Source of the DNA: Gammaproteobacteria bacterium
GTDB taxonomy: Bacteria > Pseudomonadota > Gammaproteobacteria > Burkholderiales > Thiobacillaceae
Direction: 5' to 3'
Length of the DNA stretch: 64,000 bases
Assembly (NCBI GenBank): GCA_018820765.1
Contig: JAHJNN010000017.1
Coordinates: 558,001-622,000, forward strand
The translations under genes and the position numbers were made by a program. Below the pieces are notes generated by a model. The model searched no databases, was not told the DNA's origin, and saw only the letters and a list, made by a program, of their open reading frames with translations. Positions 1 through 64,000 of the stretch are shown here, piece by piece (positions within the stretch are counted from its first letter, which is position 1; every line of letters begins with the position of its first letter).

Positions 1-1
1 C

Positions 2-157
2 ACCCGCATCCTGGTGTTCTACGAGCCGGCCCATCAGGCGGCGCTGGACAAGGTGCGCCAGCGTTTGCGCATCGACGTCGCGCTGGCGCTGCCCGTCGAC
101 GAAGTGGTATTGCGCGCCACGCTGACCCCCTGGCTCGAATGCTGCAATCCCCCGTAA
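2..157 (+). CDS. C-terminal end of an unrecognised protein (truncated by window edge)
   Basis: An open frame enters from the left edge and gives 51 residues before a TAA stop. The end is ordinary GC-rich coding sequence with a charged helix-like stretch (DKVRQRLRIDVALALPVDE). I do not recognise the family from this tail. It lies 61 bases upstream of the PhnD-like gene on the same strand, so it could be its operon partner, but too little is present to judge. Confidence 0.5.
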   Translation, partial: TRILVFYEPAHQAALDKVRQRLRIDVALALPVDEVVLRATLTPWLECCNPP

Positions 158-218
158 GGCCGGTCGGTCGGCTTTTGCCGTCCGGCAAGCGTTTGATCAC
201 TCACGACTGGAGGCAAAC

Positions 219-1364
219 ATGCTGCGTTATTCCCTGATTCCCCTGATGCTGCTGGCATCCGTGGCCCATGCGGCCCCGCTCACCCTGGGCGTCGTGCTGG
301 GCGAGGACGAACCCGTCACGAACCCGGCCACCACGCAGCGCTACCGCGCATTCGCCAAAGATGTCGAGAAATCGGTTGGCCAGCCGGTGCGCCTGCAGTA
401 TTACGTGCGCGGCTTCTCCGCCATCAAGCAGGCCAAGGCCGGCACGCTGGACATGGTGTACGGCCCCGCGCAGGTGATCGCCAACATCGGCAAGTTCAAA
501 TTCGAGCCCATCCTCAAATCCGATCAAACCACGGCGGTGGCTTTCGTCGCCGGCCCCAATTACGCGGGTACGCTCGGCGCCAAATCCGGCGCCAAGCTCG
601 GGGTGCCCGACTACGAATCCCTGATGGGCGGCATGGCGCGCAGCGAGATCAACAGCCGCGGACTGGCCAAGGCCGACTTTGCCGAGATCAAGTTCCACCG
701 CATGGCCGAAGCCCCCTTGTACGGCCTGAAAATCGGCCGCTACGACCTCGCCGTCGCCTCCGCCGAAGAAGCCAAGACCTGGACCGCCGCCAACGGCGGG
801 CGCATCGTTTTCACCGGCGCCGCGGTGCCCCTACGCGCGCTCAGCGTGCAGACCGACCGCGTGGCGGCCCCGGCCCAGCAGCGGCTGACGGCTTCGCTGC
901 AGCGCGGCAACGGCCTCAAGCTCGCGCTGAACGCGGCCAGCAAGGCGGATTTCAAGAGCGTCGCCTCGATGCTGAACACCACCCCCACCAGCCTGCCGGG
1001 CGCCAAGGTCATTTCCGCGGCCGAAGCCAGGGCACTGATCGCCCAGGGCATACCCGTGTACGACGTGCGCGTGGAAGACGAATACAAGAACGCCCACGTC
1101 CCCTCGGCCCAGTCCGTGCCCTACAAGGAAGGCAGCGCCAAGGAAGTGGACTTCGACCGGGCGGACGACCAGTTCGCGCTCAACAAGCTGCCCAAGGACA
1201 AGAACGCGCCCTTCATCATGTACTGCGACGGCACCATCTGCTGGAAGAGCTACAAATCCGCCGTCATGGCGATCGACGCCGGATGGAAGAACGTCTACTG
1301 GTTCCGCGGCGGATTTCCGGAGTGGAAAGAGGCGGGGATGCCGATCATCGCCAAGAAAGAATAG
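219..1364 (+). CDS. Exported PhnD-like substrate-binding protein fused to a rhodanese domain
   Basis: 381 residues. A cleavable signal peptide (about residues 1-19, cut after VAHA) sends it to the periplasm. Residues about 20-255 resemble the PhnD/phosphate-phosphonate type-2 periplasmic binding fold (the LGEDEP...TTQRYRAFAKDVEKSVG start and the GTLDMVYGPAQ segment). Residues about 262-378 are a rhodanese domain: YDVRVEDEY entrance, then a MYCDGTICWKS loop with Cys336 as the candidate sulfur-carrying cysteine and a second Cys at 341, and GGFPEWKEAGMPI at the end. The binding half may recognise an oxyanion and the rhodanese half may handle sulfane sulfur; both substrates are inference. No permease or ATPase is adjacent, so this is probably not a simple ABC importer component. 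An intrinsic terminator follows. Confidence 0.8.
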   Translation: MLRYSLIPLMLLASVAHAAPLTLGVVLGEDEPVTNPATTQRYRAFAKDVEKSVGQPVRLQYYVRGFSAIKQAKAGTLDMVYGPAQVIANIGKFKFEPILKSDQTTAVAFVAGPNYAGTLGAKSGAKLGVPDYESLMGGMARSEINSRGLAKADFAEIKFHRMAEAPLYGLKIGRYDLAVASAEEAKTWTAANGGRIVFTGAAVPLRALSVQTDRVAAPAQQRLTASLQRGNGLKLALNAASKADFKSVASMLNTTPTSLPGAKVISAAEARALIAQGIPVYDVRVEDEYKNAHVPSAQSVPYKEGSAKEVDFDRADDQFALNKLPKDKNAPFIMYCDGTICWKSYKSAVMAIDAGWKNVYWFRGGFPEWKEAGMPIIAKKE

Positions 1365-1382
1365 GTCAGCATGCTCACATGC

Positions 1383-1410
1383 AAAAAGCCCGGTTTTGCC
1401 GGGCTTTTTT
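1383..1410 (+). terminator. Rho-independent terminator after the PhnD-rhodanese gene
   Basis: AAAAAGCCCGG and CCGGGCTTTTTT form a GC-rich stem with a short TTTTG loop and a T run, 18 bases after the stop codon. The A run on the other side could let it work in both directions. Confidence 0.85.
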
Positions 1411-1538
1411 ATGCTCGCTCCTCGCAATGCCGATTTCTAAGCGATAAATTCTCATCTAAACAACATTGGTTTACGAAAAGCCCGCGGCAAAACTTGATAA
1501 AACTTGATGTTAGATGGCCAATGTATATAATCCGCCGC

Positions 1539-2663
1539 ATGGAAAAAGTTCTGAACTCTAGTGCTATCCAAAAAGCGCTCACAGAACGTGGTATGTCTCA
1601 GGGCAAGCTTGCCCAAGCCATAGGAATTACCCCACAAGCAGTTACCAACTGGTTGAAGGGAAAAGATTTCCCCCGTCCGGCCTCGCTTCTCAAACTTGCT
1701 ACTACCTTAAGTCTTCCGTTTGACCAGCTTGTAAAAGCTGGAGACACCGGGCGACCTGTCATCGCGTACCGGAAGAAAGCAAACGTTAAAACGACCTCAG
1801 CACATCTCGCTAAGGCTGAAGGCATTGGCATGCTGCTGAAACCGTTGGTGGCTCACCTGCCTGAGTTGCAGGCTTTGCGCACGTTAATTACCTCTCCTTC
1901 AACTGAATACGACAAACTCCAGACCGTCGTATCGCAAACCCGTATCAGGCTTGGTCTCGGTGAAACCGCTGTACTGGGGTACGAACACTTAATTGGAGAA
2001 TTCAAGGATTGCGGCGCGGTTCTAGCGCCGGTTCTCTGGGGCCATAAGGGTAATCACGAAAACGCATTGCACATCCGCCTACCTAAGGAAGACGTAACTT
2101 TTATCTTCCTCAATCTTGATACGCATCTAGAGGACTTTAAGTTCTGGATGGCTCATGAACTAGCCCATGTGTTGACGCCTGAGCTTTCTGGAACCAACGA
2201 GGGTGAGGATTTTGCCGATGCCCTCGCTGGGGCGTTGCTGTTTCCAAAGGCCTGCGCAGAAGCGGCTTATCGCACCGCCACTCAAGACACGAAGCCAGAT
2301 CGAGTGATTCAAACTCTGATGAAACAAGCGAATGCCCACATGATCTCGCTGAATACCGTGTATCAACAGGTTCAGCAATACGCCAAGGCAACGCAGTTGC
2401 CCTCATTGTCACTCGATGAAAAGGCAATCCATGCGTTGCGCAACAGTCTGCGTGGCCCATTAGTCAGCGAAGCTTTGTTCGATCCAATGCCACCATCACC
2501 CCAGCGCTACATAGCGGCTTGCGAGAACGCCTTCCAGACGGGGTTTTTCCATGCCCTGAAGCACATGATTGTTGAAAGTGGCACCGGGGCTCCCTACATT
2601 CAACAAGTTCTGGATACTTCGCTACAGGATGCTATGGCACTCCACGAGGCATTGCGCCATTGA
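1539..2663 (+). CDS. XRE helix-turn-helix regulator fused to an ImmA/IrrE zinc peptidase
   Basis: 374 residues from the ATG at 1539; the frame stays open upstream to 1371, but that part is the terminator and AT-rich leader. Residues about 8-65 are an XRE/Cro DNA-binding domain (ALTERGMSQGKLAQAIGITP, then NWLKGK). Residues about 140-290 are an ImmA/IrrE-type metallopeptidase: HELAH at 206-210 supplies the zinc histidines and catalytic Glu, and EGEDFADALAGALLFP carries the likely third ligand. In known ImmA/IrrE proteins this domain cleaves a repressor, so this protein may act as switch and sensor in one chain. Its stop overlaps the start of the PIN gene (TTGA), implying translational coupling. 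Codon use is AT-richer than in the flanking core genes, suggesting acquisition. Confidence 0.85.
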   Translation: MEKVLNSSAIQKALTERGMSQGKLAQAIGITPQAVTNWLKGKDFPRPASLLKLATTLSLPFDQLVKAGDTGRPVIAYRKKANVKTTSAHLAKAEGIGMLLKPLVAHLPELQALRTLITSPSTEYDKLQTVVSQTRIRLGLGETAVLGYEHLIGEFKDCGAVLAPVLWGHKGNHENALHIRLPKEDVTFIFLNLDTHLEDFKFWMAHELAHVLTPELSGTNEGEDFADALAGALLFPKACAEAAYRTATQDTKPDRVIQTLMKQANAHMISLNTVYQQVQQYAKATQLPSLSLDEKAIHALRNSLRGPLVSEALFDPMPPSPQRYIAACENAFQTGFFHALKHMIVESGTGAPYIQQVLDTSLQDAMALHEALRH

Positions 2664-3250
2664 TCCTGGTGCTGCTTGATACCAACGCTTATCTGAGGTT
2701 GGCCAAGCGCATCCGCCCATTGCTGGGAGTTCCATTCGGGCAAAAAGAGTACCTGCCCACCATCCTGAAGCAGGTCGAGGACGAGGTTCACAAGAGCGCT
2801 CGTCTCAAATTCAGCTTTCCCTGGTTCACTGATCCTGAGCTGACTGCCGAGCGGCTCGCCAAACAAATACGACTAGGCAAAGAAGAGCGGGCACAAATTG
2901 AGGCAGCAGCGAGCGTGCTGCGTGCCCATATCCTAGCGGACCCTCAGAGCTACACCACCCAAGGCCGTTCGCCACCTTCGCCGACAGACTGTTTTCTGCT
3001 TGCGTTCGGACAAGTTCGCCCAGCCATAGTGGTGACAGACGACCTTGGCATGCACAAACTCGCCGGGGATTTCGATATCGACATCTGGCATGGCCACGAA
3101 CTCCTGAAAAAAATGCTCAGTGCTAGGGTTATTGAGAACGATCTCGTTCGGGAAATCTTCGCTGCGCTTGAAAACAATGGCGACCTGCCGCGCACTTGGC
3201 TGGAAGTCAAACACTCCGAATTCAAAAAGCTGTTCGGGCCAAAAGCATAG
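2660..3250 (+). CDS. PIN-domain putative ribonuclease (toxin-like)
   Basis: 196 residues, starting with TTG at 2660 in a 4-base overlap with the XRE-peptidase gene. The N-terminus has the PIN signature (VLLDTNAYLRL, Asp7 and Asn9). Further acidic positions fit the Mg2+ site: Glu40 or Glu42, Asp110 in SPTDCFLL, and Asp127/128 in VVTDDLG. PIN proteins of the VapC type cut tRNA or rRNA. Coupling to an XRE-ImmA/IrrE protein is a recurring arrangement in which the first gene probably restrains the second. At 196 residues it is longer than classical VapC (about 130), with an extra C-terminal helical tail. The RNA target cannot be read from sequence. A role as a defence effector rather than a maintenance toxin is possible. 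Confidence 0.75.
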   Translation: MILVLLDTNAYLRLAKRIRPLLGVPFGQKEYLPTILKQVEDEVHKSARLKFSFPWFTDPELTAERLAKQIRLGKEERAQIEAAASVLRAHILADPQSYTTQGRSPPSPTDCFLLAFGQVRPAIVVTDDLGMHKLAGDFDIDIWHGHELLKKMLSARVIENDLVREIFAALENNGDLPRTWLEVKHSEFKKLFGPKA

Positions 3251-3297
3251 CTGTGTATCAACTTGTTGGGCACTTAGAGAATGTGGCCTAAGCGGCG

Positions 3298-4107
3298 ATG
3301 AAGAAACTGAACGAAGCCAATCTCAAAGTTGGCGACATTATTTTGACGACGACTTCACTTCCCAAAAGCAAGGGAATTCGGTTCGCGACGAAGAGCGATA
3401 TTTCCCATGCGATGGTGTATGTGGAGAGCCATTCGGTCATTGATTCAACCGGAGATGGCGTTCAGTCTCGCAACACGCAGCGGCTGTTTTGGGAAGACCA
3501 CCTTGCCGTCCATGTATTGCGTCTTAGAGAGGGGCTGACGGAAGAGGAGACGCAGGAAATTACGTCCTACGTAAGGGGTCGGATCGGCACCCAATACGCG
3601 ACCATGGAGGCCTTCCGTTCCGTAACGCGTGGCCCAAAGCGCAAGACCAGAAAGCAATTCTGCTCACGTTTGGTTGCGCAGGCCTATGCCAGCGCCGGCA
3701 TACAGCTCGCGCAATCATCCGACTACTGCACACCGGAAATGCTCAAAAATAGCAGCCGTTTGTGCAAGGTCTCAAATGCCACGCGACTTATTTCCGCCCG
3801 CGAAATTAATGCGATCAACGCTGTCTTCGACATCCCGGCGCTGATGCGCGACGTGACGAACGCAGTGCTCAACGGGGCGAGGGAGAAAGACAAGAACATC
3901 CAGCATTTGAATGACATTGACGAGCACCTTAGAACACATCCGGAAAATGACGCGTACTTTGCAAAGCTTTTCAAGGAGTCTGGGGTATCTAACCGTATGG
4001 TCGAAGGAGTGCGAGAAAAATCCTTGGCATTACGATCTCGCGCTGATGGAATCGAGTGCATTACCCGGGTCAGAGAAGCTATCGTATTGCGAGCAACTCG
4101 TCTTTGA
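3298..4107 (+). CDS. Permuted papain-fold (YiiX/NlpC-P60-like) protein, probably frameshifted near its end
   Basis: 269 residues as read. Residues 1-150 resemble permuted papain-fold amidases/peptidases: KVGDIILTT start, His37 in DISHAMVYVE and Cys122 in FCSRLVAQAYASAG, the expected order (His before Cys) for the permuted C92-like group. Substrates in this superfamily include peptidoglycan peptides and lipid or protein amides; none can be assigned here. After about residue 240 the reading looks artificial, while the frame starting at 3911 becomes protein-like. Removing one A from the A5 run at 4016-4020 joins the two frames into one chain of about 421 residues (VREN-PWHYD junction). So either the gene carries a one-base insertion, or it uses +1 frameshifting, or two genes overlap by 197 bases. 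Confidence 0.6.
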   Translation: MKKLNEANLKVGDIILTTTSLPKSKGIRFATKSDISHAMVYVESHSVIDSTGDGVQSRNTQRLFWEDHLAVHVLRLREGLTEEETQEITSYVRGRIGTQYATMEAFRSVTRGPKRKTRKQFCSRLVAQAYASAGIQLAQSSDYCTPEMLKNSSRLCKVSNATRLISAREINAINAVFDIPALMRDVTNAVLNGAREKDKNIQHLNDIDEHLRTHPENDAYFAKLFKESGVSNRMVEGVREKSLALRSRADGIECITRVREAIVLRATRL

Positions 4108-4564
4108 TGAGGAAAAGGGATTTCAGCGCTACGGCGTCAATCATGCCGGATACACAATCTTCGCCGAGCAATTTGGGCTTGAAACCTTTCGCCTGTTGAA
4201 GGACCTTTATCAGACATTGGCGGACCTTCATATGCAACGCAGAAGCATTGCCGAAACTTGGCTAAGCCGACATGCCCCCTCTTCATTGCTGCCACTGAAG
4301 AAGGGTCAACCCTTAGAGCCTCATTCCCCTGAATGGTTTGCAGCGCTCGAAGCCTGGAATTTCCCGCAGGCAGCGCATGTGCGTGAGGTCGTCAAGCTTG
4401 CGAAACGTACAGATGTTTGTTCGATATGCGGTGATGATCCGACACGAGACTACCGTGTGGTTGGCCAAAGAATCCCGCTTGGTGCAGTCCTCACGTTGAG
4501 ACTTTGCAATGACTGCTGGGAGATACGCAGAGGGATGTACAAGGAAGCCCTATCTCTCCTTTAG
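3911..4564 (+). CDS. Zinc-ribbon-like C-terminal part continuing the papain-fold gene in another frame
   Basis: 217 residues as an open frame, of which roughly residues 35-217 (from about 4013) look like real protein. Four cysteines in two pairs, CSIC at 170-173 and CNDC at 199-202, suggest a zinc-binding knuckle. The middle is helical (FGLETFRLLKDLYQTLADLHMQRRSIAETWL). No family recognised. It lacks a convincing ribosome-binding site at 3911 and overlaps the preceding frame by 197 bases, so I infer it is the displaced C-terminus of the papain-fold gene rather than an independent gene. It lies in the low-GC accessory block. Confidence 0.5.
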   Translation: MTLTSTLEHIRKMTRTLQSFSRSLGYLTVWSKECEKNPWHYDLALMESSALPGSEKLSYCEQLVFDEEKGFQRYGVNHAGYTIFAEQFGLETFRLLKDLYQTLADLHMQRRSIAETWLSRHAPSSLLPLKKGQPLEPHSPEWFAALEAWNFPQAAHVREVVKLAKRTDVCSICGDDPTRDYRVVGQRIPLGAVLTLRLCNDCWEIRRGMYKEALSLL

Positions 4565-4864
4565 CTTCGGCCGACTCTGCCGCTACGCCAAGGAAAATGT
4601 TTCCGCGCCCGTCAAGACTAACGCCGTGCCGTTTTTCTCTTCACCTGGGTCAGCGGATTGATGCGACCCGATAAACAGTACGTCATACGCGTTACGTGAT
4701 GCTGGTAAAGGTCACCGTACTCAATAAACCGATCGACGAGCCTAGCCAAGGCCTCGCAGGAGTTTTTCAACAGAATCAACCCGTAGCTGTCTTTCGAGTT
4801 CCAGTCGAGGACGACAGCAATGCAGCGAGGCAGTCGCCCACCACGGCGAACCAGGCGTCTTGGG
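4565..4864. other. Non-genic 300-base stretch with a possible coding remnant on the minus strand
   Basis: Between the convergent zinc-ribbon reading and the stop of the giant NTPase gene. On the minus strand an open frame from 4902 down to 4618 gives protein-like text (for example DSYGLILLKNSCEALARLV), starting inside the 3' end of the NTPase gene in another frame. It has no credible start and could be a decayed extension of the NTPase gene or of a lost neighbour. No clear terminator was found. Confidence 0.3.
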
Positions 4865-7800
4865 CTAGGAAGGCAATCGAATCTCGCGGAACGCCTCACC
4901 AAGCTGAAGCGCCGTACTTCGCCGGTCGCCCATGTCGACTAGCATGTCGAGGATCCGCAGGAACTTCTGAGCCAAAGCCAGCGTCATCGGCGCGTCACGA
5001 TGTGCGAAGTGCTGCACCAGCTCTGCGACGCGCGCCGGAATGAACGTTCCATGCCAACCCTTTAGATTGTCGGGCCCGTCGCCGATAATCGCGAGCACTT
5101 GGTCCGCGAAGGCTTCGGCTGGGTAGTTCGTCCGAGCTCGCTCACAGAGCGTCAAGAACGAGCCCATCACTGAAGCAGCCCATCCGCCCGCGCGAACGAA
5201 ACGATCGATCAAGGGCAGGATGTGGCTGATTTCGGACCAGTCGCCATTGACGTAGCGAGCGGCCAAGCTCGCATGTTCGACTGAGACAAACATCAACGTG
5301 CGAACAAGCTCGGGTTGATCGAAACCTGAAAACTTTCCGCTCCGGTAGGCCTCGCGCTTGAAGGCAGAGGCCTGGAGAAGTCGCCCAAGACAAAGGTCAA
5401 GCGTCGCAACTGCGTCGGCTGGAACGACCGGCGCATCGTACACGTAGGCGCAGACGTAGGTGCTCGCGAATGGAGAGAGGAGGGCCCAGCAATTGTCGCC
5501 CTCGAGCGCCAGAATCGGGTCGAGGAAACGGGCCTGGAACTCGCCAAGTGGAAGAAGTCCGGCCACCCGGCCGAGCGCTGACCCTAGAGCGTGAGTCCAT
5601 TCGAAAATGCGGGCCGCCGAACGATCTCGACGTCCAGGCTTAACCCAAGGCGGCGCATTCTTCTGGTTGGTCCAGTTGAGAACGTCGGCGAGGAAGTCGA
5701 GGAGCGCACTTCTCGCGCTACTGCTCAGAGCCTCATCAAATGGGATGCGCTTGAGAATTTCGGCGGCCTGCTTTGAGTGCCAGAAGACACCCGGTTCACC
5801 CCACACCTCAGCCGCATCGGCTGCATCCTCCGCGTCGTACTCTTCATAGCTTTGACGCCCACGCCGACCCTTTCCGGGTTCGACCTTCACCCAGGCTGGA
5901 GGCGGTAACGGAAGGGCGGCCCATCCGCTTCCATTCTCATAGAACGCAAGCGCCGCGTCGACCGCCGCTTGCGCTTCACTTGATGAGTGGAGTGCTTCTC
6001 CGTGTTGACGGAGTTGATCACGTGGCCGCGGTGGAACGTGGCAGAGCGAAAATGCCAAGATCAGCGTAGCCCAAGTCAGCTTGGGGTCCTTGGACCAAAG
6101 CTTGCAGGCTTCTTCGAGCGCGGCTAATGAAACGACTTCAAGTGGGTGCGCAATCAGCCCAAGGAGGTCGCGAGCCGCGCCGCGTTCCGCCGTACCTTCG
6201 CGGAGATCCGCTGCGAGGCCTCGCGCCACGTAGATCGTCTGGTGCCACGGGATGACGGAACCAGGCGACCACATCAGGTCGGGTTTTTCTGGTAGACGGA
6301 TCGCGCGCCCAAGGACGATACGAGCCCACTCAAGGTCTTCTTGAGTGCGCCCCTCTCGGAAGTTGAGCGCGATGGCGGCGGTCGCGGCGACTGCACCTCG
6401 ACGCATACCCATGAGCTCTTCTTCGTTCTCGCCGTTTGAGCGCTCGAACAAGTCGCTGGCATCCGCTTTCCTAGCCAACGCGATGGCATCATCGACCGTG
6501 TAGGTGTCGCTGAGTTTCTTCTCTTCGAAGGACTTGGATGCCCATGTCCAAAGGCTCATCTGACTAAGATGCTGAGAGGCCTCTTCGGCCCTAGCGATGT
6601 TCTCAGGCTTCGCGGCAGAGGGGCTGACATGGACAATCGCAACCTGGTCTGAATCCTCTTTGGCACGGTAGGCCTGATAGTTTTTCGGGTCCGCCAACTC
6701 GGCATATTCAAGCGCCTGAGCTGTGAGGTACTCCCGCGCCTCCGGAATGTTGCGTTGCTCTTCGAACTGGTATGGGAGATCGGTTTTGAAATTGAGGATC
6801 GCTTCGCGGGCTCGGTCGCGGATCGGCTCCGTCGCAAAGACGAACCCGGGCACCATCCAACTAAGCTCTGTCTTACGGGCTAGGCGGGCATTTGCTGCTT
6901 GAATCGCCTCAATGTGCGGCTGGTCGGTGCGAGACGTAAAACCGATTAGGCTAGCAGTCGGCGAGATGTCTTGCGCCCATCGGTTATGGTCTGCCGCCAA
7001 CAGGCGTTGTGAGGTGAAGAGCGGAAACGTCGCTTCGGACACCGTCTCGGTGTGGAGTGCAAGCATCGACGCGATGCCCAGGATGGCGATGCACTCGTTC
7101 CCCTCGACGATTTTCTGGATCAGCTCGTCAACGGGCCGGCCGCGCGCAAGCTCGGCAAAGCACCACTCCTCAAGCGCCATAAATCCGCAGCCGATGGCAT
7201 TGGGCGCCCACGTCGACCGAAACCAAAGATACTCCCGGTCGGTGCCCCAGAACCTTTGGGCGCCCCAGGGAAATGACAGTTCAAGCGGAATGGGGCTGCC
7301 GCCACGGTCACGAGAGTGACGATGCAGTTGTCGCCACGCAGTCATCGCATGATTGCAGAGTTCTCGAAGGAGCCGTAGTGCCTCGCCTGGTGATGATTGG
7401 AAAAGCGAGTGAAAGGGCTCTCGGAGTGGCGAAGGAGGCCAGAAGCTTCGGTGGTCGTCGTTGATCGATAGCTCTTCCCAGTCGTGGTGGCTGAAATCGC
7501 CGATGATTCGCAGTGAAGGCCCGACAGAAAGCAAACTGTTTTCTTGACGCGTGCGTTCAGCTTCCGACTTGGCCAAGACAGCCTTGCGCCACTCTGCTGC
7601 GCGCCGGAGTTCCTGCTCTTCTCGGAAGACCTGGTCGTCTGGAAGCTCCTCTCGCAGGAACGCTAGTGAAAGCTCGACGACTGACTGGGGCAGCGACTGG
7701 GCAAGGACGGGTGAGTAGGCGATGACGTCGTGAAACGCATCGTCTCGGATGCGTTCTGAGTTGGTGACCCGTTGCAAGTAGTCGGCTGTAAGGGTCGGTT

Positions 7801-10252
7801 CTGCTCGCGACGATCTTAAGAGGAGTTGACCAAGGGATTTTCGAAAAGCGCCGAGATCGGGCACCTTATTCCAGAACTCAGAGTTCTCGTCAGGCCCATC
7901 GGCGTTACTGATCGCGTCGATGACGGCAAGCCAGACAGCGCATTGCTGCAGCAGAGCGCGAGACGTCGGATTGGGAAAGTCTGCGAGGGCGTTTTGCCAG
8001 ACCTCGAAGATAGCGACAATCTCTGGATAGAGTCTCTGCGGTATGGCAGAAATGTGCCGGAGTATGAAGTCGATGAGGCGACGCCACGCGGCGAAGTCGG
8101 AAGGCCAACCGAGAAGATCAGCGAACCATTGGCGTTGCTCCTGTGGAAGTGCACCCGCGAGGATGGTCGCATTCGGGGTGGTCTTCTCAGCCTGAAACCA
8201 GACGAGAGTTTTCCTGAAAAGGCGGAAGTCGTCGGTAAAGACGGCCGTCGCGAATTGGTCCTCATCAACTTCGAACCTCGCAGTTCCGAGGGGACCGACC
8301 AACCACGCTCGCAGCCATTGTGATCTAAGGCCCGAACCCTCGGCTTGGGCGAGGTACGCCGGCCAGTCTTTTACCTGCGCATACTCCCATTGGGAGACGA
8401 GTTCGACGACGCGTGCGACCGCCGGCGGCTCGCCGCAGGCCTTGATCTCTTCCATCCATTGGACCCCGCGATCGGCTAGGACATGGAAGAAGGCCCATTC
8501 GAAGAAGATATCGTGAGCGAAGCGGACAGAGATTCCATCGCGAGCATTTTGGAGTATGCCGTCTGATCTTAGGTCGTCGATGTGTGCGACCGAGGTGAGT
8601 TGGCTAAGGCCAATCGGCTGGCTAAGGTGCCGGGCACGAACACGTGCCAAGTCGAGCAGCGCGCGTTGGCGTTCAATCGCGTTTTGGCCGGTCTCGTTGT
8701 AGCCGCCCCGCCGCCACCAATTCTCGATAAGATCAACTTCAGACTGGGGAACGAATGTCGGGGCGCTGGGGTTGGCCACGTAACTCTGGTTCAGCACCTT
8801 CGCAAAAAAGGGGCGTCGGACGATCTCTTGCACCTGGGCTGATCCAAACAGAAGTGGCCTCAGGTGTGGTTTGGAATTTGCGAGCGTCTCGGCATCTTCG
8901 TCACTCAGCTGATCAACCCGAAGCGCCTCGACCTTCAGGACATCAAGGAAGTCGCCCAACCAATTGCGAAGCACTTCAATGCCGGTGTCGCGAAGGGAGA
9001 CGACGACGCGCCAGTTATCGAGAAGCGGCGACTCCACGATGGCGCGGATCACGTCGAGGATTACAGGCTGGTGTTCTTTCTCGACGCGATCAATCGCATC
9101 AATGAAGAAAATGGGAGTTCCGGCGGCCCCGACCTCCACGAGAAGTTGCTCCAGGGGAACTCCCGAGAGACCCTGCGAGGCCGCGTAGCTGATCCAGCTG
9201 GTGCCTTCGAGCTGTTCCGCTTTGAGGAAAAGGATCGGCCCGCGTTCTAGCGCGCACTGGACCGCTCGCCTCACCACGACTGATTTGCCACTTCCCGGCA
9301 GGCCGCGGACCTGAACGACACGGGCCGTGGCGAGCTTGGCATCCAGGTTCTCAAGGAGCGAGGTTCGGTCGAGCCTCGTTCCGCCAACATCGTCCGGAAT
9401 GAGGTTCGCGTAGCTCTTTGCGAGCTCCGTCAACTTGTCGAGGTCGAGGCGAAAGGAGGTCGCGCCACGAAGCCGTGCGACCGATGAGATCGAGCGCACA
9501 AGCCGTGCGCGATCAAATTGCCCGGATTTGCCGGCTGATGCACGGGCTAGCTGAACGGCCCGCGACCAAATGAGTGGTGCCTTAGCTGCGTCATCGGGCG
9601 CCAGGCAATCTCGGATGCGATTAATGGCTTCAGGGGGATCAGTGGCGCCTTCGCGAAGGAAATCGAATTGGATGAGGACGAAGTGCGCAAAGAACTGATG
9701 CACTTCTTCACTCGTGCACGGCGTCTCCTTCGCCTCTTCCTCCAGTAGGGCAGCGACGTCGTTCTTGACCGCTTTGATGTCGTCGCTGGCGCTGCCACCC
9801 TGTGCAAAGCGAGCGTCGAAATGGTCTGTCGTCAGACTTTCACGGGCCCAATCGCAGAGGGTCTTGAGTGCTCGTTCTTTGGCAGGGGATATCGTGCCAA
9901 CTGCTGCCCCGTAGCGGTCGGTGTTGATGCGGAAACCAGGTTTTTTGAGGGTGTACCAACTGTCGCGAATGATGTCGCGAAAGTCGATGTTCGTTTCCGC
10001 CTTGCTGATCGTTAGCGAACGCTTCACCTGGAGGCTAAGGCGAGCGGGGTTCTTTGTAGCGTCTTCAAAATCAACGATCACATCATCGAGCGGTTCGCCG
10101 AAGTCGCGCTGCTGAACCGATACACAGACAACGGTTCGATCATCGATGCCGGGTGCATATGCCTCGGCTAGCAGCGCGGCGAGATAGAACGCAGCTGCGT
10201 CGCCCTCAAAGGTGAAGCCCTCGCCGCCGGCGAGTTCAGGTGATTGTGGCAT
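4865..10252 (-). CDS. Giant nuclease-like/STAND NTPase protein, Avs-like antiphage defence candidate
   Basis: 1795 residues. Residues about 10-110 resemble a PD-(D/E)xK nuclease of the Cap4/DUF4297 kind: GEGFTFEGDAAAFYLAALL, then acidic DDVIVDF (Asp56/57) and the LQVKRS strand with Gln75-x-Lys77. Residues about 300-450 are a P-loop NTPase: GLPGSGKS Walker A at 317-324, IFFIDAID Walker B at 381-388, and an arginine-bearing VVVSLRDTG strand. A helical segment with FAHDIFFEWAFF (about 576-587) is typical of STAND/NACHT proteins. The remaining 1200 residues are mostly helical and probably form the sensor and scaffold. This order (nuclease, STAND NTPase, long C-terminal sensor) matches Avs-type proteins that recognise phage proteins and then degrade DNA. 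Assignment to a particular Avs family is not possible here. It reads alone, towards the papain-fold gene. Confidence 0.75.
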   Translation of the reverse strand: MPQSPELAGGEGFTFEGDAAAFYLAALLAEAYAPGIDDRTVVCVSVQQRDFGEPLDDVIVDFEDATKNPARLSLQVKRSLTISKAETNIDFRDIIRDSWYTLKKPGFRINTDRYGAAVGTISPAKERALKTLCDWARESLTTDHFDARFAQGGSASDDIKAVKNDVAALLEEEAKETPCTSEEVHQFFAHFVLIQFDFLREGATDPPEAINRIRDCLAPDDAAKAPLIWSRAVQLARASAGKSGQFDRARLVRSISSVARLRGATSFRLDLDKLTELAKSYANLIPDDVGGTRLDRTSLLENLDAKLATARVVQVRGLPGSGKSVVVRRAVQCALERGPILFLKAEQLEGTSWISYAASQGLSGVPLEQLLVEVGAAGTPIFFIDAIDRVEKEHQPVILDVIRAIVESPLLDNWRVVVSLRDTGIEVLRNWLGDFLDVLKVEALRVDQLSDEDAETLANSKPHLRPLLFGSAQVQEIVRRPFFAKVLNQSYVANPSAPTFVPQSEVDLIENWWRRGGYNETGQNAIERQRALLDLARVRARHLSQPIGLSQLTSVAHIDDLRSDGILQNARDGISVRFAHDIFFEWAFFHVLADRGVQWMEEIKACGEPPAVARVVELVSQWEYAQVKDWPAYLAQAEGSGLRSQWLRAWLVGPLGTARFEVDEDQFATAVFTDDFRLFRKTLVWFQAEKTTPNATILAGALPQEQRQWFADLLGWPSDFAAWRRLIDFILRHISAIPQRLYPEIVAIFEVWQNALADFPNPTSRALLQQCAVWLAVIDAISNADGPDENSEFWNKVPDLGAFRKSLGQLLLRSSRAEPTLTADYLQRVTNSERIRDDAFHDVIAYSPVLAQSLPQSVVELSLAFLREELPDDQVFREEQELRRAAEWRKAVLAKSEAERTRQENSLLSVGPSLRIIGDFSHHDWEELSINDDHRSFWPPSPLREPFHSLFQSSPGEALRLLRELCNHAMTAWRQLHRHSRDRGGSPIPLELSFPWGAQRFWGTDREYLWFRSTWAPNAIGCGFMALEEWCFAELARGRPVDELIQKIVEGNECIAILGIASMLALHTETVSEATFPLFTSQRLLAADHNRWAQDISPTASLIGFTSRTDQPHIEAIQAANARLARKTELSWMVPGFVFATEPIRDRAREAILNFKTDLPYQFEEQRNIPEAREYLTAQALEYAELADPKNYQAYRAKEDSDQVAIVHVSPSAAKPENIARAEEASQHLSQMSLWTWASKSFEEKKLSDTYTVDDAIALARKADASDLFERSNGENEEELMGMRRGAVAATAAIALNFREGRTQEDLEWARIVLGRAIRLPEKPDLMWSPGSVIPWHQTIYVARGLAADLREGTAERGAARDLLGLIAHPLEVVSLAALEEACKLWSKDPKLTWATLILAFSLCHVPPRPRDQLRQHGEALHSSSEAQAAVDAALAFYENGSGWAALPLPPPAWVKVEPGKGRRGRQSYEEYDAEDAADAAEVWGEPGVFWHSKQAAEILKRIPFDEALSSSARSALLDFLADVLNWTNQKNAPPWVKPGRRDRSAARIFEWTHALGSALGRVAGLLPLGEFQARFLDPILALEGDNCWALLSPFASTYVCAYVYDAPVVPADAVATLDLCLGRLLQASAFKREAYRSGKFSGFDQPELVRTLMFVSVEHASLAARYVNGDWSEISHILPLIDRFVRAGGWAASVMGSFLTLCERARTNYPAEAFADQVLAIIGDGPDNLKGWHGTFIPARVAELVQHFAHRDAPMTLALAQKFLRILDMLVDMGDRRSTALQLGEAFREIRLPS

Positions 10253-10435
10253 CGGTAGCTTGAAAAATTTGTTCAGCAGCCATCCGTTGAGGGGCTGAGC
10301 GGCCGGTTGTAGGAAATTGTACTTATTTGCATCCTACCTTGAAGCTGCCACATCCGACCGCTCAGGAGCCGTGAGCGGACACGCTTGCTGTCACCCGGAA
10401 ACACAAAATTTCGGACACGCTCCATTCCTAATTAC
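10253..10435. other. Intergenic segment between gyrB and the accessory block, with an imperfect inverted repeat
   Basis: No gene seen. CTGAGCGGCCGG near 10296 and CCGACCGCTCAG near 10356 form an imperfect inverted repeat (one mismatch) about 60 bases apart. It may be a scar of a mobile element or a weak hairpin. It marks the right boundary of the low-GC block. Confidence 0.35.
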
Positions 10436-10466
10436 AAAAAAAGCCAACCGATGAGGTTGGCTTTTC
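10436..10466 (-). terminator. Rho-independent terminator of gyrB
   Basis: Read on the minus strand, AAAAGCCAACC, a CTCAT loop and GGTTGGCTTTTTTT form a stem with a T run about 60 bases past the gyrB stop. Confidence 0.85.
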
Positions 10467-10529
10467 ATCTTGTCCCACGAAATCTAAAGATTTGGGAAAA
10501 ATCTAGATTTCAATGGGATCCTACAAGCT

Positions 10530-13133
<2,604 letters not shown>

Positions 13134-13144
13134 TTATGCACGTG

Positions 13145-14248
13145 TCAGATGCGCATCGGCATCACGACGTACTTGAAGCCGGCTTCGGCGTCGCTGGTCA
13201 GCAGCATGCTGCTGTTGGCGTCGCCCAGCGACAGCGTGATTTCGTCGGTATTGACGGCGCCGAGGCCGTCCAGCAGGTAGGTGACGTTGAAGCCGACGTC
13301 CAGCGGATCGCCGTTGTAGCTGACTTCGATTTCGTCGGCGGCTTCTTCCTGTTCGTTGTTGTTGCAGACGATGCCGAGCGTGTTCTCGCTCATCACCAGG
13401 CGCACGCCGCGGAATTTCTCGTTCGACAGGATCGCGGCGCGCTGCAGCGCCTGCGTCACGCTCTGGCGATTGGCCTTGAGGTGGCGCGGCTGGTTGGCCG
13501 GGATCACGCGCTGGTAGTCGGGGAATTTGCCGTCGACCACCTTGGTCACCAGCTCAGTGCCGGGCAGGGTGATGGTGACCTGGTTGGCGCCGATGCGCAG
13601 CTCGACCGCGTCGTCCGTGTCGGAAAGCAGCTTGGACAGCTCCATCACGGTCTTGCGCGGGATGATGACTTCGCGCGCTTCGGCTTCGGTTTCCAGTTCG
13701 GTTTCGGCATAGCTCAGCCGGTGGCCGTCGGTGGCCACCACGCGCAACTGTTTGCCGCCCAGCACCAGCAGCATACCGTTGAGGTAATAGCGGATGTCCT
13801 GGCTGGCCATGGCGAACTGCACCAGCTGCAACAGACGCTTCAGCGTCTTCTGCGGCAGGCGGATCGCTTCGCCCAGACCGGCGCCGGTTTCGACGCGCGG
13901 GAAGTCGGCGGCCGGCAACGTCTGCAGGGTGAAGCGCGACTTGCCGGCGCTGACCACGACCTGGCTGTCCTTGGTGTCGAGCTTGACCTTGGCGGCGTCG
14001 GGCAGGGCGCGCACGATGTCGAACAGCTTGCGCGCGGCGATGGTGATGGCGAAGTCTTCGCCTGCCTGCGCGTCGAGCTGGGTGCTGACCTGCAACTCCA
14101 GGTCGGTGGCCAGCACGGTGAGCTTGTCGCCTTTTTTCTCCAGCAGCAGGTTCGACAGGATGGGCAGGGTATGGCGGCGCTCAACCACGCCAACCACAGC
14201 CGAGAGGGACGCCAGAAGGGCGTTGCGTTCGCTTTGTATTAATAGCAT
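13145..14248 (-). CDS. dnaN: DNA polymerase III beta subunit (sliding clamp)
   Basis: 367 residues, the normal length for the three-domain clamp that encircles DNA and tethers polymerase III. Recognisable stretches are the start MLLIQSERNALLASLSAVVGVVERR, the HTLPILSNLLL segment, YYLNGMLL, RVVATDGHRLSYAE, and the C-terminal KYVVMPMRI typical of DnaN. It lies between dnaA and gyrB on the same strand. The 180-base gap to dnaA is long, AT-rich and contains DnaA-box sequences, so dnaN probably has its own promoter there. Confidence 0.97.
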   Translation of the reverse strand: MLLIQSERNALLASLSAVVGVVERRHTLPILSNLLLEKKGDKLTVLATDLELQVSTQLDAQAGEDFAITIAARKLFDIVRALPDAAKVKLDTKDSQVVVSAGKSRFTLQTLPAADFPRVETGAGLGEAIRLPQKTLKRLLQLVQFAMASQDIRYYLNGMLLVLGGKQLRVVATDGHRLSYAETELETEAEAREVIIPRKTVMELSKLLSDTDDAVELRIGANQVTITLPGTELVTKVVDGKFPDYQRVIPANQPRHLKANRQSVTQALQRAAILSNEKFRGVRLVMSENTLGIVCNNNEQEEAADEIEVSYNGDPLDVGFNVTYLLDGLGAVNTDEITLSLGDANSSMLLTSDAEAGFKYVVMPMRI

Positions 14249-14428
14249 TTATATATTCCTGAGAATCATAATAAAGGCGGCTCAAATCTGGGGATAAGCC
14301 TTTTTACTCAATTTAATCATCCGTTTGTTATACATTTTGGGGTGTGGGTAACCCCTTGGCAGTCTGGGAGGGGTGGGGATGGAATTTCCCGCACCGTCCG
14401 CAAGGACTGCCTTATCCACATTTCATCC
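14249..14428. other. Candidate chromosomal origin (oriC) between dnaN and dnaA
   Basis: A perfect DnaA box TTATCCACA lies at 14412-14420, with near-matches TGTGGGTAA at 14343-14351 and TGGGGATAA at 14289-14297. Between and beside them are AT-rich tracts (about 14246-14275 and 14300-14338) suited to unwinding. The gene-direction switch around dnaA/rpmH supports an origin here. The other candidate, the dnaA-rpmH gap, shows only one box at 15838-15846. Confidence 0.55.
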
Positions 14429-15769
14429 TCAGCCTGTCAGGCTTTGCAGCAACACCAGATAATCGCGCCCGATGTCGGCCTCGGTCTCGCGCAGCTCGGC
14501 GACCTTGCGGCAGGCATGGATCACCGTGGTGTGGTCGCGTCCGCCGAACGATTCGCCGATCTCCGGCAGGCTCTGGTTGGTCAGTTCCTTGGCCAGCGCC
14601 ATGGCAATCTGGCGCGGGCGGGCCAGGTTGCGGGTACGTTTCTTGGAAAACATGTCGGCGACCTTGATCTTGTAGAAGTCGGCGACGGTCTTCTGGATGT
14701 TCTCGATCGACACGATACGCGAGGTCGACGCAATCAGGTCGCGCAGCGCCTCTTTCACCAGTTCCAGCGAAATCGGTTTCTCGTGGAAGCGCGAAAACGC
14801 GATCACCCGTTTCAATGCGCCTTCGAGTTCGCGCACGTTGGAGCGCACCTGCTTGGCGATGAAGAAGGCGACGTTCTCGTCGAGCTTGATATTTTCCGCC
14901 TGCGCCTTGGCCAAGAGGATGGCGACCCGCATTTCCAGCTCGGGCGGCTCGACGGCCACCGTCAAACCCCAGGCAAAGCGCGATTTCAGGCGATCGTCGA
15001 GCCCGCTGATTTCCTTTGGGAAGGTGTCGCAGGTGATGACGATCTGCTTCTTGTTCTCGATCAGCGAGTTGAAGACGTAGAAAAACTCTTCCTGGGTGCG
15101 GTCCTTCTTGGCCAGGAACTGGATGTCGTCGATCAGCAGCAGATCGAGCGACATGTAGCGCCGCTTGAGGTCGTCGAACTGTTTGTTCAGGTAGGCCTTG
15201 ACCACGTCGTCGACATAATCGTTGGCGTGAATGTAGCTGATGCGCGCGTCGGGGTTGGCCAGCCGCACGGTGTTGCCGATGGCCTGCAGCAGGTGAGTCT
15301 TGCCCAGGCCTACGCCGCCGTAAACAAACAGTGGGTTGTAGGCGGTGCCGGGATTGTTGGCGATCTGCAGGGCGGCGGCACGCGCCAGCTGGTTGGCGCG
15401 GCCGGACACGAAGTTGTCGAAGTTGAAACCGGGATTGATGCGCAGGCCGATCTGGGCGGGCACGGGGACGCTGGCGGCAGGTGCGGCGCTGGTCGCGGCG
15501 GCCGGGGACGCGGCTGCGCGCGGGGCGCTGGTTTTCTTGCCCAGCGCATAGGTGATGGCTACGGGATGCGCATAAAACTCCTGCGCCCAGGCGTCGATAT
15601 GCTCGGCAAATTTTTCGCGTACCCAGTCCATCACGAAATGATTGGGCGCCAGAATGCGCACGTCGCCGCCAGCGTCATCCAACACCAGGGGTTTGATCCA
15701 TGTGCTGAATTGCTGCTGGGTCAGGTTGGCGCGGAAACGCTCTTGGCAAAGGTCCCAGAAAGAATCCAT
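14429..15769 (-). CDS. dnaA: Chromosomal replication initiator DnaA
   Basis: 446 residues from the ATG at 15769 ([12 protein letters not shown]), which lines up with the usual DnaA N-terminus. In-frame ATG at 15799 and TTG at 15808 would add 10-13 residues, and no start has a strong Shine-Dalgarno, so the start is uncertain. Domain I is residues 1-90, followed by an Ala/Pro-rich linker. Domain III (AAA+) has Walker [10 protein letters not shown] and Walker [10 protein letters not shown]. Domain IV ends with the DNA-binding signature [15 protein letters not shown]. It binds DnaA boxes and melts oriC. Divergent from rpmH, with one DnaA box in the shared intergenic region that could give autoregulation. 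Confidence 0.96.
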
Positions 15770-15837
15770 AGTCGAGTGATTGGGCGCGTAAAGCTGCATG
15801 GGATTCAAACGCGGATATTACTCCCCTTCGACCATGT

Positions 15838-15846
15838 TATCCACAG
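15838..15846 (+). promoter_or_regulatory. DnaA box in the dnaA-rpmH intergenic region
   Basis: Perfect TTATCCACA about 70 bases upstream of the dnaA start used here. The position suits DnaA autoregulation or part of the origin. Confidence 0.6.
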
Positions 15847-16001
15847 GCGGCATTGCCGCAGGCCACATCCGGAACGTTCAGGCCGAACTTGACAGCCCCC
15901 CGGGGGGACGGGTCTAATACGCGGTTTTTCAACAGATTTTTTTGTGTTGCGCCGACCCGTTTCGACGGGACGCGGCCGACGCCAGCCAGAAAGGATACGC
16001 C

Positions 16002-16136
16002 ATGAAACGCACTTACCAGCCTTCCACCGTCCGCCGCAAGCGCACCCACGGTTTCCGCGCCCGCATGAAAACCAAGGCCGGCCGCGCCATCATCAACGCA
16101 CGCCGCGCCAAGGGCCGCGCGCGTCTGGCTGTCTAA
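16002..16136 (+). CDS. rpmH: Ribosomal protein bL34
   Basis: 44 residues, the standard length. The protein is highly basic with the family pattern [19 protein letters not shown] and the C-terminal [11 protein letters not shown]. It is part of the large ribosomal subunit. Start chosen at 16002, preceded by AGAAAGGA as a Shine-Dalgarno; the in-frame ATG at 15942 would add 20 unrelated residues. It opens the plus-strand rpmH-rnpA-yidC-mnmE run facing away from dnaA. Confidence 0.97.
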
Positions 16137-16165
16137 TCGACACCCAACCCAGCAAAGCGGGTGGC

Positions 16166-16552
16166 GTGCGCCCGCGCGACGCGCGCCTGGTCGAGAAGGC
16201 CGATTTCGATCGGGTGTTTGCCGACAACCAGCGCGCCCGAACCGACTTCGTGATGGTGATGGCGCGTCCCAATCAGGCGGGGTATCCGCGATTGGGAATG
16301 GTGGTTCCCAAGCGTCTGCTCGCACGCGCGGTGGACCGCAATCGCGTCAAGCGTTGCGTTCGCGAAAGCTTCCGGCAGGTTTTGCCGGAGCTGCCTGCCT
16401 GTGATTTCGTGGTTCGCCTGATTGCCAAGCCGGTCGCCGGCGACGAGGCACGCGACCTGTCACGCACGTTTCACCGTGCCGGCCTGCGGGCCATGGCAAA
16501 ATGGCCAAGCGCTCCGGCGGGCGAAGCCGCGCCGGAATCCTCTTCCAACTAA
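16166..16552 (+). CDS. rnpA: Ribonuclease P protein component
   Basis: 128 residues from a GTG at 16166. With the RNase P RNA it removes 5' leaders from tRNA precursors. The central signature is clear: RLGMVVPKRLLARAVDRNR then VKRCVRESFRQ. The N-terminal ADFDRVFADNQRAR matches family starts, and the C-terminus has a variable Ala/Pro tail. The start codon is uncertain because no ATG lies in the first part of the frame. The usual small membrane-insertion gene yidD is not present between this gene and yidC (15-base gap). Confidence 0.92.
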   Translation: MRPRDARLVEKADFDRVFADNQRARTDFVMVMARPNQAGYPRLGMVVPKRLLARAVDRNRVKRCVRESFRQVLPELPACDFVVRLIAKPVAGDEARDLSRTFHRAGLRAMAKWPSAPAGEAAPESSSN

Positions 16553-16567
16553 ACGCGTCCCGTCTCA

Positions 16568-18205
16568 ATGGATAACCAGCGGCTGATTCTTTTCATCGTT
16601 TTCTCCTTCTCGCTGCTCTTGTTGTGGGAGGCCTGGCAGGACAAGAACGCCCCGCCGCCGGTTGCCCCGAGCGCGACGAGTGCGCCGGCCACCGGCGCGC
16701 CGACCCCCAGCCAGGCGCTGAACGCGCCCGCCGCCGCGCCGGCCCAGACCGGCTTTGCCAAGGGCGCGCGCGCCGTGGTGGAAACCGACGTGCTGCGCGC
16801 CACCATCGACGCCAATGGCGGCGACCTGCGAGAGCTGCAGCTGCTGACCTACCGCGAGACGGACGACAAGAACCAGATATTCACCCTGTTCGAGGACGCC
16901 AAGACGCGGCCGTATCTGGCGCAAAGCGGCCTGGTCGGCAACGGCCTGCCGACGCACCGCAGCGCGTTTCAGCTGAATCCCGGCACCTACCGGCTGGCCG
17001 GCGGCGCTGCCCAGCTGGAAGTGCCGCTGGTGTGGACAGACGCCGCCACCGGCGTGCGAGTCGAGAAAACCTACGTGTTCAAGCGCGGCAGCTATCAGGT
17101 CGCGCTCAGGACCCGCGTCGTCAACGGCGGCAGCGAGCCGATCGATCTCACCCCCTACTACCAGTTCACCCGCCACGGCGAAGCGCCGCGCGGCGAATCC
17201 TTCTTCCTCTATACCTACACCGGCCCGGCGTTCTATACCGATGCCAGGAAATTCCAGAAGGTCAAGTTCAAGGACATTCAGGAAGGCAAGGCCGATTTCG
17301 AGAAGACCGCCGACAACGGCTGGGTCGGGATGGTGCAGCACCATTTCGTGTCGGCCTGGCTGCCCGAGGGCAGCGTCAAGCGCGAGTACTACACTCGCGC
17401 GCTCGGCGACGGCCTGTATTCCGCCGGGGTGATTCTGGCCGAAGGCACGTTGGCGCCCGGCCAGCAGAAGACCTTCACGGTGCCGCTGTACGCCGGACCG
17501 CAGGCCCAGACCCTGCTGGAGAAAGCCGCGCCGGGGCTCGAACTGGCGCGTGACTACGGCTGGCTGACGCCGCTGGCCTACCCGATTTTCTGGTCGCTGG
17601 AAAAGATCGAGCGCATCGTCGGCAACTGGGGCTGGGCCATCATCATCCTGACCATCCTCATCAAGCTGGCGCTGTATCCGCTGTCGGCAGCGGGCTACAA
17701 GTCGATGGCCAAGATGAAGAAGCTGACGCCGCGCCTGCAGAAGCTGAAGGAAACCTACGGCGACGACCGCGCCAAGCTGCACCAGGCGATGGCGGAGATG
17801 TACAAGACCGAGAAGATCAATCCGCTCGGCGGCTGCCTGCCGATCCTGATCCAGATTCCGGTGTTCATCGCGCTGTACTGGGTGCTGCTGGCGGCGGTGG
17901 AAATGCGCGGTGCGCCGTGGCTGGGCTGGATCACCGACCTGACCGCGCCGGACCCCTGGTACATCCTGCCGATCGTCATGGGCATCACCTCGATCCTGCA
18001 GGTGAAACTCAACCCGCAGCCGATGGACCCGATGCAGGCCAAGATCATGATGATCATGCCGATCGCGTTCACCGTGATGTTCGTGTTCTTCCCGGCCGGC
18101 CTGGTGCTGTACTGGGTGATCAACAACATCCTTTCGATCGCGCAGCAATGGGCGATCAACAAGCAGGTTCAAGGCGGTGGCAAACCCGCCTCCGGCAAGG
18201 CCTGA
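16568..18205 (+). CDS. yidC: Membrane protein insertase YidC
   Basis: 545 residues. An N-terminal membrane anchor ([18 protein letters not shown]) is followed by a Pro/Ala-rich linker and the large periplasmic domain (about 65-340). The conserved 60-kDa insertase core follows with several membrane segments ([65 protein letters not shown]). It inserts and folds inner-membrane proteins with or without SecYEG, including the Fo c subunit encoded later in this window (atpE). The cytoplasmic loop between the first two core helices is basic as expected. Its 3' end overlaps mnmE by 29 bases. Confidence 0.97.
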
Positions 18206-19517
18206 CCTGATTGCCGCCATCGCCACCGCGCCCGGGCGCGGCGGGGTGGGGGTGGTGCGGGTGTCGGGCGCGGACATCGCCCCGCTTGCGGTTGCGATCC
18301 TCGGGCGCGTGCCCGAAGCGCGCCATGCGACCTATTCCCGTTTTCTGGACAGCCAGGGCGAAGTGCTCGACGAGGGCATCGCGCTGGTTTTCGCGGCGCC
18401 GCATTCGTTCACCGGCGAGCACGTGCTCGAGCTGCAGGGCCACGGCGGCCCGGTGGTGCTGAATCTCATCCTTGAGCGCTGCATCGAGCTCGGCGCACGC
18501 CTGGCCGAACCGGGCGAGTTTTCCCGCCGCGCCTTTCTCAACGGCAAGCTCGATCTGGCGCAGGCCGAGGCGGTGGCCGACCTGATCGATGCGGCATCCA
18601 GCGAGGCCGCGCGCTCGGCGGTGCGCTCGCTCTCCGGCGCCTTCTCCGCGCGCATCGCCGAGCTGGTCGAGGGGCTGACCCGCCTGCGCATGCTGGTGGA
18701 AGCCACGCTGGATTTTCCCGAAGAAGAAATCGATTTTCTGCGCGACGCCGATGCCTTCGGCCGCCTCGACGCCATCGACGCCCGCCTGCAGGCAGTGCGG
18801 GCGCAGGCGAAGCAGGGCGTGCTGCTGCGCGAAGGCCTGACGGTGGTGCTGATCGGCCAGCCGAACGTCGGCAAGTCGAGCCTGATGAACCAGCTGGCCG
18901 GATTCGAGGCGGCGATCGTTACCGAGATCGCCGGCACCACGCGCGACACGGTGCGCGAGGCGATCCAGATCCAGGGCGTGCCGCTGCACGTCATCGATAC
19001 CGCAGGCCTGCGCGACACCGACGACGCGGTGGAAAAGATCGGCATCGCGCGCACCTGGGCCGCGGTGGAAAAGGCCGACGTGGCCTTGCTGCTGGTGGAC
19101 GCCGCGCACGGCCTGGGCGAGCGCGAAGCGGCGATCCTGCAACGCCTGCCTGCGGTGGCGCGGCTGACCATTCACAACAAGATCGACGTCACCCTTGCTG
19201 CGCCGCGCGTGGCGGGCGACGAAATCTGGCTGTCCGCCAAGACCGGCGCCGGGGTCGAGCTGCTGCGCGACAAGCTGCTCGAGGCGGCCGGCTGGCAGGC
19301 GGCGGGCGAGGGCGCGTTCATGGCGCGCGCCCGCCACCTGGATGCGCTTTCCCGTGCCGCCGGTCACCTCGCCGCCGCGCGCGCGGCGGCCGCGCAGCTC
19401 GAACTGTTTGCCGAGGAATTGCGGCTGGCGCAGGCCGCGCTGTCGGAGATCACCGGCGAATTCAGCGCCGACGACTTGCTGGGCGAAATCTTCAGCAAGT
19501 TCTGCATCGGCAAGTGA
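18177..19517 (+). CDS. mnmE: tRNA U34 modification GTPase MnmE
   Basis: 446 residues from a GTG at 18177, overlapping yidC by 29 bases in another frame; the protein start ([20 protein letters not shown]) is where the family begins. MnmE works with MnmG (encoded at 27870) to place carboxymethylaminomethyl groups on wobble uridine 34 of certain tRNAs. Visible are the N-terminal formyl-THF-binding domain, the GTPase motifs [23 protein letters not shown] and NKID, and the C-terminal catalytic CIGK. Confidence 0.96.
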
Positions 19518-21286
19518 GCGCCATGCTGACCTGGCGCGGCATCGCCGACGAACTCAAGACCCACCGCCGGCGCCTGCTGCTGGCCAACATCGTCGCGGTG
19601 CTGGCAGTGGTGGCCTCGGTGCCGATCCCGCTGTTGCTGCCGCTGATGGTCGACGAAGTGCTGCTGCACCACCCGGGCAAAATGGTCGCCGCCATCGGCG
19701 CGTGGTTTCCGGTTGCCTGGCACGGTCCGGTGCTGTTCATTGGCGCGGCATTGCTGCTATCGGTGGTGCTGCGGCTGACGGCCATCCTGCTCAACGTGTG
19801 GCAGGGGCGCAGCTTCTCGCTGCTGGCGAAGGACGTGGTGTACCGCATCCGTGTGCGCATGCTGGCGCGGCTTTCAAAAATCGCCCTGTCGCAGTTCGAG
19901 ACGGTGGGCGCGGGACGGGTGACCTCGCATTTCGTGACCGATCTGAACGCCATCGACAGCTTCCTCGGCGCCTCGGTGTCGGGCCTGGTGGTGTCGGTGC
20001 TGACGCTGGTCGGCGTCGCCGCGGTGCTGTTCTGGATGCACTGGCAGCTGGCGCTGTTCATCCTGCTCCTGAACCCTGTCGTGATCCTGTTTTCGACCCG
20101 GCTCGGCAAGCGGGTGAAGGACCTGAAGAAACACGAGAACCGCGCGTTCGAGGTGTTCCAGGACGCGCTCGCCGAAACGCTGGATGCGCTGACGCAGATT
20201 CGCGCGATGAACCGCGAGAAGCACTACCTGGCGCGGGTGACCGCGAAGGCCGCAGACATCCGCCGCCACGCCGCGGCGTTTGCGTGGAAGTCGGACGCGA
20301 TGAGCCGCTTTTCCTTCTTCGTGTTTCTGGTTGGCTTCGACGCCTTCCGCGCCGGCGCGATGCTGATGGTGGTGTTTTCCGACCTCTCCATCGGCGAGAT
20401 GCTGGCGGTGTTCGGCTACCTCTGGTTCATGATGACGCCGGTGCAGGAACTGGTGAACATGCAGTATTCGTGGTTTGCCGCCAATGCCGCGCTGGGGCGC
20501 ATCAACGCCTTGCTCGGCTTGAAGGACGAACCGCAGCACGCCGCACAGCGCGACCCCTTCGCCGGCCTGCCCACCGTCGGCATTGCGCTTGAGCATGTGA
20601 GCTTTGCCTACGAGGAAGGGGAGACGGTGCTCGACGACGTCAGCCTGACGGTGGCGCCCGGCGAGAAGGTGGCGCTGGTGGGGGCGTCGGGCGGCGGCAA
20701 GTCGACCCTGGTGCAGGCGCTGCTGGGGCTGTATCCGGTGAAGTCGGGGCAGATTCTCTATGGCGGCGTGCCGGTGACCGAGATCGGCTGGGAGGCGGTG
20801 CGCGAGCACGTCGGCGTGGTGCTACAGCATCCGGTGCTGTTCAACGACAGCGTGCGCGCCAACCTCACCCTCGGGCGCGAGGTCGACGACGCCACGCTGT
20901 GGCAGGCACTCGAGATCGCCCAGCTGAAGGACACCATCGCCGAATTGCCGCACGGGCTCGACACAGTGGTGGGGCGCCAGGGCGTGCGCATGTCGGGCGG
21001 CCAGCGCCAGCGGCTGGCGATTGCGCGCATGGTCGTCGCCAGGCCGCAAATCGTCATCCTCGACGAGGCCACCTCGGCGCTCGACAGCGACACCGAGCGG
21101 CGCCTGCATCAGGCGTTAAGCGGGTTTCTGGCTGGCCGCACCACGCTCATCATCGCCCACCGCCTGTCGGCGGTGAAGCAGGCCGACCGCATCCTGGTGT
21201 TCGAAAACGGCCGCGTGGTGGAGGCGGGCGGCCACGATGAGCTGATCCATCGCGGCGGGCTGTACCACAAGCTCTACCATGCTTGA
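19514..21286 (+). CDS. ABC exporter, fused permease and ATPase (MsbA/MdlB-like)
   Basis: 590 residues, start GTG at 19514 in a 4-base overlap with mnmE (an ATG at 19523 is an alternative). The N-terminal 320 residues contain about six membrane helices ([47 protein letters not shown]). The ATPase has Walker [10 protein letters not shown], signature [14 protein letters not shown], Walker [13 protein letters not shown] and the switch HR in IIAHRLSAV. Half-transporters of this shape form homodimers exporting lipids, peptides or drugs; the substrate is unknown. Coupling to mnmE is probably positional only. Confidence 0.88.
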
Positions 21287-21605
21287 AAATAAAGCTCGGG
21301 AAAATCAGCGTTTTCTGATACACTCCGCGCAGTTGTGCATACAGCAGTGGGCAGGTTGGGCTTTTGCCGCCGTGCCTCGGGACTGTTCTCACAGCCCCAT
21401 CGTCTTCGACCTCTCTTTTGTGCCGCCGGCCATTTTCTGTAGCCGGCAGTGACAAGTCTTGTGGTTGGCGCCGATGTGATCGACGCGACCCGTTGGGCGT
21501 TTTCATGACGCCGCTTATATCCGGTTCGTAATTTTTGACCTGTCTGGTTTTGAACCGGGCGCAGGTTTGTTTTGCGCGTTTGAGCGCACTGAATAAAGGT
21601 TTGCC
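21287..21605. promoter_or_regulatory. 319-base leader region upstream of the RhlE-type helicase
   Basis: No open frame of interest. A promoter-like GATACACT lies near 21317. GCCGGC arms around CATTTTCTGTA (about 21427-21446) and other GC-rich pairs could fold. A long structured leader would fit autoregulation of an RNA helicase or cold control, but this is inference. The RBS AAAGG precedes the helicase ATG. Confidence 0.4.
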
Positions 21606-23267
21606 ATGAGCTTTTCCGAACTGGGACTCGATCCCCTCATCCTTAAATCCGTCCTGGCCGCAGGCTACGAAAACGCCACCCCGGTTCAAACGCTGGCGAT
21701 TCCTGCCGCGCTGACCGGCGGCGACCTGCTGGTGTCGTCGCACACCGGCAGCGGCAAGACCGCGGCCTTCCTGCTGCCGTCGATCCAGCGCATGCTGGCC
21801 GAGCCGACCGTCAAGAGCATGGGCCCGCGTGTGCTGGTGCTGACCCCGACGCGCGAACTCGCGCTGCAGGTCGAAAAAGCCGCCATGACCTATGGCAAGG
21901 ACATGCGCCGCTTCCGTACCGCCTGTCTGGTCGGCGGCGCGCCGTATGGCCTGCAGCTGAAGCGCCTGTCGCAGCCGGTGGACATCGTGGTGGCCACGCC
22001 GGGCCGCCTGATCGACCATCTGGAGCGCGGCAAGATCGACTTCTCGCGCCTGGAAGTGCTGGTGCTGGATGAAGCCGACCGCATGCTGGACATGGGTTTT
22101 GTCGACGACATCAAGGCCATCGCCGCGCGCTGCCCGAAAGAGCGCCAGACGCTGCTGTTCTCGGCCACGCTCGACGGCGTGGTGGGCAACCTGGCGCGCG
22201 AACTGACCCGCGACGCCCAGCGCATCGAGATCGAAGCGGTTCCGCACAAGGAATCCAAGATCGAGCAGCGCCTGCTGTTTGCCGACAACATGGACCACAA
22301 GAACCGTCTGCTCGACGCGCTGCTGCGCGACGTGGAGATGACGCAGGCGATCGTGTTCGCCTCGACCAAGCGCAGCACCGAGGAAATTTCCGACCTGCTG
22401 TCCGAGAGCGGCTTTGCCTCCGACGCCCTGCACGGCGACATGCAGCAGGGCCAGCGCAACCGCGCGCTGCAGCGCCTGCGCGAAGGCCGCACCAAGGTGC
22501 TGGTCGCGACCGACGTCGCCGCGCGCGGCATCGACGTGGCGGGCATCAGCCATGTCATCAACTTCGACCTGCCGCGTCAGGCCGAGGATTACGTCCACCG
22601 TATCGGCCGCACCGGCCGTGCCGGCCGTACCGGCATCGCGGTGAGCTTCGCCGGCATGCGCGAAGGCGGTCTGGTGAAGAACATCGAACGCTACACCGGC
22701 AACCGCATCGAAGTGCACACCCTGCCGGGCCTGGAGCCGACCCAGAAGCCGTCTTCCGGCCGCCCGGCAGCGGCAGGCCGTCCGCGCAGCAACAACAGCC
22801 CGCGCGGCGGTTTCGGCGAAAAGCGCAGCTTCGGTGATCGCAGCGAGCCGCGCAGCTACGGCGACCGTCCGCCGCGTGGCGACAGCCGCGACAACCGCGA
22901 CCGCGGCTATCGCGCCGATGCGCGTCCCGCCGCGGACCGTCCGCGCAGTGGCGCGCCGCGCGGCAACCGCTTCGAGCAGGCTGCGCGTGGCCCGTCCGAC
23001 GTGCCCCGCGTGACGGCGGAGCAACGCCCGCCGCAGCACAACGATGCGTACCGGGGCGCTGCGGCCGCGCCCAAGCCCGAAGTCAACGGCAACAGCGTGG
23101 AATACTGGGAAAAGCGTGAGCGCGAGGCGAAGGCCGCCAAGGCATCGACCGGCCGCAGTTACGGCGATCGCGGCAACAGCGCGCGCCCCGGCCAGCCGCG
23201 CAGCTATGGCAACGAGAACCGCGGTGGCGGCAATCGCGTCGGCGTGCGGGGACGTTTCAAGGACTGA
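21606..23267 (+). CDS. rhlE: DEAD-box ATP-dependent RNA helicase, RhlE type
   Basis: 553 residues. It unwinds RNA duplexes in ribosome assembly, RNA decay or cold adaptation. All core motifs are present: Q motif (ATPVQTLAIPA), motif I HTGSGKT, PTRELALQV, TPGRLID, LDEADRMLDMGF, FSAT, ARGIDVAGI and HRIGRTGRAGR. Residues about 375-553 are a low-complexity tail rich in Arg, Gly, Asp and Ser (repeated YGDR/FGDRSEPRS-type units), an RNA-binding disordered region typical of RhlE-like proteins and a candidate for condensate formation. It ends at a strong terminator that also contains a parS site. Confidence 0.92.
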   Translation: MSFSELGLDPLILKSVLAAGYENATPVQTLAIPAALTGGDLLVSSHTGSGKTAAFLLPSIQRMLAEPTVKSMGPRVLVLTPTRELALQVEKAAMTYGKDMRRFRTACLVGGAPYGLQLKRLSQPVDIVVATPGRLIDHLERGKIDFSRLEVLVLDEADRMLDMGFVDDIKAIAARCPKERQTLLFSATLDGVVGNLARELTRDAQRIEIEAVPHKESKIEQRLLFADNMDHKNRLLDALLRDVEMTQAIVFASTKRSTEEISDLLSESGFASDALHGDMQQGQRNRALQRLREGRTKVLVATDVAARGIDVAGISHVINFDLPRQAEDYVHRIGRTGRAGRTGIAVSFAGMREGGLVKNIERYTGNRIEVHTLPGLEPTQKPSSGRPAAAGRPRSNNSPRGGFGEKRSFGDRSEPRSYGDRPPRGDSRDNRDRGYRADARPAADRPRSGAPRGNRFEQAARGPSDVPRVTAEQRPPQHNDAYRGAAAAPKPEVNGNSVEYWEKREREAKAAKASTGRSYGDRGNSARPGQPRSYGNENRGGGNRVGVRGRFKD

Positions 23268-23292
23268 TCGCTCGCACAATCAGCGGCAATGA

Positions 23293-23326
23293 AAAGGGGG
23301 GTTTCACGTGAAACCCCCCTTTTTTA
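23293..23326 (+). terminator. Rho-independent terminator built around a parS palindrome
   Basis: GGGGGG-TTTCACGTGAAA-CCCCCC followed by TTTTTT, about 25 bases after the helicase stop. The AAAA run on the left could make it work in both directions. The whole stem is formed by the parS core flanked by G6/C6. Confidence 0.9.
23301..23314. other. parS: parS centromere site 1 (inside terminator)
   Basis: GTTTCACGTGAAAC, a perfect match to the 14-base core of the chromosomal ParB site TGTTTCACGTGAAACA; the outer bases are G and C. About 8 kb from parB. Confidence 0.85.
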
Positions 23327-23542
23327 TGGTCCGCGCGGCAGGCGCATTCGGGGTTTGCCCTTGAATTCGGAATAAAGCCGGTCCATGATGCCTTGCAGAT
23401 AGGTGGTCAGCACCGGTCGGCATTGAGCCTGCCGGGACGAGCCAACGCGCGATCGAACTCCTCGGCTTCCCGCCACAGGCTTTACAGCCTGGGGCCATTA
23501 CACTCGCCGCTACCAGCGCCACCACACCGATTATTGCCGCAC

Positions 23543-24217
23543 ATGCAACGCTCCGTGAAGAAATCCAACCCCAGGGGAAAGCCGAAATCCGGTCAACCCT
23601 CGCCGCATCCGGCATGGCGCTGGGTGGGCGAGCGCGGTTTGCGGGTGGCCACCGGCGATGCAACGCTGGCGCGTTACGCAGAGCTGGCTTCCCGGAAGTT
23701 GCCTGAAATAGAGGACGTGATACCGGCAGATGGCAGCCTGTTGCTGGTATTCCGGCAGGGGGCGCCGATCTCGGCGGAGTTGTGCGCGGCCTTGGCGGCG
23801 CCGCTTGCGGAGGTGCTCCCCGTGAGCGGCACCTTGCACGAGATCGCGGTCGAATATGGCGGGAAGGCCGGTCCGGACTTGCGGGCGCTGGCCACGCGGG
23901 CAGGCGTGGGTATGTCCGATTTTGTAAGCAGCCATGCGGCCGTGGAATACACGGTTGCCTTTCTGGGGTTTCAGCCCGGGTTTCCGTATATGCGCGGTCT
24001 GCCTGCCGGCTTGCACGCGCCGCGCCGGGCGTCGCCGCGGGCACGGGTGGCGGCGGGAAGCGTCGCGATCGGCGGCGCCTATTGCGGGATTTACCCGTCC
24101 GCCGGGCCCGGCGGCTGGCAGATCATCGGCCGCACCGCGGCCGTCTTGTTCGACCCGGCGCATGACGCGCCGGCCCTGCTGCTGCCGGGCGACCGCGTGC
24201 GGTTCGTGCCCGCATGA
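23543..24217 (+). CDS. pxpB: 5-oxoprolinase subunit B (KipI/allophanate hydrolase subunit 1 family)
   Basis: 224 residues from the ATG at 23543; the open frame upstream is not conserved-looking. With PxpC and PxpA it hydrolyses 5-oxoproline to glutamate using ATP. The family core is visible: IPADGSLLLVF, the segment PVSGTLHEIAVEYGG, GPDLRALATRAG, then FLGFQPGFPYMRGLP and the end IGRTAAVLFD...LLPGDRVRFVP. The N-terminal 20 residues are basic and Pro-rich. The stop overlaps the start of pxpC (ATGA), so the three genes form a tight operon in B-C-A order. Confidence 0.93.
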   Translation: MQRSVKKSNPRGKPKSGQPSPHPAWRWVGERGLRVATGDATLARYAELASRKLPEIEDVIPADGSLLLVFRQGAPISAELCAALAAPLAEVLPVSGTLHEIAVEYGGKAGPDLRALATRAGVGMSDFVSSHAAVEYTVAFLGFQPGFPYMRGLPAGLHAPRRASPRARVAAGSVAIGGAYCGIYPSAGPGGWQIIGRTAAVLFDPAHDAPALLLPGDRVRFVPA

Positions 24218-25125
24218 TCGAGGTCGTGCGCGCCGGCTTGTGCGATCTGGTGATGGACCCAGGCCGGCCTGGCTGGGGCGCGCTCGGCGTGCCCGCGGGC
24301 GGTGCGGCCGATGCGGCGGCGCTGGCGGCGGCCAACCGGCTGGTGGGGAACGACGTGGCGGCGGCAGGATTGGAGATCACCCTGGCGGGACCGCTCCTGC
24401 GCTTTCCGGCAGGCTGCGTGGCGGCACTGACCGGCGCGCGTTTCGCGGCGCAGCGCAGCAGCAGCGCGGCGGTGGCCTGGGACGAAACCCTGGTGCTGTC
24501 GGCGGGCGAGACCCTGAGCCTGGAGCGGGCGCAGGACGGCTGCCGCTGCTGGCTGGCGCTGCGCGGCGGCCTGGCGGTGCCGCAGGTGATGGGCTGCCGC
24601 AGCACCTTTTTGCCGGGCGGATTTGGCGGGCATCTCGGCCGCGCGCTGCAGGCAGGGGATAGGCTGGCGTGCGAGCCGGGCGCCGGGCGGGTGCGGCTGT
24701 TGCGGGCGCAGCCGCCGGCCCGCGAACGGGCCGCGCCACTGCGCGTGGTGATCGGGCCGCAGGCGGGGCTGTTTGACGATGCCGGTCTGGCGGCGTTTTT
24801 TGCCGGAAGCTATCGGGTGAACGCGACCTCCGACCGGCGCGGATTGCGCCTGAGCGGCCCTGCGGTCACGCATGCGCGCGTTGAACTGCCGTCGCAGGGG
24901 GTGCTGCCCGGTGCGATCCAGGTTCCACCCGACGGTCAACCGATCATTCTGGGCTGGGATGGCCCGGTGACCGGCGGCTACCCGGTGATTGCCGGCGTGA
25001 TCGCCGCGGATCTGCCCATGCTGGCGCAATTGCAGCCCGGCGACGCCGTGCGCTTCACGACGATCGAGCTTGAGGCGGCGCGGGAACAGGCCGCCGCGCA
25101 GTGGGACATCGAGGAATTGGGATGA
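24214..25125 (+). CDS. pxpC: 5-oxoprolinase subunit C (KipA/allophanate hydrolase subunit 2 family)
   Basis: 303 residues. Family marks are IEVVRAGLCDLVMDPGRPGW near the start (usually followed by an LGVPAGGAAD-like stretch, here GALGVPAGGAADAAAL), a central LALRGGLAVPQVMGCRST, and the C-terminal PDGQPIILGWDGPVTGGYPVIAGV. It forms the B-C complex that activates 5-oxoproline. Translationally coupled to both pxpB and pxpA by ATGA overlaps. Early Ala-rich composition reflects the high GC of the core genome. Confidence 0.92.
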   Translation: MIEVVRAGLCDLVMDPGRPGWGALGVPAGGAADAAALAAANRLVGNDVAAAGLEITLAGPLLRFPAGCVAALTGARFAAQRSSSAAVAWDETLVLSAGETLSLERAQDGCRCWLALRGGLAVPQVMGCRSTFLPGGFGGHLGRALQAGDRLACEPGAGRVRLLRAQPPARERAAPLRVVIGPQAGLFDDAGLAAFFAGSYRVNATSDRRGLRLSGPAVTHARVELPSQGVLPGAIQVPPDGQPIILGWDGPVTGGYPVIAGVIAADLPMLAQLQPGDAVRFTTIELEAAREQAAAQWDIEELG

Positions 25126-25832
25126 TGGAACTGAATGCCGACATCGGCGAAGGCTGTGACGACGCCAGCCTGATGCCGTACCTGGCTCGGGTGTCGATCG
25201 CCTGCGGCGGCCATGTTGGCGACGCCGCCAGCATGGCCACCGCACTGCGGCTGGCCGCCGGGCAGGGCGTGGCGGTGGGCGCGCATCCGAGCTATCCCGA
25301 CCGCGACCAGTTCGGGCGGCGCGCGCTGACGGCGTCCGAGGCGGAAATTGCAGCCTGGGTGACGCAGCAGATCGAGGCGCTGGCCGAGCAGGCGGCGCGG
25401 CTGGGGCTGCGGCTGGGGCACGTCAAGCCGCACGGCGCCTTGTATAACGTCGCGGCGCGCGATGCGGGCGTCGCCCGGGCGATCGCACGCGCGGTGGCGG
25501 CGCTCGATCCGTCGCTGGCGCTGGTGGGGCTGGCCGGGTCGCAGCTGATCGCGGCCGGCCAGGCGGCCGGGCTTGCGGTGCTGAATGAGGCGTTTGCCGA
25601 CCGCCGCTACCAGCCCAACGGCCGGCTTGTTTCACGTGAAACGCCGGACGCGCTGATCGTCGACCCCGCCGCGGCGGCCGAGCAGGCCCGCCTGCTGGCG
25701 CAGGGCGGGTCAGTCGCGACGCTGGGCGGCGGCGCCGTACGCATCCACGCCGACACGATCTGCCTGCACAGCGACACCCCGGGCGCATTAAATATCGCCC
25801 GGGCCGTCCATGCGGCGCTGAATCGCGGATAA
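25122..25832 (+). CDS. pxpA: 5-oxoprolinase subunit A (LamB/YcsF family)
   Basis: 236 residues, start ATG at 25122 overlapping the pxpC stop (a second ATG at 25125 is equally possible). LamB/YcsF hallmarks are ELNADIGEG at the start, SIACGGHVGD, GVAVGAHPSYPDRDQFGRR, GHVKPHGALYN, and the C-terminal ICLHSDTPGALNIA. It is the ring-opening subunit releasing glutamate. Codons about 168-173 (LVSRET) contain a full parS palindrome, so the DNA here serves both coding and chromosome segregation. Confidence 0.93.
   Translation: MMELNADIGEGCDDASLMPYLARVSIACGGHVGDAASMATALRLAAGQGVAVGAHPSYPDRDQFGRRALTASEAEIAAWVTQQIEALAEQAARLGLRLGHVKPHGALYNVAARDAGVARAIARAVAALDPSLALVGLAGSQLIAAGQAAGLAVLNEAFADRRYQPNGRLVSRETPDALIVDPAAAAEQARLLAQGGSVATLGGGAVRIHADTICLHSDTPGALNIARAVHAALNRG
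25628..25643. other. parS: parS centromere site 2 (inside pxpA coding sequence)
   Basis: TGTTTCACGTGAAACG, matching the 16-base chromosomal parS consensus at 15 positions. It lies in the pxpA reading frame 2.3 kb from site 1. Confidence 0.9.
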
Positions 25833-25864
25833 TTCCGCCCCTGTGTTTTTGAACCGCCGACCCC

Positions 25865-27772
25865 ATGCCGCTCCTTACCTTTGACCGTCTCGAACTGGCC
25901 TACGGCCACTGGCCGCTGCTCGACGGCGCCTCGCTGGTGATCGAGCCGGGCGAACGCATCGGCCTGATCGGCCGCAACGGCACCGGCAAGTCGAGCCTCT
26001 TGAAGATCATCGCCGGCATCAACCCGCCGGACGCCGGCGAGGTGTGGCGCACCCCGAGCCTGAAGCTGGCCTATGTGCCGCAGGAGCCGCAGTTCGAGCC
26101 CGGACATACAGTGTTCGAGGCGGTGGCCGAGGGCGTCGGCGCGGCGCAGACGCTGCTGGCCCAATACCATGCGGTGGCGCATGCGATGGCGGAAGGCGAC
26201 GAGACCGTGTATGCCGACTTCGAGCGGCTGTCGCATGAACTGGAAGTGGCCGACGCATGGCGGCTCAACAGCCGGGTGGAGGAGGCCTTGCAGCGCCTGA
26301 GCCTGGACGCCGACCGCGCGGTCGACACCCTGTCCGGCGGACTCAAGAAGCGCGTCGCGCTGGCGCGCGCGCTGGTCACCGACCCCGAGTTGCTGTTGCT
26401 GGACGAGCCCACCAACCACCTCGACTTCGCGGCCATCGAATGGCTGGAAGGTCTGCTCAACGATTTCAAAGGCGCGCTGCTGTTCATTACCCACGACCGG
26501 CGTTTTCTGGACAACGTCGCGAACCGCATTATCGAGCTCGATCGTGGCCAATTGCGCGAATATCAGGGCAATTTCAGCGCATATCAGTCCAAGAAGGCGG
26601 AGCAGCTCGAAATCGAGGCGGTCCACAACCGCAAGTTCGACAAGTTCTGGAAACAGGAGGAAATCTGGATCCGCAAGGGCGTGCAGGCCCGGCGCTGCCG
26701 CGACGAGGGCCGGGTGCGGCGGCTGGAGGCTCTGCGGCTCACTCGCGAAGCGCGCATCAACCAGACCGGGCAGGTCGGTTTCCAGATCGACGCGGGCGAT
26801 CGTTCCGGCAAGGTGGTGGCCGAACTCGAACACGTCAGCTACGGCTACGATGACCGAATTCTGATCCGCGATTTCTCCACCACCATCCTGCGCGGTGACA
26901 AGCTGGGCCTCCTGGGCCCCAACGGCGCCGGCAAGACCACCCTGATCCGCCTGATTTTGGGCGACCTCAAGCCGCAGTCGGGCAAGATCAAGCAGGGCAC
27001 CAAGCTGGAAGTCGCCTATTTCGACCAGTTCCGCAACCAGTTGAACGACGAGGCGACGCTGATCGACACGATTTCTCCCGGTTCCGACTATGTCGAAATC
27101 GGCGGCCAGCGCAAACACGTCATCAGCTATCTGGAAGATTTCCTGTTTCCCGCCGAGCGGGCGCGCGCCAAAGTGTCGGCGCTGTCCGGCGGCGAGCGCA
27201 ACCGGCTGCTGCTGGCGCGGCTGTTCGCGCGACCGGCCAACCTGCTGGTGCTGGACGAGCCGACCAACGACCTCGACATCGACACCCTGGAACTGCTGGA
27301 GCAGCTGCTGCAGGAGTACAGCGGCACCGTGCTCATCGTCTCGCACGACCGTACGTTTCTGGACAACGTCGTCACCCAGTCCGTCGTGTTCGAGGGGGAC
27401 GGCAAGCTGACCGAGATCGTCGGCGGCTATGCCGACTGGCTCGCCTGGCGGCAACGCCAACAGCGCGCCGCGACCGAAAGCACACAAGCGGCGAGTTCCA
27501 GGGCCGCGGCTCAGCCGGCGCCGGCGAAAGCCGCGCCCAGGAGCAAGCTCAGCTACAAGGAAGCGCGCGAGCTTGAAGCGCTACCGGCGCAGATCGAGGC
27601 ACTGGAAGCCGAGCAGGCGCAGATCGCCGAACGGCTGGCCGACCCCGTACTGTATCAGTCCAGCCCGCAGGAGGCTGCCGTGTTGCAATCCCGCAGCGAG
27701 GCCATCGAGGCCGAGTTGCTTAACGCGCTGGCGCGCTGGGAAGCGCTGGAAGCCAAGGCCGCCGCAGCCTGA
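25865..27772 (+). CDS. uup: ABC-F family ATPase, Uup-like
   Basis: 635 residues without membrane segments. Two ATPase cassettes: Walker [11 protein letters not shown] with signature [15 protein letters not shown] and [10 protein letters not shown] in the first, [10 protein letters not shown] with [15 protein letters not shown] and [10 protein letters not shown] in the second. A linker sits between them and a C-terminal coiled coil (about 555-630, [23 protein letters not shown]) that in Uup binds DNA or the ribosome. ABC-F proteins act on stalled ribosomes; Uup is also linked to transposon excision. Expressed just after pxpA, probably independently. Confidence 0.92.
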
Positions 27773-27822
27773 GGTTGTTTTCTCCGCGCGGAGAGGGCGC
27801 AGCGCTGGGTTTCACGTGGCCA

Positions 27823-27838
27823 TGTTTCACGTGAAACG
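27823..27838. other. parS: parS centromere site 3 (intergenic, upstream of mnmG)
   Basis: TGTTTCACGTGAAACG in the uup-mnmG gap, 2.2 kb from site 2. A degenerate half-copy, GGTTTCACGTGGCC, lies just upstream at about 27808-27821, which could broaden ParB loading here. Confidence 0.92.
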
Positions 27839-27869
27839 GCGGCCGGCAACGGGTAGAATGACGGCCATC

Positions 27870-29768
27870 ATGAAATTCCCCGATTCTTTCGATGTCATCG
27901 TTGTCGGTGGCGGCCATGCCGGCACCGAGGCGGCCCTCGCGTCTGCGCGCATGGGCGTGAAGACGCTCTTGCTGACGCACAACATCGAAACCCTGGGCGC
28001 GATGTCGTGCAATCCGTCGATCGGTGGCATCGGCAAGGGGCATTTGGTCAAGGAGGTCGACGCGCTGGGCGGTGCGATGGCGCTGGCCACCGACGAGGCG
28101 GGGATCCAGTTCCGCACGCTGAACTCCTCCAAGGGTCCGGCGGTGCGCGCCACCCGCGCGCAGGCCGACAGGCTGCTGTACAAGGCGGCGATCCGACAGC
28201 GCCTGGAAAACCAGCCCAATCTCACGCTGTTCCAGCAGGCGGTCGACGACCTGCTGCTCGACGGCGACCGTGTCGTTGGCGTGAAAACCCAGCTCGGCAT
28301 CGTGTTCGGTGGCCGTGCGGTGGTGCTCACCACCGGCACCTTCCTCGCCGGCCTGGTGCACGTCGGGCTGGAAAACTTCCAGGCCGGGCGCATGGGCGAC
28401 CCGCCCGCGGTGTCGCTCGCCGCCCGCCTGCGCGAGCTGAACCTGCCGGCGGGGCGGCTGAAGACCGGCACGCCGCCGCGCATCGACGGCCGCAGCATTG
28501 ATTTCAGCCAGACCCAGGTGCAGCCGGGCGACGACCCGGCGCCGGTGTTCTCCTTCATGGGCAATGCCGCGATGCACCCCGAACAGCGCCCGTGCTGGAT
28601 CACCCACACCACGGCGGAAACGCACGAGATCATTCGCGGCGGCCTCGACCGCTCACCGATGTACACCGGCGTCATCGAAGGCGTGGGGCCGCGCTACTGC
28701 CCGTCGATCGAGGACAAGATCACCCGTTTTGCCGACAAGGCGAGCCACCAGATTTTCCTCGAACCGGAAGGCCTGACGACTCACGAGATCTACCCCAACG
28801 GCATCTCGACCTCGCTGCCCTTCGACGTGCAGCTCGCCATCGTGCGCTCGATCCCGGGACTGGAGCACGCCCACATCCTGCGCCCCGGCTACGCCATCGA
28901 ATACGACTACTACGACCCGCGCAACCTCAAGGCCTCGCTCGAAACCAAGTCGATCGCCGGCCTCTTTTTCGCCGGGCAGATCAACGGCACCACCGGTTAC
29001 GAAGAGGCCGCCGCGCAGGGCCTGTTGGCCGGCATCAATGCCGGTTTGCAGGTGCAGGGCAAAGACGCCTGGAGCCCGGGCCGGCACGAGGCCTACCTCG
29101 GCGTGCTGGTCGACGACCTCATCACCCGCGGCGTCTCCGAGCCCTACCGCATGTTCACCAGCCGCGCCGAATACCGCCTGCAGCTGCGCGAGGACAACGC
29201 CGACATGCGGTTGACCGAGGCCGGGCGCGAACTCGGCGTGGTCGACGACGCGCGCTGGGACGCCTTCAACCGCAAGCGCGACGCGGTCGCGCGCGAAACC
29301 GAGCGGCTCAAGGCGACCTGGGTTAACCCGGCCATCCTGCCGGCCGACGAAGCGACCCGCCTGATCGGCCAGCCGATCGACCACGAATACAGCCTGTTCG
29401 AGCTGCTGCGCCGGCCGAACTTGAGTTATGCACAGGTACTGACCTTGCCCGGAGGCGGGGCCGGGGAGCCCGATCCGCGTGTGGCCGAACAGGTCGAGAT
29501 CGCGGCCAAGTATCAGGGCTACATCGACCGTCAGAACGAGGAAGTCGAGAAGCAGCGCGAACAGGAAACCCTGCGCCTACCTGCGGATCTCGACTACAGC
29601 CTCTTCACCGGGCTGTCTATGGAAGTGCGCCAGCGTCTGCAGAAGGCGCGTCCGGAAACGCTGGGGCAGGCGGCGCGGTTGCAGGGCATCACGCCGGCGG
29701 CAATTTCGGTGCTGCTGGTCTACGCCAAGCGCGGGTTCAAGCCGGACGAACAAAAGAAAAGCGCATGA
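27870..29768 (+). CDS. mnmG: tRNA U34 modification FAD enzyme MnmG (GidA)
   Basis: 632 residues from the ATG at 27870 ([15 protein letters not shown]), matching family starts; another ATG at 27858 would add four residues. The FAD-binding [17 protein letters not shown] is followed by [21 protein letters not shown] and TGTPPRIDG, all hallmarks. With MnmE it modifies tRNA wobble uridines. It begins the mnmG-rsmG-parA-parB run in which consecutive genes overlap or nearly touch, an order conserved near bacterial origins. A parS site sits in its promoter region, so ParB could influence transcription here. Confidence 0.96.
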
Positions 29769-30460
29769 CTGTCGAACAACAACTCGCGGCGGGCATCGCC
29801 GCCCTCGGCCTCACATTGCCCGAAGGCGCCGAGGCGAAGCTCCTGGCCTACCTGGCGCTGCTCGACAAATGGAATCGCGTATACAACCTCACCGCGGTGC
29901 GCGACGCCGAGCGCATGGTGAGCCATCACCTGCTCGATTCGCTGGCGGCGGTGCCGGTTTTCGATGGGCTGTTGAAACGGGCTTCACCCTCTCCCCAACC
30001 CTCCCCCTTCAAGGGGGCGAACGCTGGGCTGCGCCCGCCCACGGCGATTGATGTCGGCAGCGGCGGCGGCTTGCCGGGGATTCCGCTGGCGATTGCGCGG
30101 CCGGAGTTGCAGGTGACGCTGATCGACAGCGTCGCCAAGAAAACCGCGTTTCTGCTGCAGGCCAAGGCCGAACTGGCGCTGACAAACCTGCAGGTGGTCA
30201 CCGGCCGGGTGGAGGACTTCCGCCCCGAAACCGGTTTCGACGTCGTCACCTCGCGCGCGTTTTCCGACCTCAAGGAATTCGTCACGCTGACCCGCCATCT
30301 GCTCAAGCCGGGCGGTCGCTGGCTGGCGATGAAGGGCCTGTATCCGAATGAAGAGATCGCGCAGCTGCCGGCTGGCGTGAAAGTGAGCGCTGACCACGCA
30401 TTGGTCGTCCCGGGGCTGGAAGCGAGCCGCCATTTGATTGTTCTGGAGCCTGTTGAATGA
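29765..30460 (+). CDS. rsmG: 16S rRNA m7G527 methyltransferase RsmG (GidB)
   Basis: 231 residues, longer than the usual 205-215. The SAM-binding motif [17 protein letters not shown] and the preceding [27 protein letters not shown] are typical. Between them, about residues 72-91 ([20 protein letters not shown]) are not typical of the family. They are encoded by a CCCTCTCCCC-type stretch containing the palindrome CCCCCTTCAAGGGGG at 30003-30017, which looks like an extragenic repeat inserted in frame. The catalytic core seems intact. ATGA overlaps on both sides couple it to mnmG and parA. Confidence 0.93.
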
Positions 30461-31254
30461 GCCGAATCCTGGCAATTGCGAACCAAAAAGGCGGCGTCGG
30501 CAAGACGACGACGGCGGTGAACCTCGCCGCGAGCCTGGCCGAACTTGGGCAGCGCGTACTGCTGGCCGACCTCGACCCGCAGGGCAACGCGACCATGGGC
30601 GCCGGCATCCAGAAGCGCACTGCGCTGCCGACCGTGTACCAGATCCTGCTCAATCAGGTGACGGTGCGCGATGCCTGCATGCGCTCCGAGCCCGGTCATT
30701 TCGACGTCATTCCGGCCAATCGCGAACTCGCGGGCGCGGAGATCGACCTGGTGAATCTGGAGCAGCGCGATCTGCGGCTGAAAGCGGCGCTGGCGCAGGT
30801 GGCCGACGACTACGACTTCATCCTGCTGGATTGCCCGCCGACGCTGAACCTGCTGACCGTCAACGCCTTTGCCGCGACGGAGGCGGTGCTGATCCCGATG
30901 CAGTGCGAGTACTACGCGCTGGAGGGGCTGACCGATCTGGTCGCCACCATCAAGAAGGTGAAGCAGCGGCTTAATCCGGACATCCGCATCGAGGGCTTGC
31001 TGCGGGTGATGTTCGATCCGCGCAGCACGCTGGCGCAGCAGGTGTCCGACCAGATCAAGCAGCATTTCGGCGACAAGGTGTACGACACCGTGATCCCGCG
31101 CAACGTTCGGCTGGCCGAGGCGCCCAGCCACGGCTTGCCGGTGCTGGCCTACGACCGCCAGTGCAAGGGCGCGAAGGCGTATATGGAACTGGCCGAGGAA
31201 ACGCTGAAACGTGCCGGCCTCACAGCAAGGGAGAACATACATGGCCAAGCTTAA
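30457..31254 (+). CDS. parA: Chromosome-partitioning ATPase ParA (Soj)
   Basis: 265 residues. Deviant Walker [16 protein letters not shown] at residues 11-25, [21 protein letters not shown] Walker B and the EYYALEGL stretch identify a chromosomal ParA. It binds DNA nonspecifically with ATP and moves ParB-parS complexes, segregating origins. It overlaps rsmG by four bases and parB by fourteen. Its partner sites are the three parS copies 3-7 kb upstream. Confidence 0.96.
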
Positions 31255-32092
31255 GGGACTGGGGCGCGGACTCGACGCGCTGCTGGGCGGCGAAGACAAC
31301 GCCGCGCCGCCGCAGGGCGACCTGCGCATGATGCAGGTGACGCATCTGGCGCCCGGCAAATACCAGCCGCGCACCCAGATGGACAGCGAATCCCTGCAGG
31401 AGCTCGCCGACTCCATCCGCGCGCAGGGGCTGATGCAGCCGATCCTGGCGCGCGAAGTTGCCGGCGGTTACGAGATCATTGCCGGCGAGCGGCGCTGGCG
31501 CGCGGCGCAGTTGGCCGGATTGAGCGCAATCCCGGTGCTGGTGCGCGAAGTCGCCGACGACGCGGTGGCGGCGATGGCGCTGATCGAAAACATCCAGCGC
31601 GAAGACCTCAACGCCATCGACGAAGCGCACGGCCTGCAGCGCCTGATCCAGGAATTCGGCATGACCCACGACGCGGTCGCGCAGGCGGTCGGCAAGTCGC
31701 GCACCGCGGTGTCCAACCTGCTGCGCCTGCTCAACCTGTCGCGCCCGGTGCAGGACATGCTGACCGCAGGCTTGATCGAAATGGGCCACGCACGCGCGCT
31801 GTTGCCGCTGCATGCAGGCGCGCAGCGCGAGCTGGCGCACGAAATCGAAACCCGCGGATTGTCGGTGCGCGAAGTCGAGCGCCGCGTGGCGCGGCTGAAA
31901 GACCTGCCCGCCACGCCGGCCAAACAGGCGGTGTCGCGCGACATCCTGCGGCTGGAAGAAGCGCTGTCGGACGCGCTCGGCATGACGGCGCACGTGCAGA
32001 CGAGCAAAAAGGGCGGCGGCAAGCTGACCCTGCAGTTTGCCAGCACGGAAGAACTGCAGGGCCTGCTGCAAAAGCTCGGAATCCAGCTGTAA
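31241..32092 (+). CDS. parB: Chromosome-partitioning protein ParB (Spo0J)
   Basis: 283 residues from the ATG at 31241 ([17 protein letters not shown], the usual ParB start that contacts ParA); the frame is open upstream to 31211. The CTP-binding part has LAPGKYQPRTQMD and IIAGERRWRAAQLAGL. The helix-turn-helix follows (AQAVGKSRTAVSNLLRLLNL) and binds parS, then a C-terminal dimerisation region. It loads at the TTTCACGTGAAA sites seen at 23.3, 25.6 and 27.8 kb and slides along DNA as a clamp. Confidence 0.95.
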   Translation: MAKLKGLGRGLDALLGGEDNAAPPQGDLRMMQVTHLAPGKYQPRTQMDSESLQELADSIRAQGLMQPILAREVAGGYEIIAGERRWRAAQLAGLSAIPVLVREVADDAVAAMALIENIQREDLNAIDEAHGLQRLIQEFGMTHDAVAQAVGKSRTAVSNLLRLLNLSRPVQDMLTAGLIEMGHARALLPLHAGAQRELAHEIETRGLSVREVERRVARLKDLPATPAKQAVSRDILRLEEALSDALGMTAHVQTSKKGGGKLTLQFASTEELQGLLQKLGIQL

Positions 32093-32127
32093 AAAACGCG
32101 CCCGGCGAGCGGCAGCGCGCGCGCTGC

Positions 32128-32171
32128 AATTTCAGTACGTACTGAAATTCATCATCAAGCAGCTTGATGAT
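32128..32171. promoter_or_regulatory. Two adjacent perfect palindromes upstream of the ATP synthase operon
   Basis: Bases 32128-32149 form a perfect 22-base palindrome centred on CAGTACGTACTG. Bases 32151-32160 and 32162-32171 (ATCATCAAGC / GCTTGATGAT) form a second with one central base. The second overlaps a possible -35 box (TTGATG at 32164-32169, with TAATTC at 32186-32191), so an operator role is plausible. No T run follows either, so they are poor terminators. Confidence 0.55.
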
Positions 32172-32209
32172 TGCATAGACCTCGCTAATTCTAGTATCAT
32201 CGCGGGCTA

Positions 32210-32596
32210 ATGTTTACCGGCCTCCGCCGCTTCGGCATTTCCGGCACCCTGAAGGTGGCACTGGCGCAAGCAGGATTGGCGCCGATCGCAGCGCTGGCAG
32301 GGTGGATGTTTGCCGGGATCGGCGCCGGCATGGCCGCCCTGTATGGCGTGCTGGTGGCGCTGGCGGCCAGTGCGGTGCTGGTCTGGCGCGAGCAGCAGTC
32401 GATGCGGCACCCCGAATGGGATCAGCATCGTTTGTTCAAGATGTTCATCCGCGCCGGGATCGAGCGGCTGGTGCTGCTGGTGGGTCTGCTGATCGTGGGC
32501 CTCGGCGTGCTGAAGCTGCCGCCCTTGCCGATGCTGCTGGGTCTGGTGCTGGCGCAGTTTGCCTGGCTCGCCGCGGCAACCGGCCGTAAACACTGA
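32210..32596 (+). CDS. atpI: ATP synthase accessory protein I
   Basis: 128 residues, mostly membrane segments (LAQAGLAPIAALAGWMFAGI, AALYGVLVALAASAVLVWR, LVLLVGLLIVGLGVLKL, LLGLVLAQFAWLAA). First gene of the ATP synthase operon, where AtpI helps assemble the c ring. Sequence conservation is low in this family, so the assignment rests on size, hydrophobicity and position before atpB. Confidence 0.88.
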   Translation: MFTGLRRFGISGTLKVALAQAGLAPIAALAGWMFAGIGAGMAALYGVLVALAASAVLVWREQQSMRHPEWDQHRLFKMFIRAGIERLVLLVGLLIVGLGVLKLPPLPMLLGLVLAQFAWLAAATGRKH

Positions 32597-32600
32597 ATAG

Positions 32601-33533
<933 letters not shown>

Positions 33534-33580
33534 TTTCGTTTTTGATTCACTTTGTTTTCAACTTTGATTTTTACTTTTAG

Positions 33581-33829
<249 letters not shown>

Positions 33830-33881
33830 TTCGCGGGTTGCTACGGAACTTGTCTAAACCCCGTCTATAAAAGGTGCGGAA

Positions 33882-34352
33882 ATGAATTTCAACGCAACTT
33901 TGATCGGCCAGTCCATCACGTTCATCCTCTTCGTGTGGTTCTGCATGAAGTTCGTGTGGCCCCCGATCATGAACGCGCTCGAGACGCGCAAGAAGCAGAT
34001 CGCCGACGGCCTCGCCGCGGGCGACCGCGGCAAGCACGAGCTGGAGCTGGCCGCCAAAAAGGCTGCCGACAACCTGCGCGACGCCAAGGCCCAGGCTGCT
34101 GAAGTGATTGTCCAGGCCGAAAAGCGCGCAGCGCAAATCGTCGAAGAGGCGAAAACGGCTGCCAAGGAAGAGGGCGACCGCCAGTTGGCGGCTGCCCAGG
34201 CCAATATCGAGCAGGAAGCCAACCGTGCACGCGAAAGCCTGCGTGAACAGGTTGCCGGGCTGGCCGTGGCTGGTGCAGAAAAGATCCTGCGCCGCGAAGT
34301 CAACGCGCAAACCCACGCTGACCTCCTGGGTCAGCTGAAAGCCGAGCTGTAA
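33882..34352 (+). CDS. atpF: ATP synthase Fo subunit b
   Basis: 156 residues. One N-terminal membrane helix ([23 protein letters not shown]) is followed by a long charged coiled coil (about 30-140, repeated [21 protein letters not shown]). This is the peripheral stalk that holds F1 still. Three bases separate it from atpH. Confidence 0.96.
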
Positions 34353-34355
34353 GCC

Positions 34356-34892
34356 ATGAGCGAACTGTCTACCCTGGCACGTCCCTACGCCGAAGCGGTG
34401 TTCCGCATGGCGCAGGGCGAAAATGACCTGGCGGGCTGGTCGTCGCGCATCGCAACGCTTGCGGCCATCGTCTCCGACGCCCAGGTGGCGCGCCTGATCG
34501 CCGATCCCGCGGTGTCCGCGGAGCGTGTGGCCGGCCTGATCATCGAGGTGGCCGGAGCCGACCTCGGCGAGCGCGGCGGCAATTTCGTCAAGGTGCTGGC
34601 CGAGAACGATCGCCTGTCGCTGCTGCCTGAAATCGGCACGCAGTTCGAGGCCCTCAAAGCCAATGCCGAAGGCACGCTCGAAGCGACGATCACCAGCGCG
34701 CAGGAGCTGACGCAGGTGCAGATCGACGATCTGGTTGCCGGACTGAAGGCCAAGTTCAACCGCGCGGTGAACGTGCAGGTCGAGGTCGATCCCGAACTGA
34801 TCGGCGGCGCAGTGATTGCCATCGGCGACCAGGTGATAGACGGCTCGGTGAAAGGGCGGCTGCAGCGCATGTCCTTCGCCCTCCAGGCTTAA
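34356..34892 (+). CDS. atpH: ATP synthase F1 subunit delta
   Basis: 178 residues. Family marks are [15 protein letters not shown] at the start, [13 protein letters not shown] in the middle and [25 protein letters not shown] at the end. Delta joins the b-subunit stalk to the top of the alpha/beta hexamer. In the standard operon position between b and alpha. Confidence 0.96.
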
Positions 34893-34951
34893 GGCGCAGC
34901 CCAGGCTCATCCAACTGATATTTATCGGAACCTCACGGTTCGGAGAACAAA

Positions 34952-36493
34952 ATGCAATTGAATCCAAGCGAAATCAGCGAACTGATTAAAGCCAAGATCG
35001 AAAACCTCGGTGCATCGAGCGAACTGCGCACCCAGGGCACGATCGTTTCCGTCACCGACGGCATCGTCCGCATTCATGGTCTGTCCGACGTGATGTCGGG
35101 TGAGATGATCGAAATGCCGGGCAACACCTTCGGCGTGGCGCTGAACCTTGAGCGCGACTCGGTCGGCGCGGTGATCCTGGGCGACTACGAACACATCACG
35201 GAAGGCGACGTGGCCAAGTGCACCGGCCGCATTCTGGAAGTGCCGGTCGGCCGCGGCCTGCTCGGCCGCGTGGTGAACTCGCTGGGCCAGCCGATCGACG
35301 GCAAGGGCCCCATCGCCGCCGACAAGACCATGCCGATCGAGCGCATTGCGCCGGGCGTGATCGAACGTAAATCGGTCGACCAGCCGGTGCAGACCGGCCT
35401 GAAATCGATCGACGCCATGGTGCCGGTCGGCCGCGGCCAGCGCGAACTGATCATCGGCGACCGCCAGACCGGCAAGACCGCCGTCGCGATCGACGCCATC
35501 ATCAACCAGAAGGGCACCGGCGTTAAGTGTATCTACGTCGCCATCGGCCAGAAGGCCTCTTCGGTGGCCAACGTGGTGCGCAAGCTGGAAGAGCACGGCG
35601 CCATGGATCACACCATCGTCGTCGCAGCGACCGCCGCTGACGCGGCCGCGATGCAGTACATCGCACCGTACTCCGGCTGCACCATGGGCGAATACTTCCG
35701 CGACCTTGGTGAAGATGCGCTGATCGTGTACGACGACCTGACCAAGCAGGCCTGGGCCTACCGTCAGGTGTCGCTGCTGCTGCGCCGCCCGCCGGGCCGC
35801 GAAGCCTACCCCGGCGACGTGTTCTACCTGCACTCGCGTCTGCTCGAGCGTGCCGCGCGCGTCAACGCCGACTATGTCGAGAAGATCACCAACGGCGCCG
35901 TCAAGGGCAAGACCGGTTCGCTGACCGCGCTGCCGATCATCGAAACCCAGGCCGGCGACGTGTCCGCTTTCGTTCCGACCAACGTGATTTCGATTACCGA
36001 CGGCCAGATCTTCCTCGAGACCGACCTCTTCAACGCCGGTATCCGTCCCGCGATCAACGCCGGCTTGTCGGTGTCCCGCGTCGGCGGCGCCGCGCAGACC
36101 AAGGTCATCAAGAAGCTCGGCGGCGGTATCCGTCTGGCGCTGGCGCAGTACCGCGAACTCGCGGCTTTCGCCCAGTTCGCGTCGGACCTCGACGAAGCCA
36201 CCCGCAAGCAGCTTGAGCGCGGCCGCCGCGTGACCGAACTGATGAAGCAGGCCCAGTACTCGCCGATGTCGGTTTCGCAGATGGCGCTGTCCCTGTTCGC
36301 CGTCAACAAGGGCTACATGGACGACGTCGAGGTCAACAAGATCCTGCCGTTCGAATCCGCGCTGCTGGCCTTCATGAAATCCAAGTACGCCAGCATCATG
36401 GACACCATCGAAACCAGCGGAAACCTGGATGACGCCACCGAAACGGCGCTCACCGCCGCGGCGGACGAGTTCAAGAAAACCGGCGTCTATTAA
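34952..36493 (+). CDS. atpA: ATP synthase F1 subunit alpha
   Basis: 513 residues, the standard length. The Walker [12 protein letters not shown] (about residues 169-179), the [17 protein letters not shown] segment and the arginine-finger-containing VSRVGGAAQ identify alpha, the noncatalytic nucleotide-binding subunit. Ribosome-binding GGAGAA precedes the ATG. Confidence 0.98.
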
Positions 36494-36536
36494 TAGACCG
36501 CGCTGATTTAGCAGCCGCTGGTTTAAAGGAGCAAGT

Positions 36537-37409
36537 ATGGCAGCCGGAAAAGAGATTCGGACCAAGATCAAGAGCGTGGAAAACACGCGCAAGATCACCA
36601 AGGCCATGGAAATGGTCGCGGCGTCCAAGATGCGGAAGGCGCAGGACCGCATGAAGGCCGCGCGCCCGTACGCCGAGAAGATCGCCAATGTGGCGACCCA
36701 CATGGCGTATGCGCACACGGAATACAAGCATCCGTTCGTGATCGCGCGCGAGAACGTCAAGCGTGTCGGCGTCATCATCGTCACCTCGGACAAGGGACTG
36801 TGCGGCGGCCTCAACACCAACGCCTTCCGCCTGGTGGTGACCCAGATGAAGCAGTGGGAAGCCGCCGGCGTCGGCATCGACGTCACCGCGATCGGCAACA
36901 AGGGCCTGGGCTTCATGCAGCGCCTGGGCGCCAACGTGGTGTCGCAGCTGGTCAGCATCGGCGACGCGCCGCACATGGAAAAGCTGATCGGCCCGGTCAA
37001 GATCATGCTGGACGCGTACATGGAAGGCCGCATCGACGCGCTGTACATCGTCTACAACCGCTTCATCAACACGATGAAGCAGGAGCCGACGCTGACCCAG
37101 CTGCTGCCGCTGGCGCAACTGGAAAGCACCGAGGAAGCCAGCCTGAAAACGCACTGGGACTACATCTACGAGCCCGATGCGAAGCCGGTCGTCGACGGCA
37201 TGCTGATGCGCTACATCGAGTCGCTGGTGTACCAGGGCGTGGCCGAGAACATCGCGTGCGAACAGTCGGCACGGATGGTGGCGATGAAGGCCGCGTCCGA
37301 CAACGCGAAAGACGTGATCGGCGAACTGAAGCTGGTTTACAACAAGACCCGCCAGGCCGCGATTACCAAAGAGCTGTCGGAGATTGTCGCCGGCGCAGCC
37401 GCGGTTTAA
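36537..37409 (+). CDS. atpG: ATP synthase F1 subunit gamma
   Basis: 290 residues. N-terminal [28 protein letters not shown] and C-terminal [31 protein letters not shown] are the two long helices of the rotating shaft; [12 protein letters not shown] is the conserved central motif. It couples proton flow to catalysis in the beta subunits. Confidence 0.98.
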
Positions 37410-37434
37410 GGCCCAACAGAATTTAATTGATTAG

Positions 37435-38823
<1,389 letters not shown>

Positions 38824-38828
38824 ACAAG

Positions 38829-38913
38829 GGATCAGGGGTCGGGATTCAGGATTCAGGGAAAAGCGCGGCGTAGCCGCACCACCCCTGATTCCTGACCCCT
38901 GATTCCTGACCCC
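38829..38913. repeat. Long inverted repeat between atpD and atpC
   Basis: The left arm at about 38829-38858 (units of ATCAGGGGTC, GATTCAGG) is complementary to the right arm at 38881-38913 (CCTGATTCCTGACCCCTGATT units). The arms enclose a GCGGCGTAGCCGC mini-hairpin. The arms are built from a short repeated word (CCTGAcCCCTGATT). The transcript of atpDC would carry a long stem-loop. Confidence 0.85.
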
Positions 38914-38927
38914 TACGAGGTTTTAAA

Positions 38928-39350
38928 ATGGCCATGACCCTACACGTCGACATCGTCAGCGCAGAAAAATCGCTCTACTCCGGCACCGCCGAAGTGGTGA
39001 TCGCCCCCGGCCAGCGCGGCGAGCTCGGCATTTATCCGCGCCACACTCCGCTGTTGACCACGCTGAAGCCCGGATCGGTACGCATCAAGGTGCCGAATCA
39101 GGTGGAAGAAGAGCTGGTCTACGTCTCCGGCGGCATTCTCGAAGTGCAGCCGCACGTCGTCACCATCCTGTCCGACTCCGCCATCCGCGGCGCCGACCTC
39201 GACGAAGCCAAGGCCCTCGAAGCCATGCGCGCCGCCGAGGAAGCGATGAAGGACAAGGCGGCGACCATCGACTATGCGCAGGCGCAGATCGAACTGGCGC
39301 AGGCCGTCGCACAGCTGGCCGCGATCAAGAAACTGCGCAAGCTGACTTGA
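38928..39350 (+). CDS. atpC: ATP synthase F1 subunit epsilon
   Basis: 140 residues from the ATG at 38928 (a GAGG ribosome-binding site about nine bases upstream; ATG at 38934 is an alternative). The N-terminal beta sandwich is typical ([55 protein letters not shown]), followed by a two-helix C-terminal regulatory domain. Epsilon caps the rotor and inhibits wasteful hydrolysis. Last gene of the operon, followed by a terminator. Confidence 0.97.
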
Positions 39351-39370
39351 TCAGGCCGGGGTTTTGACGT

Positions 39371-39403
39371 AAAAAAGGGCAACCTCCGGGTTGCCCCTTT
39401 TTG
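39371..39403 (+). terminator. Rho-independent terminator of the ATP synthase operon
   Basis: AAAAAAGGGGCAACC-like left arm (AAAAAAGGGCAACC), a TCC loop and GGTTGCCCCTTTTT, 20 bases after atpC. Confidence 0.92.
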
Positions 39404-39468
39404 TTGGCGGCAGCCGGCTTCCTCGGCCCCGCGAGCAATAGAAAACATTTGCGTATACCAAGACCAAC

Positions 39469-39837
39469 ATGACCAATCCCGTCCTCGATCCCCGGCTCGG
39501 CGTTGAAAGCACGTGCGGCGATCCGGTGACGTGGCGCGAAGCGCTTGAGCTGCTGTACGGCCTGTTGCCCGACTACGCCGGGAATCTGGGCGCCGCGATG
39601 GCGGCGGGTGATGCCGCGCGCTTGCGCGGGGTGGCGCATAGCCTGGCCGGCGCCTCCAGTTACTGCGGAACCGTCGCTGTCCACGTTTCGGCCAAGCGCC
39701 TGGAGGCCTTGTGCCTGCAGGACGATGCGGACGCGCTCCCCGACGCCGTGAATGCGGTGCTGCACAACATCGAGCGCCTGATTCACCTCAAGCAATCGGG
39801 AACGCTGCCACCGCCTGACGGCGCCCCGGTCTATTGA
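39469..39837 (+). CDS. HPt histidine phosphotransfer protein
   Basis: 122 residues, helical. His57 in GVAHSLAGASSYCGTVAV matches the phosphorylated His of HPt domains (usually HxLKGxxxxxG; here Ala replaces Lys). HPt proteins relay phosphoryl groups between receiver domains. It is convergent with a CheY-like receiver gene whose stop lies 38 bases away, and no histidine kinase is nearby. The two may be relay partners, but that is inference from position. Confidence 0.8.
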   Translation: MTNPVLDPRLGVESTCGDPVTWREALELLYGLLPDYAGNLGAAMAAGDAARLRGVAHSLAGASSYCGTVAVHVSAKRLEALCLQDDADALPDAVNAVLHNIERLIHLKQSGTLPPPDGAPVY

Positions 39838-39875
39838 CACCCCCGGGCGCACCTTTGGCTCTGGAGTAGCGCGCG

Positions 39876-40250
39876 CTAGTCGCTTATGCGCACGCAGCGC
39901 CCGATCGCTTCAAACACCCTTGCGGGGCTGAACGGCTTGACGATGAAGCCGTCGGCGCCTTGCGCATGCGCCTTTTGCACATTGCCTGCGGTGGAGTCGG
40001 AGCTGATCATGATGACGGCAAGGCCGGGCATGGTTTCCCGAATGCAATCCAGGGTTTCGAAGCCGTCCATCTCCTGCATGTTGATGTCCAGGAACAGGAC
40101 GTCAGGATTTTCGCTCGCACACTTTTGCAACGCCCCCTTGCCGTTGCTGGCCTCGCCGACCACGTCGATCGCGCGCTGCCGCAACAGCGTACGCAGCAGA
40201 TAACGCGTGACGGCGTCATCATCGGCAATGACGGCTTTGATTATTTTCAT
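39876..40250 (-). CDS. CheY-like single-domain response regulator
   Basis: 124 residues from the ATG at 40250 (MKIIKAVIADDDAVTRYLLR); the frame is open further upstream, but that part is not receiver-like. Acidic pocket Asp10-12, phosphorylated Asp55 (LFLDINMQEMDGFET), Ser83-Ser84 and Lys105 (FIVKPF) complete the receiver site. There is no output domain, so it acts by protein contact or as a relay step. Lacks a kinase neighbour; the HPt protein next to it is a possible partner. Confidence 0.88.
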   Translation of the reverse strand: MKIIKAVIADDDAVTRYLLRTLLRQRAIDVVGEASNGKGALQKCASENPDVLFLDINMQEMDGFETLDCIRETMPGLAVIMISSDSTAGNVQKAHAQGADGFIVKPFSPARVFEAIGRCVRISD

Positions 40251-40458
40251 CAAGTGTATTCTCGCGGCGCGTGCCGCCTGGTTTGAATGGTCAATAACGA
40301 CCAAATCCGGGCAAGGCTGAACCGCTGCCGGGGAATGTCGTACAGGCAAAACAGCCGACGTCTGCGCGCTTTTCATGCGGACGCCCGCAAGCAGGCTTTA
40401 TACTTGGCGCGCGTTTTGCTCTCTCATTTGTTGCGATTCACGATTTAGACAGACACGA

Positions 40459-41835
40459 ATGCATTCCATGCTTGAGATCCTGATACTCGCGGCGGGAAAA
40501 GGCACCCGCATGCGCTCCGACCTGCCCAAGGTGCTGCACCGGCTGGCGGGCAAGCCCCTGCTCGGGCATGTGGTGGATACGGCGCATGCGCTCGGCGCGG
40601 CGCAGACCTGCGTGGTCTACGGGTTCGGCGGCGAGGCGGTGCCGCAGGCGCTGGCTGACGAGCGGCTGACGTTCGTGCTTCAGGCCGAACAGCACGGCAC
40701 CGGCCATGCAGTGAAGCAGGCGCTGCCGCAGCTGGCGGACGACAGCGTCACGCTGGTGCTTTACGGCGACGTGCCGCTGACCCACGTGTCGACGCTGCAG
40801 CCGCTGGTAGCCGCGGCGCAGGGCGGCAGGCTCGGGCTGCTGACGGTCAATCTGGCGCATCCGGACGGCTACGGACGCATCGTGCGCGAGGGCGGCGCGG
40901 TCACGCGCATCGTCGAGCACAAGGACGCGACGCCGGCCGAGCGCGCGATCCAGGAAGTCAACACCGGCATCCTGGCGGTGGCGACGCGTCATCTGAAGCG
41001 GTGGATCGACGAGCTGAAAAACGACAATGCGCAGGGCGAGTACTACCTCACCGACATCATCGCGCTGGCGGTGCGCGATGGCGTGGACGTGGAAACACAC
41101 CAGCCGGCGTACGAGTGGGAAGTGCTCGGCGTCAACAGCAAGGCGCAGCTTGCCCAGCTCGAACGCACCCACCAGAACGAGATCGCCCAGGCCTTGCTCG
41201 ACGCCGGCGTGACCCTGATGGACCCGGCGCGGATCGACGTTCGTGGCACGCTGGATTGCGGCCGTGACGTCGTCATCGACGTCAACTGCGTGTTCGAAGG
41301 CCGCGTGGAGCTGGGCGACGGCGTGAAAGTGGGCGCTAACTGCGTGCTGCGCAACGTGACGGTTGCGGCCGCCACGCGCATCGACGCCTTCACCCTGATC
41401 GACGACGCCGCCATCGGCGAAGCCAACCGGCTGGGACCGTTTTCGCGCATCCGGCCAGGCACCACGCTGGCGCGCGACGTGCACGTCGGCAACTTCGTCG
41501 AGATCAAGAACAGCCAGATCGACGACGGCTCCAAGATCAACCACCTGTCCTACGTCGGCGACACCACCATGGGCAAGAAGGTCAACATCGGCGCCGGCAC
41601 CATCACCTGCAACTACGACGGCGCCAACAAGTTCCGCACCGTGATCGAGGATGAGGTCTTCGTCGGCTCCGACACCCAGCTGGTCGCTCCGGTCACCGTC
41701 GGCCGCGGCGCCACCCTGGGCGCCGGCACCACGTTGACGAAGGACGCGCCCGCCGGCGAACTCACCCTGTCGCGGGCGAAGCAGCTCACCATCAGCGGCT
41801 GGAAACGGCCTGTCAAACAGAAAAAGGAAGGCTAA
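40459..41835 (+). CDS. glmU: Bifunctional UDP-GlcNAc pyrophosphorylase / GlcN-1-P acetyltransferase
   Basis: 458 residues from the ATG at 40459 (ATG at 40468 would give 455; E. coli GlmU is 456). The N-terminal uridyltransferase has [40 protein letters not shown] and LYGDVPL. The C-terminal left-handed beta helix carries the acetyltransferase ([38 protein letters not shown]). It makes UDP-GlcNAc for peptidoglycan and lipopolysaccharide. Two bases upstream of glmS, so both steps of amino-sugar supply are co-transcribed. Confidence 0.96.
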
Positions 41836-41837
41836 GC

Positions 41838-43667
41838 ATGTGCGGCATTGTCGGCGCGGTTGCGCAACGTAACGTCGTCCCCATCCTGCTCGAGGGGCTG
41901 CGGCGGCTCGAATACCGCGGCTACGACTCAGCCGGGCTGGTCATCATCGACGGCGGGCTGAAGCGGGTGCGCAGCGTCGGTCGCGTCGCCTCCCTGGCGG
42001 AGGAATGCACGGCGCAGCAGGTGAGCGGCAGCCTCGGCATCGCGCACACGCGCTGGGCCACCCATGGCGCGCCGTCGGAAGCCAACGCGCATCCGCACGT
42101 CAGCGGCCATCTGGCGGTGGTGCACAACGGCATCATCGAAAACCACGAGGCGCTGCGCACCCGCCTTCAGGCCGAAGGCTTCGTATTCACCTCGGAAACC
42201 GACACCGAAGTCATCGCGCATCTGATCGACCTGCATTTACGCTCGACCAAAGACCTGCTGGCCGCCACCCGCGCCGCCGTGGCAGAGCTCGAAGGGGCGT
42301 ACGCAATCGGCGTGGTGAGCGCCGACTCACCGCATCGGCTGATTTGCGCGCGCAAGGGCAGCCCGCTCCTGATCGGGCTGGGCATCGAGGAAAACTTCAT
42401 CGCGTCCGACGTCTCGGCCCTGCTGCCAGTGACCCAGCGCGTGATGTATCTGGAAGAGGGCGACGTGGCCGATATCGGCCTGCTGTCGGTGAAGGTATAC
42501 GACGACGCCGGCAAGCCGGTCGACCGCAGCGTGCACATTTCCGAGCTGTCGGCCGACATGGCCGAGCTCGGCAATTACCGTCACTTCATGCAGAAGGAAA
42601 TCCACGAGCAGCCGCGCGCGCTGACCGACACGCTGCTGACTGCCGTGACGCAGGATAGCGTGCAGCCCGAATGGTTCGGTTACGACGCCAGTGACGTATT
42701 GAGCAAGGTGAACGCGGTGACCTTCCTCGCCTGCGGCACCAGCTATCATGCGGCGAAAGTGGCCACTTACTGGCTGGAAGAGATCGCCGGCATTCCGGCG
42801 TATGCCGAAATCGCCAGCGAGTACCGCTATCGCACCACGGTGCCCAACCCCGACGCGCTCATCGTCACCATCTCGCAGTCGGGCGAGACCGCCGACACGC
42901 TGGCCGCGCTCAACCACGCCAAGACCCTGGGCCAGGACAAGACGCTCACCATCTGCAACGTGGCGGAGTCGGCGCTCACCCGCGCCTCGCGCCTGAAATT
43001 CCTGACCCGGGCCGGGCCGGAAATCGGCGTCGCCTCGACCAAGGCCTTCACCACCCAGTTGGCCGCCCTGTTCCTGCTGACGCTGGTGCTGGCCAAGCTG
43101 CGCGGGCGGCTGTCCGCCGAACAGGAGGCCGCGTACCTCGCCGAGCTGCGCAGCCTGCCCAACAAGGCGCAACAGGTGCTGGCGCTGGAGCCGCAGGTCG
43201 AAGCCTGGGCGCAGCGCTTCGCCAACAAGCACCACGCGCTGTTCCTCGGGCGCGGCGTGCATTACCCGGTCGCGCTCGAAGGCGCGCTGAAGCTGAAGGA
43301 AATCTCCTACATCCACGCCGAGGCCTATCCGGCGGGCGAGCTCAAGCACGGACCGCTGGCGCTGGTGGACGAGGACATGCCCGTCATCACCATCGCGCCC
43401 AACGATCTGCTGATCGAGAAGCTGAAATCGAACCTGCAGGAAGTCCGCGCGCGCGGCGGGGAATTGTATGTGTTCGCCGACGGCGACGTGCATATCGAGG
43501 AATCGGCCTTCGTGCACGTGATCAAGCTGCCCGGCGGCAGCAATGGCGCGTTGTCGCCGATCCTGCACACCCTGCCGCTGCAATTGCTGTCGTATCACGC
43601 GGCCCTGCAGAAGGGCACCGATGTCGACAAACCCCGAAATCTGGCCAAGTCGGTCACCGTGGAATGA
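41838..43667 (+). CDS. glmS: Glutamine-fructose-6-phosphate aminotransferase
   Basis: 609 residues. The N-terminal glutaminase begins [13 protein letters not shown] with Cys2 as the nucleophile (after Met removal) and has [11 protein letters not shown] and [18 protein letters not shown]. Two SIS sugar-isomerase domains follow ([26 protein letters not shown]), ending in NLAKSVTVE. It makes glucosamine-6-phosphate, the first step to UDP-GlcNAc. The extreme 3' end is the classical Tn7 target sequence, and an extra copy of the final 12 codons lies about 110 bases downstream. Confidence 0.97.
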
Positions 43668-43785
43668 GTTGACGATTTCGGGGTTTGCGACGAAGGCTAA
43701 CGTGAGCAAGGCGAACGTTAAGCCGCGAAGCGGCGGCCGTAGTCACAAGCCGCGCAATCTCGCAAAGTCGGTCACCGTCGAGTAA
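43668..43785 (+). repeat. Second, diverged copy of the glmS 3' end plus inverted repeat
   Basis: Bases about 43747-43785 encode [12 protein letters not shown] and a stop, repeating the last 12 codons of glmS; all codon differences seen (AAA/AAG, CCC/CCG, CGA/CGC, CTG/CTC, GCC/GCA, GTG/GTC, GAA/GAG) are synonymous. In addition CAAACCCCGAAATC at 43628-43641 (end of glmS) has an exact inverted copy at 43674-43687. This looks like a leftover of site-specific insertion or recombination at glmS. Confidence 0.8.
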
Positions 43786-43795
43786 ATGGCGGCAC

Positions 43796-43826
43796 AAAAA
43801 AAGCGCGGCTCGATGCCGCGCTTTTT
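43796..43826. terminator. Bidirectional terminator between glmS and the NarL-like regulator
   Basis: AAAAAAAGCGCGGC, TCGAT loop, GCCGCGCTTTTT. T runs on both strands serve the converging genes. Confidence 0.9.
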
Positions 43827-43844
43827 CATGGGGGGACGCCCGGC

Positions 43845-44477
43845 TCAGTGCCGCTTGTGGTCTTCCTTCAGCGCCAGGGTGGCGACCTGGACGCGGTTCC
43901 TCAGGCCCAGCTTTTCCATGATGTTGCGCAGGTGGTTGCGCACGGTGTTTTCCGACAGGGTCATCTGGTAGGCGATGGCCTTGTTCGACAGCCCTTCCTT
44001 CACGTGGGTGACGATTTCCATTTCGCGCGCGGTCAGCGCGGACAGCGCGCTGTTGTTGAGTTCGCCGCGTGCCATCTTCTGCATGATGTTGAGCGGAAAG
44101 CTGCTCTGGCCGTCGCACACGCTGCGGATGGCCGCGAGCACCTGGTCGGGCTCGCTGGACTTGATGACGTAGCCATCGACGCCGGACGAGATCGCCTCGG
44201 AAATTTCCTCGTCGGAATCGGCGATGGTGAGCATGATGACCTTGATGCCGAGGTCGCGCAGGTCGGAGACCAGATCCAGACCGTCGGCATCGGGCAGCGA
44301 GCGGTCGAGCAGCGCGGCATCGGCGCGGTTGCCCGCCGCCAGCCAGTCGCGCAGTTCGGCGGCATTGGCCAGTTGCGCGGTGAGCGTCAGGTCCGGCTCC
44401 TGCTGGATATAGCCCGCCACGCCCATGCGCAGCAGGGGATGGTCGTCGATGAGGATGATGTTCAGGGGGCTATGCAT
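43845..44477 (-). CDS. NarL/LuxR-family response regulator
   Basis: 210 residues from the ATG at 44477 (MHSPLNIILIDDHPLLRMGV); the frame extends 12 residues upstream. The receiver has Asp11-Asp12, phosphorylated Asp58 and LTIADSDEE. The LuxR helix-turn-helix at about 145-205 reads LTAREMEIVTHVKEGLSNKAIAYQMTLSENTVRNHLRNIMEKL. No histidine kinase is adjacent; it is the last gene of the minus-strand SPOR-dsbA-SDR group and overlaps it only through the open 5' extension. Target genes unknown. Confidence 0.88.
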   Translation of the reverse strand: MHSPLNIILIDDHPLLRMGVAGYIQQEPDLTLTAQLANAAELRDWLAAGNRADAALLDRSLPDADGLDLVSDLRDLGIKVIMLTIADSDEEISEAISSGVDGYVIKSSEPDQVLAAIRSVCDGQSSFPLNIMQKMARGELNNSALSALTAREMEIVTHVKEGLSNKAIAYQMTLSENTVRNHLRNIMEKLGLRNRVQVATLALKEDHKRH

Positions 44478-44509
44478 GGAGACTCCACTTGCTGTTTGAT
44501 TGCGCGCCA

Positions 44510-45298
44510 TCACATCGGCAGGCCGCGAGGCTTGCGTGGTGCGTTCCGGAATATTGAATCATAAACGGGAATGGGCATCCATTTCAGCACGCGCGCCACC
44601 CATGCCATCTGCCACGGTATGACTGTGTAGGCGCGGCGCCGTTCAATGCAGCGCGCAACCTTGGACGCCGCCGTGCGGGCGCTCATTCTGAACGGCATCG
44701 CATAGGGATTGACCTGCGTCATCGGCGTGTCGATATAGCCGGGCGCCACCGTGACCACACCGACGCCGCGCGCTTTCAGTTCGAGCCGCAAGGCTTCGAG
44801 ATACACCGTGGCCGCGGCTTTCGACGCCGAATACGCGCCGCCGCCCGGCAGGCCGCGCACCCCGGCCACGCTGGAGATTGCGCACAGCACGCCGCGGTTT
44901 GCTTCCATGGCGGCGATGAAGGGCTGGAAGGTGTGCACCAGCCCCAGCACGTTGGCATCCATCACCGCGCGAAAAACCGGCACGTCGACCGCTTCCTCGG
45001 TCAGGGTGCCGACGCTGATACCGGCCGCCGCGATGACGATGTCGGGCGCGCCGACCTCGTTTAGGAAAGCTGCCGCCGCCGCCTGCATGGCCGCGGCGTC
45101 CCGCACGTCGGCCTGGTACAGCCGGGCATCGAGCCCGGCCGCCGTGGCCTGCAGGCCGTCGAGCCGGCGCCCGGCGAGACCCAGCTGCGCACCCCGCGCG
45201 CCGTAGTGCTGGGCCAGCGCCGCGCCGAGGCCGGAGCTTGCGCCGGTGACGAATACCCGTAGGGGTGGGTTCAGAACCTTCGGCGGGGGGGATGCCAA
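44510..45298 (-). CDS. Short-chain dehydrogenase/reductase
   Basis: 262 residues from a TTG at 45298, the only start before the cofactor motif. Rossmann TGASSGLGAALAQHYGARG (about residues 18-36) binds NAD(P). The catalytic Ser-Tyr-Lys site is visible (CAISSVAG, then YSASKAA). The C-terminal part after about 200 is basic and hydrophobic (WQMAWVARVLKW), possibly membrane-associated. The substrate cannot be told. Five bases downstream of dsbA on the same strand. Confidence 0.85.
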   Translation of the reverse strand: MASPPPKVLNPPLRVFVTGASSGLGAALAQHYGARGAQLGLAGRRLDGLQATAAGLDARLYQADVRDAAAMQAAAAAFLNEVGAPDIVIAAAGISVGTLTEEAVDVPVFRAVMDANVLGLVHTFQPFIAAMEANRGVLCAISSVAGVRGLPGGGAYSASKAAATVYLEALRLELKARGVGVVTVAPGYIDTPMTQVNPYAMPFRMSARTAASKVARCIERRRAYTVIPWQMAWVARVLKWMPIPVYDSIFRNAPRKPRGLPM

Positions 45299-45303
45299 GT
45301 GCG

Positions 45304-45954
45304 TTACCTGGCGGCCTTCTTGCCGCTGCGTTCGGCGCGCGCCTTGACGACCAACTGGTCGAGCACCTCGAACAGGCGCTCCGGGCTGCCGGTCATCGAC
45401 ACCGAGGTGGTGTATTTGCCGTCGATGACGAAGGCCGGCACGCCGGTGATCGCGTAGGCGGTGACCAGCCGCGCGCCCTGCGTGGCCTTGGACTGGACGG
45501 AGAAGGAATCGTAGATGCCTTCGAACTTCTTGCGGTCGACGCCCTGTTTGGCGATCCAGCCGCCCAGCACCGCCGGGTCGTTGAGGTTGATGTTTTCCAC
45601 GTGGTAGGCGTCGAACACCTTGTCGTGCAGCTTGCCGAGGAGATTCATCTGCTCCAGCGTGTAGTAGAGCTTGGCGCCGGGCATCCAGTCGGGGCGGAAC
45701 ACCGCCGGCACACGGCGAACCTGGGCGTCCTTGGGCAGGGTTTTCAGCCAGCCGTTGAGCGCGGGCTCGAGCTGAAAGCAGTGCGGGCAGCGATACCAGA
45801 AGAACTCCAGCACTTCGACCTTGCTGCCGGTGGCGACCGGCTGCGGATTCTTCACGCGGGCGTAATCGTGGCCCTCGAAGGCTTCCGGGCCGGCGGCCAG
45901 GGCGGACAGGGAAAATACGGCGGCGGCAAAAACAGACAAAGCGCGGGTGAACAT
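45304..45954 (-). CDS. dsbA: Periplasmic thiol:disulfide oxidoreductase DsbA
   Basis: 216 residues from the ATG at 45954. Signal peptide about 1-21 (ends SALA-AG). Thioredoxin fold with the active site Cys56-Pro-His-Cys59 (FFWYRCPHCF), and cis-Pro in the GVPAFVIDGKY strand. It introduces disulfides into exported proteins. The start codon overlaps the stop of the SPOR gene by one base, and the order argS-SPOR-dsbA-SDR is recurrent in betaproteobacteria. Confidence 0.95.
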   Translation of the reverse strand: MFTRALSVFAAAVFSLSALAAGPEAFEGHDYARVKNPQPVATGSKVEVLEFFWYRCPHCFQLEPALNGWLKTLPKDAQVRRVPAVFRPDWMPGAKLYYTLEQMNLLGKLHDKVFDAYHVENINLNDPAVLGGWIAKQGVDRKKFEGIYDSFSVQSKATQGARLVTAYAITGVPAFVIDGKYTTSVSMTGSPERLFEVLDQLVVKARAERSGKKAAR

Positions 45955-46484
45955 CAAGGCGTCTCCTGTGGAATGGGAACTTCTTTGACCAGCGTAGCCG
46001 GAATATTGTTCTGCGCCAGCAGGCTGCGGGTGCGGTTCACCTCATCCATGCCATCGAAAGGCCCGACGCGCACGCGATGGAACACGCCCTTGTCGGCCAC
46101 TTCACCGGTCTGGATGACCGCCTCGACGCCCAGCAGGGCCAGTTGCGCCTTCAGGTTGTCGGCATCGTTCGGGTTCTGGAATGCGCCTGCCTGCAGATAA
46201 TAGCGCGGGGTGGGCGCCGTAGGCGCAGCGGCGGGCGGCAGTTCGCCCGCGGCGTCGCCCGGCAGCACCTTGTAGAAATCGAAGCTGGGCGCGGTTTCCG
46301 GCACGGCCGGCGCCGCCTCGCTGGGCGCCGGTTCCGCCGGCGCAGACTTGAACGGATTGCTGCCGGTGATCCACAGCGCCACGCCCACGGCGAGGATGGC
46401 GCCGACGATGAGGCCGATCAGCACGCCGGTGAAGATGGAGCTGCCGCCCGAGCGGCCGGTGTTGCGGGATGCGGGTTTTGCCAT
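45954..46484 (-). CDS. SPOR-domain membrane protein
   Basis: 176 residues. Short basic cytoplasmic N-terminus, one membrane helix (IFTGVLIGLIVGAILAVGVALWI), Pro/Ala-rich linker, and a C-terminal SPOR domain (about 90-170; YYLQAGAFQNPNDADNLKAQL, VFHRVRVGPFDGMDEVN). SPOR domains bind denuded peptidoglycan and often localise to the division site, as in FtsN. Coupled to dsbA by a one-base stop/start overlap and downstream of argS. Confidence 0.92.
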   Translation of the reverse strand: MAKPASRNTGRSGGSSIFTGVLIGLIVGAILAVGVALWITGSNPFKSAPAEPAPSEAAPAVPETAPSFDFYKVLPGDAAGELPPAAAPTAPTPRYYLQAGAFQNPNDADNLKAQLALLGVEAVIQTGEVADKGVFHRVRVGPFDGMDEVNRTRSLLAQNNIPATLVKEVPIPQETP

Positions 46485-46723
46485 GATCCTAGGAACAGCA
46501 GTTGGACGCGCCCGAAGGTGCGTCTGGACGGGTGGCTGGCGCGAAGTGACGACGCGGCGGGCTCATGCCCGCAAGGAGGAACGACAAAGCCAGGCGCCTG
46601 GCCGGACGTGCCAGCGGGTGCGTAGCGCATTCGCCTGAATGGTGAACGATGTCGAGAGCAGGAAATAGAGTATTCATCGGCTATTCGCGTCGTGAAAGCG
46701 GTCAATTGCTGTTTCCAGGATCA
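46485..46723. other. Gap between argS and the SPOR gene
   Basis: 239 bases with no credible gene. Possibly argS trailer plus the promoter of the SPOR-dsbA operon; no strong terminator seen. Confidence 0.3.
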
Positions 46724-48397
46724 TTACATTTTCTCCGGGGCGGACACGCCGAGCAAGGCCAGCCCGTTGACGATCGCAATGCGGGTGGCGTCGGCCAGCG
46801 CCAGGCGGGCGAGCTTGGTCGCCGCATCCTCGACCAGGAATTTCTCGGCGTTGTACCAGGCGTGGAAATCGCCCGCCAGCATCTGCAAATAATGCACCAG
46901 CAGGTGCGGCGCCAGTTCGCGCGCAGCGGTGGCGACGGTTTCCGGATATTCGGCCAGACGCTGCATGAGATCAAGTTCGTGCGACGCGGTCAGCGGCGCG
47001 AGGTCGGCGTTGTCGAGCGCTGCGGCCGGTTCGCCCCATTCCTCGAACACGCGGCAGATGCGCGCGTGCGCGTACTGCACGTAGTACACCGGGTTGTCGG
47101 TGTTCCTGGCGATCGCAAGGTCGACGTCGAAGATGTATTCGGTGTCGGCCTTGCGCGAGAGCAGGAAGAAGCGCACCGCGTCCTTGCTGGTCCATTCGAT
47201 GAGATCGCGCAGGGTGACGTAGCTGCCGGCGCGCTTGGAGATCTTCACTTCCTCGCCGCCGCGCATCACGCGCACCATCGTGTGCAGCAGGTAGTCGGGG
47301 TAGCCCTGCGGGATGCCGACGTTCGCCGCCTGCAGGCCGGCGCGTACGCGGGCGATCGTGCCGTGATGGTCGGTGCCCTGGATGTTGATCGCGCGCTCGA
47401 AGCCGCGCTCCCACTTGGCGATGTGGTAGGCCACGTCCGGCACGAAATAGGTGTAGGTGCCGTCGGACTTCTTCATTACGCGGTCCTTGTCGTCGCCGTA
47501 GTCGGTGGTCCTCAGCCACAGCGCGCCGTCCTGCTCGTAGGTCTTGCCGGCGTCGACGAGTTTCTGCACCGTCGCCGCGACGCGTCCGCTGGTGTACAGG
47601 CTCGATTCCAGATAATAGTGGTCGAAGCCTACCGCGAAGGCCTTGAGGTCGAGGTCCTGCTCGTGGCGCAGGTAGGCGACGGCGAACTGGCGGATGTCCT
47701 CGAGATCATTCACGTCGCCCGACGCGGTGAACGCGCGGTCGTCCGACTTCACCGTCTTTTTCGCCAGGAAATCTGCCGCGATGTCGGCGATGTAGTCGCC
47801 GTTGTAAGCGGTTTCCGGCCACGCGGCGTCGCCCGGTTTCGACCCCTTCGCACGCGCCTGCACGCTGTTGGCGAGCGTGGCGATCTGCACGCCGGCGTCG
47901 TTGTAATAGAACTCGCGATAAACCTCCCAGCCCTGTGCGGCGTACAGGTTGCAGATGGCGTCGCCGAGCGCGGCCTGGCGGCCGTGCCCCACATGCAGCG
48001 GTCCGGTCGGGTTGGCGGAGACGAACTCGACCAGCACCTTGTGGCCACGGCCCGCGTCGCCGCGGCCGAATTGCGCGCCGGCCGCACGGATCTGCTGCAC
48101 GATGCCGTGCCAGGCGGCGGGCGCGAGGTGGAAATTGATGAAGCCGGCGCCGGCAATGTCCGCCTTGGCGATCAAGGGCGACGCCGGCAACTCGGTCAGG
48201 ATCCGCTGCGCCAGTTCGCGCGGGTTCTTCTTCAGCGGCCGCGCCAGCTGCATCGCGGCGTTGCTGGAAAAGTCGCCGTGGGCGGGGTTCTTCGGGCGTT
48301 CGATTTCGAGGCTGACCGGGGCGTCGGGCGCCACGGTTTCGAGGGCGATGCCGATCAGCAGGGCGAGTTGTTCTTTGAGCGGATGGGTGTTGGACAT
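46724..48397 (-). CDS. argS: Arginyl-tRNA synthetase
   Basis: 557 residues. Class I signature HVGHGRQA (within [12 protein letters not shown]) as the HIGH motif and KISKRAG as the KMSKS equivalent, with the N-terminal Add-1 tRNA-recognition domain and the C-terminal anticodon-binding helices ([17 protein letters not shown]). It charges tRNA-Arg. Only 115 bases separate it from priA, both on the minus strand. Confidence 0.97.
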
Positions 48398-48512
48398 GGT
48401 TACAAAGAGGACGGGGCGATGCGTGCATCCTCAGTGTTCGAATGGGTAGCCCGCGATTATAAGCGCCGCGCGCAGTGCATCCAAACGCGAGCGGTAATTG
48501 AGCGCCTGCAAC

Positions 48513-50690
48513 TCAAAACGCCAGCGGATCGACGTCGAGCGACCAGCGCGCCACGCGCGGCTTGATGCTGTCGAGCTGCGGCCGCCAGTCGCGCACGAAG
48601 GCCTGCAGAGCCTGTCGCGAGGCCGACTGGATCAGCAGCTGCGCGCGCTCGAGGTTGGCCACGCGCGCCATCGGCGCGGGGATGGCGCCGAACACGCTGA
48701 CGTCGGCGGTGTCGGGTGCCAGCGCCGCGGCGCGGTGCAGGAAGGCGAGCGCCGCATCCATCGTCGTCGCTTCGGCGCGCAGCAGCACCTGGCGGGTGAA
48801 CGGCGGCAGCTCGAGTTGTTTGCGTTCGGCCAGAAGTTCGCGTGCGTAGGCGGAATAATCATGGCGCTGCAGATAGCGAAACAGCGGATGGTCGGGGAAG
48901 GCGGTCTGGATCAGCACGCGTCCCGGCTTGTCGGCGCGCCCGGCGCGCCCCGCCACCTGCATCAGCTGGGCAAACAGACGTTCGGTGGCGCGGAAGTCGG
49001 GGCTATAGAGCGCGCCATCGGTATCGAGAATCAGCGCCAGCGTCATGTTGGGAAAATCGTGGCCCTTGGCCAGCATCTGGGTGCCGACCAGGATGTCGAT
49101 TTCGCCGCCGTGCACCGCCTCGCCCAGTTCGGCCCAGGCGCGCGGACGCATGGTGTCGCGGTCGATGCGGCGGATGCGCGCGGCGGGCAAGAGGGCGGTG
49201 AGCGTTTCCTCCAGCCGCTGCGTGCCCTGGCCGAGCGCCTTCAAATCGGGGTTGCCGCAGCTCGGGCATTCGGGCGGGATGCGCGTCTCGAATCCGCAGT
49301 GGTGGCATTTCAGACGGTGCGACCGGGTTGAATGAGGCGTGGCGCGGTGGAACACCAGCCGCGCCGAGCAGCGCGGGCAGGGCGACACCCAGGCGCAGCT
49401 CGGGCAGTACAGCGCCGGCGCGTAGCCGCGGCGGTTGAGGAAGACCAGGCTCTGCTCGCCGCGCGCCAGGGTTTCGCTCAGCGCCTGCACGGCGGGGCGG
49501 GTAAGGCCGTTGTCGAGCGGAATATGTTTGAGGTCGACCAGTTCGATGTCCGGCAACTGCGCCTGGCTGATCGCGCGCTGCTTCAGCTCGATCAACCGGT
49601 AGCGCCCGGAGAGCGCCTGCGCATAGCTTTCCAGCGAGGGCGTGGCAGAGCCGAGCACCACCGGCACGTTGGCCTGCTTGCCGCGCGCGATGGCGACGTC
49701 GCGTGCCGAATAGCGCAGGCCGTCCTGCTGCTTGAACGAAGCGTCGTGCTCCTCGTCCACCACGATCAGCCCCAGCCGCGGCAGCGGCGCGAACACCGAC
49801 AGCCGGGTGCCGAGCAGCACGTCGCAGTCGGGCGCGGCCAGCCAGTTTTCGGCGCGTTCCTTTTCGGCCAGCCCGCTGTGCAGGGTGGCGAAACGGCGTC
49901 CGGGAAAGCGGCGGCGGAAATGCTGTTCCAGCTGCGGGGTCAGCGCAATCTCGGGGATCAGCACCAGCGCCTGTTTGTTCGTTGCCAGCACCGCGTCGAT
50001 CAGGCGCAGATACAGCTCGGTCTTGCCGCTGCCGGTGGCGCCATGGATCAGCTGCACGCCGAATTGCCCGAGCGCGGGCAAGAGCGAATCGAGCGCGGCC
50101 TGCTGCTCGGCGGTGGCCGGTGGCGCATCGGCAGTGGGCGGCGTGTCGGTTGCCGCAGGGGCGATGCGCGACCACGCGGCCCAGCCTGCCGCCACCAGCG
50201 TGGCCGCGTGGCGGCCCTGCTTCTGCGCACGCAAGTCTGCGCGCGATTGCGGTGCGTTTCGCAAGGCATCGAGCAGGGCGCGCTGCGCCCTGGCACGCGC
50301 GCCGGGTTCCGCCCCTTGCCCCGGTTCGGTCAGCACCAGCCACGGCGTTTCCGCGACAAAGGGCGTGGCGTTGCGCAGACGCGGCGGCAGTGTGGCGAGC
50401 AGGATCGCGCCCAGCGGATAGTGGTAATAGTCGGCGCAAAACTGCGCCAGGCGAAGGATGTCGGCCGACAGCGCGGGGCGGTCATCGAGGACGCGGATCA
50501 CATCGCGCAGCTTGGCGTCCTCGACGGCGCGGTCGGTCGGCGAACCCAGCGCCACGCCGACCTGGAGGGTGCGGCCGAACGGAACCTCGACCAGGCTGCC
50601 CGGTTGCACCGCGCCGACGTCATCCGGCAGGCGATAGTCGAACAGCCGATCGAGCGGCGTATCGAGCGCAACCTGAATGAGGGTGACCAT
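48513..50690 (-). CDS. priA: Primosomal replication restart helicase PriA
   Basis: 725 residues. N-terminal DNA-binding domain (MVTLIQVALDTPLDRLFDY), helicase Walker A GATGSGKTELYLR, DEEH box (VVDEEHDASFKQQD), zinc-binding cysteines (CPSC, CPRC, CHHC, CPSCGNP) and helicase C domain (VGTQMLAKGHDFPNMTL). It reloads the replisome at stalled forks. The 343-base region upstream of its start contains DnaA-box-like sequences. Confidence 0.96.
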   Translation of the reverse strand: MVTLIQVALDTPLDRLFDYRLPDDVGAVQPGSLVEVPFGRTLQVGVALGSPTDRAVEDAKLRDVIRVLDDRPALSADILRLAQFCADYYHYPLGAILLATLPPRLRNATPFVAETPWLVLTEPGQGAEPGARARAQRALLDALRNAPQSRADLRAQKQGRHAATLVAAGWAAWSRIAPAATDTPPTADAPPATAEQQAALDSLLPALGQFGVQLIHGATGSGKTELYLRLIDAVLATNKQALVLIPEIALTPQLEQHFRRRFPGRRFATLHSGLAEKERAENWLAAPDCDVLLGTRLSVFAPLPRLGLIVVDEEHDASFKQQDGLRYSARDVAIARGKQANVPVVLGSATPSLESYAQALSGRYRLIELKQRAISQAQLPDIELVDLKHIPLDNGLTRPAVQALSETLARGEQSLVFLNRRGYAPALYCPSCAWVSPCPRCSARLVFHRATPHSTRSHRLKCHHCGFETRIPPECPSCGNPDLKALGQGTQRLEETLTALLPAARIRRIDRDTMRPRAWAELGEAVHGGEIDILVGTQMLAKGHDFPNMTLALILDTDGALYSPDFRATERLFAQLMQVAGRAGRADKPGRVLIQTAFPDHPLFRYLQRHDYSAYARELLAERKQLELPPFTRQVLLRAEATTMDAALAFLHRAAALAPDTADVSVFGAIPAPMARVANLERAQLLIQSASRQALQAFVRDWRPQLDSIKPRVARWSLDVDPLAF

Positions 50691-51033
50691 GTTAGAGGAG
50701 AAACTTGATCGGGAGTCGGGAAAGGTTTGCTAAGTCGCTGTTGGCCAAGGCTTATTCGGTGTTGTCCACGCGGGCTGTGGATAATTGTGTGGGTGATTTG
50801 TGTCGACAGCCCTCAATCGCCCGTGTTTCGGGGGCGAGGCGCGATCGGTCAAAAAGCAGGCAAGCAGGTAAATCTATAATATTCAATACCTTATATACAA
50901 GGACCCGCTGTCAAGAGCTTGGTGCAAAAAAAGTTCCCCTGCGCTAAAAATGTGCATAAGTTAACGCTTCTATTGGCGCAGTGACGGCCTTTTGCGCACC
51001 TTGTGGGTGCGCAGGGCCTTGTTATTCCCGGCT
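50691..51033. promoter_or_regulatory. 343-base intergenic region upstream of priA with DnaA-box-like sequences
   Basis: No gene seen. TGTGGATAA at 50776-50784 and TGTGCATAA at 50951-50959 fit the reverse of TTATNCACA; TTGTCCACG at 50762-50770 is a weaker match. An AT-rich tract lies at about 50870-50900. A hairpin with arms TGCGCACC/GGGTGCGCA lies near 50993-51012. It must contain the priA promoter. Confidence 0.5.
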
Positions 51034-51861
51034 TTATGCCTGCTGGATCCCGGCGATCACCCAGCCGCCCTGACCGCTGGCCGGTTTGGTGAGGTGCCAG
51101 ATTTCGTCGAGCGGCTGGGCATCCTCGCCGGCGGCCTCGCGCACTTGGCCGGTGAAGCGCACGCTGACGACGTGGCGGTTGCCCTCGTCAGCGGCTTCCA
51201 GCACCTCGGCGTCGAGTGTCATCACGTCGGTCGTCTGCGCGGCGTCGCCGCGCTCGGCCAACTGCATGCTGAGTTCGGCGAACACTTCCGGCGAGGTGAA
51301 GGCGCGCAGGTCGTCCAGGTTGGCGGCGTCATAGGCCGCCTGCAAACGGATGAAGTTGAGCTTGGCTTCGCGCGCGAAGGCGGCGGCGTCGAACCCGGGC
51401 GGGAAGGCACCCGCAACGCTGCCGCCACCCAAAGCGGCGGAGGTCGCGTCAAACGCGGCCGGCGTGGGCTGCGGCATGCCGGCGTACTGCATCGCGGGAA
51501 CCGGCGCGTTGCGGCGCACGAAGAAGCGGAACAGCATGAGGGCGGCCATCGCCAGCAGCGCCAGCATCAGGAAATTGGCCATTTCCTCGCCCATCCCCAG
51601 GTGGGAGAACAGCGCGGCCAGGCCCAGGCCCGCAGCCAGCCCGGCGATCGGACCCATCCAGGAGCGCTTCTGCGGCGTGGTCGTCGGGGCGGACGTGCCT
51701 TGCTGCTGGCGCTGCGGGGTCGGCGCGGCATCCTGTTTGGCCGGGGCGCTGCGCTGCATGCCGAAGGACTTGGCGCCGCCCAGCCGCCGGGCTTCGGCGT
51801 CATCCGTGACGAAGGCGAAGCTGACGAAAAGGGCAAACAGGCTGATCAAAAGTCGTTTCAT
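51034..51861 (-). CDS. Tim44-like domain membrane protein
   Basis: 275 residues. Signal-like N-terminus (LLISLFALFVSFAFV), a Gln/Pro/Thr-rich stretch, two hydrophobic segments (WMGPIAGLAAGLGLAALFS, FLMLALLAMAALMLFRFFV), and a C-terminal Tim44-like domain (about 150-275; FAREAKLNFIRLQAAYDAANLDDLRAFTSPEVFAEL, and a WHLTKP strand). Family function in bacteria is uncertain. Between hemE and priA, as in related genomes. Confidence 0.85.
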   Translation of the reverse strand: MKRLLISLFALFVSFAFVTDDAEARRLGGAKSFGMQRSAPAKQDAAPTPQRQQQGTSAPTTTPQKRSWMGPIAGLAAGLGLAALFSHLGMGEEMANFLMLALLAMAALMLFRFFVRRNAPVPAMQYAGMPQPTPAAFDATSAALGGGSVAGAFPPGFDAAAFAREAKLNFIRLQAAYDAANLDDLRAFTSPEVFAELSMQLAERGDAAQTTDVMTLDAEVLEAADEGNRHVVSVRFTGQVREAAGEDAQPLDEIWHLTKPASGQGGWVIAGIQQA

Positions 51862-51913
51862 GAGGTTTCCAGGTGTGAAAGAGAGGCCTGGCCGTTCGGG
51901 GCCAGGCAGAGAT

Positions 51914-52981
51914 TCAGGCTGCGCGCACCGCGCGGCTGCGGCTGTGCACCGCCTCGACCAGCACGCCGACGTTGTCGGGGTTGGTGAACTGCGAAATGCC
52001 GTGGCCGAGGTTGAACACGTGGCCGGGGTGGTTGCCGTAGCTGTCGACGATGCGATGGGCTTCGGCGCGGATGCGCTCCGGCGTGCCGTGCAGAGCGCAG
52101 GGGTCGAGGTTGCCCTGCAGCGCCACCTGGTCGCCCACCCGGCGGCGCGCCTCGCCGATGTCCAGCGTCCAGTCCAGCCCCACTGCGTCGGCGCCGATGC
52201 CGGCCATGGCTTCCAGCCAGTTGCCGCCGCCCTTGGTGAAAATGATGCTGGGGATGCGGCGGCCTTCGCGCTCCTTGATCAGGCCGGCGACGATGCGCTC
52301 CATGTAGTCGAGCGAAAATTCCTTGTAGGCGTGCGGGGTCAGGCTGCCGCCCCAGGAATCGAAAATCATCACCGCCTGCGCGCCGGCCTCGATCTGCGCG
52401 TTGAGATAGTCGGTCACCGCCTCCGCGTTCACTTCCAGGATGCGGTGCAGCAGGTCGGGGCGGCTGTACAGCATGGTCTTGATGTGGCGGTAGTCGTCCG
52501 AGCCGCCGCCTTCGACCATGTAGCAGGCCAGCGTGTAAGGGCTGCCGGAAAAACCGATCAGCGGCACCGAGCCGTCGAGCGCGCGGCGGATCGAGCGCAC
52601 CGCGTCCATCACGTAGCCGAGCTTGTCGGTCGGGTCGGGTGCCGAGAGGTCGCGGATTTCCCATTCGTTGCGCAGCGGGCGCTCGAAGCGCGGGCCCTCG
52701 CCCTGTGCGAAATACAGTCCCAGGCCCATCGCGTCGGGCACGGTGAGGATGTCGGAAAACAGGATCGCGGCGTCGAGCGGATAGCGCGCCAGCGGCTGCA
52801 GCGTTACTTCGGTCGCCAGGTCGGGCGTCTTGCACAGGGTCATGAAGTCGCCGGCGCGCGCGCGGGTGGCGTTGTATTCCGGCAGGTAGCGGCCGGCCTG
52901 GCGCATCAGCCAGAGCGGGGTGTATTCGGTGGGCTGGCGCATCAGCGCGCGCAGGAAGGTATCGTTCTTGAGGGCGGACAT
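51914..52981 (-). CDS. hemE: Uroporphyrinogen decarboxylase
   Basis: 355 residues from the ATG at 52981 ([36 protein letters not shown]), the canonical start; the frame is open 16 residues upstream. Conserved [65 protein letters not shown] and [10 protein letters not shown] are visible. It converts uroporphyrinogen III to coproporphyrinogen III in haem synthesis. Confidence 0.97.
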
Positions 52982-53050
52982 GTGGCAGGCCAGGACGCAA
53001 AGCCGGCATTTTAGCAGGCTTGGCGTCACCGGCCCGGGTACCTCAGCCGA

Positions 53051-53596
53051 TCAGCTGCGGCGGAAGCTCCATTCGCCGCCTCCGGACGGGCAGGCCAGCA
53101 CGTCGTGCGGCTTGCGGCCGTCGACCACCAGCGTGGCGTGGCGGCAGCCGTCGCGCGCGTCGCCGCGCGGGGTGAAGTGGTAGTGATGGCCGTCGTGGCG
53201 CCACTCCACCGGTACGCCGGCGCGGCCGAGTTCCAGCGCGTGGCCCATGCAGGCGCGGTCGCGGTCGTCCATGCTGTCGCCGATGGCGTGCCCCACCACC
53301 GCGCCGAGCACGCCGCCGACCACCATGCCGACCACGCGGTCGTCGCGACCGGCGACCTGACTGCCGATCACCGCGCCGGTGACGCCGCCGATCACGGCAC
53401 CGATTTCGTCGCGGTTGCAGCGGCCGGACGAGATGCCGAAATCGCGGGCATAGACGACCCCGCTTTTGCCCCGATGATGCTTGGCCGGTTTGTCTTTCTT
53501 GTAGTAGCCATGGGCGGGCGCGTGGCTGGGCGGGTCGGCCCATACCGGGCTTGCGCCCACCAGTGCCGCCAGGGCCAGCGTGAGGGAAAGCTTCAT
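53051..53596 (-). CDS. Exported glycine-zipper 2TM-domain protein
   Basis: 181 residues with a signal peptide (about 1-20, ends PVWA). A glycine-zipper stretch (GAVIGGVTGAVIGSQVAGR then VVGMVVGGVLGAVVGHAIG) suggests membrane insertion or oligomerisation, as in the SlyB/YmgG-type 2TM family. The C-terminal part is rich in His and Cys (HDGHHYHF, CRHAT, CPSGGG), a possible metal or redox feature. Neighbour of other small secreted proteins; function unknown. Confidence 0.8.
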   Translation of the reverse strand: MKLSLTLALAALVGASPVWADPPSHAPAHGYYKKDKPAKHHRGKSGVVYARDFGISSGRCNRDEIGAVIGGVTGAVIGSQVAGRDDRVVGMVVGGVLGAVVGHAIGDSMDDRDRACMGHALELGRAGVPVEWRHDGHHYHFTPRGDARDGCRHATLVVDGRKPHDVLACPSGGGEWSFRRS

Positions 53597-53668
53597 GGTG
53601 TTCTCCTTGTTTATCGTGAAGAGGGATCGGACGCAATGCGGAGCAACTATAGCGGCAGGTATGCCAAC

Positions 53669-54058
53669 CTAGTTGAACCGGGACGGGTGGCCGTAGGCAG
53701 AACGGGCCTGGCGATCATGCGCTTCTGCCCGGATATGGCGGCTGGCGGTGTCGAGCGCGCGGTCGAGGTGCCGGTATTCACGTGGCTTGATGACGCCATC
53801 TGCACGGAACCGCCGCTCCATGGCGCGGATTTCATGCTGTTCGTTCATCAAGGCCCGCAATTCGGAACGAGTCAGCTGGCCCGTCCGTCTTGCAGTCCGG
53901 ATCCGTTCAGCCTGCCGGTCCTGGCGGGCATCGATCTGCTGGCTTTGATGGCGGGTCTGCGTGTAAGCGGGGCCGCCGCGATTCCAGTCGGCTTGGGCGC
54001 CGCCTGTCATCAGTCCGAGTGCCAGCATGCCGAGGGCTTTCATCAAGGTGGTTTTCAT
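53669..54058 (-). CDS. Small exported protein, function unknown
   Basis: 129 residues with a signal peptide (about 1-23, ends GGAQA-D). The mature part is rich in Arg and Gln and helical (QSQQIDARQDRQAERIRTARRTG, ELRALMNEQHEIRAMERRFRADG). No family recognised with confidence. Divergent from the FadL-type porin gene across a 250-base gap with a GGTAAC/GTTACC hairpin. Confidence 0.7.
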   Translation of the reverse strand: MKTTLMKALGMLALGLMTGGAQADWNRGGPAYTQTRHQSQQIDARQDRQAERIRTARRTGQLTRSELRALMNEQHEIRAMERRFRADGVIKPREYRHLDRALDTASRHIRAEAHDRQARSAYGHPSRFN

Positions 54059-54153
54059 GGTGTGGCTCCTGTTCGATTGAAGGGTGCCGCTGTCGCGTTT
54101 CGCCAGCGGACACCCGCACGATAGGGGCCTTGTGTAAGCGGGATGTTTGGAGC

Positions 54154-54172
54154 GGGTAACGAGGTGTTACCC
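54154..54172. promoter_or_regulatory. Perfect inverted repeat, possible operator, between divergent genes
   Basis: GGGTAAC-GAGGT-GTTACCC, followed by another GTAAC at 54176-54180. It lies between the divergent secreted-protein gene and the porin gene, in a suitable place for a shared regulator. No T run follows. Confidence 0.4.
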
Positions 54173-54311
54173 AATGTAACGTCGGCCGGCGCATCCTGGA
54201 TTTTCGGCTTTGTTTGAGTCGCAGGCGCTCAGGCTTGGGCATCACGCAATGTTAATAGGTTAGAATTTTCGGCTTTTCTAATAAATAACCCGCATCCCCG
54301 AGGAGACCCCG

Positions 54312-55454
54312 ATGCAACTGAACAAACTCGCGGCCACGCTGGCCGCGGTGGGACTGGCTGCGCCCAGCCTGGTCCTGGCCACCAACGGCATGATCATGGA
54401 AGGTTACGGCCCCATCGCGGCCGCCATGGGCGGCGCCGCCATGGCGCATGATAACGGCACTGCCGCCCTGGCCAACAACCCGGCCACCCTCGGCCTGATG
54501 GCTGTGGGCAGCCGGCTCGACATGATGCTGGGCTTCGTCGGCCCGGATGTCTCGGCACCGGGAACCATGGGCGCCTCCTCGGCGAATGCCTTCTATATGC
54601 CCGCCATCGGTTATGTGAAAAAGGAGGGCAATTTGGCCTATGGCGCGGGGATTTACGGCCAGGGCGGAATGGGTACCGAGTACGCCAATGGCGACATGGC
54701 GCAGGTGGGCGTGGGCCGGGTGATCTTCCCGCTGGCCTACAGCGTCAATGACCGTCTCAACGTGGGCGGCAGCGTCGACCTCGTGTGGGCGGGCATGGAC
54801 CTGGTGGTCACGGGTTACAGCATCGACTTCAAGGACGACAGCGACTTCACCGGCGCGGCCAAGGGCTACAGTGCGGCGGCCAAGCTGGGCTTCACTTACA
54901 AGCTCAACGATGCACTCACCGTCGGCGGTGTCTACCAGACCGCCGCCAACCTGCCCGACCTCAAGGGCGACGGCTACAGGGTGGCGGGTTTCGACATGCC
55001 GGCCACGCTCGGCCTCGGCCTGGCCTGGCAGGCGAATGACCGCCTGATGATCGTGGCCGACGCCAAGGATGTGATGTGGGGCGGCAGCATGAATACCGTG
55101 ACCATTTACGACCAGGGTGCGGTCGTTGCCGCGTTCCAGCAGGACTGGGACGACCAGATCGTGCTGGCGCTGGGGCTGGCCTACACGTTCAGCGACGCCT
55201 TCACCGGCCGCCTCGGCTACAACCACGGCAAGAACCCGATCCCGAATCGGTTCGTCAACTACCTGTGGCCGGCGATCGCGGAAGACCACTACACGGTGGG
55301 CTTCGGCTACGCATTCGGCAAGCAGTCCGAACTCAACGTCTCGCTCAGCGTGGTGCAGGAGGCGAGCGTGACGGGGACAGGTGCGATGAATACCGGCATG
55401 CTGATCGAGCACAGCCAGCTGAACGGACAGCTCATGTACAGCTACACGTTCTGA
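54312..55454 (+). CDS. FadL/OmpP1-type outer-membrane protein
   Basis: 380 residues. Signal peptide about 1-23 (ends LVLA-TNG). The mature N-terminus TNGMIMEGYGPIAAAMGGAAMAHDNGTAALANNPATL is the OmpP1/FadL hatch-type start. The rest alternates short hydrophobic and polar strands with a C-terminal aromatic residue (YSYTF), as in a 14-strand beta barrel. These proteins pass hydrophobic compounds such as fatty acids or aromatics. The solute is unknown. Followed by an intrinsic terminator. Confidence 0.85.
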   Translation: MQLNKLAATLAAVGLAAPSLVLATNGMIMEGYGPIAAAMGGAAMAHDNGTAALANNPATLGLMAVGSRLDMMLGFVGPDVSAPGTMGASSANAFYMPAIGYVKKEGNLAYGAGIYGQGGMGTEYANGDMAQVGVGRVIFPLAYSVNDRLNVGGSVDLVWAGMDLVVTGYSIDFKDDSDFTGAAKGYSAAAKLGFTYKLNDALTVGGVYQTAANLPDLKGDGYRVAGFDMPATLGLGLAWQANDRLMIVADAKDVMWGGSMNTVTIYDQGAVVAAFQQDWDDQIVLALGLAYTFSDAFTGRLGYNHGKNPIPNRFVNYLWPAIAEDHYTVGFGYAFGKQSELNVSLSVVQEASVTGTGAMNTGMLIEHSQLNGQLMYSYTF

Positions 55455-55476
55455 CCGGCCGAGCTCATTGCGAAAC

Positions 55477-55507
55477 GCCGTGCGCCGCTTGCGTACGGCC
55501 TTTTTTT
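55477..55507 (+). terminator. Rho-independent terminator after the FadL-type gene
   Basis: GCCGTGCGC, CGCTT-like loop, GCGTACGGC then seven T. One mismatch in the stem. Confidence 0.8.
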
Positions 55508-55541
55508 GCTGGTGCGTCTTCCCGGATTCATGGCAGGACGT

Positions 55542-55925
55542 TCAGAGCCCCTGCATGTCCCCCTGCATGTCCTTGCCCATCTGCTCGATTTTTTCGCCGG
55601 TCTGCTCGCGTGCATCGCCCAGCGCCTTCCCGGCTTCCTGCGCCGGGCCCGGTTGGGCGGTGGCATCGTCGAACAAGGCGTTCGCTTCCTCTTTCATCTC
55701 CTGGACGGATCGATCCACCCGTTCGCCCGCCCGTTCGGCGGGGCCCTGGTTGTCGCAGCCGTTCAGGATCAGCAGGCTGGTCAGTACCCCCAGCACGGCG
55801 TGGGAGGCATGCCAGGGATGGCTGCGTTTGGATCTGGCCGGCAGGCTGAAAGCGATCCCGGTTACGGTTCCGCTCCATTCATAGAGTTGCATGTGTTCGT
55901 CGTTGAGGTGCGGGGTGGTGCGCAT
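55542..55925 (-). CDS. Small lipoprotein-like protein
   Basis: 127 residues from the ATG at 55925, which has a GGAG ribosome-binding site; ATG at 55892 is an alternative. A lipobox-like LILNGC follows a hydrophobic stretch (AVLGVLTSLLILNG), preceded by an unusually long N-terminal extension with basic residues (RSKRSHPWH). After the Cys it is a charged helix (AGERVDRSVQEMKEEANALFDDA, EKIEQMGKDMQGDMQ). Resembles small entericidin- or stress-type lipoproteins but no firm family. In the EF-hand/BON gene cluster. Confidence 0.6.
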   Translation of the reverse strand: MRTTPHLNDEHMQLYEWSGTVTGIAFSLPARSKRSHPWHASHAVLGVLTSLLILNGCDNQGPAERAGERVDRSVQEMKEEANALFDDATAQPGPAQEAGKALGDAREQTGEKIEQMGKDMQGDMQGL

Positions 55926-55999
55926 ATCGATTCTCCAGGGGAATTCTGTCGAGCCGGCCGTGACTCCGTCACGGCCGGCAGGCTGCGGTTGCGGAGGGA

Positions 56000-56473
56000 T
56001 CAGCGTTTGACCAGCAGGTCGTTGCGAACCCCCTTCACGCCGTCGACCCCGAGCGCGATTTTTTCGGCCCGGATAATCTGCTCCGGCGTGTTGACCCAGC
56101 CCGACAGCTGGACCGCACCCTGGTGGGTTTCCACGTTGACGGCCAGTCCTTTCACACCCTCGTCCTTCAGCAGCAGCGCCTTGATCTTGGCGGTGATCCA
56201 CGCGTCGTCGACATAATTACCCGCCTTGATGCGGTCGTTGTTGGCGCTGGCCTTGGTGTACTCCTCACTGTTCAGGCGGCTGTCGCGGTTGGCGTCGCCT
56301 TCGCGGAAGGCCTGTTCGTGGCCGCCCTGCGCGACGAACTCCTCCAGGCTGACCATGCCGTCGCCATTGCCGTCGGCGGATTTGAAGCTGGACATCGGCG
56401 CGGCCAGCAGCGACGTGGCGATGAGGACGCCGAGTACGCCGGCCAGGGTCAAGTTCAGAATGCTGTAGTTCAT
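56000..56473 (-). CDS. EF-hand plus BON-domain exported protein
   Basis: 157 residues. An N-terminal signal or anchor (LTLAGVLGVLIATSLLAA) is followed by two EF-hand calcium loops (DGNGDGMVSLEEF; DANRDSRLNSEEY) and then a BON domain from about residue 88 (DAWITAKIKALLLKDEGVKGLAVNVETHQGAVQLSGWVNTPEQ, ending VKGVRNDLLVK). BON domains bind phospholipid surfaces in the OsmY/BamE-neighbour families; EF hands bind calcium. The combination suggests a calcium-responsive envelope protein. Adjacent to a second EF-hand gene. Confidence 0.88.
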   Translation of the reverse strand: MNYSILNLTLAGVLGVLIATSLLAAPMSSFKSADGNGDGMVSLEEFVAQGGHEQAFREGDANRDSRLNSEEYTKASANNDRIKAGNYVDDAWITAKIKALLLKDEGVKGLAVNVETHQGAVQLSGWVNTPEQIIRAEKIALGVDGVKGVRNDLLVKR

Positions 56474-56517
56474 GGCTATCTCCTAATCGTGGCTTGTTGA
56501 TACGGGGGCGGGCGCAT

Positions 56518-56790
56518 TCAAGAGCGGGTCTCGTTGGCGCCGACCTTGGCGAACTCCTCGCTGCTCAGCTGGTTGTCGCGGTTGGCATCGGCCTTACTGA
56601 AGGCTTGGTCATCGCCACCCAGGGCGCGGAATTCCTCCTGGCTCACCTTGCCGTCGCCGTTGCTGTCATAGTCCTTGAAGCTGGGCGATGCCGCTTTCGC
56701 CATGGGTTCGGCCAGGGCGGTTCCGGCGGCGACTGCGCCCAGAGCGGCGGCAAGGGTCAGGCCGAGTACGTTGCGGTTGAGGTGTTTCAT
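56518..56790 (-). CDS. Small EF-hand exported protein
   Basis: 90 residues from the ATG at 56790 (MKHLNRNVLGLTLAAALG). Signal peptide about 1-27 (ends TALA-EP). Two EF-hand loops, DSNGDGKVSQEEF and DANRDNQLSSEEF, make up most of the mature protein. The loop arrangement parallels that of the neighbouring EF-hand/BON protein, so one may derive from the other by duplication and gain or loss of the BON domain. Confidence 0.85.
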   Translation of the reverse strand: MKHLNRNVLGLTLAAALGAVAAGTALAEPMAKAASPSFKDYDSNGDGKVSQEEFRALGGDDQAFSKADANRDNQLSSEEFAKVGANETRS

Positions 56791-57056
56791 GCTGATCTCC
56801 TGTGTTGTGGATGGACTCGAATGCAGGTGCACTCGATGGAGGTACAGCGACGACCATGCCAGGTATGGTTTTTAACAACAAAATCATAGGGATGGTCGCC
56901 ATGCGCTGAGCGCGGCACGGGCAAGGCCGGCGTGGGACGGGCCGATTTGTCGCCTGTTGCAGACGGCTGCCGGCGGGTTTTTACAAGCCGCTGTATTGAT
57001 TGATCAATTTTTGTCTGTTGTCGGCGACAGTCCACCCGGCTGGCCCAGACGGACGC

Positions 57057-57087
57057 AAAAAAGGGGAGCCCTCGCTCCCCTTTCAGC
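57057..57087 (-). terminator. Rho-independent terminator of the DUF1328 gene
   Basis: On the minus strand AAAGGGGAGC, a GAGG loop, GCTCCCCTTTTTTG. Just downstream of the stop at 57100. Confidence 0.85.
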
Positions 57088-57099
57088 ACGACCACAGCT

Positions 57100-57267
57100 T
57101 CAAGTGGTCGGCGGACTGCGGCCGGTGACCAGCAGCACCAGAAATACCACCAGACCGACGACGAACAGGACTTTGGCGATCCAGGTCGCCGTGCCGACAA
57201 CACCGGCAAAGCCGAAAATCCCGGCGACGATGGCGACGATCAGAAACGTGATGGCCCATCCAAACAT
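57100..57267 (-). CDS. Small membrane protein, DUF1328/YtjA family
   Basis: 55 residues, start ATG at 57267 with GGAGAAC upstream. Two hydrophobic helices ([36 protein letters not shown]) joined by VGTATW, matching the YtjA family of short inner-membrane proteins. The role is unknown; family members are often stress-linked. The ORF is open upstream but that part is not conserved-looking. Confidence 0.85.
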
Positions 57268-57428
57268 GGTGTTCTCCTCTCGGGTTGATAAGCGCGCCAG
57301 AAGGCGGTATCCCCTCCGGTGCAGAGGCCGTGCCAATCATAAAATCAGGTGTGGAATCAAGGGACTGACCTGGCGGCGCAGAAAGAAATCACCTGCCGGC
57401 CCGGGAACACGTCGCCGCTGCCCGACAC

Positions 57429-58774
<1,346 letters not shown>

Positions 58775-58778
<4 letters not shown>

Positions 58779-59245
58779 GGCGTCCGGGGGGCGCCGTTAC
58801 GCTGCTGCAGCGATTTTTCCAGCGCCTTGATCTGCTCGAGCTTGTCCTGCAGTTCCTGCGCGCGCGCCGTCTGCTGCCTGAGCTCGATGCGCGCCTTGAG
58901 CGACCGTTTCATCAGTTCGACCAGGGCTTGGGCGCGAGCATCGCCATCGCTCATTGCGCTCAGGGTTTTCAGGCTGCGTTCGAGCGCGTCCACGCTGTCT
59001 TCGCGCTCCAGCAGGGCGGCCAGCTGAAAACGCCGTGCGTCGTCGAGACGGCGCTCGCCGTCCAGTCCGGCCAGCTCGCGCCGCCGCTGCTCGGGGGACA
59101 GCGCCGCCACCCGCGCCAGTTCGGTCAGCAGCGCCGGGGCGTTCGATTCGGCCTGGCCGCTGCGGAGGGCCGGGGGCTCGAACGGGGTGGCACAGGCGCC
59201 CAGCGTCAGCAACAGCCCGGCAAGAACGATGGATTTGAATGTCAT
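58775..59245 (-). CDS. QseG-like outer-membrane lipoprotein
   Basis: 156 residues from the ATG at 59245 (MTFKSIVLAGLLLTLGACATP), a lipoprotein signal with lipobox LGAC; the frame is open nine residues upstream. The mature part is helical with a C-terminal coiled coil (TARAQELQDKLEQIKALEKSLQQ). In E. coli QseG connects the GlrK kinase to the outer membrane and is required for its activation. The assignment here rests on signal, size and position between kinase and regulator genes, not on clear sequence identity. Confidence 0.7.
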
Positions 59246-59273
59246 TGCGGCATCGGCCAGGTTGCTGGCCACG

Positions 59274-60734
59274 TTAAGCGGGCCACGTTAAACGAAAACA
59301 GGTCGACCACGGCGGGCAGTCGGCCACCTCGACGCTGCCGCCGGCAGCCAGCAGCGATTCGCGCACGATCGACAATCCCAGCCCGCTGCCCTTGACCGTG
59401 CTGACGGGCTGGCGCGCGCCCTGGAAAAACGGCTCGAAGACGCGGCTGCGCTCGGCGTCCGGGATGCCTTCGCCCTGGTCGCACACCCACACCGCGACCG
59501 CGCCATCGGCGGGTTCGCTCTTCACCAGGATACGCCCCCCCTCGGGACTGAATTTGATCGCATTGGACAGCAGATTGTCCAGCACGGTTTCCAGCTGGCT
59601 GCGGTCGCTGCGCACCGTGGCAGCGTTCAGTTGCGTCTCGACCCGGATGCCGTGCGCGTCGAGCGCCAGCCGCTGCCGCGCCAGCGCGCCGGCTAGCACC
59701 TCGGCCAGCGCGTGCGGCGCGGCGGGCGGCAGGGTGGCATCGCGCATCATCCCACTGTAGCGGATCAGGTCTTCGATGCGCTTCTGCAGGTCGCGGCTGG
59801 CGCCGTCCATGATGCCGACGATGCTGCGCTGGCGTGGGTTGAGGCTGCCTGCCAGTTCGTCGTTCAGCAGCGCCACGCCTTCGCGCAGCGACGCGAGCGG
59901 GGTCTTCAGTTCGTGCGACACGTGGCGCAGGAAACGCAGCTTCTGCTCCTCCAGCGCCTGCAGGCGCTGGCGCAGCCAGTCGATTTCGCGCCCCACCTCG
60001 ACGATGTCCTGTGGCCCGCTGATCGGCGGCAGCGGACGCAGGTCGGCCTGGCCAAGCTGCTGGATCGAGGCCTTGAGCTGCTTGATCGGACGGTTGATCA
60101 TCCAGGAAAACACCGCGGCCAGCAGCAGCGTCAGGGGAATCAGCGCCAGCGCCAGCACGATCAGGCGCCGACGGGTGGCTTGCACCGTCGCTTCGAGCGT
60201 CTGCAATTCCCGCTGCACCGCGGTGTCGGCCTGGGCAAGCAGGGTGCGCGCACCGGCATCCAGCGCATCGAAGGCGGGGTCGAGCGCGTGAAAGCGCTCG
60301 CTGTCGAGAAAGGCGCCGGGTTGCAGTTGGCGATAGAGGAGGCCGCTACGGGTCCTGAGCGCAGCCAGGGCGGCGTGCGACGACGCGTCGACGAGCTTCG
60401 CGTCAAGTTGCGTCAGCTGGGTTTGCAGCTCGCTGAAACGGGTCCGCAGGGCGGGGCCGAATTCGGCGTCCTGCAGCAGATGGTATTGCCCGGCGGCGCG
60501 CTGCAACTGGCTGACCGATTCGACAATCTGCCGCACCTCGCGCGTGATGGCGAGGCTGTTGCGGGTGAACTGGCGCTGGGTGTCGACCACGCCCTGCAGC
60601 ACGTGCACCGCGTTGATCAGGCCGCTGGCCAGCGGCACGATCAGCACGCCCATGGCGACAATGACCAGGATGGTGAACGAACGGGGATAGTAGGGGCCAG
60701 CAAGCATCCGGATGAAAATCGGTGGCAATGCCAC
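59274..60734 (-). CDS. glrK: Membrane sensor histidine kinase, GlrK/QseE-like
   Basis: 486 residues (ATG at 60707 is an alternative start). Membrane helix about 20-42, periplasmic helical sensor about 50-190, second membrane helix about 190-212, HAMP segment, then the dimerisation box with His274 (LRHVSHELKTPLASLREGV), and ATP-binding N and G boxes (LLSNAIKFSPEGG, VCDQGEGIPD, GSGLGLSIV). It presumably phosphorylates the adjacent GlrR-like regulator. The signal sensed is unknown. Ends 28 bases before the lipoprotein start. Confidence 0.9.
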   Translation of the reverse strand: MALPPIFIRMLAGPYYPRSFTILVIVAMGVLIVPLASGLINAVHVLQGVVDTQRQFTRNSLAITREVRQIVESVSQLQRAAGQYHLLQDAEFGPALRTRFSELQTQLTQLDAKLVDASSHAALAALRTRSGLLYRQLQPGAFLDSERFHALDPAFDALDAGARTLLAQADTAVQRELQTLEATVQATRRRLIVLALALIPLTLLLAAVFSWMINRPIKQLKASIQQLGQADLRPLPPISGPQDIVEVGREIDWLRQRLQALEEQKLRFLRHVSHELKTPLASLREGVALLNDELAGSLNPRQRSIVGIMDGASRDLQKRIEDLIRYSGMMRDATLPPAAPHALAEVLAGALARQRLALDAHGIRVETQLNAATVRSDRSQLETVLDNLLSNAIKFSPEGGRILVKSEPADGAVAVWVCDQGEGIPDAERSRVFEPFFQGARQPVSTVKGSGLGLSIVRESLLAAGGSVEVADCPPWSTCFRLTWPA

Positions 60735-60786
60735 AGCATAGCCCGCTTGGGCGCAATGGCGCTGACCGCCACCGCGCGCAAGCGGG

Positions 60787-64000
<3,214 letters not shown>

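Follow-up and report, generated by a model that had tools for sequence, protein, structure and literature searches.

What kind of protein is encoded by the long gene that adjoins gyrB in this genome of the Thiobacillaceae, and what might it do for the cell? The gene lies near one end of the window, i.e., the whole 64,000-nucleotide stretch of DNA analyzed here. An initial annotation described an Avs-like protein with a nuclease head, a STAND NTPase and a long C-terminal sensor. The 1795-residue reading frame on which it was based is real; it starts with ATG and lies on the minus strand, which had been left unstated. The plus strand of the same interval is crowded with stops, and relatives align to the window protein from end to end, the first residues after the start codon included. 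Upstream, on the same strand, lie gyrB (10530-13007), which is indeed the adjoining gene, at a distance of 277 bp, and dnaN (13145-14248). No promoter-like site was found in a search upstream of the gene. The site scan placed a terminator-like hairpin between gyrB and the gene, in a region where such sites are not over-represented (3 observed, against a mean of 7.0 in shuffles).

4865..10252, minus strand: whole gene of the 1795-aa nuclease-STAND-sensor protein (open reading frame from ATG, and its translation)
10438..10466, minus strand: terminator-like hairpin between gyrB and this gene (site scan)

The sequence motifs that had been read from the translation are present at the positions claimed: Asp57, Gln75-x-Lys77, the Walker A motif at 317-324, the Walker-B-like strand at 381-388 (Asp385, Asp388) and the helical motif FAHDIFFEWAFF at 578-589. 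The approximately 1200 mostly helical residues C-terminal to the last motif are seen in the AlphaFold2 model.

How widespread and how well preserved is this gene? In genome contigs, a profile scan detected relatives at 63 loci, with identities reaching 88%. At 44 of these loci, a reading frame longer than 1600 aa has stayed open (in L056, counted here, a second piece follows past the stop); among the other 19, 5 run off the contig, and the remaining 14 are either interrupted or short, in some cases close to a contig end. The titles of the 63 loci name Pseudomonadota (three classes), Sulfuricurvum, Desulfovibrio, Nitrospirota, Nitrospinota, a Chlorobiaceae bin and an Actinomycetes bin, and these taxon labels include bins, which can contain foreign contigs. 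By tblastn, 23 plasmid records match, 6 of them with one place spanning at least 80% of the protein, and the plasmid relatives, where annotated, are called NACHT, ATP-binding or hypothetical proteins. Viral contigs contributed six loci (the best at 62%), and a tblastn search of a phage collection with the window protein at 1e-5 gave no match. Within its own family, the gene was matched in only 2 of 117 genomes, one match being a mere fragment. At locus L002 (G088:C107:32597-32845), in a congener, there is an 83-residue stretch only, 75% identical and with one internal stop.

For conservation, we aligned 53 long rows, among them that of the window, all taken from frames longer than 1600 aa. Glu16, Asp57, Gln75 and Lys77 are invariant in all 52 rows that have these positions (L007 is without the protein start), and Lys323, Asp385, Arg421, His580 and Asp581 are invariant in 53/53 rows. 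The conservation of Asp57 is partly due to how the rows were selected, because the scan pattern that found most of the rows contained this residue; Gln75 and Lys77 lie outside the pattern. The conservation of the motifs is far beyond chance. Against seven close relatives, the dN/dS ratio is 0.14-0.19 overall and does not exceed 0.25 in any of four parts of the protein; the window gene is under purifying selection. These values bear directly on the idea that the window copy is decayed and non-functional. Because 14 of the 63 loci are interrupted or short, some near contig ends, decay may be common in the family, and one congener has only a fragment. The window frame, however, is open throughout and its key residues are kept, and with the low dN/dS ratio in every part, we regard a decayed window copy as very improbable.

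The protein can be divided into three parts, the first of which is the N-terminal head.

9473..10252, minus strand: residues 1-260, predicted Cap4-type PD-(D/E)xK nuclease effector (PADLOC profile and model)
10082..10084, minus strand: Asp57 of the PLDDV motif, predicted catalytic (52/52 rows; inside the search pattern)
10022..10030, minus strand: Gln75-x-Lys77, predicted catalytic (each in 52/52 rows)

The profile check of the N-terminus that had been suggested for Cap4/Mrr-type nucleases gave a divided result. The PADLOC profile DUF626_VIII, the best of the PADLOC top three, matches residues 3-242 with 2e-23; with 474 positions, this model matches the head and is too short to contain the switch and sensor of the window protein. 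In contrast, the nuclease alignment searched against the PDB returned five rows, with Cap4 in none of them, and no Pfam nuclease model matched the window protein. In the model of residues 1-640, which comprises the head and the switch (mean pLDDT 90.2, pTM 0.86), VIA aligned the head with Cap4 (6wam; Z 13.8, rmsd 4.2, 200 residues aligned), the correspondence being model 5-260 to chain 14-226 of a predicted model in which the head is part of 1-640. LmuA (9hr5, Z 13.1) and HamA (8zue, Z 12.7) follow. The whole-chain VIA rows of Avs4 (8dgf; model 5-640, Z 17.7, rmsd 17.8) and Avs3 (8dgc; model 1-501, Z 13.3, rmsd 16.5) start inside the head as well. The type of the head therefore rests on the Cap4, LmuA and HamA rows together with the absence of a sequence match to Avs4: when the nuclease alignment was compared by hhalign with residues 1-180 of the Avs4 protein L084, the probability was 0.1%, and the Avs4 profile matches to the window protein begin only at profile positions 188-192. 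The D...QxK catalytic residues of a Cap4-type nuclease are present (Asp57, Gln75 and Lys77, in 52/52 rows), and the head is a predicted PD-(D/E)xK nuclease of the Cap4 type.

The head shares its nuclease fold with Cap4 of CBASS and with the nuclease parts of LmuA of Lamassu and HamA of Hachiman. Unlike these, it is fused to a STAND switch and a sensor; the SAVED domain of CBASS Cap4 is absent, and residues 264-640 fold as NACHT instead (VIA). The head of Avs4 is of the Mrr type, and Avs3 bears a Cap4-type head as well. As a query on its own, the head (residues 1-260) matches in 16 plasmid records. Among them is an Agrobacterium pAt plasmid, where a 561-aa protein (L104:5998-7683, plus strand) has the same nuclease head and is too short for the switch and sensor described here; its gene adjoins one for a trypsin-like protease, and the protein gave no match to PADLOC or Pfam at 1e-5.

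The second part is the nucleotide-binding switch.

8453..9463, minus strand: residues 264-600, STAND/NACHT NTPase switch (VIA, Foldseek, NCBIfam)
9281..9304, minus strand: Walker A, residues 317-324 (Gly317, Gly320, Gly322 and Lys323 in 53/53 rows)
9089..9112, minus strand: Walker-B-like strand, residues 381-388 (Asp385 in 53/53 rows, Asp388 in 52/53)
8486..8521, minus strand: FxHDIffEW motif, residues 578-589 (His580, Asp581 and Trp586 in 53/53 rows)

Is this part a genuine STAND NTPase? A NACHT-type fold, a Walker A motif and a Walker-B-like strand, which mark this superfamily, are all found, by VIA, by Foldseek and as invariant motifs. In VIA, approximately residues 264-640 resemble the animal NLRs NLRC4 (Z 23.6), NLRP9 (22.1), NLRP3 (21.7) and NOD2 (20.4). 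Foldseek with residues 1-640 placed Avs4 (8dgf) first (1.4e-12), Avs3 (8dgc) next (7.7e-10) and animal NLRs thereafter. The STAND/NACHT assignment made earlier is recovered by the Avs4 profiles and the NLR folds; in Pfam, it appears only among four sub-threshold matches, the best of which are AAA_16 and NACHT. The likeness to NLRC4, NLRP3 and NOD2 is confined to the NACHT switch fold, as the window protein, unlike the animal proteins, has a nuclease head and an Avs4-type helical sensor. Its FxHDIffEW motif aligns with the HDIYEEW motif of Avs4, and we take it to be perhaps the counterpart of the MHD motif of NLRs. A solved 1523-aa "AAA family ATPase" (PDB 9n00/9n01/9yix) matches residues 202-637 by profile with 3e-9.

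The third and largest part is the C-terminal sensor.

4868..8452, minus strand: residues 601-1795, Avs4-type helical-repeat sensor (model, Foldseek, VIA, hhalign)
6290..7477, minus strand: residues ~926-1321, sensor stretch that resembles Avs4 directly by sequence (PADLOC, NCBIfam)

The initial annotation could match this region to no named Avs family and suggested that it may be a new branch; the lack of a match is not supported, as the sensor is recognizably of the Avs4 type by profile and by fold. The suggested structure prediction of the C-terminus (residues 597-1795; mean pLDDT 86.5, pTM 0.72) puts Avs4 far ahead. Foldseek ranks 8dgf first with 6.0e-18 and a TM score by query of 0.59-0.60, and the next protein reaches only 2.2e-5. 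VIA aligns 970 residues of the sensor with 8dgf (model 1-1191 to chain 482-1587) with a Z of 24.2, an rmsd of 6.4 and 14% identity, as compared to a Z of 11.9 for the next row. Most of the remaining rows are eukaryotic proteins built of helical repeats, for instance importins, an arrangement that is common. Avs2 and Avs3 (8dgc included) are absent among the best 50 sensor rows listed by Foldseek, which says nothing about a difference from them.

With the sensor alone as the query, a search of 369 sampled genomes of the class found three matches: the window gene's own genome; G906, where the N-terminus is by eye of the same kind; and G891, where the match is a 278-aa piece. The same search found 18 plasmid records, three of them E. 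coli plasmids whose genes resembling Avs4 match at 22% (two annotated avs4), and five loci on viral contigs. Apart from Avs4 itself, no different head was seen on such a sensor among the few matches examined from genomes, plasmids and viral contigs.

How close is the protein to Avs4 as a whole? First, the Avs4 profiles recognize it. The PADLOC Avs4 profile matches the window protein best over residues 293-588 (6.1e-20), and the NCBIfam Avs4 model (NF041815) over 293-593 (9.7e-28). Searched in the genome, the PADLOC profile found the switch (1.5e-11) and also the sensor (profile positions 756-1155, E 3.1e-8). The NCBIfam model matches 6/6 family members scanned. In the relative L013, it matches residues 926-1321. 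Second, PDB profile searches with the family returned Avs4 (8dgf) first for both halves (9.1e-13 and 1.9e-16). Third, we compared the family with L084, an Avs4 protein of 1570 aa whose best plasmid matches are annotated avs4. The N-terminal alignment matches it with a hhalign probability of 97.4% (1.2e-11), starting only at window residue 261, and the sensor alignment with 97.5% (8.6e-12; 832 columns, 18% identity). Considering these probabilities against the 0.1% obtained for the nuclease, what the protein shares with Avs4 by sequence is the switch and the sensor, not the head. Finally, the distance is considerable: the equivalog cut-off of the NCBIfam model is 1500 bits, and the window protein scores 96 bits, below it, as compared to 2088 for the control Avs4 (L084).

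The layout of Avs proteins, with an effector, a central STAND switch and a large C-terminal sensor in one chain, is present according to the models and fold matches, and the Avs-like architecture first read from the sequence is borne out by the PADLOC and NCBIfam profiles, Foldseek and VIA. The window protein is a Cap4-headed relative of Avs4, since its sensor and switch match Avs4, while its head is dissimilar by sequence and Cap4-like by model. It resembles Avs4 (AVAST type 4; PDB 8dgf; NF041815; PADLOC PDLC02169) in its STAND switch and C-terminal sensor, and differs from it in a head whose sequence shows no detectable likeness to the N-terminus of Avs4 and in being ~225 residues longer than L084. 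Terminase-bound Avs3 (8dgc) is the second Foldseek family for residues 1-640, but the sensor fits Avs4 best. The PADLOC candidate system PDC-M54A matches weakly over residues 11-591 (5.7e-11, 38.6 bits), ending before the sensor, and no partner gene, which this candidate would also call for, is widely common among the relatives. The unusual points of the protein are that its switch and sensor, of the Avs4 type, are paired with a predicted head of the Cap4 type, and that it is distant from the named Avs4. A search of publication titles, most subscription journals and preprints being outside its scope, found none naming this pairing. The 2022 study of Avs proteins by Gao may already describe Cap4-headed relatives of Avs4.

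How did the gene come to lie beside gyrB? It is carried by an insert that is absent from one congener.

1414..10528, strand not applicable: low-GC insert bearing the 1795-aa gene (absent from the congener G082; GC)

The 9115-bp insert has a GC content of 0.563, as compared to 0.654 for window positions 10529-64000, and lies below all 89 same-size windows of that part (range 0.625-0.678). The insert lies between gyrB and the side of topA, at a site that is variable. We compared this site among six of the congeners with a gyrB match (G053, G063, G081, G082, G103 and G106). In G082, the flanking matches are 24 bp apart, i.e., the site is empty. The others have non-matching sequence of ~2.0 kb (G053), ~7.4 kb (G063), ~6.8 kb (G081), ~6.8 kb (G106) and ~5.4 kb (G103). 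In G103, it encodes a type IIG restriction enzyme-methyltransferase, a C5 cytosine methylase and Vsr, and in G063, G081 and G106 it holds, by eye, a single common cluster of a regulator and a transporter (in G081 a sodium:sulfate symporter by Pfam), not defense genes. As empty, restriction-modification and transporter contents are all found, the site is variable yet not reserved for defense.

The same insert contains plus-strand genes of its own: a gene for an HTH and ImmA/IrrE-type peptidase protein (1371-2663; Pfam HTH_3 and Peptidase_M78; PADLOC RmrA, 7.5e-15), an overlapping 196-aa reading frame (2660-3250) whose start is PIN-like by eye and which has no Pfam match, and a gene for a C92-type peptidase (3298-4107). 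The plus-strand genes at 1371-4564 are possibly a second defense or toxin-antitoxin module.

In the tree, the window copy groups with copies from Burkholderia and Caballeronia, among gammaproteobacterial ones; an alphaproteobacterial bin and Nitrosomonas halophila stand next to this group. Trees of this kind are made uncertain by long branches and bins, and the several class changes seen here do not prove transfer. The synonymous divergence of the window copy is 0.39 from the copy in the alphaproteobacterial bin and 0.49 from that in Parahaliea, values so low that the sequences speak for a recent transfer of the gene.

These observations decide against a housekeeping or metabolic AAA/STAND regulator that stands next to gyrB by chance. 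The position beside gyrB and dnaN in the source genome would suit such a regulator, but it is contradicted by the patchy distribution (2/117 genomes of the family, one a fragment), the low-GC insert missing from a congener, the lack of widely common neighbors among the relatives and the invariant nuclease residues. We rejected a housekeeping ATPase on the distribution, the insert and the nuclease head, and consider this explanation hardly credible. The absence of a nuclease or STAND fold, or a best match to a housekeeping ATPase, was looked for and is not the case.

Does the protein need a partner? We clustered the reading frames around the gene in 76 loci and the window flank. The largest cluster besides the gene itself covers nine loci, and the recurring clusters look by eye like integrases, transposases and widespread metabolic or regulatory genes, whose distances from the gene vary. 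A multi-gene system with a fixed partner was rejected, as no neighbor gene is widely common in this set. PADLOC was run on 140 of 169 picked reading frames of 31 relatives (frames of up to 900 aa, within limits on count and size). The matches are scattered (AbiEii, AbiGi, reverse transcriptase, type II methyltransferase, Vsr and more generic ones) and not clearly above a control of 58 ordinary reading frames of the window genome, which also gave matches (PDC-S01, PDC-S07, mad3, DpdF and AriA). Phage_integrase was matched by 7 of the 140. The exception to the varied surroundings is a 1553-1554-aa reading frame directly downstream of the gene in the distant relatives L008, L053 (same species) and L059, at L008:13320-17984, L053:13320-17984 and L059:13173-17834, all on the plus strand. 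By eye, this frame has an Mrr-like nuclease start and a Walker A motif; the L008 copy gave no match to PADLOC, Pfam or NCBIfam at 1e-5. The distant relative and the downstream frame may represent two STAND-like receptors encoded in tandem.

Some relatives near integrase or conjugative-element genes, and the 23 plasmid records with a match, could also suggest a STAND protein that answers a non-phage cue, such as the entry of plasmid or conjugative DNA or a stress of the host, and whose nuclease limits mobile elements. The solved structure that Foldseek places first for both halves is, however, a sensor of a phage portal, and we hold a non-phage cue to be improbable.

We propose that the window protein is an intracellular antiphage receptor that works on its own and belongs to the Avs group of bacterial NLR-like STAND proteins, combining a Cap4-type head with a STAND switch and an Avs4-type sensor. 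We put the probability of this reading at about 0.8. The sensor would bind a phage protein that is conserved, with the portal as the likeliest candidate. The ATP-bound subunits of the receptor would then assemble, and the clustered nuclease heads would be switched on to cut DNA of both phage and host, which would stop the infection and probably the cell. Phage defense, assembly and DNA cleavage by the window protein are likely, by analogy with its Avs relatives.

Which phage protein would be sensed? The portal is the least certain part of the proposal, and on the analogy with Avs4 we give it about an even chance. One article reports that Avs4 recognizes the portal and Avs1-3 the terminase (PMC12724215); another gives portal and terminase as the triggers of Avs1-4 and JADA as that of Avs5 (PMC12931631). 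Since the similarity to Avs4 is low (14-18%) and the score far below the cut-off, the trigger may have changed: the architecture and the DNA-cutting output would be the same, and the retained Avs4 fold would detect a different conserved phage protein. In line with this, the protein is ~200 residues longer than Avs4, residues 1201-1500 rank with the most variable stretches of the family when the overall identity is below 45%, and other Avs types sense terminase (Avs1-3) or JADA (Avs5). Against it, the likeness to the portal-bound Avs4 extends over almost all of the sensor and far exceeds that of the other PDB rows. We consider a trigger other than the portal a serious contender, with somewhat less than even odds. 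In a broader form of this idea, the proteins would make up a widespread mobile family whose switch and sensor, of the Avs4 type, were combined with an unrelated head of the Cap4 type and later shifted to a new conserved phage protein as the trigger; this is put forward tentatively and is less likely than not.

What would the receptor mean for the family? Because the window protein reaches 96 bits against a cut-off of 1500, Cap4-headed relatives of Avs4 probably go unnamed in annotation, and the family is large, its members being found in several phyla. If the proposed reading is true, an Avs4-type sensor works with a different nuclease head, which would offer a clean test of modularity in bacterial NLR-like receptors. 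Exchanging heads and sensors between two solved frameworks (8dgf and 6wam) could separate recognition from killing.
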